A DNA stretch of 64,000 bases from Bryobacteraceae bacterium (GTDB lineage: Bacteria > Acidobacteriota > Terriglobia > Bryobacterales > Bryobacteraceae). This document shows, piece by piece, positions 1 to 64,000 of this stretch (its first letter is position 1; every line of letters starts with the position of its first letter). The stretch lies in assembly GCA_025055455.1 (NCBI GenBank), contig JANWXD010000001.1, positions 124,001-188,000 of the forward strand. Reading direction: 5' to 3'. The notes below the pieces were generated by a model. That model made no database searches, was not told the origin of the DNA, and saw only the letters and a list, made by a program, of their open reading frames with translations. A program made the position numbers and the translations under genes.

Positions 1-183
1 TTCCACGGCGAGCTCACCCGAGGGACGCCGGACGGCCACGGCGTAACTATGCGGGGCACGCATCATCACGCCTTCGATCACCGCCTGGCCGCCGATGAGG
101 GCCTCGCGTTCCTCGTCGGAGGCCGATAGCCACGGCGCTACGTGCGCCTGAAGCGCCAGGCGAACCCAGTAAGTCGACGACAA
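1..183 (-). CDS. DUF1385 (YqhQ-like) family protein, partial: runs off left edge; probable TTG start at 183
   Basis: Reverse strand reads [73 protein letters not shown] is the DUF1385 signature. GAGGAG Shine-Dalgarno-like sequence precedes the TTG. Not in the supplied ORF track. Confidence 0.8.
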
Positions 184-237
184 GGGTGGGCTCCTCGCTC
201 TTCAGTATAGCGCGAAGGCCATAACACTTCATAAAAG

Positions 238-1278
238 TTATGGAATTGGGATTTCCAGCACCTGCCTTGTGGGGTCCCAGCCCGTCAACGTGCCGAACTT
301 CGCGCACAGGGCGCGCATGCGGGAGGCGATGCGCGCCGCATCCGCCCCGGAGGCGCGGCGCGATTGTAAGTAGCGAATCAAGATCGGGTGAAGGCGCAGG
401 CCGTGCACGCGCTCCGCGCCGGCCTCGACCACGAAAAGGAACGTTTCGTCGTTGCGCTGGACCTCGTCCACCATGTAGTCGTCCACGAAATCGCCGGCGC
501 TATACAGAATGGGCCGGCCCCGGTAAATTTCGATGCCGCGGAAGACGTGGGCGGAGTGGCCGAAGACAATGTCCGCCCCGGCCTCCACCAGGGCCCGGCC
601 GAAGGGCACGTGCTCGGGCGGCGGCTCGTAGCCCCAGTTGCCGCCCCAGTGGGCCGAGACGACGAGCACGTCGGTTTCCGCATCCGCTCGCCGGACGGCC
701 TCGAGCAAGCGCCGGGCGCGCGCGTCTTTGAGGTCCACCGGGACGTAGCAGGTGCCGGGGCGGTCGCGCTGAGCCTCCCACACCGGCTCGTTATCGGTGA
801 AAGCCAGCAGCCCGACGCGCAGTCCTTTGCTGCTCAGTACGACAGGGGCGCAGGCGGCCCGGTCGTCGCGGCCGGCTCCTGCATAGCGGACGCCGGCCTT
901 CTCCAGCAGGCCGAACATGTCGAGCAGCGCCTCGTAGCCGTAGTCGAGCACGTGGTTGTTGGCGAGCGAGACGGCGTCCATGCCCGCCGCGCGGAGCACG
1001 GCCACGTTCTTAGCGTCGGAGCGGAAGTGAAACACTTTCGGCGTCGCCGTCCAGCGCCGGCCCCGGTCGGAAATGACGCATTCGAGATTGCAGATGCGCA
1101 CGTCCGCCGCCTGAAACAGCGGCAGCGTGTCGCCCCAGGGGTGAGCCGGCGGGCGATACCGGAGCTGCTCGTTCACCAGGCGGCCGAGCATCACGTCGCC
1201 CGCCAGCGCGATCCGGATCGGTTCGGCGCGGAGGAACGCCGCCGAGACGGCGCAGAGCAGAAGCGTCCGCACGTCCAT
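238..1278 (-). CDS. CapA-family (poly-gamma-glutamate synthesis-like) secreted metallophosphatase
   Basis: Signal peptide MDVRTLLLCAVSAAFLRA, then IRIALAGDVMLGR, LECVIS, SLANNHVLDYG and VVSAHWGGNWGYEPPPEH motifs. Confidence 0.85.
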   Translation of the reverse strand: MDVRTLLLCAVSAAFLRAEPIRIALAGDVMLGRLVNEQLRYRPPAHPWGDTLPLFQAADVRICNLECVISDRGRRWTATPKVFHFRSDAKNVAVLRAAGMDAVSLANNHVLDYGYEALLDMFGLLEKAGVRYAGAGRDDRAACAPVVLSSKGLRVGLLAFTDNEPVWEAQRDRPGTCYVPVDLKDARARRLLEAVRRADAETDVLVVSAHWGGNWGYEPPPEHVPFGRALVEAGADIVFGHSAHVFRGIEIYRGRPILYSAGDFVDDYMVDEVQRNDETFLFVVEAGAERVHGLRLHPILIRYLQSRRASGADAARIASRMRALCAKFGTLTGWDPTRQVLEIPIP

Positions 1279-1303
1279 AGGATAACTGCCGGCGCTGGGC
1301 CCG

Positions 1304-3679
1304 CTACCAAGCAACCGACAGCCCCAGCCGCACGAAGCGGGGCGGCTGGAGCGCCACCGGCAGGCGGTCGTTGAAGCGCGGTCCGCTGAGGTCGTCCTCG
1401 CGGAGGCGGCTGGCGCGGTTGAGCACGTTGAAGACATCGGCGATCAACCGCACGCGCGTCCGGCCCCCCGACAGCACCCGACTTAGGCGCAGATCCCAAT
1501 TCAGCAGGTACTGGGTGCGATGCCCGCCCTCGGGACTGCCGCGCGGCGTCGCCATCACGACCAGCGGGCCTTGAGCCAGATCGGCCACGAGCAGGCGCCG
1601 TCCGAACGCCAGCCCGTCGAGGTAGGTGACCATGCTCGCCAGCTCCAATTCGCCCGGCGCTTGCCACCGCACCATCAGGCGGCCACTATAGGCCCGGTCG
1701 AAGAAATTTCGTCCCGTGGCATGGAGCCACGTGTTCGGGTCGTGGAACAACGCGCCGATCACGCCCGAATCGTTTTCCCAGTAGTCGTTGCCCGGACCGG
1801 CCGGCCCGAACGTCTTGAGGGCCAGAAACGACGCCCGCCAGTCGAGGCGTGCGCTTCTTCCTTTCAGTTGTGCCATCAAACCCTTGTTCATCGTGCGAAG
1901 CCCCGGGTTCCGGAGCTCGAAGCGGTCCTGACCGAAGCTGGCGGGATCCTGGTCCCACAGGAGGAGCGCACCATCGTCGAAGGTACCCCTGATGAAGTCC
2001 GGTCCGGGGTCCATGACGAGGCGGGGGCGATAAGCGGCCAACGGCACGCCGACGTTGACGGCAGCCAGGCGATCTTTTTCATCGCGCCGGAACAGCTCGA
2101 GGCGCACCGAAACTCCGCCCGGAAGCGACGCTTCGGCCGCGACGGTGAATTCGTCCACGAACGGGCGCCGCACGCCGGGTACGATGATGGTAAAAGGCGC
2201 ACCGAAACGCCGGAGCAAGTCGCCGCGCTCGTCCGGTTGAAAACGGCCGTCGCGATTGTGATCCCGCCAACGGTACTCGAGCCCGCCGAGCGCCACTGGG
2301 TTGGCAAGCTCCAGATGACGCCCCCCGAGAGTTTGGAAACGGCGCGCGTAGCCGCCACGGAGCGCGAGCCACGGTTGGCCCGGGGGTGTGAGGGCCACGC
2401 CGACGCGGCGAAACAGATTCGTCCAGGAGATGGCGCGGCGTCCGGCCGTGGCGCCGCGCGAGGCATCCAACGATAGGCCCGCCTCGAGGCTCCATCCGCG
2501 ACCTGAGGCGACGCGGTCGTGAATTCCCGCGCCGAGCGAGCGAACGCGCGAGCGCGCCGGCGCCGAGGGGATCCACTCCACGACGAAAGCGGGCGCACCT
2601 TGCGCCGTCACCAGGTGAAACGGCGGACCGCCGGAACGGTTCTCGATTCCCGCCGTCTCCGCCGTCAATGCCGCACGAATGTGATGGATGCGCGCGCGTT
2701 CGGCCTCGTAGCGGGCCACGAAGCTATGCCGGCGCCGCGCGCCGCGCGTCTCGAGCGGCGGGGGCCCCTCCAGCGCACCGTTCGTGAGCTCCCAGCGCGG
2801 GATGGCGGCCACGTGTCCCGCCGCTACCGTTTCGATTCCCGCCCGCGAGAAGCCGTAGCGCAGGGTCAGGTTGCGGCTGCGCCAGCCTACCTGCATCAGA
2901 TCGAGCCGGCGGTCTTCTTGGAGGTCCCGCCACGGGCGGACGGGAGGCGCGTGGCGGCGCGCCGCCAGGCTCTCGGCCGCGTCGGTCAAGGCCCAGCCGG
3001 ACAGGTGCGGGCGCTCGAAGATCGCGAGGATGTCCGCCCGCTGGTCGCGGCCCGCGTGCAGAACCAGACGGCCGCATGCGCCGACGAAGCGCGCGGAGAC
3101 TTCCTCGCCGGGACGGGCCTCGCCGACGGTTTGAGACGACCCGCGGCCCACAGCGGAGAGTGCCAGCGCTGCCCGTTTGCCGAGCGGCCCGGCGGCGTAC
3201 AGCGCCGTCCAGTTGAACCACCGGAAGCGTTCCGCCTGTTGTACGCCGCCTCGATCGGCTCCGGGCGGCAGGTTGTTCCAGGCCAGCGCCCCCGCGGTGG
3301 CGCTCGTCGAAAGTTCGCCACGCCAGCCGCTCTGGGGCGATCGCGCCTTGGCCAGGATCGCCCATCCGTAGACGTCGAGCTCCGATTTGACCTGGGTCTC
3401 GTTCACGAAAAAGGTGTCGCCTGTTAGAAGAGAGAGCCCCGGCCGATGGGGATCCGAGACGTTGAGCTCCTCCAAACGGTGTACGACGCCGGTCCAGCTC
3501 ATGCCATCCTTGGACAGCGCCGCGCGGCGGAGGCCCGCCAGCCCTCCGAAGTCCAGAGGCTCGGTCACGACGGCGGCGTCCTCGCGGAACAGACGTGCGG
3601 GCCCTGTATCCGGGCCCTGCTGTGCAAGCGTTTCGACAGCCGCCAAAGCGAGGGCCACGATGGTTCGCAGGCAGCGCAC
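1304..3679 (-). CDS. TonB-dependent-receptor-like outer-membrane beta-barrel protein
   Basis: Long ORF; GTG start followed by signal peptide (VRCLRTIVALALAAVETLAQQ); barrel-like repeats; terminal RVRLIADVFNVLNRASRL...FVRLGLSVAW typical of an outer-membrane barrel C-terminus. Confidence 0.7.
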   Translation of the reverse strand: MRCLRTIVALALAAVETLAQQGPDTGPARLFREDAAVVTEPLDFGGLAGLRRAALSKDGMSWTGVVHRLEELNVSDPHRPGLSLLTGDTFFVNETQVKSELDVYGWAILAKARSPQSGWRGELSTSATAGALAWNNLPPGADRGGVQQAERFRWFNWTALYAAGPLGKRAALALSAVGRGSSQTVGEARPGEEVSARFVGACGRLVLHAGRDQRADILAIFERPHLSGWALTDAAESLAARRHAPPVRPWRDLQEDRRLDLMQVGWRSRNLTLRYGFSRAGIETVAAGHVAAIPRWELTNGALEGPPPLETRGARRRHSFVARYEAERARIHHIRAALTAETAGIENRSGGPPFHLVTAQGAPAFVVEWIPSAPARSRVRSLGAGIHDRVASGRGWSLEAGLSLDASRGATAGRRAISWTNLFRRVGVALTPPGQPWLALRGGYARRFQTLGGRHLELANPVALGGLEYRWRDHNRDGRFQPDERGDLLRRFGAPFTIIVPGVRRPFVDEFTVAAEASLPGGVSVRLELFRRDEKDRLAAVNVGVPLAAYRPRLVMDPGPDFIRGTFDDGALLLWDQDPASFGQDRFELRNPGLRTMNKGLMAQLKGRSARLDWRASFLALKTFGPAGPGNDYWENDSGVIGALFHDPNTWLHATGRNFFDRAYSGRLMVRWQAPGELELASMVTYLDGLAFGRRLLVADLAQGPLVVMATPRGSPEGGHRTQYLLNWDLRLSRVLSGGRTRVRLIADVFNVLNRASRLREDDLSGPRFNDRLPVALQPPRFVRLGLSVAW

Positions 3680-3686
3680 CCGCTTC

Positions 3687-5375
3687 TTACATGCCCTGCG
3701 CCCGGCCGCCGCGGCGGCCGTCGGACCAGCCCTGCCGCCAGCCGCTGTCTTCGACGAGGATCGCGTGTACATCGCCCTGCGCGCGGAACCGCGGGTTGAT
3801 GGTGTGGCCCCAACTGCGAAGCTTCTCGGCGACTTCGAGCGGCAAGGCGCCGGGTTCGGCATCTACGCGGTCCGGAGTGAACTGGTGGTGGATGCGAGGA
3901 AATTCGATGGCGTCGCGCAGCGACATGCGGTAGTCCACGAGATTGACGATGACCTGAAGCAGGGTGTTCGCGATCGTCATTCCGCCGGGCGAGCCCAAAG
4001 CCACCCAGGGACGGCCGTCGGAGTGCAAGAGGATCACGGGCGCCATGGAGGAGGCCGGCCGTTTGCCCGGGGCGAGGGCGTTGGGCGAGCCGGGCTGCGT
4101 GCTGAAGGAGCTCATGATGTCGTTGAGCAGCACACCGGTGCCGCGCGCGATGACCTGCGAGCCGTAAAAGTCATTCAAGGTATAAGTGTTGGAGACGATG
4201 TTGCCCGCTTTGTCCACCACGCTGAAATGCGTAGTGCTTCCGGATTCCTCGGCCGATGCGGAGGGCGCTTCCCCGAGCTCGGCGAGCGGCGTGGCCCGAT
4301 CCAGGCGAATGCCGGCGGCGAGTTCGGCGGCGTAGTCTTTGCTGGTGAGGCGTTCGACCGGAATCGTGACGAAGGCCGGATCACCAGCATAGCGCGCGCG
4401 GTCCCGATAAGCGCGTTTCATCGCCTCGATCATGAGGTGCCGCGATTCCGCCGAGCCTTCCATGCCGAGACGCATGGGGAAGCGCTCGAGGATGTTGAGC
4501 ATTTCGAGCAACGCCATGCCGCCGGCGCTGGAGGGCGGCATGGTCAGCACCTGGTAGCCGCGGTAGGTGCCCCGCAGCGGAGCGAGCTCGACAGCGCGGT
4601 ATTGCTTGAGATCCTCGAGCGTGATCGTGCCGCCGTTGGCCGCCATGTCCGCCGCGATGCGGCGCGCGGTCTCGCCTTCGTAGAATTCGCGCCAGCCGTT
4701 GCGCTGTAGCCGGCGGATGGTCGCAGCCAGCTCGGGCTGGCGGAGCATCTCGCCTTGCCGCAGGGGGCGGTCGGCGCCGTGCAAAAAGATCCGGGCGGTT
4801 TCGGGGAACCTCTTCATCACCGGAACCTGGAGCGGCAGAATCAACTCCATGCGGTAGGAGACCAGAAAGCCGTGCTCCGCTAGGCGGCGGGCGGGGTCCA
4901 GAACTTCCTGCCAGGAAAGCGATCCGAAGCGGGCGTGCGCCACCGCGAGGCCCGCGACGGTTCCCGGCACGGCCGAGGCCTTGTAGCCCACGCGGGCCTC
5001 CATGCGGTCCTTGAACATTTCCGGGTGCGCGGCCGGTGGCGCCGTTTCGCGGTAATCAATAGCGAGCGTGCGCCCGTCCGCCATGCGGATCAGCATGTAG
5101 CCGCCGCCACCGAGATTGCCGGCCTCCGGATGCACCACCGCGAGGGCGAACGCGATCGCCACGGCGGCGTCCACGGCGTTGCCGCCTTTGCCGAGAATCT
5201 CGATGCCCGCCCGGGTGGCCGGCTCGCTGACGGTGGCGACCATGGCCGTAGGCGCCCGCTCTGGCTGGCTCACCATCGGCCGCGGCGCTTCGATCTGCAG
5301 GCCGCTTTGCGAGACCTCTTGCGCGCGGCTCAGCGCGAACGCAAGGACGAAGACGACGATGACGAGCCGCCTCAT
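3687..5375 (-). CDS. ggt: gamma-glutamyltransferase
   Basis: GGNAVDAAVAIAFALAVVHPEAGNLGGGGYML; catalytic TTHFSVVDKAGNIVSNTYTLND; PASSMAPVILL; signal peptide. Confidence 0.95.
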   Translation of the reverse strand: MRRLVIVVFVLAFALSRAQEVSQSGLQIEAPRPMVSQPERAPTAMVATVSEPATRAGIEILGKGGNAVDAAVAIAFALAVVHPEAGNLGGGGYMLIRMADGRTLAIDYRETAPPAAHPEMFKDRMEARVGYKASAVPGTVAGLAVAHARFGSLSWQEVLDPARRLAEHGFLVSYRMELILPLQVPVMKRFPETARIFLHGADRPLRQGEMLRQPELAATIRRLQRNGWREFYEGETARRIAADMAANGGTITLEDLKQYRAVELAPLRGTYRGYQVLTMPPSSAGGMALLEMLNILERFPMRLGMEGSAESRHLMIEAMKRAYRDRARYAGDPAFVTIPVERLTSKDYAAELAAGIRLDRATPLAELGEAPSASAEESGSTTHFSVVDKAGNIVSNTYTLNDFYGSQVIARGTGVLLNDIMSSFSTQPGSPNALAPGKRPASSMAPVILLHSDGRPWVALGSPGGMTIANTLLQVIVNLVDYRMSLRDAIEFPRIHHQFTPDRVDAEPGALPLEVAEKLRSWGHTINPRFRAQGDVHAILVEDSGWRQGWSDGRRGGRAQGM

Positions 5376-5421
5376 AACGGCCAGTATAAGGGCGCTATAG
5401 TTGGAGACGGAGCGTGCAGTC

Positions 5422-6615
5422 ATGGCGAATCCTCTTTCCTATTTGAGCGAGCAACTGGAGGCGTGGCGCCGGGAAGGCACCTACCAGACATTGAAGCAAC
5501 TGGAGACGGCCTGCGCCCCGGTGGCGCGCTTCGACGGCCGCGAGGTGATCAATCTCGCTTCCAACAACTACCTGGGGCTGACCAACCATCCCAAGCTCGT
5601 CGAGGCGGCGCTCAAGGCCACCCGGGAACTCGGCGTGGGCTCCGGCGCCGTACGTACGATCGCCGGCACCATGGCCATTCACATGGAACTGGAGCGGCGC
5701 ATCGCTCGCTTCAAGAAGACCGAAGCCGCGGTGGTGTTCCAGTCAGGATTCGCCGCCAACGCTGGCACCGTTGCGGCGGTCCTCACGCCGGAGGACCATA
5801 TCATCTCCGACGAGCTCAATCACGCTAGCATCATTGACGGCTGCCGGCTTTCCAAGGCCAAGATCCACATCTTTCCGCACAGGAACGTCAAGGCGGCAGC
5901 GCAGATCCTGGAGGAACTGGACAGTGCGCCGGGGCGCAAGCTGCTGATCACGGACGGCGTCTTTTCCATGGACGGCGACATCGCGCCGTTGCCCGAGCTG
6001 GTCGAGCTGGCCGAACGACACGGAGCCATCATGATGGTGGACGACGCGCACGCCTCCGGCGTGTTGGGGGCGAACGGACGCGGCACGGTAGACCATTTCG
6101 GGATGCACGGCCGGGTCCACATCCAGGTGGGCACGCTTTCGAAGGCCATAGGCGTGCTAGGGGGCTACGTCTGCGGCAGCCGCGACCTGATCGAGTTTTT
6201 GTACCACCGGGCGCGGCCGTTTCTGTTTTCCACCTCGCATCCGCCGGCCGTCGCCGCCGCCTGCTTGGCCGCGTTCGACATCCTCGAGCAAGAGCCCGAG
6301 CGCATCGAGCAGCTTTGGGCGAATACTGCCTACTTCAAGAAGGCGCTCCAGGCGGCGGGTTTCGACACGGGAGCGAGCCAGACGCCGATTACGCCCATCA
6401 TGGTGGGCGAGGCGAGCCGGGCGCACGAGTTTTCCCGGGCGCTGTTCGAGGAAGGCGTCTTCGCTGTCGGCATCGGTTACCCGACCGTTCCCAAGGGTAA
6501 GGCCCGGGTACGCACCATCGTCACCGCCACGCACACGCGAGAGCAGCTGGACCGAGCGGTCGAGGTCCTGGCGCGGGTGGCGCGCCGGATGGGCATCCTG
6601 GGAAAGGCGGCTTGA
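5422..6615 (+). CDS. kbl: glycine C-acetyltransferase / 2-amino-3-ketobutyrate CoA ligase family (AONS family)
   Basis: NLASNNYLGLTNHPKL, GSGAVRTIAGT, FSMDGDIAPLPEL, VDDAHASGVLG, GTLSKAIGVLGGYVCGS. Confidence 0.85.
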   Translation: MANPLSYLSEQLEAWRREGTYQTLKQLETACAPVARFDGREVINLASNNYLGLTNHPKLVEAALKATRELGVGSGAVRTIAGTMAIHMELERRIARFKKTEAAVVFQSGFAANAGTVAAVLTPEDHIISDELNHASIIDGCRLSKAKIHIFPHRNVKAAAQILEELDSAPGRKLLITDGVFSMDGDIAPLPELVELAERHGAIMMVDDAHASGVLGANGRGTVDHFGMHGRVHIQVGTLSKAIGVLGGYVCGSRDLIEFLYHRARPFLFSTSHPPAVAAACLAAFDILEQEPERIEQLWANTAYFKKALQAAGFDTGASQTPITPIMVGEASRAHEFSRALFEEGVFAVGIGYPTVPKGKARVRTIVTATHTREQLDRAVEVLARVARRMGILGKAA

Positions 6616-6632
6616 GCTGCGGTGGGAGGCGA

Positions 6633-7139
6633 CTAGAAGACGCTTTCATCTGCCGAAGGTCCGTAGATGGCCGGCACCGGGATATCATTGAGGCGGAGAT
6701 ACACTCCGAGCTGTGCGCGGTGGTGAATCAAGTGGTTCAGAACGAAGTAGCGCAGCACCCTGTTCCGGGGCAGAGTAAATTGGACGCGGCCGCCGACCAG
6801 CAAGGACCACGGCCGCAACATCTGCTCATCGCTGGCTTCGGCGATTGCCTTTCGCGCGGAGGCGACGCCTTGGTCGAATGCCTCGAGCAGCTCCCGCACG
6901 GAGGTAGCCGGAGGAGGTTGGGGTATAGCTCTGGGCGGCGCCAGATCCAGCGAATCTTGATTGAGGGTCGGTTCCACCCAGCTGGGAATCTCGCTGAGGT
7001 GCTGGGCCAAGCGCCCCAGGGTCATGGATTTTTCGTGGGGCTTCCAGGCGAGTCTGTCGTCGGGCACGCGCTCCAGGGTGCGGCGGGTCGCTTGCATTTC
7101 GTGGTCGAACTCGGGCAATAAAGCTTCGCTGAGGGTCAC
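6633..7139 (-). CDS. DinB family protein (start probably GTG at 7139; ORF extends to an upstream ATG at 7160)
   Basis: LVEHLSEIP-type pattern (RLAQHLSEIPSWVEPTL), VLRYFVLNHLIHHRAQLGVYLRLNDIPVPAIYGPSADE. Confidence 0.8.
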   Translation of the reverse strand: MTLSEALLPEFDHEMQATRRTLERVPDDRLAWKPHEKSMTLGRLAQHLSEIPSWVEPTLNQDSLDLAPPRAIPQPPPATSVRELLEAFDQGVASARKAIAEASDEQMLRPWSLLVGGRVQFTLPRNRVLRYFVLNHLIHHRAQLGVYLRLNDIPVPAIYGPSADESVF

Positions 7140-7228
7140 GGACTCCTCCGATCCCGCCATTATAGTCACCCCGACCCGGAAAGCGTCCCGTTTGCTCGGC
7201 ACCCGGCTCCCAGGCCTGCCGGAACCGC

Positions 7229-8305
7229 TCACCTGGCTAGGGAGGCGCTTTTGCGCAATTCCGCGAACAGGGCGCGGAAACAGGCGGCGGCCTGGTGGGC
7301 CTGAGCGCTCGCCTGGCCTTCGCCGGTATAAGCGCGGAGGAACTGGCCGAAGCCGACCCAGGAGGTTTGCAGCACGCCCAGCACGCGCTTTGCTACCGGC
7401 TCAGGAGCGTTGCGCCTGAGCCAGCGCGCCAACTGGAGCTGGGCCAACGCCACCTCGGCTTTGCGCCAGGGCGAGGAAACGACCTCGAAGCCCAGCGTGG
7501 CGAAGTAGGCCGCTGTCGGAGCTGCGGTGTCATAGTGCCAGTCGCAGATCACGACGTCCTTGGGGATCAGTTCCACGGCGCGGTGGGTGCCGTTCAGACT
7601 GGCCTCCCAGCGTCCCAGGCCCGTGGTTTGACCGTCCAGCAGCCGGTCGCCCCAGATCCACAGCCGACGGCCGCTCTTGGCCAGGTGATCCCGGATGCGG
7701 CGGACTTCGCCTGCGAACAGTTCCGCCTTGTCGCGGCCGCGGCAGCGCGGACAGTCGTCTTCGCCAATCAGGAACACTTCGTCCATCCCCGCATGGAACT
7801 CTGTCGCTTGACAGAGTTCGATCAGCTCGTCCACTAAGTCGAATACGACCTCATGGACTTTCGGATGGAGTGGACAGTAACTGCGGCAGTAAATTCCCTC
7901 GTTGTTCGGATACTTCCCGGGGGTTTCATCGAAGTCCGGATAGGCGCGCAGCAAGGCGAACGTCCTCTCGCGCCAGGACTGGTGGCCGAGGAGATTGATC
8001 TGAGGGACGAGGCGAATGTTCGCGGCGCGGCAGGCCGCTGCCAAGGCGCGCACTTGGTCGCGCGAAAGCGCCTCCGGCTCCCGAATCTCGGGCCGGCGCT
8101 CGAACTCGACGCGGTAGCCGAATTCGATAACCAGCGTGTTGACGCCCTCCTGGGGCAGCGCGTCGCGGATGAAACGGACTGCGGCTTCGACTTCGTCCGG
8201 CCGGGGCGCGCTCAGGTGCAGGCCCCGCACCGGCAATTCCTGAGCGAGCATGGAGACCCCGAGGGCCGCCGCGGCGAGCACCGTTCCAAGTGCCGTACGC
8301 CTCAT
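7229..8305 (-). CDS. glycoside hydrolase family 20-like secreted protein (beta-hexosaminidase TIM-barrel)
   Basis: Signal peptide; RGLHLSAPRPDEVEAAVRFIRDALPQEGVNTLVIEF, RLVPQINLLGHQSW, FHAGMDEVFLIGEDDCPRC. Confidence 0.7.
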   Translation of the reverse strand: MRRTALGTVLAAAALGVSMLAQELPVRGLHLSAPRPDEVEAAVRFIRDALPQEGVNTLVIEFGYRVEFERRPEIREPEALSRDQVRALAAACRAANIRLVPQINLLGHQSWRERTFALLRAYPDFDETPGKYPNNEGIYCRSYCPLHPKVHEVVFDLVDELIELCQATEFHAGMDEVFLIGEDDCPRCRGRDKAELFAGEVRRIRDHLAKSGRRLWIWGDRLLDGQTTGLGRWEASLNGTHRAVELIPKDVVICDWHYDTAAPTAAYFATLGFEVVSSPWRKAEVALAQLQLARWLRRNAPEPVAKRVLGVLQTSWVGFGQFLRAYTGEGQASAQAHQAAACFRALFAELRKSASLAR

Positions 8306-9288
8306 AGCTTCAAGATGTCCTCCTGGTGGGGACGTTCCCAGACGCAGGCCGCGAATTCGCGGACGGTTTCAAAGCCGACGCGCTCATACAACGCCACAGC
8401 GGCTCGGTTGGCTGTGGTCACGCTGAGCGTGATCCGCTGGCAGCCGCGCGCCGCCAGAGCTCGGAGGGAACGGCGCAACAGCTCGTAGCCGACTCCGAGA
8501 CCCTGAAATCGGGGGTCCACGCAGATCTGCGTAATGTGTCCGGCCTCGGCGGAGAGCCGGCTGGCCAGGCAAAGGCCCGCCAGCTGGCCGTTGGAGGCGA
8601 CCGCCACGAAGGAGGCGCCGGGAAGGAACACGCCGCATCCCGGGTATTGAACGACGTTGAACAGGAAGCGCCGGGCGCCCGCGAGGGATCGATACTGGTC
8701 ATTGACGCGGCTGTCAATATGGCCCTGGTAAGCGGCTGTAATCAGGCGCGCGGCGGCCTCTGTGTACTGTTCGTCCCAGGGCAGCAGGTCAAAGCCCCGG
8801 AGAATAGCGGGCGGCAGCCTCACGGCGCAAAGTGCGTCCAAAGCCAGGAACCGCCGTGGGTAACGCGTCACCCAATAGGGCAAAGGGAGAGGGCGATCCA
8901 ACGGCCGACTCAGCAGCAGAAGCTGCGATTCGATGCGGCGCACGCACGGATTGGCAAAGAGGCTTTCCACCGCCGCCGTGAGCAGCAGGTTTTCGTTGTC
9001 CACGCTGCGGCGCTCCCGGAGCAGGTAGAGATCGCCGATCACGGCTTTGCGCGCTTCCGAGACCACGTAGGTATAGCCGGACACTGCGCCAGCGAGCCGG
9101 AGAGCGTAGCCGGCGAGCGCCTGAGAGGCGACGAAGCGCAACACCAAGTCGGCCGAGGGCCGAAAGTCCCAATTCAGGCTCTCGCGCCACTCGGCGACTT
9201 CTTGCTCCAGAACCGGCGCCAACTCCGCGGCAGCCACGGAGCGCAATTCCACCACTTCCCAGGCGGAGACGTTGGGCGCTGCCGCCAT
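8302..9288 (-). CDS. GNAT family N-acetyltransferase
   Basis: C-terminal ITQICVDPRFQGLGVGYELLRRSLRALAARGCQRITLSVTTANRAAVALYERVGFE; 4-nt overlap with the downstream gene. Confidence 0.88.
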   Translation of the reverse strand: MAAAPNVSAWEVVELRSVAAAELAPVLEQEVAEWRESLNWDFRPSADLVLRFVASQALAGYALRLAGAVSGYTYVVSEARKAVIGDLYLLRERRSVDNENLLLTAAVESLFANPCVRRIESQLLLLSRPLDRPLPLPYWVTRYPRRFLALDALCAVRLPPAILRGFDLLPWDEQYTEAAARLITAAYQGHIDSRVNDQYRSLAGARRFLFNVVQYPGCGVFLPGASFVAVASNGQLAGLCLASRLSAEAGHITQICVDPRFQGLGVGYELLRRSLRALAARGCQRITLSVTTANRAAVALYERVGFETVREFAACVWERPHQEDILKL

Positions 9289-9532
9289 AGGGCAATTATA
9301 CGGCCCGACGGCGCTCCAGCCTCACGGATTCGGCACACGGGAGGCGGCGCATCGCCAGTAGAGTGGGGGACCGTGGTGTGGAAAGGGGAAGAGTGGGGAT
9401 TTGCGAGGTGTGTTTCCCTGCGGCGGGACCATGCGCCGTCTCCCTGCTTCGTGCCGAGACTTCCTTTAATGACACTGTGGCGAGAAACGTTTCACTGGGC
9501 GGGCGGACTGGGTGACGGCTTGCGCCGAATTT

Positions 9533-10825
9533 CTACGGCCGGCGGTCGTTGCGGTAGATCACGCCCTCCTTCATGACGAAGAAAACTTTTTCCGTCACGC
9601 GGATGTCCTGGGTGGGATCGCCGGGCACGGCCACGATGTCGGCAAGCTTGCCGGCCTCGAGGGTGCCCAGGCGGTCGGCCAGGCCGAAGAGCTCCGCGTT
9701 GACGCTCGTAGCCGCCCTGAGGGCGTCCAGCGGCGCCATGCCGCGAGCGACCAGCTGGGCGAATTCCTCGGCGTTGCGGCCGTGGGGATAGACGCTCGAG
9801 TCGGTCCCGAAAGCGATCCGAACGCCCATGCGGATCGCCTTGCGCACCGTGGCATCGATGGCGTCCAGGGCGCGCCGGGCCTTGCGCTCCTGGCGCGGAT
9901 CGAGGCGCGCGCCGCGCTCGAGTCGCTCGCGCAGCCCCTGAGCCGCCATCAGCGTGGGCACGTAGAAGGTACCCCGTTGCCGCATGAGCCGCAGCGCCTC
10001 GTCATCCAAGAAGGAGCCGTGTTCGATGGAGTCGATCCCTGCGCGCACGGCGCGCTTGGCCCCTTCGGCGCCGTGGGCGTGGGCCGCTGCTTTCCGCCCC
10101 ATGGCGTGGGCTTGATCCACCAGGGCGTCCAGTTCGGCTTGCGTGAGCTGGGGCGAATCGACATCGTCGTTCAAGGAGAGAACGCCGCCCGTGGCGCAGG
10201 TCTTGACGACGTCGGCGCCGTGCTTGACCACCCAGCGCACAGCGGCGCGTACCGCGTCCGGACCGTTGACGACGGTAAACTGTTCCGCGCCGGGCGCCAG
10301 CAGGCCGAAGCGCACCGCGTTGGTGGGGTCGCAATGGCCGCCCGTCGAGCCGATGCCGCGCACCGCAGCTAAGATCCGCGGTCCCGGAATCCAGCCCCGG
10401 CTGACGGCGTTGCGCAACGCGACGTCAATGAAGTCGGTCGAACCCAGATCCCGGACGGTGGTGAAGCCGGCCATCAGCGTCTTGCGCGCATACACGGAGG
10501 CGATCAGGGCTTGCTCGGCGGGCGCACGCTCCATACGCTCCAGGCGGTCGCGGAGCGCGTCATCGGATCCCTCCCCGCTCAAATGCGTGTGCGCGTCCAT
10601 GAAACCCGGAAGCAACGTGGCGTCCCCCAGCTCGTGAACGGTCGCACCAGGCGGGATCGTGACCTTCGGTCCCACAGCTTCGATCCGTGACCCGGTCACG
10701 ATCACGACACCGGGCTGCACCAAAGCGGCGGACTTGCCGTCGTAAAGGCGGGCGGCTTTCAACACCACGGTTTGGGACGCCAGCGGGGCGGCGGACAGTG
10801 CCGCCAGAAGGACCAGAGAACGCAT
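9533..10825 (-). CDS. amidohydrolase family protein (imidazolonepropionase-like), secreted
   Basis: LLPGFMDAHTHL, TTVRDLG, KAAAHAHG, IEHGSFLDDEA, AFGTDSSVYPHGRNAEEF, LEAGKLADIVAV. Confidence 0.9.
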   Translation of the reverse strand: MRSLVLLAALSAAPLASQTVVLKAARLYDGKSAALVQPGVVIVTGSRIEAVGPKVTIPPGATVHELGDATLLPGFMDAHTHLSGEGSDDALRDRLERMERAPAEQALIASVYARKTLMAGFTTVRDLGSTDFIDVALRNAVSRGWIPGPRILAAVRGIGSTGGHCDPTNAVRFGLLAPGAEQFTVVNGPDAVRAAVRWVVKHGADVVKTCATGGVLSLNDDVDSPQLTQAELDALVDQAHAMGRKAAAHAHGAEGAKRAVRAGIDSIEHGSFLDDEALRLMRQRGTFYVPTLMAAQGLRERLERGARLDPRQERKARRALDAIDATVRKAIRMGVRIAFGTDSSVYPHGRNAEEFAQLVARGMAPLDALRAATSVNAELFGLADRLGTLEAGKLADIVAVPGDPTQDIRVTEKVFFVMKEGVIYRNDRRP

Positions 10826-10837
10826 CGGGTATCCAGA

Positions 10838-11779
10838 TTAGCCCAGGACACGGACGAGGCGCATCAGTTCCTCGTCGGTCGTGTCGTTTGGCACGGAGCA
10901 ACCCGGCGCCAGAATGAAGCGGGCGCCAGCGGCTTGTTGCGCGGCGCGCCACTGTCGGCGCAACTCCTCCTCACTCAGTTTGCGAAAGTTGGTTTCGTCC
11001 AGTCCGCCCATGATGACGCCCGCGTAGTGCCGCCGCACCTCGGCGATCGGGACGCCGGTGGCGTGGAGCGAATAATGAAGCACGGCCGCCGGCCAGCCCG
11101 AGTAGAACCGCTTCAAGAACACGCGGCTGCCGTGCAGGTGCAAGATGTTCAAGGGCGCATCTTTGACCGCTTCGAGGACCATCTTGTCGAAAGGTTCGCT
11201 GAAGCGCGCGTAGTCGGCTTCAGTGAGAACGGAGGCGTCGGCGTTGGCGATGGCCAGAAAGATGCCTGCGGCGCCGGCGCTCCGGGCGCGCTGGGCGTGT
11301 CGCGCCTCCGATCGCGCGATGGCTTCCAGGGCATCGAGCAGCGCCTGCGGCTTTTCGTCTTTCAGCCGGAGAACCTCTTCTTTGGAGGAAAGTTTCTCGG
11401 CCACGTTCCAGGGATTGAAGATGGTTTCCACGAAGTAGGCGGAGCCGGAAAGGCCGTCACGGATCAGCTCGAGCGCGCGGATCTGCTCCGGGAACGGGTT
11501 GTCCTCCGGGCGCAAGCGATACCAAGGCTGGGCGCGTTTGGGGAAGGGATAGTCCGACATGACCTTTACCAGGTCGGTGCCGAACTTGCGGTGGAAGTCC
11601 AGCGTGGCCCGCGCGTGGCGCTCGCCAGGAAATTTCTCCAGGCCGAAGTGATACCAGAAGCTGAATGGGGGCCGGTCCACGTCCTGGCCGTTCAGGGCGC
11701 GATCCACACGTTGTTTGTGGGTGAGCTTTGCACCAAAGGCCAGTGCAGGGACACCCAGCAGCAGTTGACGACGCGTCAT
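10838..11779 (-). CDS. uroporphyrinogen-decarboxylase (URO-D) superfamily protein with twin-arginine-like N-terminus
   Basis: MTRRQLLLGVPALAFGAKLTHKQRVDRALNGQDVDRPPFSFWYH; FGTDLVKVMSDYP; NILHLHGS; GARFILAPGCSVPNDT. Confidence 0.75.
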   Translation of the reverse strand: MTRRQLLLGVPALAFGAKLTHKQRVDRALNGQDVDRPPFSFWYHFGLEKFPGERHARATLDFHRKFGTDLVKVMSDYPFPKRAQPWYRLRPEDNPFPEQIRALELIRDGLSGSAYFVETIFNPWNVAEKLSSKEEVLRLKDEKPQALLDALEAIARSEARHAQRARSAGAAGIFLAIANADASVLTEADYARFSEPFDKMVLEAVKDAPLNILHLHGSRVFLKRFYSGWPAAVLHYSLHATGVPIAEVRRHYAGVIMGGLDETNFRKLSEEELRRQWRAAQQAAGARFILAPGCSVPNDTTDEELMRLVRVLG

Positions 11780-11943
11780 GACGGTAGGATAGCGCGGCGC
11801 GGCGGCCGAGGATTGTTTCGGGCACATCGTTACGCCAAAGCTCGCGGTTGTGCGGAAATCTCACACCCATTTACAGGCAGTCGCGCCAACGTGTTGACCC
11901 AGCGAACCAGGCGGGTGGTCGGGCAGGTGCATGGAGCCAAGCG

Positions 11944-14463
11944 ATGCACCTCGCCACGGCGACCGGGCTGGCTTGGCTGCTGCTGTCGAACGAGCGGATC
12001 GCGGCCGAGCAGGCGATTCAGGGCTGGGTCGAGGATGCTACCGGTGCGTCGGTGCCCGGCGCGATCGTGCGAGTAAGCTGCGAGGGCCGCACCGAGGCGC
12101 AAACCCGGACCGATAGCGAGGGCCGCTTTCAACTGCCGCACCCCGGCCGCCGCGGCTGCGAGCTCGAGATTACACACGAGCACTTCCGGCCCGTTTCGCT
12201 CGCCGTGTCACGGCCTTCGGCCGCGCTGCGGATCCGGCTTGAGATCGCCCCGGTGCGGCTGGAGATGACGGTGAGGGGCCAAGCGGCGGAGCTCGACACC
12301 GACCCGTCAGCCAATCAAAACCGGATCGCGCTCGACCGCGATCTGTTGGCGAGCCTGCCGGCGCTCGACCGGGACCCGGTGGCTGCGGCGGCACGCTACC
12401 TCGACCCCGCGCTGGCCGGCGGAGCCACGCTGGTCGTAGACGGGCTGGAGACGCGGCGACTGGGAGTGACGCCGTCCGCTATCCAGGAGGTCCGCATCAA
12501 CCGCAATCCGTATTCGGCGGAGTTCGGCACCCCCGGTCCCGGACGGATCGAGGTGACGACCAACCAAGGCTCGTCCGACCTGCGCGGCTCGCTCACCTTC
12601 GTGTTTCGGGACCACCGGTTAAACGCCCGCAACGCCTTTGCGGCTGAGCGGCCGCCTGAGCAGCGGCGCATCGTGGAAGGCCATGTAACGGGTCCGCTGA
12701 CCCGGGATGGAAAGACGGCATTCCTCGTGAGCGGGGAGCGCGCCGAGCAGGACGAGTGGTCCACGGTGTTCGCGCGCACCGCCGAAGGGCTGGTGAATCA
12801 ACCGGCAGCCCATCCGGAGCGCGAAAGTGAATTCTCCTTCACGGTGCGCCGCGAGCTGGCGGGCGGCGGGGCCATGGGGATCCACTACGATGTGGATCGC
12901 GAAACGGCGGAGGGCGGCGTAGGCGGTTTCGCGCTCCCGGAGGCCGGCTATCGCGATACCGAGCGGGAGCAGGGTCTGCGCTTCGCGTGGCGGGCCGTGG
13001 CCGGCGCCAATGCGTTGCACGAATTCAACGCGCGCTGGGAGTCGGAGGAGAGGGCACGCCGCAGCCGGCTCGCGGGCGCGCCGAAGCGGGTGGTGCTGGA
13101 CGCGTTCACGGCGGGCGGCGCCCAGGACGATTACTCCGAGGAACAGCAGCGGCTGGAATTGGGCTATGTGTTGTCGGCGCTCGGAGGCAGACATTCGATC
13201 CGCACCGGACTTCAGTTCCCGGACTTGGCGCGCTGGAAGGCAGAGGATCGGCGGCTGCGCGAGGGTGTGTTCGTGTTCTCCTCGCTCGAGGAGTTCCGCC
13301 GGGGCCGTGCTCTGTACTTCCAACGGCGCGAGGGAGACGGACGCGCTCGCTTTTGGACCGCGACCGTGGTGGGCTTCGTGCAGGACGACCTTCGAGTGGG
13401 GCGGGACGTCGCCGTGGCTGCGGGGTTGCGCTGGGAAGCTCACCATCAGCCGGGCCGTTATCTGAACCTAGGGCCGCGGCTGGCCGTCGCCTGGGCACCC
13501 CGCCGACGGCTGGTGCTGCGGGCCGGGTCGGGACTCTACTTTGCGCGCGTGCCCGCAGGCTTGGTGCGGGATTCACGGCTGCTCGACGCTTCGCGAATCC
13601 GAGAGATTCTGATGCTGGAGACCGCTTACCCGGAGCCGGCGGGCATTGCCGAGCGCTTGGCCGGCAATCGGCTGCGGCTCGAGCGAGGCCTCCGGCCGCC
13701 GCGATTGTTGCATTCCAGCGCGGGCCTGGAAGCGGAACTCAAGCCGAAGACGGCGCTGACGCTCCATTATTCGGGCGTTCGCGGTTGGGGCCTGTTGCGC
13801 TCACGCGACTTGAACGCGCCGCTTCCGCCATCCTGGGCACGTCCCGATCCCGAGACGGGCGTCTTGCAGCAGATCGAAGGGTCGGCCGCATTGCAGTCGC
13901 ACACGCTGGAAGCCGGGCTGCGCGGGGAACCGGTACCGTGGTTCACAGGTGCGGTCACCTACCAGTGCGGCGGGGCGGAGGATGATACCGACGGTCCGGA
14001 ATCGTTCCCAGCGGACAGTGGGGATCTGCGGGGCGAATGGGGTCCCGCGAGCTTTGATCGTAGGCACCGTTTCCGGGCCTATGGCCGCTTCCGCGCAGGG
14101 CGATGGTTTCAGCTCGGCCTGATCGCAGAGGCCGAATCCGGACGGCCTTACACGTTGACGACCGGCCGAGACGACAATCGTGACGGCAGGGCGCTGGATC
14201 GGCCCCCGGGCGCAAGACGGAACGGACTCCGCGGCCCGGGCAGAGTCACGCTGGACGTGCGGTGGTCGCGCGAGTTCTCGCTGCGGCGAACGAAAGGAGC
14301 AGAGGAACCGCCCTCCATCGAACTGGTCGTGGATGCCTTCAACGTGATGAACCAAGTGAACCCGACGCGTGTGGTAGGCAACCTGAGTTCACCGTTTTTC
14401 GGCCGGCCCGTGGCGGCCGAGGCGTCGAGGAGGCTTCAGCTTTCGCTCGAAATCAAATTCTGA
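11944..14463 (+). CDS. carboxypeptidase-regulatory-domain / TonB-receptor-like outer-membrane protein
   Basis: QAIQGWVEDATGASVPGAIVRVSCEGRTEAQTRTDSEGRFQLP (CarboxypepD_reg-like), YSAEFGTPGPGRIEVTTNQG plug segment, barrel C-terminus. Confidence 0.82.
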   Translation: MHLATATGLAWLLLSNERIAAEQAIQGWVEDATGASVPGAIVRVSCEGRTEAQTRTDSEGRFQLPHPGRRGCELEITHEHFRPVSLAVSRPSAALRIRLEIAPVRLEMTVRGQAAELDTDPSANQNRIALDRDLLASLPALDRDPVAAAARYLDPALAGGATLVVDGLETRRLGVTPSAIQEVRINRNPYSAEFGTPGPGRIEVTTNQGSSDLRGSLTFVFRDHRLNARNAFAAERPPEQRRIVEGHVTGPLTRDGKTAFLVSGERAEQDEWSTVFARTAEGLVNQPAAHPERESEFSFTVRRELAGGGAMGIHYDVDRETAEGGVGGFALPEAGYRDTEREQGLRFAWRAVAGANALHEFNARWESEERARRSRLAGAPKRVVLDAFTAGGAQDDYSEEQQRLELGYVLSALGGRHSIRTGLQFPDLARWKAEDRRLREGVFVFSSLEEFRRGRALYFQRREGDGRARFWTATVVGFVQDDLRVGRDVAVAAGLRWEAHHQPGRYLNLGPRLAVAWAPRRRLVLRAGSGLYFARVPAGLVRDSRLLDASRIREILMLETAYPEPAGIAERLAGNRLRLERGLRPPRLLHSSAGLEAELKPKTALTLHYSGVRGWGLLRSRDLNAPLPPSWARPDPETGVLQQIEGSAALQSHTLEAGLRGEPVPWFTGAVTYQCGGAEDDTDGPESFPADSGDLRGEWGPASFDRRHRFRAYGRFRAGRWFQLGLIAEAESGRPYTLTTGRDDNRDGRALDRPPGARRNGLRGPGRVTLDVRWSREFSLRRTKGAEEPPSIELVVDAFNVMNQVNPTRVVGNLSSPFFGRPVAAEASRRLQLSLEIKF

Positions 14464-14482
14464 TATGCCATGAGAGGAGAGG

Positions 14483-15082
14483 GTGAAAAGGGCTTGGGTC
14501 GGCGGCGTTGCAGCCTGTCTGCTGGCGGTGAGCTGCGCCGGGGTGGCGGCGCAGCAGGAACGCAAACGCGAACGCAGGCAGGAGGAACGGCTGGAGGAGC
14601 TTGCACGGAAGCTGGCGCGGCGGCAGGCGCAGGCGGGCGCCACCCCGGAACATAGGTTTCTGCACGCGCGCGCCGCGGCCATTCTCGAGCGCGCGCGCCA
14701 GACCCGAGACGACGCTTACGTTTTCGACCGGCTCGTGCGGGCGGCGGACGATCTGCTCGAGGCGAGCGAGGAGCTTTTCGAGGCCCGCCAGCCGGAACCG
14801 CCGCCCACGGAGGCCGAGCAGCGCGAAACGGCGCTCGATTTGCAGCGCTGCTACTTCCGCGTGCGCCAGGCGGATTACTTTGCGGAGATGAGCCGGGAAC
14901 CGGAGGCGGGACTGTACGTCCAGCACGCCCGCAGCCTTTACCAGCAAGCTCGGAGCGCCTACGACGGGCGGCAGTATCGGAGGGCGGGCAAGCTGGGGGA
15001 AGCGGCTGAAGAGATCGTGAGCGCGCTCGAGAAGCTGGCGCAGGCGGCCGTTCGGATCCCGGAGCCGCCGAAGCTGGAGTAA
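14483..15082 (+). CDS. secreted charged/helical hypothetical protein
   Basis: GTG start; signal peptide KRAWVGGVAACLLAVSCAGVAAQ; Arg/Glu-rich helical body; overlaps the histidine kinase start by 1 nt (TAATG). Confidence 0.7.
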   Translation: MKRAWVGGVAACLLAVSCAGVAAQQERKRERRQEERLEELARKLARRQAQAGATPEHRFLHARAAAILERARQTRDDAYVFDRLVRAADDLLEASEELFEARQPEPPPTEAEQRETALDLQRCYFRVRQADYFAEMSREPEAGLYVQHARSLYQQARSAYDGRQYRRAGKLGEAAEEIVSALEKLAQAAVRIPEPPKLE

Positions 15083-16548
15083 TGGCTGTGCCGTGGCCGG
15101 TCCCGGCGAGTTTTCGTGCTCAGATTTCGATCATCACGGCGGCCTCGGGAGCGACGCTAGCTCTGGCGTTCCTGTTGGTGCAGGATGTGATCCGGGGCAC
15201 GCAGGACACGCTCGTCGAGGAAGCGCGCCTACAGACCGGCGCGGCCTGTCGCGAGTTGAGCGAGCAGTTCCGCGACCGTCTCGCCTACGGCGGCGAGGCG
15301 CTGGCTGAACTGCCGTTCGAGGCGCAGGATCTGTCGCTGCGCGGCTTGGCGTCGGCGGTGCTTCGTTCCTACGAAGGGATGCAAGGCGGATTCCATGTAC
15401 CGCCGGGAAAGATTGCGGGCTATGCCTTCCCCACGGCCGCGCGCCCTCGGCAACTGGCGGATCCGGAGAAGGCGCTGGTCGAGGCCGCCGTACGGCGCGC
15501 CCGGGACCGGAAGATTCCGGCGGCCGAGACGGCTTCCTGGAACGGAGACCTGGCCGTAGTCACCGCCGCACCGGTCGAAAACGGCCAGGCGGTAGCGTGG
15601 GCACTCAAACGGTTCTCCTGGGTGCGGGAAGCAACGCCCGGACGGCGCGCCTGGTGGATCGGAGCGCTGGCGCTGTCAGCGACCTTGGGAATCGCCGGCA
15701 CGTTGTCGGTGTGGCTGTTTCTGCGCTCCGGAGTACAAACCATCCGCGCCGGTCTGCGGCGGCTCGAGCTGGACTTTGCACACCGGCTGCCGGCCATCCC
15801 CGGGGAGCTCGGTGAGATTGCGCAGGCGGTCAATCAAATGGCCGAGCGCCGTGCGGCGCTCGAAGCGGAAGTGCGGCGCCAGGACCGGCTGGCGGTTCTG
15901 GGTCGGCTGGTGGCTGCCGTGGCGCATGAGATTCGCAACCCTCTCAACTCCCTTCGGCTCACCCTGGAGCTGTTGCGGCGCCGCATGGACAAAGGCGCAG
16001 CCCGGCCCGAGGAGATGGACGCGGCCGTGGCTCAGGTGGACCGCCTGGACGCGATCCTGACGCGCTTGCTGACCTTCGGGCGGGCAGCACCCGCCGAGCG
16101 GCGCCGCCAACCTGTCAAGCCGGTGGTCGAGGAAGCGGTGCGTCTAGCGGCGGAGCCGGCGCGGACCAGAGGCGTGGAAGTCCGGCTGGAGACGGCGCCG
16201 GCGGATCTTACGGCGGAACTCGACGCGGCGCAGATCCAGCAGGTCCTGCTGAACCTGCTGTTGAACGCGGTGGAAGCGTCGCCGCCGGGGCAGACCGTAG
16301 AGGTGCGGTGCCAGGCGCATGACGGGGCGGTGGTGATCTTGGTGACCGATCATGGCCCCGGGATTCCGGAGTCGGCGCAGCCGTACGTCTTCGACGCTTT
16401 TTTCACGACCAAGCCGGACGGAACGGGGCTGGGCCTTGCGGTATCGCGGGAGATTGTGAGCCATCACGGAGGCTCGCTGGATTTCGTCACGGGCCCGGAG
16501 GGAACGACGTTCCGCCTGCGCCTTCCCCAACAGGAGCACGCCGCATGA
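15082..16548 (+). CDS. membrane sensor histidine kinase (HAMP + HisKA + HATPase)
   Basis: VAHEIRNPLNSLRLTLELL H-box; LLNLLLNAVEASPPG N-box; VTDHGPGIP; FFTTKPDGTGLGLAVSREIVSHHGG; two TM segments. Confidence 0.93.
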   Translation: MAVPWPVPASFRAQISIITAASGATLALAFLLVQDVIRGTQDTLVEEARLQTGAACRELSEQFRDRLAYGGEALAELPFEAQDLSLRGLASAVLRSYEGMQGGFHVPPGKIAGYAFPTAARPRQLADPEKALVEAAVRRARDRKIPAAETASWNGDLAVVTAAPVENGQAVAWALKRFSWVREATPGRRAWWIGALALSATLGIAGTLSVWLFLRSGVQTIRAGLRRLELDFAHRLPAIPGELGEIAQAVNQMAERRAALEAEVRRQDRLAVLGRLVAAVAHEIRNPLNSLRLTLELLRRRMDKGAARPEEMDAAVAQVDRLDAILTRLLTFGRAAPAERRRQPVKPVVEEAVRLAAEPARTRGVEVRLETAPADLTAELDAAQIQQVLLNLLLNAVEASPPGQTVEVRCQAHDGAVVILVTDHGPGIPESAQPYVFDAFFTTKPDGTGLGLAVSREIVSHHGGSLDFVTGPEGTTFRLRLPQQEHAA

Positions 16549-17906
16549 TACGGAAGGCACGCGTGCTGGTGGCCGAAGACGAGGTGCAGGCCCGGGAGTC
16601 GCTGCGCGCGCTGCTCGAGGAGGAAGGCTATGAAGTGGTCACCGCGGCGGATGGCGCCGAGGCGCTGCGGCTCACCGCGGAACAGGCCGTGGATGCGATT
16701 CTGCTGGACATCCGGCTGCCGGGAAAGGACGGCCTGGCGGTGTTGCGGGAGCTGCGCAACGAGTCGCTGCCGCCTGCGGTGCTGGTCATGACGGCCTATG
16801 GGAGCAGCGCCGTGGCCATCGAGGCCATGGCGCTGGGCGCCTTCGACTACCTCACCAAGCCGGTGCACTTCGACGAACTGCGGATCCAACTGGCGCGGGC
16901 GATCGAGAACCGCCGCCGCGTCGAAGAACTGGAAGCGTACCGAGGCCGTGAGGCGGCAGCCCATCCCGCGGAGATGGTGGGCCGGTCCCCGGCGATGCAG
17001 CGGCTGTACAAGCTCATCGGTCAAGTGGCGCCCACGGATTCGACCGTGCTGATTGTGGGGGAATCCGGGACGGGGAAGGAACTGGTGGCGGAGGCGATTC
17101 ACCGGCACAGCGCTCGGGCAGGGCGCAGGCTGGTCAAGGTCAACTGTGCTGGAATTCCGGAGACGTTGCTGGAGGCGGAGCTGTTCGGTTACGAGCGAGG
17201 CGCCTTCACGGGAGCGATCCAGCGCCGCACGGGGAGGTTCGAGTTTGCTGACGGCGGAACCATCTTTCTGGACGAGATCGGCGAATTGAGCCCGGCGACG
17301 CAGGCCAAGTTGCTGCGGGTGCTGCAAGATCGGACCATTGAACGCCTAGGCTCCAACGTGCCGATTCCGCTGGACGTGCGCGTGCTGGCAGCGACGAATC
17401 AGAACCTGGAGCGGGCCGTCGAGCAGGGCCGCTTTCGCGAGGATCTGTATTACCGACTCAAAGTGATGGTGTTGCGGGTGCCGCCGCTGCGCGAGCGGAT
17501 GGAGGACCTGCCCGAGCTGGCCGAGTTCCTGTTGCGACGCTGCGCCGCGCGGTCGAAATTGCCGGTTCCAACGCTCTCACCAGAAGCGCTGGCGGCGCTC
17601 CGCGCGCGCTCCTGGCCTGGCAACGTGCGGGAACTGGAGCATTGTCTGGAACGGGCGCTGGTGCTCAGCCGTGGCGGGATCATCCTCGCCGAGCATGTGG
17701 AAGAGAAAGTGGGGTTGCAGCCGGCGGATCCGTTTTCGGCGATCCCGCTCGAAGAAGGCATGCACGAGGCGGTGCGCAAGCTGGAACGGTCCATGATCGT
17801 GCGGGCGCTGGCGGCCAGCGGGGGCAACCGGACGCGGGCCGCGGAGCTGCTGAAGATCAACCGGCGGCTCCTGTACGACAAGCTGCGGGAGTTCGGGTTG
17901 GAGTAA
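16545..17906 (+). CDS. sigma-54-dependent Fis-family response regulator (NtrC/ZraR type)
   Basis: Receiver VLVAEDE...LLDIRLPGKDG...LTKPVHFDE; GESGTGKELVAEAIHRHSAR; GAFTGAI; C-terminal HTH NRTRAAELLKINRRLLYDKLREF. Confidence 0.95.
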   Translation: MIRKARVLVAEDEVQARESLRALLEEEGYEVVTAADGAEALRLTAEQAVDAILLDIRLPGKDGLAVLRELRNESLPPAVLVMTAYGSSAVAIEAMALGAFDYLTKPVHFDELRIQLARAIENRRRVEELEAYRGREAAAHPAEMVGRSPAMQRLYKLIGQVAPTDSTVLIVGESGTGKELVAEAIHRHSARAGRRLVKVNCAGIPETLLEAELFGYERGAFTGAIQRRTGRFEFADGGTIFLDEIGELSPATQAKLLRVLQDRTIERLGSNVPIPLDVRVLAATNQNLERAVEQGRFREDLYYRLKVMVLRVPPLRERMEDLPELAEFLLRRCAARSKLPVPTLSPEALAALRARSWPGNVRELEHCLERALVLSRGGIILAEHVEEKVGLQPADPFSAIPLEEGMHEAVRKLERSMIVRALAASGGNRTRAAELLKINRRLLYDKLREFGLE

Positions 17907-17985
17907 AGGGGGCCGATTGGGGCTGGGGCGCGCTCGAGCTGCGCAAAACTAGAAAATCAGGTATGATTATCCCTGGAGTCGCCCC

Positions 17986-18219
17986 ATGAAATGCGTGCTC
18001 TTAGCCTTGCTGCTGGCGGCCGCTCCGCCCTGGAGTGTGGCGCGGGCGCACTGCGCGCACCAACATCGGCACCACTGCCCCCATTGCGACCATCGCCCGC
18101 ACTGCCGCTGCGAGGATTGCAAGCCGACCCGCACGGACAAACGAGAGAAGGGAGACCAAGCTCTCCGAGAGCCGGCGAGTAAAAACGCTCAAGGCGGCTC
18201 ACAGAGCCAGAACCGTTAG
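17986..18219 (+). CDS. small secreted His/Cys-rich protein, putative metal-binding
   Basis: MKCVLLALLLAAAPPWSVARA signal peptide with A-x-A site; HCAHQHRHHCPHCDHRPHCRCEDC (8 His, 6 Cys in 24 aa); GGAG 7 nt before ATG; TATGAT at 17962. Confidence 0.6.
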   Translation: MKCVLLALLLAAAPPWSVARAHCAHQHRHHCPHCDHRPHCRCEDCKPTRTDKREKGDQALREPASKNAQGGSQSQNR

Positions 18220-18329
18220 CCGAACAAGGGAAAGCAAGATAAGCTGCTCGCCGCGCGGATGGAGCCCGACGTTCCTGCTAGGTCGGAGGGCGTCACTTTC
18301 GGGGTTGCGTAGCCTGTCCTCGAAATTGG

Positions 18330-19406
18330 TCAGCGGCGCGCCTTGGGGGCGGGCTTGAGAGCCCGCTCGATGGCTTCCAGAGCTATGGGGGCCATGACGC
18401 GATAGCCCTTGGCGTTGGGGTGCAAACCGTCGTCGGAGAGGCTGGCCTCGAGCATGCCCGCCGAGTCCACCATCTTGGAGTAATAATCCACATAAACGAA
18501 GTTACGTTGTTTGCAAAATCGTTCCAGCCACTGATTCAGGGCGCGAATCGTGGCGGGTGGGCGACGCCGCGTCTGCTCGTACTGCGGGTCGGCATCCTTG
18601 TGATAGTCGCTGACGGGCAACAGGGATGCGAATAACGGCCGGATACCATGAGCCACCGCTAAGTCAGCGATCATCGTGAGATTGTTCTGGATGACATTCA
18701 CGGGCACGCCGCGCGCAATGTCGTTGGTCCCCGCCAGGATCAGTACGGCCGCAGGTTTGAGGTCCAGCACGTCCGCCTTCATGCGGCCCAGCATCTCCCC
18801 GGTGATTTGACCGCTGATGCCCCGGTTGACGAAATCGCGGTCCGGAAAGTACTCGTGAAGCCGCCAGCCGTCGGTGATGGAGTCGCCCAGGAAGACGACG
18901 CGCGGCTTGCCCGGCGCCGGCGGTCCGAGTTTGGCGTTGGCTTCGGCATAGCGGCGGAGATTGTCTCGATCGGGATTGCGGAGCTGGGCCTCTTTGCGTT
19001 CGAGCAAGGCCTGGAAGTGGGCCTCGAGGCGTTCGGCCGCTTCTCGCAGCTCGAGAAACTGCCGGCGGGCTTCTTCCGGAAGGGGGAACGGCTTGGGGGC
19101 GGCGTCGGCCACGGCGAGGTAGGCGCGGAGATTATGGAGAAAGCGGTAGGTCAGCGCGGCGTTCTGCGCCGCGCCTGGCGTATCGCGCATGGTGGCGAGC
19201 ACTTGCCGGGCGTTTTCGGCCAGGGGCGCCCCGGCGCGCCCCAGCTCCGGCGCCGCCACGCGCGTGGAATCCATGCGCTGGACGGCGCGGTCGAGCAGCG
19301 CGAGAACGTCGCGGTTCGGGAGCCAGGCATTTTGCTGGGCGCGCGCGGCGGACCACGGCCGCACGGCCAGCAGAATGCCGAAAACCAGGCCGATGCGGAG
19401 CGCCAT
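18330..19406 (-). CDS. SGNH/GDSL-family hydrolase, secreted
   Basis: VVFLGDSITDGW, FVNRGISGQITGEML, LILAGTNDIARGV, DDGLHPNAKGYRVMA; signal peptide; GGGGAGG before ATG. Confidence 0.9.
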   Translation of the reverse strand: MALRIGLVFGILLAVRPWSAARAQQNAWLPNRDVLALLDRAVQRMDSTRVAAPELGRAGAPLAENARQVLATMRDTPGAAQNAALTYRFLHNLRAYLAVADAAPKPFPLPEEARRQFLELREAAERLEAHFQALLERKEAQLRNPDRDNLRRYAEANAKLGPPAPGKPRVVFLGDSITDGWRLHEYFPDRDFVNRGISGQITGEMLGRMKADVLDLKPAAVLILAGTNDIARGVPVNVIQNNLTMIADLAVAHGIRPLFASLLPVSDYHKDADPQYEQTRRRPPATIRALNQWLERFCKQRNFVYVDYYSKMVDSAGMLEASLSDDGLHPNAKGYRVMAPIALEAIERALKPAPKARR

Positions 19407-19552
19407 CCTCCCCAGTGTATCAGCGGGGCGCGGACCGTTCGGCCGGTTTCTGGCGCGGTCCGGGACGGTGACGGAACCGTTCGCTTGACGGCTACTGGAA
19501 ATAAAAAGATCTTAAGTTATGATATTCCCGAAAAACGCGGCACGGCGGCGCC

Positions 19553-22500
19553 ATGGCCATCCACCTCGGGCTGGACATCGGAGCGGTCAGTCTCAAGCTG
19601 GCTGCCTTGGGCCGCGCCGAGGACCGGGCCGTGCTGGCCGCGGCGGCACGAAAAGGTTCCACGTTCCGGCTGCTGGAATCGAACGGTCGGCCGCTCGTGG
19701 TTTCCGAATACCGGCGGATCGCCGGCAGTCCCATCCAGGCCACATTTGACCTGCTGCAAGAGTTTTACGAGTGCGTTCCGGAGCAGGAAATCGAAGGCAT
19801 CCGGATCACGGGCTCGGGCAGCCGCACCATCGCCCGCATCCTGGGCCTCTGTATCGAGAACGAGTTCAAGGCCATCGCCCGCATGGTTTCGTCCTTCTAT
19901 CCGCAGGTGCGGACGATCTTCGAGATCGGGGGCGAGAGTTCGAAGTACCTGCGTCTGGAGCCGCAGCCGGAAACAGGGGACTGCGGCATCGCGGACTACG
20001 ACCGCAGCGGGGAGTGCGCGGCCGGCACCGGTTCGTTCCTCGACCAACAAGCGCTGCGCATGAACTATTCCGTCGAAGAGGTGGGGGCGGTGGCGGGCGC
20101 CGCCGGCTGCGCGGCGCGGATCGCGGGACGCTGCTCGGTGTTCGCCAAGTCCGACATGATCCACGCGCAACAAAAAGGCTATACGCCGGGGGAAATCCTG
20201 CGAGGCCTTTGCGACGCGGTGGCGCGGAACTACAAGGCCAGCGTCGTGAAAGGCCGGCCGGTCCTTCCTCCGGTCGCCTTCATCGGGGCCGTTTCGCAAA
20301 ACAGCGGCGTGGTGCGGGCGTTGCGCGAAGCCTTCGGACTCCAAGAGCCGGAGTTGTTTGTTCCGGAACTGTACGCCTGGTGCGGCGCGATCGGCGCCGC
20401 CCTCCTCGAAGCGGGTGCACGGCGCAAGCGCTCCTTCGGCGACATCCACCGCCTCCACCAGCAGGAGGCCGAAAGCCGCCCGCGCGATGCCGTGCCGCTT
20501 TCGATGGCGAATGTGGTGCTGCTGCGGGACCGGATAGTGCCCTATGCGCCCCCGCCGGGAAACGGCCCCATACCCGCGTACCTGGGAATTGACATCGGCT
20601 CGGTCTCGACCAACCTGGCAGCGGTGGACGAGTTCGGCCAGGTAATCCATGACGTGTATTTGCGCACCGCCGGCCGGCCCATCGAGGCCGTGCAGCAGGG
20701 TCTGCGCGAAATCCGGGAGCGCTGGGGTCATCGGCTGGAAATCCGCGGCGTGGGAACCACCGGATCGGGGCGCGAACTGATCGCCGAATTGGTCGGTGCC
20801 GATGTGGTCAACGACGAGATCACCGCCCACAAGACCGGCGCCATGCACGTGAGCACGACCCTCGGCCGCGAGACGGTGGACACCATCTTCGAAATCGGCG
20901 GGCAGGACTCGAAATTCATCGCCATCGAAAACGGAGTCGTGGTGGACTTTGCCATGAACGAGGCGTGCGCGGCCGGCACCGGGTCCTTCCTAGAAGAGCA
21001 GGCGGAAAAGCTCGGCGTCAGCATCCAGGGCGAATTTGCCCGGCTGGCGCTGTCGGCGCCGGCCCCGACGCGGCTCGGCGAGCGCTGCACGGTGTTCATG
21101 GAGCGTGACCTAACAGCTTGGCTCCACAAAGGCGAGACCGTACCGAACCTGCTCGCCGGCCTGGCCTATTCCATCGCACTTAATTACCTCAACCGGGTGG
21201 TGCGGGGCCGGCGCATCGGTAACGTGATTTACTTCCAGGGAGGCACGGCCTACAACGATGCCGTGGCGGCGGCCTTCGCTGGGCTGCTCGGAAAGAAGAT
21301 CACCGTGCCACCGTACAACGGCGTTATGGGGGCGATCGGCATGGCGCTCATCGCGCGCCAGTGGCATCTGGCCACCGGCGCCAGGACGAAGTTCCGCGGC
21401 TACGATTTGTCGCGGCTGGAAATGAAGACGCGGGACTTTGTATGCAAAGGCTGCTCGAACCACTGCGACATTAAAGAGTTCACGATCGAGGGGCAAAAAA
21501 GTTACTGGGGTGATAAGTGTTCGGATCGGTTTCGCAAGCCCTCGGCGACGGGAAGGAAGCCCGTGATCGAAGATCTGTTCGAGTTCCGCGAGAAACTGGT
21601 GGCGGAACTGACGGCGGACCGCGCGACGAGGGGGCCGCGCATCGGAATTCCCCGCGCCATGTCCACCTTCGAGCGGCAACCCTTTTGGCACCGCTATTTC
21701 ACGGAACTGGGCTGGGAGGTGGTGCTTTCTCCTCCCACGGATCCGAAGATCGCCGCTCGGGGCGTCGAGCTGGCTCTGGCGCAGCCCTGTTATCCGGTGC
21801 AGGTGGCCCACGGCCATGTGGCGGCGCTGGCGGAGATGGACGTGGACTACATTCTGGCGCCGAACATGCTCGACGCCGAGTCCGAGGACGACCGGGTTGC
21901 CCACTTCTGCCCGTGGAATCAGACGCTGCCGTTCGTGCTCCGCACCGCGCCGGGTTTGGAGGAACACGCCCACAAATTTCTGATTCCGACGATGCACTTC
22001 CAGCTGGGGCGCGAGTACGTCAAGAAGGCCTTGGCCGAGGTCGTGCGGCGGCTGGGCGTTTCGCGGCGCGCCAGCGACCGGGCCGTGGACGCCGCCTACG
22101 CCGTCCAGCGGCAGTTTCAGGACCGCCTGCTGGAGGCCGGGCGGCAGGCCCTGGAAACGCTGGACCGCTGGGGCGAGCCGGGTCTGATCCTCGTAGGCCG
22201 GGGCTATAACATCTACGACCGCAACGTGAACTGCGACATCCCGCGCAAGTTGAGGCACCGCTACGGCGCTAATGTGATCCCGATCGATTTTCTCGTCACA
22301 GGACGGGAACCGGTCAACGACCTACATCCGAACATGTATTGGTCGTCCGGCCGCAAGATTCTGGCGGTCGCGCGCCTGGCCGCCTCGCGTCCCAACTTAC
22401 ACTTGATTTACATTTCGAACTTCAAATGCGGGCCGGATTCCTACATCAAGCATTTCGCCCGCGAGGCGGCGGGGGCACCTTATCTGGTGCTGCAGTTTGA

Positions 22501-22618
22501 CGGGCACGGCAACGACGCCGGCTACATGACCCGCTGCGAAGCGTACCTGGACAGCAAAGGGATCCTGCGCTGTTATCGGAGTGTGGGCGCCGCGCACGCC
22601 GCCGGAGGGCCGCAATGA
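19553..22618 (+). CDS. tandem BadF/BadG/BcrA/BcrD (ASKHA) acyl-CoA dehydratase activase fused to DUF2229/2-hydroxyacyl-CoA-dehydratase-like domain
   Basis: Two ASKHA modules: LGLDIGAVSLKL...ECAAGTGSFLDQQA...GRCSVF and LGIDIGSVSTNL...ACAAGTGSFLEEQA...ERCTVF; then CKGCSNHCD...DKC and RIGIPRAMSTFERQPFWHRYFTELGWEVVLSP. Confidence 0.88.
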   Translation: MAIHLGLDIGAVSLKLAALGRAEDRAVLAAAARKGSTFRLLESNGRPLVVSEYRRIAGSPIQATFDLLQEFYECVPEQEIEGIRITGSGSRTIARILGLCIENEFKAIARMVSSFYPQVRTIFEIGGESSKYLRLEPQPETGDCGIADYDRSGECAAGTGSFLDQQALRMNYSVEEVGAVAGAAGCAARIAGRCSVFAKSDMIHAQQKGYTPGEILRGLCDAVARNYKASVVKGRPVLPPVAFIGAVSQNSGVVRALREAFGLQEPELFVPELYAWCGAIGAALLEAGARRKRSFGDIHRLHQQEAESRPRDAVPLSMANVVLLRDRIVPYAPPPGNGPIPAYLGIDIGSVSTNLAAVDEFGQVIHDVYLRTAGRPIEAVQQGLREIRERWGHRLEIRGVGTTGSGRELIAELVGADVVNDEITAHKTGAMHVSTTLGRETVDTIFEIGGQDSKFIAIENGVVVDFAMNEACAAGTGSFLEEQAEKLGVSIQGEFARLALSAPAPTRLGERCTVFMERDLTAWLHKGETVPNLLAGLAYSIALNYLNRVVRGRRIGNVIYFQGGTAYNDAVAAAFAGLLGKKITVPPYNGVMGAIGMALIARQWHLATGARTKFRGYDLSRLEMKTRDFVCKGCSNHCDIKEFTIEGQKSYWGDKCSDRFRKPSATGRKPVIEDLFEFREKLVAELTADRATRGPRIGIPRAMSTFERQPFWHRYFTELGWEVVLSPPTDPKIAARGVELALAQPCYPVQVAHGHVAALAEMDVDYILAPNMLDAESEDDRVAHFCPWNQTLPFVLRTAPGLEEHAHKFLIPTMHFQLGREYVKKALAEVVRRLGVSRRASDRAVDAAYAVQRQFQDRLLEAGRQALETLDRWGEPGLILVGRGYNIYDRNVNCDIPRKLRHRYGANVIPIDFLVTGREPVNDLHPNMYWSSGRKILAVARLAASRPNLHLIYISNFKCGPDSYIKHFAREAAGAPYLVLQFDGHGNDAGYMTRCEAYLDSKGILRCYRSVGAAHAAGGPQ

Positions 22619-23904
22619 GCGCGGCAAGGCCAAGGCCGGTGACGCAGAGCGGGGCGGGACCGTACGGCGGCAAGAGGGTGTACATCCCTGCGATGGCTTA
22701 CGGGAGCGCCCGGGCGTTTGCCGCGGCATTCCGGGCCATCGGCATTGACGCCGACATCCTGCCGCCGTCGGATGAGCGCACGCGAGAGCTGGGAGCTCGG
22801 CACACGTCCGGAGACGAGTGCTATCCGGCCAAAGTCACGGTGGGCGACTTCATGAAGTTGCTGGAATCGCCGGGCATTGATCCCGCGCGCATCGTGCTGT
22901 TCCTGCCCACCGCCGACGGGCCGTGCCGCTTCGGACAGTATGCGCCGTACCTCAAGCGGGTGCTGGCGCAGAACGGATACACCGCAACGGAGGTCATCTC
23001 TCCGTCGAGCGACAACGCCTATGAAGAACTGGGAGAGCTGGCGCGACCTTTCGTGCGCACCGGCTGGCGTGCGATCGTGGCGGCGGATATTCTCCAGAAA
23101 CTCCTCCTCAAGTACCGGCCGCACGAACGGAACAAAGGGGAGACCGAGGCAGTCTACGAGGAGTGTCTGAACGATCTGTGCGCGACCATTGAGCGCGCGC
23201 CGGTGGACCCGCCGGTCCAGTTATGTGCGATCCGGGCCGCGTTGGTGCGCTGCCGGGACCGGTTTCGCGCCATCCCCGTGAGCCGCGATCCTGCCTCACC
23301 CCTCATCGGAGTCGTGGGCGAGATCTTCTGCCGGCTGCACACCTTTTCCAACGAGGATCTGGTCCGGCGGCTGGAGGGCTACGGGGCCGAGGCCTGGCTG
23401 TCGGACATCAGCGAATGGATTTGGTACACCAACGCCGAACGGGTTCGCAAACTGAAGCTCATGGGAAGGCGGTGGTCCCGAGCAGCGCTGGGTGCGTGGA
23501 TTCGCTGGAAAGTCCAGCAACGCGACGAGCAAGCGCTGCTCGAGCCGTTTCGGCAGGATTTCGCGGGCTATGAGGAGCCGGACATACGCGAAGTTCTCAC
23601 GAACGCGCGGCCGTATCTGCCGCCAGACGGGGCCATGGGCGAAATGGTCCTCAACGTAGGCAAGGTCGTCTACCTAGCGAAAAAAGGCGTGGATGGAATC
23701 ATCGATATCAGTCCGTTCACGTGCATGAACGGAATCGTTTCGGAAGCAATCTATCCGCGCCTGAGCCGGGATCTGGGCGGAATCCCGATCCGCAATTTCT
23801 ACTTCGATGGAACCCAGTCCGACCTGGACCGCGATCTGGGAGTCTATCTGGAGCTGGTGCGGACTTATCAAAAGCGCAAGCCGTATCTTCGCCGCCGATC
23901 GTAG
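22615..23904 (+). CDS. 2-hydroxyacyl-CoA dehydratase-like / activase-associated Fe-S protein (C-terminal partner of the preceding gene)
   Basis: TSGDECYPAKVTVGDFMKLL, GPCRFGQYAPYLKRVL, IDISPFTCMNGIVSEAIYPRLS, IPIRNFYFDGTQSDLDRDLGVYLEL; ATGA overlap with upstream gene. Confidence 0.82.
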   Translation: MSAARPRPVTQSGAGPYGGKRVYIPAMAYGSARAFAAAFRAIGIDADILPPSDERTRELGARHTSGDECYPAKVTVGDFMKLLESPGIDPARIVLFLPTADGPCRFGQYAPYLKRVLAQNGYTATEVISPSSDNAYEELGELARPFVRTGWRAIVAADILQKLLLKYRPHERNKGETEAVYEECLNDLCATIERAPVDPPVQLCAIRAALVRCRDRFRAIPVSRDPASPLIGVVGEIFCRLHTFSNEDLVRRLEGYGAEAWLSDISEWIWYTNAERVRKLKLMGRRWSRAALGAWIRWKVQQRDEQALLEPFRQDFAGYEEPDIREVLTNARPYLPPDGAMGEMVLNVGKVVYLAKKGVDGIIDISPFTCMNGIVSEAIYPRLSRDLGGIPIRNFYFDGTQSDLDRDLGVYLELVRTYQKRKPYLRRRS

Positions 23905-24180
23905 AGGCGGACTGCGGCGTGACCCGCCGGTCCCTCGGGTGTCACAACGCCACCCGGACGGCGCCTCCTCGCAGGCACGACCTGACTCGGCCCACGTATT
24001 CGGAGCGCTGCAGGTTGTGGGCCGGTTCCGCCCTTTGCTAGTAACCGCCTGCCAAGGCGAGAACGTCAGCGTTGTAACTCTTTGAGGACAGCCTCGGTAC
24101 CGCCCCGGCCAACAACATTTTGAGGTGGTCTCGTGCAATCCTTACACCGTCACGGTAGCCCTGAAAGTGCAGACTGAATT

Positions 24181-24934
24181 TTTATTCGTCCGGACCCCAT
24201 TCGGTTTGGTCGGCGAAACGGACGTAGTCGATCCAGGCCCGCACCGGTCGAGCGTCTAGAGGCGCTGGCGCTGGGTTCACCTCCCACTGAGCGCGCGGTT
24301 CAGCCAACATATTGCTGTGCACCATGTCGGCGCCCTCGCTCATGGTAGCGATGCTCAAAGAGCCACCGCGGCCCTCGAAGTAGCCTTACGGCTACCGCTT
24401 CGAGCGCCTTGTCGGAGTGATTCTGAAACGTCATGGTGAAGTGGGGGGGTCCCGTTGAGTGAAACGATCTCAGCCTTCACTATGATCATCGGGCAGTGTC
24501 TGCCCGGTTAGCACCGAGACCCTCTAACGGAAGGAGACCCGCCAAGCCCAGCGCGAAGGGCACAGCACCTTTCCACATACAGTTGTTCCATTCTGGCAGA
24601 GTTGTAACAACGCCGACATCCGTCGATGGAGTTCCGGTATCTGCCTTGGCACGAACCCCAGCGGATGCAAAGCCAACTCCCGGAGCTACAGACGGCCGAG
24701 CACCAAATAAAGCAATCGCAAGTCGCAACAAGGGCACTGTCCGCCGCGCCCGTCGGCGCGGCAATACCGTGTGAGCACTTGGCCCCGGCTTCAGACGCCT
24801 CCGCCGCTCCCGCTCGGTCTCCGTCCCGCACCGAGCCCCCTACCGCCGCACATCTATACCCGCCCCTTGGAGCTCGCTCTGCGGGCGCCTCTTCCACCTG
24901 ATCCGTATCGCCGTAGAATTTCAGACAGGCCCCC
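24181..24934 (-). pseudogene. decayed hypothetical protein gene (approximate bounds); last intact segment ends at about 24183
   Basis: Minus-strand peptides in different frames join into one protein: MIIVKAEIVSLNGTPP / FTMTFQNHSDKALEAVAV / GYFEGRGGSLSIATMSEGADMVHSNMLAEPRAQWEVNPAPAPLDARPVRAWIDYVRFADQTEWGPDE*; frame breaks at a G7 run (24443-24449) and near 24386. Confidence 0.5.
24374..24404. repeat. short hairpin within decayed gene region
   Basis: CTCGAAGTAGCC-ttac-GGCTA(CCG)CTTCGAG: 12 paired positions with a 3-nt bulge. Confidence 0.6.
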
Positions 24935-26668
24935 ATGGAAAACCGCGAGATCGCCCGCCTGATCGCGGAAACCGCCGACCTAATGGAGATCGCCGGCGAG
25001 GATCCCTTCCGCGTGCGCAGCTACCGCAATGGCGCCTCGGCCATCGAAAATCTGGCCGAGCGAGTCGAGGATATCGCCAAAGATCCGAACCGGAAACTCA
25101 CGGACATTCCGGGCATCGGCAAAGGTCTGGCCGCGGTCATCGAGGAGATTCTGGCGCGCGGTTCTTTCGAGCGGCGCGACAAACTGCTGGAGAAATATCC
25201 GCCCACGGCGCTGGAGCTGCTCAAAATTCAGGGCCTCGGTCCCAAGAGCATCGCCCTGATCTGGGAGCACTACCGCGTCAGCACGATCGACGGCCTCGAG
25301 CGCCTGTGCCAGGAGCAGAAACTGCGCGTGCTGCCCCGCATGGGGGCGAAGCTCGAAGAAAAGATCCTCCGCTCGATCGCCCAGTACCGTCAGCGCGCCG
25401 GTCGATTCCTGCTGAATTTTGCCGACGATGTGGCCGGAGAACTGATCGGGTATCTCCGCTCGGGCGTCTCCGGGCTGGACCGGATCACGCCTGCTGGAAG
25501 CTTGCGCCGGGGCAAAGAAACCGTTGGCGATCTCGACCTGCTCGTGACGGGGCCGGAGGCCGAGCAGGCGCTGGAGCGCTTCGTGGCGCACCCGAAAGTG
25601 AGCGAGGTGCTGGCCCGGGGACCGAACAAAGCCAGCGTGCGCTACGGGCCGGAGGGCCTCCAGGTGGATATGCGCGCGCTGGCGCCCGAAAGCTACGGCG
25701 CGGCCCTGCAGTATTTCACCGGCAGCAAGGAACACAACATCGCCCTCCGCACCCGCTGCGTCCGCATGGGTTACAAGTTGAGCGAATACGGTCTGTTTCG
25801 GGCCGAGGACGAACGCAAAGTCGCCGGCGAGACGGAGGAAGAGATTTACGAGAAGCTGGGCTTGGCGTGGATCCCGCCGGAACTCCGAGAAAACCAGGGC
25901 GAAATCGAGGCCGCCGAAGAGGGCCGCCTGCCGCAGCTCATCGACTTTGACGACATCCGCGGCGATTTACACATGCACACCGTCGAAAGCGACGGCCGCG
26001 TGACGCTGGAAGAGATGGCGCAGGCCGCCCGGGCGATGGGTTACGAGTATATCGCCATCACGGACCACTCCAAGGCGCTGGCTATGGCCAACGGTCTCGA
26101 TGAAAAACGCGCGGTGGCCTTCGCCCGCCGCGTGCGGGAGCTCAACCGCGACGGCCTCGGCATCCGGATCTTTTCCGGCATCGAGTGCGATATCCGCCGG
26201 GACGGATCCATGGACCTGGCCGACGACGCCCTGGCGGAGCTGGATCTGGTGATCGGCAGCGTGCACAGTTACATGAACCTGGAAGCTGCCGAGATGACCG
26301 ATCGCCTGCTGAAAGCGCTCGAGTGCCCGTACTTGCGCATCCTGGCGCATCCCACTGGCCGCGTGCTCCTGCACCGCGAGGCCTACCCCTTCGACTTCGA
26401 GCGAGTGGCCGAGGAGGCCGCCCGTCGCGGCGTCTGGTTGGAGATCAACGCCAGTCCCGAGCGCTTGGATTTGCATGCCACGCTGCTCCGCGTGGCGCGG
26501 GCGCGCGGCTGCCGTTTCACCATCTCCACCGACGCGCATCACCCCAAACACCTCGCCAACATGCGCTACGGCGTTCTCATGGCGCGGCGCGGCTGGCTCC
26601 GAGCCGAAGACGTGGTCAATACGCGGTCGCGCGTGGAGTTCGAATCCCTGCTGGCCCGACGGAAGTGA
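24935..26668 (+). CDS. polX: DNA polymerase/3'-5' exonuclease PolX (PolX core + PHP domain)
   Basis: MENREIARLIAETADLMEIAGEDPFRVRSYRNGA, DIPGIGKGLAAVIEEIL, TPAGSLRRGKETVGDLDLLV, GDLHMHTVESDGRVTLEEM, FTISTDAHHPKHLANMRYGV. Confidence 0.96.
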   Translation: MENREIARLIAETADLMEIAGEDPFRVRSYRNGASAIENLAERVEDIAKDPNRKLTDIPGIGKGLAAVIEEILARGSFERRDKLLEKYPPTALELLKIQGLGPKSIALIWEHYRVSTIDGLERLCQEQKLRVLPRMGAKLEEKILRSIAQYRQRAGRFLLNFADDVAGELIGYLRSGVSGLDRITPAGSLRRGKETVGDLDLLVTGPEAEQALERFVAHPKVSEVLARGPNKASVRYGPEGLQVDMRALAPESYGAALQYFTGSKEHNIALRTRCVRMGYKLSEYGLFRAEDERKVAGETEEEIYEKLGLAWIPPELRENQGEIEAAEEGRLPQLIDFDDIRGDLHMHTVESDGRVTLEEMAQAARAMGYEYIAITDHSKALAMANGLDEKRAVAFARRVRELNRDGLGIRIFSGIECDIRRDGSMDLADDALAELDLVIGSVHSYMNLEAAEMTDRLLKALECPYLRILAHPTGRVLLHREAYPFDFERVAEEAARRGVWLEINASPERLDLHATLLRVARARGCRFTISTDAHHPKHLANMRYGVLMARRGWLRAEDVVNTRSRVEFESLLARRK

Positions 26669-26774
26669 GGTTCCGCCCCTGGTCGGTGAGCGGGGCGCCG
26701 GCCCGAGCCGCCGGTCGCCTTCTCAACCTTCGACGAGCCGACGATAGGCTGAGATGGGCGAGGAGGAGTTTTCC

Positions 26775-27170
26775 ATGGCGACCTACGGACTCGTGGAGTA
26801 CGAACAAGCAGCGCCCGAAGTGCGCGCGGTCTATGAGGACATCATGGCCACGCGCCAGACCGACCGGGTGAACAATTTCTGGAAAGCCTTGGCACACGAT
26901 CCGGCACTGCTGCGCCGCACCTGGGCGCTGGTCAAAGAAACGATGCAGCCCGGCGCGCTGGATGCATTGACAAAAGAGCTGATTTATCTGGCCGTCAGCA
27001 TAACTAATCAATGCGCCTATTGCATCGCCTCGCATACGGCGGCGGCGCGCAAAGCCGGCATGAGCGACCAGATGTTCGCCGAGCTATCGGCCGTGGTGGC
27101 GCTAGCCAATTACACCAACCGTCTCGCCTCCGGCTACCAGGTGGAGATTGACGAGCCGTTCCGCAGCTAG
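26775..27170 (+). CDS. carboxymuconolactone decarboxylase / AhpD-like family protein
   Basis: LTKELIYLAVSITNQCAYCIASHTAAARKAGMSDQMFAEL (CxxC..H active-site motif). Confidence 0.9.
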   Translation: MATYGLVEYEQAAPEVRAVYEDIMATRQTDRVNNFWKALAHDPALLRRTWALVKETMQPGALDALTKELIYLAVSITNQCAYCIASHTAAARKAGMSDQMFAELSAVVALANYTNRLASGYQVEIDEPFRS

Positions 27171-28141
27171 CGCGCCTCGCCAGCAATCAACAAGACCTTC
27201 AGCACGCCGGGCGCCGCGGCCCGGGCAAAGGCCTGCCGGGCGCGGGTGAGCGGAAAGCGGTCGGCGATCATGCGGTCCACGCGGACCGCTCCGGAGCGCA
27301 ACAGCTCGAGGGCGGGCTGGAAGCGGCCGCAGCGCGAGCCCACCAACGTCACTTCGTTGACCACCACCGGGGCGGTGTCCATTCTGACCGCACGGTGAGT
27401 GGTGGACTTGAGCACCACGGCGCCTCGGGGACGCACCATGGTCACCGCTTGTACGAGGCCTTCCGGCGCTCCGGTCGCCTCCACGACCCAGTCGTAAGCC
27501 GCACGCGGCCGCCGTTCCGTGCGGTGCGTCTCGATTCCCAGGCCTCGAGCGAGGGCAAGCTTCTGAGGGTGGCGGCCGTAAAGATGGACTTCAGCGCCAT
27601 GCACCTGCAACACTTGAGCGGCGAGCAGACCCAGCTTGCCGTCGCCGAGCACCGCCACCCGCGCGCTCCGGGGGATCGCCACCTGCTCCAGGATTTCGCA
27701 AGCGGCCGCTAGAGGCTCGACGAATACCCCGTGCTCGGTGGGAATTTCCGGAGGGAGTATGTGCAGGTTGCGCTCGGGCAGCGTGAAGAATTCGCTGAAG
27801 GCTCCGGGGTGTCGCACGATGCCGAGCACCGTGCGGCTTGGGCAGTGACGGCCTAAATCTCGCCGACACCAATCGCAGCGTCCGCACGCCAGGTTGATCT
27901 CGCCGACCACGCGCTGGCCAATGAGCGCTCGGTTGTCCGCTTCGACGACCTCCGCGGTGAATTCATGTCCCGGCGTGCCACGAAAGCCATAATAACCCCG
28001 GAGCAGTTCCAGATCCGTATTACAGATGCCGCCGGCGAGCAATCGGAGCAGTGCGAAGCCCTCGCGCCGTCGCGGCCGCGGCTTGCGCTTCAGGGTCACC
28101 CTCCGGTTTTCCAAGTGCACCGCCAGCATGGCAGAGCCCAT
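27167..28141 (-). CDS. zinc-dependent medium-chain alcohol dehydrogenase
   Basis: GGICNTDLELLRGYYGFRGTPGHEFTAEV, CGRCDWCRRDLGRHC structural zinc motif, VAVLGDGKLGLLAAQVL. Confidence 0.92.
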   Translation of the reverse strand: MGSAMLAVHLENRRVTLKRKPRPRRREGFALLRLLAGGICNTDLELLRGYYGFRGTPGHEFTAEVVEADNRALIGQRVVGEINLACGRCDWCRRDLGRHCPSRTVLGIVRHPGAFSEFFTLPERNLHILPPEIPTEHGVFVEPLAAACEILEQVAIPRSARVAVLGDGKLGLLAAQVLQVHGAEVHLYGRHPQKLALARGLGIETHRTERRPRAAYDWVVEATGAPEGLVQAVTMVRPRGAVVLKSTTHRAVRMDTAPVVVNEVTLVGSRCGRFQPALELLRSGAVRVDRMIADRFPLTRARQAFARAAAPGVLKVLLIAGEAR

Positions 28142-28147
28142 CTCGCG

Positions 28148-29686
28148 TCAGACGCCGGGATCCCTCCGTCGCGCCAGCACCGTGCCCGACACGGGCCCGC
28201 GGTAGAGGACCTCCAGGCCGCGTTCCACGATCAAATCCTGATCGTTGCGGATCAAGACGTAATACTCGAACTCCCCGCCGGGGCCGGAGCGGTCGAACTC
28301 CGGCAGCCAGCTCCGGCCGCCCCGCTCTCGATAGTAGTGATAAACCGGTTCCAGCTGCCAGGAGATACCCACCGACAAGCGCCGCCGGGTCCGTTTGTGA
28401 ACCTCATCCAGTCGTTGCACGATTTGCTTGTCGTCAGCGTTGTAACGCCAGACGTGAAAGTGCGTCCAATTGAGCTGGAGCAGACTGTGAGCCACGAGGA
28501 TGCCAGCGAGGAGGGAATAGGGCGCCGCAGCGCGCCGCCAGGCATCCGCCCGTTGGCGCAGGGCAGCGATTAGCGCAGCCAAGGTCAGGGCGAACAACAC
28601 GATCAAGTACAAACCGGTCCGGTCTGCCGGATAGGGCCAGCCAAAACTGTGGTAGGTGATCCCATGCAACCCCAGGGATCCTCCGGTCGCACCCGCTCCC
28701 CAGAGCAGGGCGCGGCTCATCGGTTCCTGCGCGCGACTCCGTCCAGCAAGCCACAACGCCAGAGCTACAGTGAATGGGGCGACACCCCAAGCCAGCACGC
28801 GAGCCCATGAACGCAGCAGCTTCCCTTCCCCATTGATTCCCCCGATGCCTTCGTTGTGGGCTACGGAGATGCGCGCGAGATTCTCCAAGCTGCTGGCGAG
28901 GCTGGTTTCCACTCGGTACAGTCCCCGGGACGTGGTTTGCGCCACCGGCACAGCGAGCAGGTAGAGTAACCCCATCGCCGCCGCGGGCAAGACAAAATGG
29001 CGGAGCTCGAAGGACCGGCTGTCGCGCCAGGTGCGGAACCATGAGGCCGCAGGGGCCGAACGCTGCCGTTGCTTGCGCCTCTTGCGCGCTCTGTTCTGCG
29101 GCGCAGTCCATTGAGGGCACGCCGCCAGGAACAACACGGCGGTAAGAAAACAGGGGAACAGCAGCGTCAGGTTGGCCGCAACCGCCAGGGACAGTCCGAC
29201 GGCGGCGCGATGCAGCAAAGAGGCTTCCGGGGTTGGCCCCTCAGCGTATTCGATCAGTTTCGCGAAGCCGTAGACGAAGCAGGCGACCGCCAGCCCGTAA
29301 CCTCGCGCCGCCACCAAAAAGTCCAGCAACAGGGGATGGACCGAAAGTAAAAGGATGGCGAGCAGCGCCGAGGGCGTCGGTCCGTACCAGCGCAGGGCCA
29401 GCCGCCGTACCGTGACGAAGTACAAAACGGCCGCGCCCAGCGAAGGCAGCCGCATGGCCAATTCGGAGAACCCGAAGACGGCGGTCGACAGGCGCATGAG
29501 GAGCGTGGCGAGGAAGTGGTTGTTGGGAATGTAGTACTGGAAGATCGTCGACCACGGTGTGGTGAGGTAGACTTGCCAGGTCAGGGCTTCGTCGTGTGTC
29601 AGCGACTGCGTGGCCGCGCGCCACAGCAACAAGCACCACAGCAGCGAGAGCAGCGCTGCCGAGACCAGCGCGACGGCTCTAGGCAA
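28148..29686 (-). CDS. multi-pass membrane protein, GT39/PMT-like glycosyltransferase (TTG start proposed)
   Basis: LPRAVALVSAALLSLLWCLLLW, LTHDEALTWQVYLTTPW..., NNHFLATLLMRLSTAVFGFSELAMRLPSLGAAVLYFVTV. Confidence 0.75.
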   Translation of the reverse strand: MPRAVALVSAALLSLLWCLLLWRAATQSLTHDEALTWQVYLTTPWSTIFQYYIPNNHFLATLLMRLSTAVFGFSELAMRLPSLGAAVLYFVTVRRLALRWYGPTPSALLAILLLSVHPLLLDFLVAARGYGLAVACFVYGFAKLIEYAEGPTPEASLLHRAAVGLSLAVAANLTLLFPCFLTAVLFLAACPQWTAPQNRARKRRKQRQRSAPAASWFRTWRDSRSFELRHFVLPAAAMGLLYLLAVPVAQTTSRGLYRVETSLASSLENLARISVAHNEGIGGINGEGKLLRSWARVLAWGVAPFTVALALWLAGRSRAQEPMSRALLWGAGATGGSLGLHGITYHSFGWPYPADRTGLYLIVLFALTLAALIAALRQRADAWRRAAAPYSLLAGILVAHSLLQLNWTHFHVWRYNADDKQIVQRLDEVHKRTRRRLSVGISWQLEPVYHYYRERGGRSWLPEFDRSGPGGEFEYYVLIRNDQDLIVERGLEVLYRGPVSGTVLARRRDPGV

Positions 29687-31106
29687 GGTCGTTCCTTCCG
29701 CGACCTCGGGCGTGTCGCTCGCCCGCGGTTGTCCTCCGGGCCGCCTGCGCCGGGACCCGCAGCGCCGCCATGAAAAGCAAGACTGCGGCCGGCCAGACTT
29801 GGGCACACAACCGCGGCAGCGAGGTCCGGAGCTGCCAGCTCAAATCCATCGGGGTGAGCAGGTAGACCGCCGCGTAGGCCGCCAGAAGTAGAGCGAACGC
29901 CAAGGTCGCCGCCCGGAACTCTCGCTGGGCGAAGGCGGCGCGGTCCCAGCCGAAGCCGGCCGCCAAGATCACCGCCAGCAGGATGGGGTGCGCCCACCAG
30001 CTCCCCCAGTTCGCCAAATCTTGCAGCCAGGCGGTCGCGATGACGAGATAGCGGTCCCCATCGGTCAACCGAGCCGCAGCCTCCGTTACGGAACGGGGAG
30101 CCAGCGTCGTGACCACGGGGGCCAGCATCAGTTTGAAACCCAGCCAGGCAGCCAATCCCGGCGCAGCCCCGGTGCCGAACCACCGCCACCGCCCAGCAGC
30201 CTCCCGCCAGCCGGCTCGCCGCTCGGTGAGGGCCAAAGCCGTTACCAAACTGGCGAAAAACGCCACCCCCTCGTCCTTGGTCCAGCAGCCCAGGCCCGCA
30301 GGCAGTCCCGACGCCACGAGGAGAGCTCGAGACTCGGTCACGTGAGACCGCAGGAGCGCCGAGGCGAGCGCGCCCAGCACGAAAAGACTCAGCGGCACGT
30401 CCGCGTATTGCGCAGGTCCCTGGAGGAGATAGCTCTGGTTGGCGACCATCACGATTCCCGCCAGCAGGCCTGCTACCGTACCGCGCAGCAGGGCAACGGC
30501 TGAGACAACTAGACCGATAGCCGCAAGCTGGAACAGCAGCGCCGTCGCGATGGGCACGCTGGTGGTGGGAGCGGCCGCATACGTCCATCCCCGTGCGACA
30601 AACAGAGGCAACATCAGCGGATATTCGGGATGGGTGCGATGCAGCAGAGGGCTCCAGGCGTGCGCCCAGTACTCTCCGGAGGCGAGCAGCCGCGCGCGGA
30701 GGTTCCAAATCGCCCAAGCGTCCCAGTCGCCTTCCGGGTTGCGGCGGCTAATTTCGAAAAAACCGGCCACAGACAGCGCGACAGCCGCCGTCAAAGCCGC
30801 GGCGAGCAGCCAAGTCCCGTTCAGACCTCTGTCCCCGCGCTGTCGGGACCGCAGCCGCTGCCCCACATTCCAAGCCCCTAACACCGCCATCAGCGCGCCT
30901 TCCGCCGTGGCCAGCGCCGGGCGCGTGGCTTTCCCAGCAGCCAACAGCGCAAAGTAGAGCAGGCCGAGCAGCCCCGCAGCGATCCCCGCGCCGAGACACA
31001 CTTGGAACCCCACCACCGCCCATCGGGGCCCATCCAGGGACGCCAGCCCGCGACGCGCCAGCAACCAACCCGCCACCCCCACCACGATGAAGGCCACTGC
31101 CGTCAT
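29679..31106 (-). CDS. multi-pass membrane protein, glycosyltransferase-39-like
   Basis: Many hydrophobic segments; NPEGDWDAWAIWNLRARLL...HPEYPLMLPLFVARGW; overlaps both neighbours by a few nt. Confidence 0.7.
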   Translation of the reverse strand: MTAVAFIVVGVAGWLLARRGLASLDGPRWAVVGFQVCLGAGIAAGLLGLLYFALLAAGKATRPALATAEGALMAVLGAWNVGQRLRSRQRGDRGLNGTWLLAAALTAAVALSVAGFFEISRRNPEGDWDAWAIWNLRARLLASGEYWAHAWSPLLHRTHPEYPLMLPLFVARGWTYAAAPTTSVPIATALLFQLAAIGLVVSAVALLRGTVAGLLAGIVMVANQSYLLQGPAQYADVPLSLFVLGALASALLRSHVTESRALLVASGLPAGLGCWTKDEGVAFFASLVTALALTERRAGWREAAGRWRWFGTGAAPGLAAWLGFKLMLAPVVTTLAPRSVTEAAARLTDGDRYLVIATAWLQDLANWGSWWAHPILLAVILAAGFGWDRAAFAQREFRAATLAFALLLAAYAAVYLLTPMDLSWQLRTSLPRLCAQVWPAAVLLFMAALRVPAQAARRTTAGERHARGRGRNDLA

Positions 31107-31531
31107 CGTGATGACGTGCCCGCCCGACGAAAGATCATGACGCCCCGGCCAAAGTCCCGCACCAGCACCAAATGGTGCCGCCGGGAGACGTCGTCCAAAT
31201 CTGTCGGACGGGAGAAGTTCCCCAGGACCCAGTCTACCGGGCGCTCGGCGGGAAACGGCACGAGAATTCGAGGTGCCAGGTGGTATTGTGCCGCGAAAAA
31301 TGCCGCGCTGCCCCGTGCATCATCGGGCGACAGATCGGAGATGTATCCCACCACGGCCCCCGGCGGCAGCACAGATGCGACCGGGTGGAACCGCTGCTGT
31401 TGCGCTCCTATGCCGTAACGGTCTGGGACCGACTGCGATGCGATCTCGTAGTAGTTCAGCGCCGCGGCCACGGCGAGGAACGCTACGGATACAGCGGCGG
31501 CCACCATGCGGAAACGAGCCGCTTCACCCAT
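31103..31531 (-). CDS. hypothetical membrane-anchored protein
   Basis: N-terminal TM (MVAAAVSVAFLAVAAALNYY); 4-nt overlap with the next gene of the set. Confidence 0.6.
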   Translation of the reverse strand: MGEAARFRMVAAAVSVAFLAVAAALNYYEIASQSVPDRYGIGAQQQRFHPVASVLPPGAVVGYISDLSPDDARGSAAFFAAQYHLAPRILVPFPAERPVDWVLGNFSRPTDLDDVSRRHHLVLVRDFGRGVMIFRRAGTSSR

Positions 31532-31596
31532 GGCAGCGTTCTCGGTATACGAGTTTTCAGGATATCAGCAAGTCCGCACCGTATAATCGAGGTTCC

Positions 31597-32910
31597 ATGC
31601 CGGCGGAACTGCTATGCTTCGAACACGAGTGCCGCGCCCGGCACTCCGTCACCGAACTGATTTACACCTGCCCGCGATGTGGCGGGCTATTGGAGTGTAT
31701 CTACTCGGGACTTCCGACGGAGCCGGAGCGTCTCAAGCGACTCTGGCGCGAGCGTCGCCTCAGCAATCTCCCGCTGGACCGCAGCGGGGTCTGGCGCTAC
31801 CGCGAGCTGATTCCGTTTCTGGACACGTTCGAGCATGCCATCTCGCTTCAGGAGGGCAACACACCGCTGCTCGATGCGCCCCAAGCGGCGCGCTACGCCG
31901 GCCTCCAGCGTCTGACGTTCAAGCATCAGGGGTTCAATCCGACCGGCTCTTTCAAAGACAACGGCATGACCTGCGGCGTGGCACAGGCGCTGCGCCTCGG
32001 CATGCGCCGCGTGGCTTGTGTTTCGACCGGAAATACGTCGGCCTCCATGGCGGCCTATGCCGCCGTAGCCGGACTCCAAGCGATCATTTTCGTCCCGCAC
32101 GGCAACATCTCCTTCGGCAAGCTCGCCCAGGCTCTGGAATACGGCGCGCTGACGCTTCAGGTCGAAGCGAATTTCGATCGCATCCTGGCGCTGGTCCGGC
32201 AGCTCGCGGAGCGTCTGGGCATTTACCTGCTCAACTCGATCAATCCCTTTCGCATCGAGGGCCAGAAGACGATCGTGGTGGAGCTGATGGATCAGCGGGA
32301 CTGGCAGCCCCCCGACTGGATCGTGGTTCCGGGAGGCAACTTGGGCAACACCGCGGCCTTTGGGAAGGCCCTGCGGGAAATGGTGGCCACGGGACTGATC
32401 CGCCAGAGCCCGCGTCTCGCGGTGATCCAAGCCGAGGGCGCGGCGCCCTTCTACCAGCTATGGCGAAGTGCCGACCGGGACCGGCTCCCGCGCGTCGAAG
32501 AGCCGGAGACGCTTGCAACGGCCATCCGCATTGGCGACCCGGTCTCGTGGCCAAAAGCCCTTTACGAAGTGGAGTGCTCCCGGGGCGTCGTGGAGGCTGT
32601 CAGCGAACAGGAGATCGCCGACGCCAAAGCCCAGATCGGCCGGTGCGGGATCGGCTGTGAGCCAGCTTCGGCGGCGACGCTGGCCGGAGTCCGCAAGCTA
32701 GTGGCCTCGGGCGTAATCGCTCGCGACGCGGATGTCGTCGCCGTGCTGACGGGAAACTTGATGAAAGACCCCGATTACGTCTACAAGTACCATACCGGGC
32801 AACTCGAGGCGCCGGGTGGCGCCAAACTTGTCTCGACTTACGCCAATCGGCCTGTTGTCGTGCCCCCCGATCCGGACCGCATTGCGGAGATGCTGGAAGA
32901 GCGACGTTAG
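31597..32910 (+). CDS. thrC: threonine synthase with N-terminal zinc-ribbon-like segment
   Basis: CFEHECRARHSVTELIYTCPRCGGLLE; LQEGNTPLLDAP; FKHQGFNPTGSFKDNGM; CVSTGNTSASMAAYAA; VPGGNLGNTAAFGKAL. Confidence 0.93.
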   Translation: MPAELLCFEHECRARHSVTELIYTCPRCGGLLECIYSGLPTEPERLKRLWRERRLSNLPLDRSGVWRYRELIPFLDTFEHAISLQEGNTPLLDAPQAARYAGLQRLTFKHQGFNPTGSFKDNGMTCGVAQALRLGMRRVACVSTGNTSASMAAYAAVAGLQAIIFVPHGNISFGKLAQALEYGALTLQVEANFDRILALVRQLAERLGIYLLNSINPFRIEGQKTIVVELMDQRDWQPPDWIVVPGGNLGNTAAFGKALREMVATGLIRQSPRLAVIQAEGAAPFYQLWRSADRDRLPRVEEPETLATAIRIGDPVSWPKALYEVECSRGVVEAVSEQEIADAKAQIGRCGIGCEPASAATLAGVRKLVASGVIARDADVVAVLTGNLMKDPDYVYKYHTGQLEAPGGAKLVSTYANRPVVVPPDPDRIAEMLEERR

Positions 32911-32976
32911 GAGACCCCGCGGGCGACGGGTCCGAATATCTCGCCGCCCCCGTGTTCGATTGCGGGTTGTTGCCCC

Positions 32977-33046
32977 CGGAAGGCGAGCCACACTGCGGCA
33001 CTCACAAGCCTCACCTTTGAGAGCAATTTCTCATGCTCGCCTTCCG
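32977..33046. repeat. 12-bp perfect inverted repeat with a nested 5-bp hairpin
   Basis: CGGAAGGCGAGC (32977-32988) and GCTCGCCTTCCG (33035-33046) are exact reverse complements; TGAGA-gcaatt-TCTCA lies between them. Confidence 0.85.
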
Positions 33047-33137
33047 ATTCCGGCGTTTTCACTCTTGACAGAACTAAGAAGCTGGTTTACATCTATAACA
33101 AGGTTTACCCGGCCGACACCTAAAGGAGGTCGTGATC

Positions 33138-36100
33138 ATGGAGAGAGGGGTGCTGTTGAGAAGCATTTTCGTTTGGATCGCAGCGAGCGGCATCGTCTCC
33201 GCACAGTCCTATACCGCCGCCGTTCGCGGTGTCGTGACGGACCCAACCGGGGCGAGCATCCCGCGGGCCACAATCGTCGTCACAGACGTGGACCGGAACG
33301 TCCAGCATCGTACGGTGAGCGACGAAGCGGGCCGCTACGTGGTGCCAGCCTTGCCTCCGGGCAATTATAGTCTCAGCGTGGAGGCCCCTGGCTTCAAAAA
33401 GTACGTTCGGAGCGCATTTCCTCTGGCAGTACAGCAACAAGCTACGGTGGACGTTCAATTGGAGGTCGGCGAAGTAACGGCCACCGTGGAGGTAGCCGCC
33501 CAAGCACCGCTGCTGAATACGACCATCGCGAACCTGGGCCAGGTCATCGAGAACACGTACATCATTTCCTTGCCCAACATTGCCCGCAACCCCATGGCGC
33601 TCACCTACCTGACGCCCGGTGTGGTGGGCTCGGGCGGGCGCCGCGGGGACAATAACACCAATTTCGTCGCCAACGGGGCCCGCAACTCCACTTCGGACGT
33701 GCTGTTGGACGGCGTGACGGTCGTCACGGTGGAGCAAAACTCGGGGATCACGGATCTCAAGTACGCTCCGTCGGTGGACGCGGTGCAGGAATTCAAGATT
33801 CAGACGAACTTTTTCTCGGCGGAATACGGGCAAACCGGCGGCGCCGTCATCAACATGGTCACCCGCTCCGGCACCAATGAGTTTCACGGCACCGGGTACT
33901 ACTTCCTTCGCCATTCCGATCTGAACGCGAACGCCTGGTTCTCCAACCGCGCCGGCCGGGCCCGACCCTACTACCGCCGCGATCAACTCGGCGGCGTCTT
34001 CGGCGGCCCGGTGGCGAAGAACCGCACCTTCTTCTTGACGACTTATGAATACACCAAGGCCAAGAGTCCCCTGAGCTACACTGCTACGTTTCCCACACTC
34101 TTGCAGCGCGAAGGAGATTTCTCGCAGACGCGCAACACGGCTGGGCAGTTGATGACGATTTACAACCCGTTCGACACCTTCGTCAACGCTTCGGGCAACA
34201 TCGAACGGCGGCCCTTCCCCGGCAACGTGATCCCGAAGGCCATGATGGATCCGGTCGCGCTCAAGGCGCTGGCGTATTTTCCCAAGCCGAACCAGCCGGG
34301 CGCCCCGTTCACGGAAACCAACAACTGGTTCGAACAAGGGATCAACGAGGGTCGAAGCCATCAAACCAATCTCAAAGGCGATCACAACTTCACGGCGAAC
34401 AGCCGCATCACGGGCCGCTATAGCTACACGCGCGGCCGCGGCAATCCGCCGAACTTGTTCAAAGAGCTGGCGCCCGCATACACGTTCAACGACGGCCCCA
34501 GCTTGAGCACCGCCACATCCGTCGTGACGGAATTCACCAAGGTCCGCAGCGCCACGGACCTGTGGAGCATTCGCTACGGGCTGACCTATTCGACCTATTG
34601 GCGCAAGCCGATGGAGCCGTTCGACCTGACGCAGCTCGGCCTGCCGCAGTATATGAAAGACAACGCTGAGTTTCTGGTGTTCCCCACCTTCGCCCCCGAT
34701 GGCTACACCGACATCGGCACCGAGGGTTGGTTGATCATGGACCGCCAAGAGGGAGTGCACCACTTTTCGGGCTCCTATAGCAAGATCGCGCGCGGCCATA
34801 GCATGAAATTTGGCGCCGAAACCCGCCGCAACTTTCTCGACTACGCCCAGCCAGGGTATCCCTCCGGACAATTTAGCTTTGGCCGCGGGATCACCTGCCG
34901 GGACCGCTTCTCCTGCCCGGCTAACGAGGGCAATGGCTTGGCGACCATGCTGGTCGGTTGGGCCACGGGCAGTCAATTCCACATTGACCCCAAAGTTTTC
35001 ACGCGCTCGGCTTACTGGGGATTTTATTTTCAGGATGACTGGAAAATTACGTCGAGGCTTACCCTGAACCTGGGCATTCGCTACGAGTTTGACGTTCCGC
35101 GCTGGGAGAAATTCGACCGGCAGAGTTACTGGGACTTGGATGCGCAAGCCCCAGTGCAAGCCCCTGGCTACGTCACCAAGGGCGTGTTCCGATTCGTAGA
35201 CAAGAACCGCAGATCCCCCTTCGACGGCGACTACAACAACTGGTCGCCGCGGGTCGGCTTCGCCTTGGCCGCGACGCCGAGGCTGGCCATCCGCGGCGGA
35301 TATGGGATGTTCTATCAGTTGAGCCGAGCCACCGTGTTCGGCCATACTGGGGCAGGCTTCCTCGTCAACGCCACCGGGATCTTCACGCTCGACTCCAATG
35401 CCACGCTGTATGCCCGTCTGAATAACCCCTATCCGGACGGCATGTTGCTGCCCCCCGGCCGCTCCCTGGGTGAGTGGACTTTCATCGGTCTAAGCGCTGG
35501 CACGATTCTACCGAGCAACAACCGCAATCCCGAATATCATTCTTGGAATCTGTCGATCCAGCGGGATGTGGGCTTCCAGTCCGTGCTCGAGATCAACTAC
35601 ACCGGCAGCCGCGGCACGCACCTGTTTCTACCGTACACGTCGCTGACACCGCTCGACCCCCGTTACTGGGCTTGGGGGCGGGCCACGCTCACTAGCTCGG
35701 TGCCCAACCCATTCTACGGTCAGATCCGTGACCGGCTCGCGACGAACTTGAACCGGCCCACGGTGCAGCTCTTCCGCCTGCTGCGTCCCATGCCGCACTT
35801 CGACGGGGCGAGCGTCGGAACGGCGGAGCCGCCGGCGGCCGACTCGTACTACCATGCCCTCCAGATCAAGTGGGAGAAGCGTTATTCGCACGGCTTGACA
35901 ATGCTAGCCCATTACACGTGGTCCAAGATGATCGACAACGCCTCCCACGGCTCGGGCAATCTGGCCTGGCTCGGGGGCAGTACGAGTTTGCAGTACCCGC
36001 TCAACCTACGTCTGGAGCGATCCCTTTCCGCCCATGACGTGGCCCACCGTGCGGTGATCACGGCTGCCTGGGAGCTGCCCATCGGCCGCGGGCGCCGGCT

Positions 36101-36581
36101 GGGGAGCGGCTGGAGCCGTTGGGTCGATGCCTTGCTCGGCGGCTGGCAGATCAGTGGCATGGCGCTCCTGCAAAGCGGAATGCCGCTTCAGGTCACCCAA
36201 AGCGGAGGCAATATCTGGAACGGCACGCAGCGTCCGAACCTGATCGGGGATCCCAGCACCAGCGGGCCAGTGGTGAGCCGCCTGAACCGGTGGTTCAAGG
36301 AGACGGCCTTCTCGCAGCCTCCCATTGACGTACCGGGCACGGCGCCGCGGACGCTGAATTACCGCGGCCCGGCCATCCAGACCTTGGACGCGGCGCTCAA
36401 CAAGAGCTTCCGCGTCAAGGAAGGGCAACGGTTCGAGTTCCGCATCGAGGCGCAAAACGCCACCAATACGCCCGTCTTCAGCGATCCCAACACAAGTTTC
36501 GGCTCCACCGCGTTCGGCCAAATTACGGGTACAAAGGTGGGGCCGCGCAACGTGCAACTCGGGATGAAGTACTACTTCTAG
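33138..36581 (+). CDS. Oar-like TonB-dependent receptor with carboxypeptidase regulatory domain
   Basis: YTAAVRGVVTDPTGASIPRATIVVTD, NTTIANLGQVIENTYIISLPNIARNPMALTYLTPGV, QTNFFSAEYGQTGGAVINMVTRSGTNEFHGT; AAAGGAGGT RBS 8 nt before ATG. Confidence 0.95.
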   Translation: MERGVLLRSIFVWIAASGIVSAQSYTAAVRGVVTDPTGASIPRATIVVTDVDRNVQHRTVSDEAGRYVVPALPPGNYSLSVEAPGFKKYVRSAFPLAVQQQATVDVQLEVGEVTATVEVAAQAPLLNTTIANLGQVIENTYIISLPNIARNPMALTYLTPGVVGSGGRRGDNNTNFVANGARNSTSDVLLDGVTVVTVEQNSGITDLKYAPSVDAVQEFKIQTNFFSAEYGQTGGAVINMVTRSGTNEFHGTGYYFLRHSDLNANAWFSNRAGRARPYYRRDQLGGVFGGPVAKNRTFFLTTYEYTKAKSPLSYTATFPTLLQREGDFSQTRNTAGQLMTIYNPFDTFVNASGNIERRPFPGNVIPKAMMDPVALKALAYFPKPNQPGAPFTETNNWFEQGINEGRSHQTNLKGDHNFTANSRITGRYSYTRGRGNPPNLFKELAPAYTFNDGPSLSTATSVVTEFTKVRSATDLWSIRYGLTYSTYWRKPMEPFDLTQLGLPQYMKDNAEFLVFPTFAPDGYTDIGTEGWLIMDRQEGVHHFSGSYSKIARGHSMKFGAETRRNFLDYAQPGYPSGQFSFGRGITCRDRFSCPANEGNGLATMLVGWATGSQFHIDPKVFTRSAYWGFYFQDDWKITSRLTLNLGIRYEFDVPRWEKFDRQSYWDLDAQAPVQAPGYVTKGVFRFVDKNRRSPFDGDYNNWSPRVGFALAATPRLAIRGGYGMFYQLSRATVFGHTGAGFLVNATGIFTLDSNATLYARLNNPYPDGMLLPPGRSLGEWTFIGLSAGTILPSNNRNPEYHSWNLSIQRDVGFQSVLEINYTGSRGTHLFLPYTSLTPLDPRYWAWGRATLTSSVPNPFYGQIRDRLATNLNRPTVQLFRLLRPMPHFDGASVGTAEPPAADSYYHALQIKWEKRYSHGLTMLAHYTWSKMIDNASHGSGNLAWLGGSTSLQYPLNLRLERSLSAHDVAHRAVITAAWELPIGRGRRLGSGWSRWVDALLGGWQISGMALLQSGMPLQVTQSGGNIWNGTQRPNLIGDPSTSGPVVSRLNRWFKETAFSQPPIDVPGTAPRTLNYRGPAIQTLDAALNKSFRVKEGQRFEFRIEAQNATNTPVFSDPNTSFGSTAFGQITGTKVGPRNVQLGMKYYF

Positions 36582-36620
36582 GCACATGCCCGCCTGCTGC
36601 TCCCGGGCCTGTTTCCCCAT

Positions 36621-37595
36621 TCAGCGGATCTGCGCCAACAGCCGGTCCTCGAAGGAATAATCGGGGCGCCGGGGGGGTTGCGCCGCGTACCAAGCATAGG
36701 TCCGCCGCAGTCCCTCCGCGAAGTCGATCGGGCGGAAACCGAGCATCCGCTTCACCTTCTCCGTGCACATCGTGATCGGCGGCAGGTCGAAGTACTCACC
36801 GAAGTAGAGATGGGTGCCCAGAGCCTGCCCCCCGCACTCCAGGATCTTCGCACGCGGGGCGAACACGAGCTCGGGCCGATACCCGGCGGCCCGCGCCATG
36901 GCCTCGATGGCTTCCAGCTGCGTCACCGGGCGCGGATTGGCCACATTGAAAGCGTGGCCGACCGCCTGCGGCGCCTCCAGGACTTTCAAGCAGACCGAAA
37001 CGAGATCGTCCACGTGGACAAATTGCATCAGCCGCGCACCGCCGTCGGGCACCACGATCGGCCGGCCATCGCGCATCCGGTCCCAAAAGAACGCCTCGCG
37101 GTAAAACGGATTGCCCGGCCCGTACACGAAGGGAGGCCGCAACGTGACCACGGGTAAACCTTCCTCCCGATGCATGCGGAAGAGCGCGCGCTCGGAAGCC
37201 GCCTTGTTTCGAACATACGGCTCCGGGTGATCCTGCGGCGCCAGCTCGTCCTCCTCCCGGTGATCCAAACCCTCACCATAGGCAGCCACACTCGACATGA
37301 AGATATACCGCTGGATCCGATCGCCGCAGGCGCGCGCCGTAGCTTCCACCTGTTCCGCTGTCGTACCCCGCCCCCAGTCGTAGACGTTGTCGAAGACGGC
37401 GTCGAAGCGGCGGTCTTGCAGCGCGGCACGGACCGCCGAGGGATCGTTGCGGTCGGCCGCGAGGTTGCTCACCCGCGGGTCCAGGTCGTGAGCGGACTTT
37501 CGATGTAAAACGGCGACCTCGTGCCCTTGTTCCAGCAGGCGCGCCACCAGACGCCGTCCGATGAACAGGGTTCCCCCAATGACCAGAATCTTCAC
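36621..37595 (-). CDS. NAD-dependent epimerase/dehydratase family protein
   Basis: KILVIGGTLFIGRRLVARLLEQGHEV, FMSSVAAYGEG, YVRNKAASERALF, RPPFVYGPGNPFYREAFFWDRM. Confidence 0.92.
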   Translation of the reverse strand: MKILVIGGTLFIGRRLVARLLEQGHEVAVLHRKSAHDLDPRVSNLAADRNDPSAVRAALQDRRFDAVFDNVYDWGRGTTAEQVEATARACGDRIQRYIFMSSVAAYGEGLDHREEDELAPQDHPEPYVRNKAASERALFRMHREEGLPVVTLRPPFVYGPGNPFYREAFFWDRMRDGRPIVVPDGGARLMQFVHVDDLVSVCLKVLEAPQAVGHAFNVANPRPVTQLEAIEAMARAAGYRPELVFAPRAKILECGGQALGTHLYFGEYFDLPPITMCTEKVKRMLGFRPIDFAEGLRRTYAWYAAQPPRRPDYSFEDRLLAQIR

Positions 37596-37605
37596 CGGAC
37601 GGGCC

Positions 37606-38928
37606 TCAGTCGTAGTATTCGAGACCGAGGTGCGTGATCAGATCTTCGCCGCGCATCCAGCGCAGCGTGTTCTTGAGCTTCATTAACTGAATGAAGAGGT
37701 CGTGTTCCGGGTACAGGCCCGGCGCGGTCATGGGAGCCTTGAAGTAGAACGAAAGCCATTCTTGGATGCCGCGCATTCCGGCGCGCTGCGCCAAGTCCAG
37801 AAACAGCACCAGGTCCAGAACCAGCGGCGCCGCCAAAATCGAGTCCCGGCACAGAAAGTCGATCTTGATCTGCATCGGGTAGCCCATCCACCCGAAGATG
37901 TCAATGTTGTCCCAGCCTTCCTTGGAGTCGCCGCGCGGCGGGTAGTAATTGATGCGCACCACGTGATGAAAGTTCTTGTACAGCTGCGGATAGAGCTCCG
38001 GCTGGAGGATGTACTCGAGCGCCGAAAGCTTGGTTTCTTCCTTGGTGCGAAACGATCCGGGATCGTCGAGCACTTCGCCGTCCCGGTTGCCCAAAATGTT
38101 GGTGGAAAACCACCCCGTCAGACCCAACATGCGCGCCTTGAGGGCCGGCGCGATCACGGTCTTCATGAACGTCTGGCCCGTCTTGAAGTCTTTGCCGCAC
38201 ACCGGCACATGGCGCTCGCGCGCCAGATGCAGCAGGGCGGGAATGTCCACCGTCAAGTTCGGCGCGCCGTTGGCGAACGGCACTCCCATTTTCAGGGCCG
38301 CGTACGCGTAGATCTGGCTCGGCGCAATGTCCGGATCATTCCGGTAGAGTCCGCACTCGAATTTTTCCAGCGTTTGATGCACTTCGGCGGGCTGGTGATA
38401 CACCTCCGTCGAACCGCACCAGATCATCACCAACCGGGCGGCGCCCGTGGAGGCGCGGAAGTTCTCGATGTCCTCCATGAGCATTTCCGCCAGCTCCATC
38501 TTGTTGCGGCCCTGTTTGACGTGGGGACCACTCAGACGGCGCACATAGTTCGGGTCGAAGACGGCCTTCATGGGCCGGATGGCCTGGAGCGGCTCCTTGA
38601 CCCGTTCGATGTGCTCCCGTTCGAGGACCCCTGCCTTCAGCGCCGCTTCGTAGACGCTATCCTCGAAGATGTCCCATCCGCCGACGACCAGGTCCTCGAG
38701 CCGCGCCAGAGGCACGAAGTCCTTGATGCGTGGGCTGCGGCCTTCGGTGCGCTTGCCGAGCCGGATCGTGGCCAACTGGGTCAAAGACCCGATGGGCAAC
38801 GCCCAGCCCGCCTTCACCGCCTCGAGGCCCGCTATGAAAGTCGAGGTGACAGCCCCCATCCCCGGGATCAGCACTCCGAGCTTGCCGTCCGGGGGAGCGA
38901 TCTGGACATTATCCTTTGTGGCCGGCAA
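37606..38928 (-). CDS. ino1: inositol-3-phosphate (myo-inositol-1-phosphate) synthase
   Basis: KLGVLIPGMGAVTSTFIAGLEAVK, CGSTEVYHQPAEVH, FANGAPNLTVDIPAL, VCGKDFKTGQTFMKTVIAPALKARMLGLTGWFSTNILGNRDGEVLDDP, FGWMGYPMQIKIDFLCRDSILAAPLVLDLVLF. Confidence 0.95.
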   Translation of the reverse strand: MPATKDNVQIAPPDGKLGVLIPGMGAVTSTFIAGLEAVKAGWALPIGSLTQLATIRLGKRTEGRSPRIKDFVPLARLEDLVVGGWDIFEDSVYEAALKAGVLEREHIERVKEPLQAIRPMKAVFDPNYVRRLSGPHVKQGRNKMELAEMLMEDIENFRASTGAARLVMIWCGSTEVYHQPAEVHQTLEKFECGLYRNDPDIAPSQIYAYAALKMGVPFANGAPNLTVDIPALLHLARERHVPVCGKDFKTGQTFMKTVIAPALKARMLGLTGWFSTNILGNRDGEVLDDPGSFRTKEETKLSALEYILQPELYPQLYKNFHHVVRINYYPPRGDSKEGWDNIDIFGWMGYPMQIKIDFLCRDSILAAPLVLDLVLFLDLAQRAGMRGIQEWLSFYFKAPMTAPGLYPEHDLFIQLMKLKNTLRWMRGEDLITHLGLEYYD

Positions 38929-39019
38929 CTTCGTGGATTCTCCTTTGCCAACGAAGGTCAGCGTCGCCGCGTGCCTGCAGGCACGCGAGCCGCAAACTCG
39001 ATGCTATACTAACACTCTC

Positions 39020-39796
39020 ATGGCCGAGACAGCCACGATGACGATCCGCGCGCTCGTGGTGGACGACGAGCAACTGGCTTGCGACGAGCTCGCCTATCTT
39101 CTGCGGGCGTTTCCCGAGATCGAACTGGTCGGCACGGCGAAAAACGGACTAGAGGCCGTGCGGTTGATCGAAGAACTGGAGCCGGATCTGGTCTTCCTGG
39201 ATGTACAAATGCCGGGCCTGGACGGCATGGGTGTGATTCGCCAGGTCCGGGAGAAAAAGCTTCCGCTGCCGCACTTCGTGCTCGCGACGGCCTACGACCA
39301 GTACGCCGTTGAGGCCTTTCGCCTGGAAGCCACCGATTACCTGCTGAAACCGGTCAGCAAGGAACGTCTGGCCGAGACCATGGACCGCGTCCGGCGGGCC
39401 TTCCAGGAACGCCAACGGGCGCTTCCGGCGACGGCGCCCCCTCCGAGCGTCCGCCCCCACCGCACCAAACTCTTGGTCAAGAGCGGAAGCCGGAACTTTA
39501 TCGTGGACGCCCAGGATGTGATCTACGCCACGATCAACAACGGTTTGATCACCATCGTCACCACGAACCTGGAAGGCTACTCCAACTACCGCACGATCGA
39601 GGATCTCCAGGCGAGCCTCGATCCGGAGACCTTCTGGCGCGTGCACCGCTCCTATCTCGTCAACATCAACCACATCAAGGAAGTCATCCCGTGGTTCAAG
39701 TCCAGCTACCAGCTGCGCATGGATGACAAGAAACAAACGGAGATCCCAGTGAGCCGCGTGCAGACCAAACGCCTTCGGGCGCTGCTCCGGCTTTGA
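39020..39796 (+). CDS. LytTR-type response regulator
   Basis: Receiver IRALVVDDEQLACDELAYLL...FLDVQMPGLDGM...ATDYLLKPVSKERL; LytTR RNFIVDAQDVIYATINNGLITIVT...FWRVHRSYLVNINHIKEV. Confidence 0.95.
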   Translation: MAETATMTIRALVVDDEQLACDELAYLLRAFPEIELVGTAKNGLEAVRLIEELEPDLVFLDVQMPGLDGMGVIRQVREKKLPLPHFVLATAYDQYAVEAFRLEATDYLLKPVSKERLAETMDRVRRAFQERQRALPATAPPPSVRPHRTKLLVKSGSRNFIVDAQDVIYATINNGLITIVTTNLEGYSNYRTIEDLQASLDPETFWRVHRSYLVNINHIKEVIPWFKSSYQLRMDDKKQTEIPVSRVQTKRLRALLRL

Positions 39797-39812
39797 GGGC
39801 GGCCGCGCGCGC

Positions 39813-40397
39813 TCAGATCCGAATCCCGAGAGTCCACAGCAGGTAGGCGGCCGCCTGCCTCAAATACACACGCCACGACTCGCTCTCCCGCCGCCCGGAG
39901 GGCCGTGGAGAGCCGTACACCCTAAATCCCAGCGACTCGAGCACCTTCTTGGCGCGAAAAATGTGGTAGCCGTCGCTGACCACGATGCACGACTCCAGCC
40001 GCATCCGTCGCATGATCTCCGCCACCGCGGCCAAACTCTCCGCCGTCGTGCTGCCTTCCTGCTCGACAGTGATCGCTTCGGAAGGCACGCCGCGCCGGAC
40101 CAGGTAGGCTTGTCCGACGCCCCCTTCAGTGAAGTGCGGGTCGCCGCCTGCGCCGCCCGTCGTAATGATTCGTCGGGCCAGACCCTTGCGGTACAGCTCG
40201 AATCCATGCTCGAGCCGAGCCCGATAGACGGGCGAGGGGCGACCGCGATACTCGGCCGCCCCCAGAATGACGATCGCATCTGCCTGACGCGCCTCGTCTC
40301 TGGTGGACTGGCGCTCGATCTGCCGGGCCACGGCCGCCAGCCAGGCGCCGACGCTGAGGAGGAGCGCGCCCGCTGTCCAGACAATGACGCGTCGCAT
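39813..40397 (-). CDS. YdcF family protein (DUF218)
   Basis: ADAIVILGAAEYRGRPSPVYRARLEHGFELY...IITTGGAG...ESLAAVAEIMRRMRLESCIVVSDGYHIFRAK. Confidence 0.9.
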   Translation of the reverse strand: MRRVIVWTAGALLLSVGAWLAAVARQIERQSTRDEARQADAIVILGAAEYRGRPSPVYRARLEHGFELYRKGLARRIITTGGAGGDPHFTEGGVGQAYLVRRGVPSEAITVEQEGSTTAESLAAVAEIMRRMRLESCIVVSDGYHIFRAKKVLESLGFRVYGSPRPSGRRESESWRVYLRQAAAYLLWTLGIRI

Positions 40398-40467
40398 GAT
40401 GCGCTATGATCGAAGCGTCCCGGAGACTAGTGTATACTTCCCCCGGTCCGAACGCCTCCCGCCCGCC

Positions 40468-41262
40468 ATGACCCGCTTCGAGCACGTCACCAGCACGGCG
40501 AATCCGCTGGTCCGACAGATCCGGAGAGCCCTCGGCCGGGGAGGGTTGACGGAGGACGGATGCTGTATTGCGGAAACGGTCCATCTGCTGGAGGAGGCGC
40601 TCCGCAGCGAGTGCGAAGTGCGAGCCGTGTTGGTGGCCGAATCGGCGCGCCCGGCACTGGAAAAACTCCTCGAGCGCTTGGTCTCGGTGCGCGTGGCACT
40701 CACACCGGACTCCGTTTTCCGGTCTCTCTCCACGCTGGAGAGCAGCCAAGGGTTGCTGGCGCTGGTCCGGGCGCCGGCTTGGTCGCTGCCCCAGCTGCTG
40801 TCCGGCCAGATCCTGCTGGTGGTTCTCGACGGCATTCAAGATCCCGGCAACGCCGGCACGATCCTGCGAACCGCGGAAGCGTTTGGAGCCTCGGGCCTCG
40901 TTTTTCTCAAGGGGACCGTAAGCCCCTTCAATCCGAAAGCGGTGCGGGCCTCCGCCGGCTCTTTGTTCCGTCTGCCTTTCGTTTGGGGCGCCGACGCGCA
41001 ACGGATGATGGCGGCGTTCCGAGAACACGGCCTCGCGGTCTATGCCGCCACGCCGTCGGGATGCACGACGGCCGCGCAAGCGGACTTCCGGCGCCCTTGC
41101 GCCCTGATCATCGGTAGCGAAGCGCGGGGCGTCAGCGACCTGCTCCGCGCCGACGCGACGCAGGTCCGCATCCCCACCCGGCGCGTGGAGTCCCTCAACG
41201 CCGCGGTCGCCACGGCGATTCTGCTCTACGAGGCTTGGCAGCAAAGGACGCGATCGCCATGA
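40468..41262 (+). CDS. TrmH (SpoU) family RNA methyltransferase
   Basis: VTSTANPLVRQIRRAL; LVVLDGIQDPGNAGTILRTAEAFGASGLVFLKGTVSPFNPKAVRASAGSLFRLPFV; LIIGSEARGVSD. Confidence 0.95.
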   Translation: MTRFEHVTSTANPLVRQIRRALGRGGLTEDGCCIAETVHLLEEALRSECEVRAVLVAESARPALEKLLERLVSVRVALTPDSVFRSLSTLESSQGLLALVRAPAWSLPQLLSGQILLVVLDGIQDPGNAGTILRTAEAFGASGLVFLKGTVSPFNPKAVRASAGSLFRLPFVWGADAQRMMAAFREHGLAVYAATPSGCTTAAQADFRRPCALIIGSEARGVSDLLRADATQVRIPTRRVESLNAAVATAILLYEAWQQRTRSP

Positions 41263-42596
41263 GCCTGTTCGACGCCACACCGCCGGTCGAGACGCAGCAG
41301 CCGGGGGCGCCGCTCGCCGATCGGATGCGACCCCGCTCCCTCGAGGAGTTCGTCGGCCAGGAGCACCTGCTCGGGCCCAACAAACCGTTGCGTATTCTCG
41401 TCGAACGCGGCGAGCCGCACTCGATGATCCTGTGGGGACCGCCCGGGACCGGCAAGACCACGCTGGCCCGCCTCATCGCCGCTTCCTCGCGCAGCGACTT
41501 CATCCCGTTCAGCGCGGTCTTGAGCGGCATCAAAGAAATCAAGGCCGTGATGGCCCAGGCCGAGCGCAACCGCCGCCTGGGCCGCCGCACCATCCTGTTC
41601 ATCGACGAAATTCACCGCTTCAACAAGGCCCAGCAGGATGCGTTCCTGCCCTATGTCGAGCGTGGCGACGTGGTCCTGATCGGCGCGACGACGGAGAATC
41701 CCTCCTTCGAGGTGATCTCCGCCTTGCTGTCGCGTACCAGGGTGTACCTGCTTCGTCCCCTGACCGTGCCGGAAATCGTGGGCTTGCTCGAACGCGCTCT
41801 CCGAGACCGCGAACGCGGTCTCGGCAAGCTCGAGCTGGACGTCTCGCGGGATTTGCTCGAGCAAATTGCCATCTACGCCGGCGGCGATGCTCGCGCCGCC
41901 TACAACACGCTCGAGCTGGCGGCAGCGGCCTCGCCGGGCGGGCGGCTGTCGCGCCAAGCTGTCGAAGACGCCCTCCAGCGCAAGGTGCTGCGATACGACA
42001 AAGCGGGCGAGGAACATTACAATCTCATCTCGGCGCTCCACAAATCGGTCCGCTCGAGCGACCCCGATGCGGCCCTCTACTGGCTGGCCCGCATGCTCGA
42101 GGCGGGCGAGGACCGGCTTTACATCGCCCGCCGGCTCATCCGGATGGCGATCGAGGATATCGGCTTGGCCGATCCTCAAGCGCTGGAACAAGCCGTGGCG
42201 GCAATGCAGGCGGTGCACTTCCTGGGGAGCCCCGAAGGCGACCAAGCCTTGGCGCAGGCCACGCTCTACCTGGCACTGGCACCGAAGTCCGATGCGGCCT
42301 ATCAAGCCCTCAACCGGGCCAAGGAGGCGTTGGCGAGCTCCGTCGCCGAGCCGGTGCCGCTTCATCTCCGAAACCCGGTGACCCCAGAGATGCGCAGTTG
42401 GGGCTACGGCGAGGGCTACGAGCACGCCCACGACTTCGAAGGGGCGCTGACTTCCATGGAATGCCTGCCCCCATCTCTCTCCGGTGCAAGTTTTTACCGG
42501 CCGTCGGACCGCGGCCACGAACGGAAACTCGCCGAGCGGTTGCGACAAATCTTGGAAGCCAAAGGGCGCTTGGCATCGGGCAAGGACAGGCCCTGA
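41259..42596 (+). CDS. rarA: replication-associated recombination protein A (MgsA/RarA AAA+ ATPase)
   Basis: [87 protein letters not shown]; 4-nt overlap with trmH-like gene. Confidence 0.96.
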   Translation: MSLFDATPPVETQQPGAPLADRMRPRSLEEFVGQEHLLGPNKPLRILVERGEPHSMILWGPPGTGKTTLARLIAASSRSDFIPFSAVLSGIKEIKAVMAQAERNRRLGRRTILFIDEIHRFNKAQQDAFLPYVERGDVVLIGATTENPSFEVISALLSRTRVYLLRPLTVPEIVGLLERALRDRERGLGKLELDVSRDLLEQIAIYAGGDARAAYNTLELAAAASPGGRLSRQAVEDALQRKVLRYDKAGEEHYNLISALHKSVRSSDPDAALYWLARMLEAGEDRLYIARRLIRMAIEDIGLADPQALEQAVAAMQAVHFLGSPEGDQALAQATLYLALAPKSDAAYQALNRAKEALASSVAEPVPLHLRNPVTPEMRSWGYGEGYEHAHDFEGALTSMECLPPSLSGASFYRPSDRGHERKLAERLRQILEAKGRLASGKDRP

Positions 42597-42773
42597 AGCT
42601 CCGACTACCGCAATTCCCGTCGGATTTTTCGAATATTCACCTGGACGAAGTGCCGAATTCACCGTCGCAGTGAAACCTGCAGCAGGTACTTCCGCACTAT
42701 TGAAATTGAAACCAACGTCCTATTGTCTGCACCACGCCGGGTTCAGATTATGGGAAACGGGAGGAGCACAGTG

Positions 42774-43145
42774 ATGTGGGGACCAACAGCGGGTGCGGAA
42801 CCGCGATCCCGTCCGAGCTGGGATCGCCGCTCCGGCGACCGCTTTCCGATTGAATGCGAACTGCGACACAAGTGGTGGAGCCAAGGGCAGAGCGATTCTG
42901 GAACCGGCCGCACCGTGAACCTGAGCAGCAACGGGGTGCAGTTCGTGAGTGCTTCGCCGCCCCCACCGGGCGCCCGGATCGAAGTCTCCATTCGGTGGCC
43001 CGCACAGCTGGACGGAAAGTGCAATCTGAAACTGGTGGCCACGGGGCGCGTGGTGTGGAGCCGCGGCGAGGCTGTGGGCATCCGCATCGACAAATACGAA
43101 TTCCGCACCGCTGGCACCAAGGGCTTGTGCGCCTTGGCGTCGTAA
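42774..43145 (+). CDS. PilZ domain protein
   Basis: RRSGDRFPIECEL (RxxxR) and NLSSNGVQFVS ((D/N)xSxxG) c-di-GMP binding motifs. Confidence 0.85.
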   Translation: MWGPTAGAEPRSRPSWDRRSGDRFPIECELRHKWWSQGQSDSGTGRTVNLSSNGVQFVSASPPPPGARIEVSIRWPAQLDGKCNLKLVATGRVVWSRGEAVGIRIDKYEFRTAGTKGLCALAS

Positions 43146-43165
43146 TGCTGCCAGCGGCGGGATTG

Positions 43166-43193
43166 GGCGCCGCCTTGAGCGGCAAGCGGCGCC
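43166..43193. terminator. GC-rich hairpin downstream of the PilZ gene
   Basis: GGCGCCGCCTTGAGCGGCAAGCGGCGCC: GGCGCCGC/GCGGCGCC 8-bp stem, extendable by TTG/CAA with one bulge; no U-tract. Confidence 0.4.
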
Positions 43194-43750
43194 AACAACC
43201 TGCTCCGGATCAGCCCGAGGGTGGCGGTCCACGCTGCTCCCACTCACTTTAAGCCTCCCCGGGTCGCGGCTTCGATTTTAGTCGGCTCGCCCCAACCTCG
43301 AGTCCTTCCAAGGGACTCTTTCGGAGGCGCTGTAACAGACGCCGGATCGAAGGGCCTCTGTGCGGCGGGCGCCATCGTCGTTTCCGGGCTCGAGTTTGAC
43401 CGCCCAGCAGGGAGGATACGATCACTACCCACCGCAATCGAGCCAACCCTTCGCGCTCATGGGCTCGCGCTGCGCCTCAATTTGGCGGATTCGAGCGCTC
43501 GGCACGCGTGCACCTTCGACATCAGCTCCTGAGCCGAGGAACACCTAGGCCGGGCGTACTGCCGGGCCGCTGCTGGACGGGAATACGGCAACGAGTTCCC
43601 GCTCGATGCCACCGGGGCGTGGAAGGTCGGCCCTAGACCTCAACGACGAGGAGTGCAGAAAACACAGGGCGGCCCCGGCGGGGTCCCAGCGTGCACCCCC
43701 GAACGTCCGAATTCACCCCCGGGCCGATCTCCCTCGGTGCGGGAATGCGG

Positions 43751-43779
43751 TTGACACCCATTAATAACAATGCTATGCT
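43751..43779 (+). promoter_or_regulatory. near-consensus sigma70-type promoter of clpB
   Basis: TTGACA (43751-43756), 17-nt spacer, TATGCT (43774-43779), about 30 nt before clpB ATG. Confidence 0.75.
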
Positions 43780-43809
43780 TAGAATAGTTGATAGGAGAAC
43801 GCTAAGATT

Positions 43810-46452
<2,643 letters not shown>

Positions 46453-46522
46453 GCCATGCCGCGCCGCGTTCGCCTGTCACGGCCCGCTCCGGCGTTGCGT
46501 CGAACTCAACGGGAGGCTTAAC

Positions 46523-48871
46523 GTGAGCGAGCAAATCAAAATCCTTCCTGTCCTGCCGCTGAAGAACAGCGTGCTGTTTCCGCACCTGTTGCTGCCGCTG
46601 TCGGTCGGCAGGCCGGCCTCCGTCGCGGCCGTGGACGCCGCCTTGGCCACGGAAGAGAAGGAAATCCTGATCGTCGCCCAACGCGACGCGACCGTGGAGA
46701 CCCCGGGCATCCACGACCTCTATAACATCGGCACCCGGGCGGTCATCAAAAAGATGACGCGCACCAGCGAAAGCACGATGGAGGTGATCGTCATCGGTCT
46801 CGAGCGGGTGATGCTGCTCAAGCTGGAAGAGACCGAGCCGTACCTGAAGGCGCGCGTGCAACCGGCCCCTGTGCCCGAGGAGATGACGCCCGAAATCGAA
46901 GCCCTCCGGCACGAGGTCATGGAACTGGCGGGAAAGGTGATCGCGATGGCCCACCCGCAGGCGCCGCAAGAACTGGGCCGTCTGCTGGCCGCCACGGAAG
47001 ACCCGCTGCGCTTGGTCTACTTGCTGGCCTCCATGCTCAACCTCGAGCTCGACAAGGAGCAGGCGCTGCTCGAAGCCCAGTCGCGGGCCGACGCCCTACG
47101 GCTCATGCACTCCTACCTCGCGCACGAGTATCAGGTCCTCGAGCTCCGCAACAAGATCGCCAGCGCGGCGCAGAGCGAGATGACCAAAGAGCAGCGAGAA
47201 TACCTGCTGCGCCAGCAGTTGCGCGCCATTCAACAGGAGCTGGGCGAGAAGAGTCCGGAACAGGCCGAAATCGAAATGCTCCGGGAGCGGCTGGCCAAGA
47301 CGGACCTCCCGGAGGAGGTGCGCAAGGAGGCCGAACGCGAACTGGCGCGTCTGGAACGGTTGCCGCCAGCCGCGCCCGACCACCACGTCATTCGAACCTA
47401 TCTGGAGTACGTGCTCGAGCTGCCCTGGCGCATCAGCACGGAAGACCAACTGGATATCGCCCGCGCGCGGCAGATTCTCGACGAGGACCATTACGACCTC
47501 AAAGAGGTCAAGGAGCGCATTCTAGAGCACCTGGGCGTGCTCAAACTCAACCCGACGGCCAAAGCGCCCATCCTGTGCTTCGTCGGACCGCCGGGAACCG
47601 GCAAGACCTCCCTCGGCCAGTCCATCGCTCGGGCCCTCGGGCGCAAATTCGAGCGCATGAGCCTGGGCGGCCTGCACGATGAAGCCGAGCTCCGCGGCCA
47701 CCGGCGCACCTACATCGGCGCCATGCCGGGCCGCATCATTCAAGCCTTGCGCCGGGCCGGCGCCAACAACCCGGTGTTGATGCTCGACGAAGTCGACAAG
47801 CTGGGTCGCGACTTCCGGGGCGACCCCGCGGCGGCGCTCTTGGAGATCCTGGATCCGGAGCAAAACAAGACCTTCCGCGACAACTACCTGGATCTGCCGT
47901 TCGACATCTCCAAAGTGCTGTTCATCACCACCGCCAATACGCTCGACACGATTCCGCGCCCGCTGCTCGACCGCATGGAGGTGCTGCGGCTTCCCGGCTA
48001 TAGCGAAGAGGAGAAGCTGGCGATCGCCCGTCAGTACCTGATCCCGCGCCAGATCAAGGAAGCGGGTCTCACGGCCGAGCAGTGCGTGATCGAAGACGAC
48101 ACGGTGCGCGCCATCATTCAGCGCTACACCCGGGAGGCCGGCTTGCGCCAGCTCGAGCGCGCCATTGCCCGAGTGTGCCGCAAGGTGGCGTTGCGCTACG
48201 CCGAAGGGCAAACCGAACCGGTGCGCGTGACGCCCCAGATGTTGCCGGACATGCTCGGACCCGAGCGCTTCTTCCCGGAGCAGCTGCGCAAGGAGCTTCC
48301 GCCCGGCGTGGCCACGGGCCTGGCGTGGACCGAGACGGGCGGCGATGTGCTCTACGTCGAAGCCACACTCTTACCCGAGGGCAAAGGGCTGACGCTCACG
48401 GGCCACCTGGGCGAGGTCATGCAGGAATCGGCCAAGGCGGCCCAAAGCTTCGTCTGGTCCCACGCCGATGAACTGGGTATCGAACGCTCGTTGTTCAAAG
48501 ATTACGGCGTGCACATCCACGTGCCGGCCGGCGCGATTCCCAAGGACGGGCCCTCGGCCGGCATCACCATGGCGGTGGCGCTGGCTTCGCTCTACACCAA
48601 GCAGCCCGCGCGGAGCGATACCGCCATGACCGGGGAGATCACGCTGACCGGATTGGTGCTGCCCGTGGGCGGGTTGAAGGAGAAGATCCTTGCCGCCCGA
48701 CGAGCTGGGATCCGCCGGGTGATCATCCCGCGACCCAACCAGACCGACCTGCGGGAGCTTCCGGAGGAAGTCCGGCAGGAAATGCAGTTCCTCCCCGTCG
48801 AGCGCGTGGAGGAGGTGCTCACCGAGGCGATCCCGGCTCTCGCGGAGCGGCTGGCCGTCAAAGCTGCCTGA
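46523..48871 (+). CDS. lon: endopeptidase La (Lon protease)
   Basis: [73 protein letters not shown]; catalytic [15 protein letters not shown]. Confidence 0.98.
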
Positions 48872-48874
48872 CCG

Positions 48875-49507
48875 CTACAGGACCACCACGTGAATCTCGC
48901 CGGGTCCGTGGACCCCGCGCACCAGAATCTGCTCGATGTCGGCGGTGCGACTGGGCCCGGTCACGAGGACTAGAGAGCTGGTGAGCTCGCTCGGGCGCGG
49001 CAGCAGGGTGAACAGCTCATCCAACCCGCTGAGGATGCGTTCTTTCGGAACCACCGCCAGATGCACCGGCGGCAGCAGCGAGATCATGCGCGGCTCCTGA
49101 TGCGAAGCCAGGAGAACCACCGTGCCGGTATCCGCCAGCGCGTAGTCGGCGCCGGTGATGCCGACAGCGGCCTGCGCACAGGCGGTCTGGAACTCGTCCC
49201 GGGTGGAGAATTGGTAACGTACGCCGGGCAGGCCATGGATGCCGCAAGCGGTTAAGACTGGGGTGCAGGAAGCCACAGCCGGTCGGCCGTCCACCAATCG
49301 CGCGGCGTAGTCGCGCACCTCTTCGCAGGAACGAGCTCGATACGTTTTGCCGTTGAGGCCGGCTACGGCATTCAAAAACCGCTCGATGCGCGCCTCCAAA
49401 TCCGACTGCGGTCCGCACAGCCGGACCGGGGGCGGCTCCGCCGCCGGCTGGCCGGCGCTCCGCCCCAGAGCCGTACGGACCTTGTGCAGAATGTGATCCC
49501 GAGACAC
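48875..49507 (-). CDS. lutC: LUD-domain lactate utilization protein C
   Basis: [43 protein letters not shown]; adjacent to lutB-like gene. Confidence 0.9.
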
Positions 49508-49508
49508 C

Positions 49509-50945
49509 TTAAACCCGCTTCACGCGCGAGCGCACGCGCCACAGTTGCCGGAAGCTGCGCCCTGGGGGCAGCGGAAGGTCGCGCTGGCTGAGCCAAGCCG
49601 CCAGGGGACCTCGCCGCAGCACAGGGGGCAGCCCGGTGAGCCAGCCCTCGCTTCCTTCGGGCGCCAACGCCGAGGCGGCCACACCGGCAAACTCGTATAA
49701 CTTCGGACGGGTCATCAGCCAGGCCCAAACCCGGAACGCCCACCGCTCCCACCGTCCCTTTCCTTCGCGGGCGAGGCTTCGGCCGATCTCCCGCCGCAGC
49801 AGGAGCAACATCTTCGGAATGTCAATTTTCACCGGGCAGACTTCGCCGCACGCCCCGCACAAGCTCGAGGCGAACGGAAGCCAGGGTTCGTGCCCAGCGC
49901 CGAAATACTGCGGCGTCAAGATGGCGCCGATGGGGCCAGAGTAGACCCAAGGATAGTTGTGGCCGCCGATCTTGCGGTAGACCGGGCAGTGATTCAGGCA
50001 CGCGCCGCAGCGGATGCAAAACAGCGACTCGCGTTTCTCGCGATCCGCCAGTAGCCGGGTGCGCCCGTTGTCCAGCAGGACGACGTAGAACTCCTCGGGC
50101 CCGTCCAGTTCGCCCTCGCGTCGCGGGCCGGCGAGCACCGAAGTGTACACCGTGAGCGGCTGGCCCGTGGCGCTGCGGCCCAGCAGCTTGAGAAACACCG
50201 CCAGATCCTGCGCCCGTGGGATCAGCTTTTCGATGCCCGCCACGGCCACGTGGATCCGGGGCGCCGTAGTGGTCAGCCGGGCGTTGCCCTCGTTTTCGAC
50301 CAACACCACAGCCCCGGAATCCGCCACCAGGAAGTTGGCGCCCGTCAAACCGATGTCGGCCGCGAGGAACTTCTCGCGCAGGGTGGCCCGGGCGATGCGC
50401 GTCTGCCGTTCGGGAATCTCCTCGCGCTCCACGCCCAGCCTGCGACTGAAGATGTCGGCGACGTCATAGCGAGTCTTGTGGAGGGCCGGCGCGACAATGT
50501 GGTAGGGGCGCTCGCCGGCCAGCTGGAGAATGTACTCGCCCAAGTCGGTTTCGACCGGCTCGAGCTCCCGCTGCTCGAGCTGTTGGTTGAGGTGAATCTC
50601 CTCCGTGGTCATGGACTTGGACTTCACGATGAGCCGCGCATTCTTTTCTCGAGCGAGCTTGGTAAGAAAGTCCACGACCTCGTCGCCGTCGCGGCACCAC
50701 ACGACGCGGCCGCCGCGGGCGTGCACTTCAGCTTCGAATTGCTCCAGGTAGTAATCCAGGTTTTCGAGCGTGTGCTCTTTGATCCGGCGGGCCTGGGAGC
50801 GGAGCTCCTGATAGTCGGGAAGCGCCTCCGGCGCAACCGCCTCCCGGCGCTTTTCCATCAAACGTCCGGTGGCGGCGTATATGGCCTGCTGGAGCGCCGG
50901 ATCGGCGAGCACGCGCTCGAAGCGTTCATGGGGGATGGAGATCAT
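49509..50945 (-). CDS. lutB: lactate utilization iron-sulfur protein B
   Basis: GLTGANFLVADSGAVVLVENEGNARL; FCIRCGACLNHCPVYRKIGG; SLCGACGEVCPVKIDIPKMLL. Confidence 0.95.
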   Translation of the reverse strand: MISIPHERFERVLADPALQQAIYAATGRLMEKRREAVAPEALPDYQELRSQARRIKEHTLENLDYYLEQFEAEVHARGGRVVWCRDGDEVVDFLTKLAREKNARLIVKSKSMTTEEIHLNQQLEQRELEPVETDLGEYILQLAGERPYHIVAPALHKTRYDVADIFSRRLGVEREEIPERQTRIARATLREKFLAADIGLTGANFLVADSGAVVLVENEGNARLTTTAPRIHVAVAGIEKLIPRAQDLAVFLKLLGRSATGQPLTVYTSVLAGPRREGELDGPEEFYVVLLDNGRTRLLADREKRESLFCIRCGACLNHCPVYRKIGGHNYPWVYSGPIGAILTPQYFGAGHEPWLPFASSLCGACGEVCPVKIDIPKMLLLLRREIGRSLAREGKGRWERWAFRVWAWLMTRPKLYEFAGVAASALAPEGSEGWLTGLPPVLRRGPLAAWLSQRDLPLPPGRSFRQLWRVRSRVKRV

Positions 50946-50956
50946 GGCCGCGCCGT

Positions 50957-51682
50957 TCACCGGGAGGCCAGCACCTCCGCCAGATGCAGCGTGCGCACCG
51001 GCGCTTTGGCCCGGAGCAGCGCGCCGCGCAACTGCATCAGGCAGCTGGAATCGGTGGAGACGACCGTATCGGCCCCGGTGCGCAGGATGGATTCGATTTT
51101 GGTGCGGGCCATGGCGCCGGAAATCTCCGGGAACTTCACGGAAAACGTGCCGCCGAAACCGCAGCACTCCTCCGCCACATCCATTTCTTTCAGTACGAGC
51201 CCCCGGACGCGCGCCAGCAGGCGCCGGGGACCTTGCTTTATGCCCAGCTCGCGGAGGGCGTGACAGCCGTCGTGATAGGTCACGACGCCGTCATAGCGCG
51301 CTCCCACATCCTCCACTTGGGCGACTTCGAGGAGGAAACGCGAGAATTCCCAGACGCGTGGCGCCAAGGCCTCCGTTTCGGCCAGCGCCTCCGCGTCCTT
51401 ATGAAACAGCTCCCGGTAGTGGTTGATGACCATCGAGCCGCAGGAGCCGGAAGGGACAACCACGTATTCCGCGTCGCGAAACACGCGGAGAAAATGGCGG
51501 GCGACTTGGCGCGCCTCGTCCCAGTAACCGCTGTTGAATGCCGGCTGGCTGCAGCAGGTCTGCGCCTCCGGGAATTCCACCTTCCAGCCGAGCCGTTCGA
51601 GCACATCCGCCATCGCCAGCCCGACCGAGGGAAACAACTGGTCCACGAGGCAAGTCACAAACAGCGACACGCGCCGCGCCAT
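50957..51682 (-). CDS. lutA: lactate utilization Fe-S oxidoreductase A (CCG domains)
   Basis: VSLFVTCLVDQLFPSVGLAMADVLERLGWKVEFPEAQTCCSQPAFNSGYWDEAR; VAEECCGFGGTFSVKFPEIS. Confidence 0.95.
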   Translation of the reverse strand: MARRVSLFVTCLVDQLFPSVGLAMADVLERLGWKVEFPEAQTCCSQPAFNSGYWDEARQVARHFLRVFRDAEYVVVPSGSCGSMVINHYRELFHKDAEALAETEALAPRVWEFSRFLLEVAQVEDVGARYDGVVTYHDGCHALRELGIKQGPRRLLARVRGLVLKEMDVAEECCGFGGTFSVKFPEISGAMARTKIESILRTGADTVVSTDSSCLMQLRGALLRAKAPVRTLHLAEVLASR

Positions 51683-51770
51683 GAAGCTCCGATTGTAACA
51701 CCCGCGACCGCGGAAGCCCGCGGCAGACGGCGCGGAGATCCTGCCGTATACTCTCGGTGGGAAGCCGGGT

Positions 51771-52139
51771 ATGGCCGATTTTGTGGACGCAATCGCCGCC
51801 AAAGCCTTCCGCATCGTGGCCGGCATGCAGTACAACCGCACGCTCGCGGAACTCACCGAAGAGGGGAAAAATCCGGAAAAGCTGATCTTCTACGAGGTGG
51901 CGTTGGGCGACGGCAAGCCCTGGGAGTGGCTCCGCGACCGAATCTATCCGGCCTTTGTGCGCTACCTGAAGGATAAGGACATTTCGCCGGAGGACCCCGA
52001 GCGCGTGGTCGTGTCGGTATTTCACAAGGAGCGTTGCTTCCTGCTGACGGGCCGCGCCTTCCTCGACGTGTTCAAGGAAATGGAAGGCCTCAACGACAGC
52101 GCGTTTCATTTCCGGGTGTTGCAGTGGCTGGCGGTCTGA
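51771..52139 (+). CDS. hypothetical protein
   Basis: 122-aa ORF; TATACT at 51747-51752 upstream; GGTGGGA-like RBS region. Confidence 0.6.
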   Translation: MADFVDAIAAKAFRIVAGMQYNRTLAELTEEGKNPEKLIFYEVALGDGKPWEWLRDRIYPAFVRYLKDKDISPEDPERVVVSVFHKERCFLLTGRAFLDVFKEMEGLNDSAFHFRVLQWLAV

Positions 52140-52163
52140 GCGCGCGCACGGCTGGCCTGCATA

Positions 52164-52661
52164 ATGGGGATGGGAGACCATAGGACCGTGCGTTGGCGGA
52201 ATGGGTCGAAAGCGGGCGGCGTACCCGTAATGGTGCTCGTGGTTCTGGCAGCCGCGGTGGTCGGGCTGGCCGGTTTCTGGTACCTCGAGCGGGCCTCGCG
52301 GCAGCCGGTTCGCGACGTGCCGGTTCTGACTCCGGAGGCCAAGGCCTACGTCCGGCACCTCAAGCTCAGCGAGGTGATCATGACGGCCAAGGAGACCTAC
52401 CTCAAGCAAACTCTCGTCGAGATCACCGGCAAGATCACCAATACGGGTGACCGGCCGCTCCGCCTGGTGGAGATCAACTGCGTCTTTTACGACCCCTACG
52501 GCCAGGTTGTGTTGCGCCAGCGCGTAGCCATCGTGCGTCCGAAGACCGGCGGGTTGAAGCCCGGAGAAACCAAGGACTTTCGCCTGCCCTTCGACGAGAT
52601 TCCGGAAAGTTGGAACCAGCAGATGCCCCAGTTGGTCATCGCGCAGATCCTGTTCGGCTGA
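52164..52661 (+). CDS. hypothetical membrane-anchored protein, FxLYD/DUF2393-like fold
   Basis: One TM (VPVMVLVVLAAAVVGLAGFWYL) plus ITGKITNTGDRPLRLVEINCVFYDPYGQVVLRQRVAIV...LKPGETKDFRLPFDEIPESW. Confidence 0.75.
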   Translation: MGMGDHRTVRWRNGSKAGGVPVMVLVVLAAAVVGLAGFWYLERASRQPVRDVPVLTPEAKAYVRHLKLSEVIMTAKETYLKQTLVEITGKITNTGDRPLRLVEINCVFYDPYGQVVLRQRVAIVRPKTGGLKPGETKDFRLPFDEIPESWNQQMPQLVIAQILFG

Positions 52662-52735
52662 CCCGCTCGAGACCCATCGGCTTCGGAAGAGCTAAGTCCG
52701 CTGCCCGCGAGATCCGCCCCGGGGCGATCAACGCA

Positions 52736-54508
52736 TCAAGGCGCCACAGTAAGCGCCACCGGGGCGGTCGTGACGCCGGCGATCTCGGCGACGACGGCCG
52801 CATCGCCGGGCGACACGCCTTGGGGAACAACCAGATTGAACTGATATAACCCCGGCCCGACGAGCCCGGCGAACTCGACCGTGGCGGCGACCCCTCCCAC
52901 GGTTACCTGGACGGGTTCGGTGAGCGGTGCAGCGCCCGAGAACGCCCGCCCCGCCGGGACCTGTGGAGTCGTGGGCCCGAAGCCAGTGCCGAACAAGAGC
53001 ACGCGTTCACCAGGCTTGGCCGGCCGCGCCGCAACCGCTCCCCCGAACCACTCCGGACGGCCCACGTAGACCACGTGGCCGTGTTCGAGCTGTGCGAAAA
53101 CCGCCGCGACAAACCGTCCTCCCTCTTGTGGGAACCGGAAGAATGCCGGCGCGATTCGGCGAACCTGCGCCGTGAAGGCGCCGCTCCGCTGGCCGCGGTG
53201 GATCACCTCCACCCGTACCGAGCCCTCCGGCAGCCCGTCGGGAGTTTGAACGTTCAGTTGCCCCGGACTGACGTAGTACACCCACGCCGGTTTGCCATCG
53301 AATTCCACACGAACCCCGTCCAGTTCGGCCGGCAGGACTCCGTCTCGGATTTCCTCCTCGCGCCAGATCCGGGTGGTCGTGGCCAAGTCCTGGCCGTAGA
53401 TGCTGACCCACGCGCCGGAGCTGATCCGCGGCTCGAAGCTCGCGCCATTGGTCACGGCCTCGATGTTCGGGTGGTAACCCAAATCCCGGCGGATGCCCTC
53501 ACCGCGCGTACGGAAGAACGCCACGATCGGAAAGTGGTCCGAGGTAAGGGTGATTTCGGGGTCGTCGGGGTGGTCGGTGAGGATTTCGGGCTGCACCCGG
53601 CGCGCCTGAATGAGCTCTTCCAGCGCGTCGGCGGAAAAGACGCAGTGGTCGTAGTTGCTTACGGGCTGTCCTAGACGGTTCCGGGTGGTCGGCTCGTGGA
53701 CCGTGACCACGAACCGCCGCTCCCCGGACTGAAATCGCGGGTCCGTATCGAAGAGCGCATCCAGCGTAATGCCATCGCGTCCGGTCTGGCCGCTGAGCCG
53801 CGACGGAATGTTGAAGTCGCCGCACAGGATCACATCCGGATCGTGCCCCGGAGCGCGAAAGTACTCGTCCAGGAAATCCAGGATCACGCGCAGCTCCCGG
53901 GCCGATTGCCGTGTGTCCCCGTCAGCGAAGGTCAGGTGAAGCGTGAGGAGCGTGAAATCGAAATCCCCCACCGCCACATGGGCCGCTAATGGAGGATGAA
54001 CCGCTCGCGATGGATCCGTGACGATCCGCCCCGTGGCGCTTACTTCGCGGGTCACGAACAGCGGTACAGGGTTGCGGACCAGGAGGCCTCGCTCGTACCA
54101 AAGCCCGTTGTCTTGAGCGTCAGTGGTGTCGAAAAAGGCGTAGCGCCAGCGGCCGGCGCCGCCGGGCAGCAAGCCTTGCAACACAGCCGCGTGAGCGCTG
54201 TTGGCCACCTCCTGCGCCGCCAGTAACCGGTAAGTCCCGGCGAACAATCGCCGCAGGGCCGCCCCCACCATGGCTGGCCGGATTGAACCGGCGCTGTCGG
54301 TGGCGCCTCCCTGCACGTTCCAACTGATCAGTGCGAGCCAGCCTGTGGGAATTGGGGCGCGGTCGTCAGGCACCTCGGGAAGCGGCGAAACGAGCGGGTT
54401 CGTTTTGAGCTCCGCCAGACGCGCCTCGACCAGCGGGCCGGCGCCGTCCTGGGCCGGAAGCGTCCAGCACGCCGCCAGAAACACCCAGGCCGCGCTCGTT
54501 TTTTTCAT
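52736..54508 (-). CDS. endonuclease/exonuclease/phosphatase-like protein fused to TIGR03437 (Solibacter C-terminal)-like domain, secreted
   Basis: LISWNVQGGATDS, DVILCGDFNIPSRL, TSDHFPIVAFFRTRG; then ASFEPRISSGAWVSIYGQDLATTT...LPAELDGVRVEFDGKPAWVYYVSPGQLNVQTPDGLPEG...VLLFGTGFGPTTPQVPAG. Confidence 0.85.
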   Translation of the reverse strand: MKKTSAAWVFLAACWTLPAQDGAGPLVEARLAELKTNPLVSPLPEVPDDRAPIPTGWLALISWNVQGGATDSAGSIRPAMVGAALRRLFAGTYRLLAAQEVANSAHAAVLQGLLPGGAGRWRYAFFDTTDAQDNGLWYERGLLVRNPVPLFVTREVSATGRIVTDPSRAVHPPLAAHVAVGDFDFTLLTLHLTFADGDTRQSARELRVILDFLDEYFRAPGHDPDVILCGDFNIPSRLSGQTGRDGITLDALFDTDPRFQSGERRFVVTVHEPTTRNRLGQPVSNYDHCVFSADALEELIQARRVQPEILTDHPDDPEITLTSDHFPIVAFFRTRGEGIRRDLGYHPNIEAVTNGASFEPRISSGAWVSIYGQDLATTTRIWREEEIRDGVLPAELDGVRVEFDGKPAWVYYVSPGQLNVQTPDGLPEGSVRVEVIHRGQRSGAFTAQVRRIAPAFFRFPQEGGRFVAAVFAQLEHGHVVYVGRPEWFGGAVAARPAKPGERVLLFGTGFGPTTPQVPAGRAFSGAAPLTEPVQVTVGGVAATVEFAGLVGPGLYQFNLVVPQGVSPGDAAVVAEIAGVTTAPVALTVAP

Positions 54509-54527
54509 ACCGATCCCAGGGCCGGCT

Positions 54528-54556
54528 TTGACATGCCCCCGAAATCAGGATAGACT
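54528..54556 (+). promoter_or_regulatory. near-consensus sigma70-type promoter for the downstream receptor gene
   Basis: TTGACA (54528-54533), 17-nt spacer, TAGACT (54551-54556). Confidence 0.6.
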
Positions 54557-54576
54557 CGTCCGCACGGAGGGGCTAC

Positions 54577-54690
54577 ATGCCCGAACACCAGGAAGCAGCC
54601 GCTGGGCCGACTGCTCCTGATCCAAAAGGAACTTCCACATCCCAGGTGTGGATGGGAACGGTCAACCCCAAAAGGTCCACCCAGCGATGA
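54577..54690 (+). CDS. putative 37-aa leader ORF
   Basis: GGAGGGG 4-5 nt before ATG; MPEHQEAAAGPTAPDPKGTSTSQVWMGTVNPKRSTQR*; lies between the promoter and the receptor start. Confidence 0.35.
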   Translation: MPEHQEAAAGPTAPDPKGTSTSQVWMGTVNPKRSTQR

Positions 54691-54769
54691 GCTGCACATC
54701 CTGAAGCCTTGGATATGAGCGTGTTACGGTATTGTAAAGGAATCAATGCTACTCGAGGGAGGGATCCCC

Positions 54770-57700
54770 ATGAAGCGATTCGGTCGGTCGGCAGCAATCG
54801 CCCTGGCAAGTACTCTGCTTGCTGTTTCCGCTTTTGCCCAAGCCACGGCCCAGCTCAGTGGCTCGGTCAACGACGCAACCGGGGCCGTCATTCCGGGTGC
54901 GGACGTCATCGTGACCCACACGGCGACCGGCGTCGAACGCCGCGCCCAGACCAACGAACTCGGTCTGTACGCCATTCCATTCCTGCCGCCGGGTGAATAC
55001 CGTGTGGTGGTGCAAAAAACCGGCTTTCGGCAGGCAACCCGGGAGGCGGTTCGCCTGGAAGTCAACCAAGTGGCTCGGCTCGACTTCACGCTGGAGTTAG
55101 GCTCGGTCACCGAAACCGTCGAAGTCCGCGGCGTGGTCCCGCTCATCGAATCGGAATCCTCGGCTGTGGGTCAGGTGATCGAAACCAAAGCCATCGAAGA
55201 TCTGCCGCTCAACGGCCGCAATTTCGTGCAACTGGCGATCCTGGGACCTGGCGTCGTGGGCGTGGGCTATGGCGCCCGGGGCACGATCATGAGCGGCACG
55301 CGCCCCGACGACCTGCGTCCCGGCTCGGAGCTGTTCTCCAACGGCAACCGGGAGGGCTCCAACAACTTCCTGATGGACGGCATCGACAACAACGAGCGGC
55401 TCACGCTGTCCATCGTGTTGCGACCCTCGGTGGAATCGGTGCGGGAATTCAAGATTCAGACCTCGATGTTCGCCGCCGACCAGGGTCGCAATGCCGGCGC
55501 CACCATCAACGTGATCACCAAATCGGGCTCCAACGAGTGGCACGGATCACTGTACGAATTCTTGCGCAACGACCGCTTCGATGCGCGCAACTACTTTGCC
55601 AGCCCCCAAGCACCTAAGCCTGCCTTTCGGCAGAACCAATTCGGCGGCAGCCTCGGCGGCCGCATCGTGCCTAACAAGCTGTTTTTCTTCGGCAACTACG
55701 AAGGGTTCCGGCGCCGCCAGGAGCGAACCTTCGTCAACACCGTACCGCTGCCCGAGGTGCGGCAGGGAGATTTCTCGCGGCTCCGGGATATTTTCGATCC
55801 CTGGACCACGCGAGCTCAGGCCGGAACGGCGACGGGCTATGTTCGGGATCCTTTCCCGAACCGGCGGATCCCAGCGAACCGGTTCGACGCCGTCACCGGG
55901 CGGCTGATTCAAGCCTATCCGATGCCGCAGGTGGACCGCCTCACCGCCAATCACATCTCCAGCCCGAAAGAAAAACAGCGCTGGAACCAAGGCGACGTGC
56001 GGTTGGATTGGAACTGGAACGAGCGGAACCTCGTCTTCGGCCGTTTCTCCCGGCAGGACACCGTCACCACGCGGCCGTCCACGTTCCCGGATGCGCAGAT
56101 CCCCGGCTTTCAGGGACGCGTGGGCCTGGGCAATGAGGACACCTTCGCTGGCGATTCGACTCTGAAGGCCTATCACACCGTGGCCAGCTGGATCCGTACC
56201 TTCACTCCGAACTTCATCATGGAGGCCAAGCTCGGGTTTAGCCGTTTCGACTTGGACTATCGGCAGGAGGGTGCTGCTGATGGCGCGCGTCTGGGCGAAA
56301 AGCTCGGCGTGCGCGGTTCCAATCAAGGCCCACGCTCCGACGGCATTCCCATCTTTAGCCCGGCCGGCTACACCGGAATCGGACAGACCCGCTCGCTGCC
56401 CATCGTGCGCGTGGAGAACACCTTCCACCCCCGCGCGGACTTTACCCACCTGCGCGGCCCCCATTCGCTCAAGTTCGGTTTGGAGGCCCGGCGCCGACAG
56501 CTCACGCAGTACCAGACCAACCGCGGCAATGGGCGCTTCAACTTCTCCAGCATCTTCGTGAACAACCCGAACCAGACGGCCAACACGGGCGACGCCATGG
56601 CCGCCTTCCTCCTGGGAACGGCGTCGGTGATCGAGCAGGATTTCACCCTGGTGTTCCCGGGTTTCCGCCAAACCGAGTGGGGCCTGTATCTGCATGACGA
56701 TTGGAAGGTCACCCCGTGGCTGACGCTGAATGCGGGCCTGCGGTACGAGTACGACACGCCGCTGGTGGAGGTGGCCAATCGCCAGACGAATTTCGATGTC
56801 GTCACCGGCAAGCTGTTGATCGCCGGATTCAACACCGACCGCGCCACGGGCGTCCAGCCCGACCGCAACAATTTCGCGCCACGGCTCGGCTTTGCCATTC
56901 GCTTACGCCAAAGCACCGTCTTGCGCGGCGGCTACGGCATTTTCTACAACCCCGCCGGTAGCGAGGCGGTCTACATGCGCCGTCACCGCCAGCTTCCCTT
57001 CGGGCCGATCAACGTGGTGGACATCAATCAGTTTTCGGCGAATCCTCGCCGCGTGCAGGATGGGCTCGACCCGATTCCGGTGCTCGATTTCAACGTCGTG
57101 GCCAACAACCCGCAAGGGGGGATGCTGGCCGTTGTGCCGAACCTGCGATCGGGCTACACGCAACAGTACATGTTGCAAATTCAGCAGCAGCTTCCCAAAG
57201 AGATGGTGTTCAAAATCGGTTTCGTCGGCAATCTGGGGCGGCGGCTCGATACGACCTACGATTTCAACCAGCCGGAACCCGGACCTGGCGCCCCCGGTCC
57301 GCGGCGGCCCCTCTATCGGATCGCTCCCAACGTGGTCGGCGTCACGTATAACGTCTCGGACGGCAAGTCCAATTACAACTCGCTCCAGGCAACTCTGGAG
57401 CGGCGATTCGCCGGCGGATTGGGCTTTGTCACGGCCTACACGTGGTCCCATTCCATTGACGACGTGCCGAACGCCTTTGGCGGCGCGGCCAACGGCCCGA
57501 TTCCTCAAGATCGCCGCTGCCGTCAGTGCGACCGCGCCAGCAGCGGTTTCGACATTCGGCACCGCTTGGTCCACAGCATGAATTGGGCCTTACCCTTCGG
57601 CCGGGGACGCAAGTGGCAGTTCGATTCGCGCGCCGCGAACCTGCTCCTCGGCGGCTGGGATACCAACCTCATCTTGACCGCCCAGACGGGCCTCCCCTTC

Positions 57701-58099
57701 ACGCCCACCTTGCTGACCTCGGTCTCGAACGCCGGTGCGAGCCGGCCGGACCGCTTGAAGAGCGGCAAACTGAGCAATCCCGATCCGGCCCGGTGGTTCG
57801 ACACCTCGTTCAACGCGCCCGACGCCGCCTGGGGCGTGCCGCGCCAGTTCACCTTCGGCAATGCAGGGCGCAACATCCTCTACGGGCCCGGACGCGTGAA
57901 CTTCGACTGGTCGTTTTTCAAGGATCTGTCATGGAGCGAGCGGTGGCGCTTGCAATTCCGGGCGGAGATTTTCAACATCTTCAACACGCCGCAATTCGAT
58001 TTGCCCAACGCGAGCATCGGCGACCCGGGCGCCGGCCGCATCACGAGCATCGTGGGCAACCCGCGTCAGGTACAGTTCGCGTTGCGTTTGGCGTTCTGA
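54770..58099 (+). CDS. Oar-like TonB-dependent receptor with carboxypeptidase regulatory domain
   Basis: MKRFGRSAAIALASTLLAVSAFAQ; LSGSVNDATGAVIPGADVIVTHTATGVERRAQTNELGLYAIPFLPPGEY; AVGQVIETKAIEDLPLNGRNFVQLAILGPGV; RNAGATINVITKSGSNEWHG. Confidence 0.95.
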   Translation: MKRFGRSAAIALASTLLAVSAFAQATAQLSGSVNDATGAVIPGADVIVTHTATGVERRAQTNELGLYAIPFLPPGEYRVVVQKTGFRQATREAVRLEVNQVARLDFTLELGSVTETVEVRGVVPLIESESSAVGQVIETKAIEDLPLNGRNFVQLAILGPGVVGVGYGARGTIMSGTRPDDLRPGSELFSNGNREGSNNFLMDGIDNNERLTLSIVLRPSVESVREFKIQTSMFAADQGRNAGATINVITKSGSNEWHGSLYEFLRNDRFDARNYFASPQAPKPAFRQNQFGGSLGGRIVPNKLFFFGNYEGFRRRQERTFVNTVPLPEVRQGDFSRLRDIFDPWTTRAQAGTATGYVRDPFPNRRIPANRFDAVTGRLIQAYPMPQVDRLTANHISSPKEKQRWNQGDVRLDWNWNERNLVFGRFSRQDTVTTRPSTFPDAQIPGFQGRVGLGNEDTFAGDSTLKAYHTVASWIRTFTPNFIMEAKLGFSRFDLDYRQEGAADGARLGEKLGVRGSNQGPRSDGIPIFSPAGYTGIGQTRSLPIVRVENTFHPRADFTHLRGPHSLKFGLEARRRQLTQYQTNRGNGRFNFSSIFVNNPNQTANTGDAMAAFLLGTASVIEQDFTLVFPGFRQTEWGLYLHDDWKVTPWLTLNAGLRYEYDTPLVEVANRQTNFDVVTGKLLIAGFNTDRATGVQPDRNNFAPRLGFAIRLRQSTVLRGGYGIFYNPAGSEAVYMRRHRQLPFGPINVVDINQFSANPRRVQDGLDPIPVLDFNVVANNPQGGMLAVVPNLRSGYTQQYMLQIQQQLPKEMVFKIGFVGNLGRRLDTTYDFNQPEPGPGAPGPRRPLYRIAPNVVGVTYNVSDGKSNYNSLQATLERRFAGGLGFVTAYTWSHSIDDVPNAFGGAANGPIPQDRRCRQCDRASSGFDIRHRLVHSMNWALPFGRGRKWQFDSRAANLLLGGWDTNLILTAQTGLPFTPTLLTSVSNAGASRPDRLKSGKLSNPDPARWFDTSFNAPDAAWGVPRQFTFGNAGRNILYGPGRVNFDWSFFKDLSWSERWRLQFRAEIFNIFNTPQFDLPNASIGDPGAGRITSIVGNPRQVQFALRLAF

Positions 58100-58145
58100 G
58101 CCGATGTCGCGCACCGAAAACCGTTGCTCGCAAGGAGAGACGCAC

Positions 58146-59393
58146 GTGACGAAGATGTCCACTCGGCTGGGTCGCCGTTCGGTTGTCGCCGGCTTGTTCG
58201 CTAGCCTGGGCTGGAAAGCCTTCGGCCGTGCCGAAGCCGCCGTGCAGCAGACCGTCGGCAAGGACGCGCCCATCCAGCCCAAGGACAAACTCCAGATCAC
58301 CAAGCTGGAGATGTTCCTGGTCAAGCCGCGCTGGCTGTTCCTGAAGATTCACACCAATGCGGGAATCGTGGGATTGGGCGAGCCGATTCTGGAAGGCCGG
58401 GCCCGCACTTGCATGGAGGCGGTTCGCGAAATCGAGCCGTACCTGATCGGCAAAGATCCTCGGCAGGTCGTCCACCACTGGCAGGCGATCTACCGCCACG
58501 CCTTCTACCGCGGCGGCGAGATTCTGACCAGCGCGTTGAGCGGCATCGACATCGCGCTGTGGGACATCAAAGGGAAGGCCTTGGGTGTGCCCATTTACGA
58601 GCTGCTCGGCGGACCCACCCGCAACCGCGTGCGCGTCTACGCCCACGCGCGCACGCCCGAGCAGATCAAAGCCGGAATCGCCCGCGGGTTCAAGGCCTTC
58701 AAAACCGGACCGGCCACCAGGCGGCCGGCGCGATACGTGGAGACGCCGGCGCAGGTGCAATACGCCGCCGAGAAGTTTGCGGAACTCCGCAAAGCCGCCG
58801 GCAACGACGTGGATATCGCCATCGACTTCCATGGAGCGATCAGCCCGGCCACGGCCAAACTGCTGATCAAGGCCCTCGAGCCGTATCAGCCCATGTTCGT
58901 CGAGGAGCCTTGTCTGCACCAGAACCACGACGTGATGGCCGAGATCGCCCGCGGAACGCACCTGCCGATCGCCACCGGTGAGCGCGTCTTCACCAAGTGG
59001 GGTTTCCGGGAGGTTCTGGAGAAGCGAGCCGCCACGATCCTTCAACCCGACCTCTGCCACGCCGGCGGCATTACCGAGGTGCGCCTCATTGCCGGCATGG
59101 CCGAGGCGTACTATGCGGCCATCGCTCCGCACAACCCCCTGGGGCCGATCTCGTTGGCCGCCGGCATCCAGATTGCGGCTTCGATCCCCAATTTCCTCGT
59201 CCAGGAACAAGTCACGCTCGGCGAAGGATACCTGAAAAAACCTTTCGTGGTGCGCGACGGTTTCGTGGACATTCCCACGGGACCGGGTCTCGGCATCGAG
59301 CTGGACGAGAACGCCCTGGCGGACAAGATCGGCCACGACTGGCGCAATCCGGAAACGTACGACCCCGACGACGGCAGCGTGGTGGATTGGTAA
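58146..59393 (+). CDS. mandelate racemase/muconate lactonizing enzyme family, galactonate-dehydratase-like, with Tat-like N-terminus
   Basis: NAGIVGLGEPILEGRARTCMEAV, HHWQAIYRHAFYRGGEILTSALSGIDIALWDIKGKALGVPIYELLGGPTRNRVRVYAH, MFVEEPCLHQNHD; LGRRSVVAGLFASLG leader; AAGGAGA before GTG start. Confidence 0.9.
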   Translation: MTKMSTRLGRRSVVAGLFASLGWKAFGRAEAAVQQTVGKDAPIQPKDKLQITKLEMFLVKPRWLFLKIHTNAGIVGLGEPILEGRARTCMEAVREIEPYLIGKDPRQVVHHWQAIYRHAFYRGGEILTSALSGIDIALWDIKGKALGVPIYELLGGPTRNRVRVYAHARTPEQIKAGIARGFKAFKTGPATRRPARYVETPAQVQYAAEKFAELRKAAGNDVDIAIDFHGAISPATAKLLIKALEPYQPMFVEEPCLHQNHDVMAEIARGTHLPIATGERVFTKWGFREVLEKRAATILQPDLCHAGGITEVRLIAGMAEAYYAAIAPHNPLGPISLAAGIQIAASIPNFLVQEQVTLGEGYLKKPFVVRDGFVDIPTGPGLGIELDENALADKIGHDWRNPETYDPDDGSVVDW

Positions 59394-59397
59394 GGAC

Positions 59398-60669
59398 CTA
59401 CGGGCCCGCGCCGGTCGGAGCCGTGGCATCCCCGTGTCGCCTCGCTTCGACCGGTTCCTGCAGGCTGTCGTAATAGTCCTTGAGGATCGCGATCACCTCG
59501 GGCTTGGAGAACTCCTTCGGCACGGGCTTGCCCTCGGTCAGGAGCTTGCGCAGCAGCGTGCCTGAAAGCAGCAACCGCGCCCCTCCGCGATACTGCCCGT
59601 TTTCGTCGATGACTGCCGTGGACTCGTGCGGGCACGTCTTCATCGAAGCCATGCTGCCACACTGGTAACAGTAAAACGTCCAGTCCATGCACAACGGGCG
59701 CAACACCAAAGCGTCCGGAGGGATCTCGTTGAAAATCCTTTGGGCGTCGAAGGGCCCGTAGTAATTCCCCACGCCGGCATGGTCGCGACCCACGATCAGG
59801 TGCGAGCAGCCATAGTTCTGCCGGAACACCGCATGGAGCAGGGCTTCCCGCGGCCCGGCGTAGCGCATCTCCATCGGGTAGCCGCCCTGCACCACGCGGT
59901 CCTTGCGGAAGTATTTGTTCACCAACGCGTCGACGGCCCGCACGCGAACCTCGGCGGGAATATCGCCCGGCTTCAACTTCCCGATGAGCTGATGAATGTA
60001 GACGCCGTCGCACACCTCGATGGCAATCCAAGCCAAATAGGCGTGCGAGTTGTGCATCGGGTTGCGCAACTGGAGCGCCGCCACCGTACTCCAGCCCCGC
60101 TCCTGAAATATGCGGCGCGCCTCGGCCGGCCGCTGATAGATCCCGGCGAACGCCTCGGGATAGTAAGACTCCGAAAGCACCTTCACCGGCCCAGCCAGGT
60201 TCACCGGCCCCTGCGCGAGCACTTTCTGCACTCCCGGATGCGCCGGATCCGTCGTGCGGAACACCTGCTTGCATTCGTGTTCCTTGTCGATCGAGTACTT
60301 CTCGACCACCTTCATGGTGCCCATCAGGGTGTCCGTTTCGGCGTCCCAAAGCGCCACCTCTTCGCCGAGCCGGATCGAGTCTGCTAGCTCCTGCTCGGCC
60401 GAAAGCGTGATGGGGATCGGCCAGAACACGCCGGGCTGCGACTTCAGGCTCATATCGTCACAAACGCTGCGCCAGTCGTCGCCTCCCATGAAACCTTCGA
60501 GCGGGGTGAACGCTCCGATGCCCATCATGATCAGGTCGCTCGTCTCGCGACTGGTCAAGGGCACCTTCTTGAGATGTTGCGCCTTGCTGCGTTCCTCCTC
60601 TCGCTGCTTGCCTTCGAGCAGGAGGGGCTTCAACTCCCGGGCGCCGTGCGGCGGCACAAGTTGGCTCAT
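59398..60669 (-). CDS. sat: sulfate adenylyltransferase (ATP sulfurylase)
   Basis: [105 protein letters not shown]. Confidence 0.97.
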
Positions 60670-60766
60670 ATGCGCTTCCGTAGGGTGAACTTCCAATGTA
60701 GCCGAAACGGGTGCAGAGACGCCCGGCGGCCAACGCCGCGCCGCAGGTGGGCCGTAGCGGAGCCCT

Positions 60767-60919
60767 TCAGGAAGCCACGGCGCGACTCAGCCACGCCAGC
60801 AGTGCGGTGAGCGTCAGCCCCAGCCCCAGGCTCCAGCGGATCAGCGCCTTTTCGACCGGAGCGAGGGGCTCCCGGCGGGCGGTTCGCAGCTCCTCGAGAA
60901 GCTTCGGATCGTTGTTCAT
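60767..60919 (-). CDS. 50-aa single-pass membrane peptide
   Basis: [50 protein letters not shown]; one TM; same strand and between sat and the YeiH-like transporter gene. Confidence 0.5.
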
Positions 60920-60989
60920 CCGGCCAGTACTTGCATCCCGTTCGATAACCACAGGGGCATCTCAGCTTCGGCAAGCTTCGAATCGGGGC

Positions 60990-62429
60990 TCATGCCGCCA
61001 TCACAGGCGGGCGCACGCCCGCGAAAAAGATCCAGGCGATCGCCAGCGCCACCCAGACGATAAACCCGAACAAACACACGACGTAGACGAGCGCCAACCG
61101 CCCGATTCCCTCCTCGCGCAGCCGGCCAAAGTGGGACACCAAGCCGATGCAGAAAAACGTTAGCACGAAGAACAGGCTGCGGAACACGCCCGCCTCGGCC
61201 ATGGCCGCCTTGACGGCGGGGACCAGCGCTGGCCATCCCGACGCGAGCGCCAGTACAAAGAGGAACGTCGTGGCGTAGCCGAGAACGAACTTGGGGAACC
61301 GTTCCCAGATGGTGCGAGCCGACGCCGTTTCCCCCGGGCGCGGTTCGATGCGAGTCGTCCAGATCCAGGCCAGCACGAAGGCCCACACGCCGATGAACGC
61401 GTCGATGAAAACCTTGACCATGGCGCAGGCGCCGGTGATCCAGTCGGGCTGGTAGCGCACGCCTAAGAGGGCCTCCGCTTTGGCGCGAATCAACGCATCG
61501 GCGATGGCGCCGCTGGCGATCGCCGCGCCGTCGGTCTTCACCGCCAGACCCATCCAGGCCCCCGCCACCATGGGTTCGGCGTAGAGGAACGTTTGGGCCA
61601 CGAAGGGAAGTACGAGCAACTCGATCACGGCGAAAATCACCACCAGCGACGACACCACTACCGGGACGACGGGCCGGGCGCGAATGGCCGCGCCCGTTGC
61701 GATGGCCGCCGAAACCCCGCACACCGAGATTCCGGACGCCAGCGGCGCGGCCCACTCGCGGCTGAATCCGAACCATTGCCGCGCCACGTAGTAGGCCACG
61801 GACCAGAAAATGAGATACGCCGCCGAAATCGCGCACAGGCCCTGGAACATCAGCGAGGCCGCCAGCCGGGCCTGGTCGGCGGCCGTCGCTCCCAGTGCGC
61901 CGCCGAGCAGGACAATGGCGGTCTTGACGTACAGCTCCGGTCGCACGGCTTCTTGCAGCGCTGCGGCCACGCCTGGCTTCAGGTTCCCCAGCGCCAATCC
62001 GGCGGCGAGCGCCACAATGTAGCCGGCCTCCGGCGTCAGATTCAACGACCAACGGATGCCGAGGGCGGCCTGCCGGTCGGGAGTGGCGGCAAGATACGCC
62101 CAGTGCCCGATGAGCCAGCAGGCGTAGCCGGCCCAAAACACCGCGGTGAAGGCCGCCGCGAAGCGGCGCACCGGAGCGCCCATGAGCGCCGCGCCGCACG
62201 AGAGCAGCACGAGCAGAAAGGCGTAGGTCGCCAGCAGGCTCGCCCAGCCCGGCAGGGCCGCATAGCGGGCGGAGACGGGGGCCAGCGAGGCCGCCAGTTT
62301 CGTCCAAACCTTGGCCGAGACCGCCCATCCGAGCAAGTCCGCCCCGGCGGCCGACGCCAAGGCCAGGCCGAACAGCAGCAAGCCCAGCAGTACCGCCAGC
62401 CAGTCTTCGGTCAACGGCCGCCGCTTCAT
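60990..62429 (-). CDS. YeiH-like putative sulfate exporter family transporter
   Basis: LYVKTAIVLLGGALGATAADQARLAA, ASGISVCGVSAAIATGAAIRARPVVPVVVSSLVVIFAVIELLVLPF, VAGAWMGLAVKTDGAAIASGAI; about 12 TM. Confidence 0.82.
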   Translation of the reverse strand: MKRRPLTEDWLAVLLGLLLFGLALASAAGADLLGWAVSAKVWTKLAASLAPVSARYAALPGWASLLATYAFLLVLLSCGAALMGAPVRRFAAAFTAVFWAGYACWLIGHWAYLAATPDRQAALGIRWSLNLTPEAGYIVALAAGLALGNLKPGVAAALQEAVRPELYVKTAIVLLGGALGATAADQARLAASLMFQGLCAISAAYLIFWSVAYYVARQWFGFSREWAAPLASGISVCGVSAAIATGAAIRARPVVPVVVSSLVVIFAVIELLVLPFVAQTFLYAEPMVAGAWMGLAVKTDGAAIASGAIADALIRAKAEALLGVRYQPDWITGACAMVKVFIDAFIGVWAFVLAWIWTTRIEPRPGETASARTIWERFPKFVLGYATTFLFVLALASGWPALVPAVKAAMAEAGVFRSLFFVLTFFCIGLVSHFGRLREEGIGRLALVYVVCLFGFIVWVALAIAWIFFAGVRPPVMAA

Positions 62430-63151
62430 GTCCGACTGCCTCGCCTCACCCGCTGCAACAAGCTTTCGGCGTAGAGCGCCCCTTGCGGCGTCTCCTCATG
62501 TTTGAAGTACACGAACACGTCCTTGCCCGCTGCCAACAGCTCCTCGCACCGCGCGCCGATCCGACCCAGCTCCGCCTCCGAATAGGAGGGCATCCGTAAG
62601 CGGTAGTACACGAAATCCGCCGTGACCACTTCGGGGATTTGCAACCGCTCCGCCTCCGCCAGGCACAGCGCGACGTTGTGCCCGCCGAGCAAGTCGTAGA
62701 CTGCTTCCGTGAGCCACGAAGCGTGCCGGAATTCGAAAGCATAGCGCACGTCCCCTGGCAGTTGCGCCAGAAACTCAGCAAGCAAAGCGGTGTCCGCTCG
62801 CAGGTTTGGCGGCAGCTGAAACAGCACGGGCCCCAGGCGGCGCGTAGCGCGCAGCGGATCGATCGCACGCAGAAAAATCTCCGTGGCCGTCCCAGCATCT
62901 TTCAGCCGCTGAACGTGCGTGATGCGTTGATGCGCTTTGACGGCAAACAGGAAACCGCGCGGCGTGGCCCGAACCCAATTCTCCAACGTGGAGCCAGGCG
63001 GCATGCGCCGAAACGTGTAGTTGATCTCGACGCTGTTCAGCCGGCCGGCGTAGTGCTCCAGAAAGCGCGTCGCGGGCAGTTTTTCCGGATAAAAGTCCGG
63101 CTTCCACTGCGCGTAGGCGAATCCGGAAGTGCCGGCGTACAGCGTCGCCAT
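62426..63151 (-). CDS. DUF72 domain-containing protein
   Basis: LYAGTSGFAYAQWKPDFYPEKLPATRFLEHYAGRLNSVEINYTFRRMPPGSTLENWVRATPRGFLFAVKAHQRITH; YFKHEETPQGALYAESL. Confidence 0.95.
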   Translation of the reverse strand: MATLYAGTSGFAYAQWKPDFYPEKLPATRFLEHYAGRLNSVEINYTFRRMPPGSTLENWVRATPRGFLFAVKAHQRITHVQRLKDAGTATEIFLRAIDPLRATRRLGPVLFQLPPNLRADTALLAEFLAQLPGDVRYAFEFRHASWLTEAVYDLLGGHNVALCLAEAERLQIPEVVTADFVYYRLRMPSYSEAELGRIGARCEELLAAGKDVFVYFKHEETPQGALYAESLLQRVRRGSRT

Positions 63152-63164
63152 GTGCGCTTCGGGC

Positions 63165-63971
63165 TCAGAGCACGTCGGCGAAGCCCCGTTTCAGCCGCCG
63201 GAAAAACAGCCCGCCCAGCAAAAACGCCCCCACGCCGTAAGCCGCCGCCACCGCCAGCCCTTGGGGATCCGGCAGGCGATAAGACAGCAACGCCTCCCGA
63301 TAGCCGCGGACGATATAAGCCATCGGGTTGGCCTGAATGAGAAACCGCAGTTGCGCCGGATACTGCTCCTCGGGAATGAAGATGGGCGTGGTCCAGAACC
63401 ACAGCGTCAGCACGACCACCAACACCTGCGCCGTGTCGCGGAGATACACGTGGAGCGCCGCGACGATCCAGCCGAGGCCCACCGCAAGCAATCCGACCAC
63501 GGCGGTGTAGACGGGCAGCGTGAGCACCATCGGGCCGAAATGGTTCGACCAGACGGCGATGGCCGCCACTGCGAGGGCCACGCCGATCGAATGGTGAATC
63601 AACGAGGACAGAAACACCGACAGCGGCACGATCTCCGAGGGAAACACCGTCTTGGTAATGAGCGTGGCGTTCTCGACGAGCGACGTCGCCGAGCGCTGCA
63701 CCGTGTCCTGCAACAGCAGCCACGGCAGGAAGCCGCAGAACAAGAACAGGGTGTAGTTCTGCGTCACCTCGCCGGGGCCAAGGCGCACCCTCAAGCACCA
63801 GTCGAAGACGAACGTCCAGCTCAGCAGCAGCACCAGCGGATGGATCACGCCCCAGACCCACCCCGCCGCGGACCCAACGAAACGTTTTTCGAAGTCCCGG
63901 CGCACCAGCTCGGCCAGAAGCGTGCGCCGCTCCACCAGGTTTTGGATAAAATACCGCCCGGGAAAGCGCAC
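63165..63971 (-). CDS. ABC-2 type polysaccharide/O-antigen export permease (Wzm-like)
   Basis: LLAELVRRDFEKRFVGSAAGWVWGVIHPLVLLLSWTFVF; LFLFCGFLPWLLLQDTVQRSATSLVENATLITKTVFPSEIVPLSVFLSSLIHHSIG; FIPEEQYPAQLRFLIQANPMAYIVRGYREALL. Confidence 0.93.
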   Translation of the reverse strand: MRFPGRYFIQNLVERRTLLAELVRRDFEKRFVGSAAGWVWGVIHPLVLLLSWTFVFDWCLRVRLGPGEVTQNYTLFLFCGFLPWLLLQDTVQRSATSLVENATLITKTVFPSEIVPLSVFLSSLIHHSIGVALAVAAIAVWSNHFGPMVLTLPVYTAVVGLLAVGLGWIVAALHVYLRDTAQVLVVVLTLWFWTTPIFIPEEQYPAQLRFLIQANPMAYIVRGYREALLSYRLPDPQGLAVAAAYGVGAFLLGGLFFRRLKRGFADVL

Positions 63972-64000
63972 CCGTCCTGGGATTGCCGCCAGTGTCCCCA

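Follow-up and report, generated by a model that had tools for sequence, protein, structure and literature searches.

Periplasmic metal proteins belong to metal-responsive two-component systems elsewhere: zraP is under the control of ZraSR (PMC5391612), and in Synechocystis copMRS encodes the periplasmic copper-binding protein CopM together with CopRS (PMC4335983). Two further kinds of exported protein have been described: CzcI, a periplasmic modulator of CzcCBA (PMC10127602), and the MNIO-modified bufferin precursors, which comprise a Sec signal and a Cys-containing core (PMC12452194). In this study, we analysed a 77-residue open reading frame (ORF 17986-18219) that lies behind a two-component system in a stretch of 64,000 nucleotides (the window, to which all positions refer). 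The reading we favour, with somewhat better than even confidence, is that the frame is a real gene, restricted to its lineage, whose product is a small Sec-exported metal-chelating peptide; it would probably have a promoter of its own and would not form a conserved part of the module upstream.

The reading frame and its surroundings

The region comprises the following features.

11944-14463, + strand: receptor with CarboxypepD_reg and an outer-membrane beta-barrel (domain matches, relatives)
14483-15082, + strand: secreted six-helix protein that recurs with the kinase and regulator (relatives, structure model)
15082-16548, + strand: membrane histidine kinase with HisKA, HATPase_c and a weak HAMP match (domain matches)
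16545-17906, + strand: sigma54 response regulator with Response_reg, Sigma54_activat and HTH_8 (domain matches)
17940-17985, + strand: A+T-rich stretch with TATGAT (17962-17967) and GGAG (17975-17978), a candidate own promoter and ribosome-binding site with no recognisable -35
17986-18219, + strand: His/Cys-rich ORF of 77 amino acids, predicted to be exported (ORF read; composition, codon and shuffle tests)
17986-18048, + strand: signal-peptide-like segment MKCVLLALLLAAAPPWSVARA, with possible cleavage between ARA and H (sequence and rule-based score)
18049-18120, + strand: His/Cys cluster HCAHQHRHHCPHCDHRPHCRCEDC, 8 His and 6 Cys (composition, chance tests)
18121-18216, + strand: charged low-complexity tail with background-like codon usage and low model confidence (codon score, structure model)
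18330-19406, - strand: convergent GDSL-type hydrolase downstream of the ORF

The translation of the ORF reads, in order, MKCVLLALLLAAAPPWSVARA-HCAHQHRHHCPHCDHRPHCRCEDC-KPTRTDKREKGDQALREPASKNAQGGSQSQNR, and the cluster occupies residues 22-45, so that 14 of these 24 residues are His or Cys. The original prediction had described this frame, its signal-like N-terminus and its cluster, and its coordinates and translation proved correct on re-reading, as did the positions of TATGAT and of the GGAG 7 nt before the ATG. The gap it put at about 80 nt after the regulator is 79 nt by coordinates, counted from the regulator stop (17906) to the ATG, and its order of receptor-like protein, secreted helical protein, kinase and regulator agrees with the annotation from domain matches and a structure model.

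The His/Cys cluster is not a product of chance. In 60 simulated 64-kb sequences (3.84 Mb) that kept the dinucleotide transitions of the window, the maximum number of His and Cys per 24 stop-free codons lay between 6 and 9, was usually 7-8 and reached 11 once, against 14 in ORF 17986-18219. Of the 11,253 ORFs with 40 or more amino acids in the 1.55 Mb of DNA scanned, the next densest has 11. Within the DNA scanned, comparable density was met elsewhere only in a CATTGTCTT microsatellite of another genome, and the repeat check found no repeat beneath the His/Cys stretch of the ORF; a search of 396 genomes for the pattern HCxHCxHxxHC likewise returned only the ORF and the CATTGTCTT microsatellite. 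The frame also passes a simple rule for signal peptides, which asks for a positive N-region, then a 10-residue hydrophobic core and an A-x-A-like site; 5 of 4,383 off-frame ORFs pass it (~0.1%). Its codon bias is +0.057 bits per codon over the whole length, with +0.17 in the signal segment, +0.16 in the His/Cys part and -0.09 in the tail, while four competing overlapping ORFs all score negatively (-0.13 to -0.41). The whole-ORF value is weak, falling in the lower quarter of gene pieces and at the 75th-95th percentile of off-frame ORFs. Antisense coding, in the form of a hydrophobic peptide opposite the cluster, was considered and is disfavoured by codon use. Because the cluster exceeds chance, the signal rule is rarely passed and the codon usage is weakly coding, ORF 17986-18219 is probably a real gene; in our judgement it is quite likely to be coding at least through the His/Cys part. 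A single-sequence structure prediction was uninformative (mean pLDDT 56) and too poor for a structure search.

No homologue of the ORF at useful significance was found in its own genome (apart from itself), in 60 relatives, in 237 family genomes, in a 396-genome phylum sample, or among plasmids, viral contigs and PDB sequences. No congeneric genome was found among the relatives searched. Weak matches arose at E values of ~1e-4 to 1e-3, and all those inspected were off-frame or unrelated: in the relative G059 the match overlaps, in another frame, a longer ORF resembling a cation transporter, and the matches in L133-L137 and L138/L139 fall in unrelated ORFs or off-frame. The lack of a detectable homologue in any set searched, the background-like codon use of the tail and the weak overall coding score are what one would expect if the frame were a chance ORF, non-coding or never translated, lying where two transcription units converge. 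We regard this as unlikely, however, since the His/Cys density was never neared by shuffles or by other non-repetitive DNA scanned and the cluster coincides with a signal-like start, an ATG and a GGAG.

Just before the ORF the G+C content falls to 0.47, alongside the -10-like hexamer and the GGAG, and a promoter of its own within this A+T-rich gap probably drives the frame. A sigma70 promoter scan ahead of the ORF yielded no passing candidate, and a search of Rfam gave no match. The best -24/-12 match before the ORF agrees at 7 of 12 consensus positions, a figure from a consensus scan only, with operon read-through possible.

The upstream module and its link to the reading frame

The better-conserved lead in this region is the upstream module itself. 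Its secreted helical protein is found in 14 other family genomes, where the kinase and regulator follow in every case (14/14) and the receptor precedes it, as in the window, in five. A structure model gives the helical protein six helices (pLDDT 86). No PDB match to it fell below E = 0.09, it reached the cut-off of no Pfam or NCBIfam family, and it has no LTXXQ/metal-resistance Pfam match; its conserved core is L-x-x-x-YF. The periplasmic part of the kinase carries a conserved LSLRG...VLRSYPGVEGG motif, and among the relatives compared neither this part nor the helical protein has conserved His/Cys sites. Kinase and regulator match AtoS/AtoC best, with ZraS/ZraR matches well below cut-off. Near the receptor start, sigma54 -24/-12-like sites agree with the consensus at 10 of 12 positions in three relatives (L021, L022 and L121) and at 8 of 12 at window position 11916, so that the operon may be under the control of the module it encodes.

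The DNA after the regulator could be compared over at least 1.1 kb in 12 of 14 orthologous clusters, two contigs ending too early. None of these 12 has a His/Cys ORF after the regulator; the highest His and Cys count per 24 residues among short forward ORFs starting within 600 nt of it is 7, and the gap DNA is not alignable among relatives. The module thus exists without the small protein. The original prediction had named missing linkage to the two-component system in other genomes as a refuting result, and no readable cluster shows such linkage. That prediction had proposed a metal buffer or sensor accessory of a metal-responsive module: a small exported metal-binding protein is still the best reading of the ORF, but the 12 clusters give no support for placing it together with the two-component system in one metal-responsive module. 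The flanking genes examined encode a URO-D-family protein, an amidohydrolase, the GDSL-type hydrolase and a BadF/BcrAD-type CoA-enzyme activase, and none is a metal transporter. At window positions 19553-22618 lies a 1021-residue BcrAD_BadFG/DUF2229 protein of the 2-hydroxyacyl-CoA dehydratase activase type, followed by a 429-residue ORF with no Pfam match.

The frame might still encode an accessory of the kinase and regulator, a metal buffer or signal modulator that is a non-homologous counterpart of ZraP and was recently added in this lineage. Its strand is that of the regulator, no terminator was detected in the short gap between them, and the precedent of periplasmic metal proteins in other metal-responsive systems would be in keeping with such a role. 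We nevertheless consider it improbable, given the readable clusters that lack the ORF, the want of conserved His/Cys in the kinase periplasmic region and the helical protein, the poor -24/-12 match and the absence of a metal-transport gene from the flanking genes examined. We also consider it improbable that the frame encodes a new exported His/Cys metal buffer, specific to this lineage and recently recruited beside the conserved module, that feeds a metal signal into it. The sigma54 response regulator probably stands functionally outside the finding.

As no relative of the ORF was found and the module occurs in relatives without such a neighbour, ORF 17986-18219 probably encodes a species-specific metal-binding peptide and not a part of the signalling system. 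A lineage-restricted, Sec-exported peptide of this kind would be cleaved near A21 to leave 56 mostly disordered residues, the first 24 of which would offer 14 His/Cys ligands and could chelate one or more thiophilic or borderline metal ions (Zn, Cu or Ni). The composition makes metal binding plausible, and the mature peptide may serve as a metal buffer or scavenger, either within the periplasm or extracellularly. If translated, it would be one more orphan among the small exported metal-chelating peptides missed by family databases, and would show that a striking composition beside a two-component system need not imply functional linkage.

Comparison with described metal-binding proteins

The locus resembles ZraP/ZraSR in that a candidate for exported metal binding is encoded close to a membrane kinase and a regulator of the sigma54 type. 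It differs in that there is no sequence resemblance, no conserved linkage and, by consensus scan, no sigma54-type site before the ORF, for which no Pfam family, of the metal-resistance/LTXXQ kind or any other, was found. The CxCxxC spacing within CRCEDC and the small, Cys-rich character of the peptide presumably resemble the bacterial metallothioneins SmtA/BmtA, from which it differs in its signal-peptide-like start and dominance of His; Pfam returned no family at all, metallothioneins included, up to E = 10 for the whole ORF, the cluster or the first 49 residues.

It is very improbable that the frame encodes a bufferin-like RiPP precursor (a metal-binding modified peptide) or a CzcI-like modulator of a metal-efflux pump: MNIO-modified bufferin precursors are laid out with a Sec-type signal before a core that contains Cys (PMC12452194), and the sole NCBIfam match, a weak one over residues 3-60, is CzcI-like (NF045615, E = 0.0023), but PF05114 (MNIO) has no match in the 98.75% complete own genome while two control genomes were positive, the CzcI score is 18.4 bits against a cut-off of 100, and the ORF is not beside a czc pump, the nearest RND pump gene found on the contig being ~22 kb away. 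Like CzcI, the predicted product is small and exported; like the bufferins, it would chelate metal, although its His outnumber its Cys. None of the sequence tests run places ORF 17986-18219 with ZraP, CzcI, the metallothioneins or the bufferins.

CopM, too, is an exported metal-binding protein encoded beside a two-component system. It is larger (20 kDa when mature), has been described in terms of its Met and His residues and has a functional linkage to its system, which for ORF 17986-18219 is unsupported. The likeness of the predicted peptide to exported chelators such as CopM would be an analogy of composition only.
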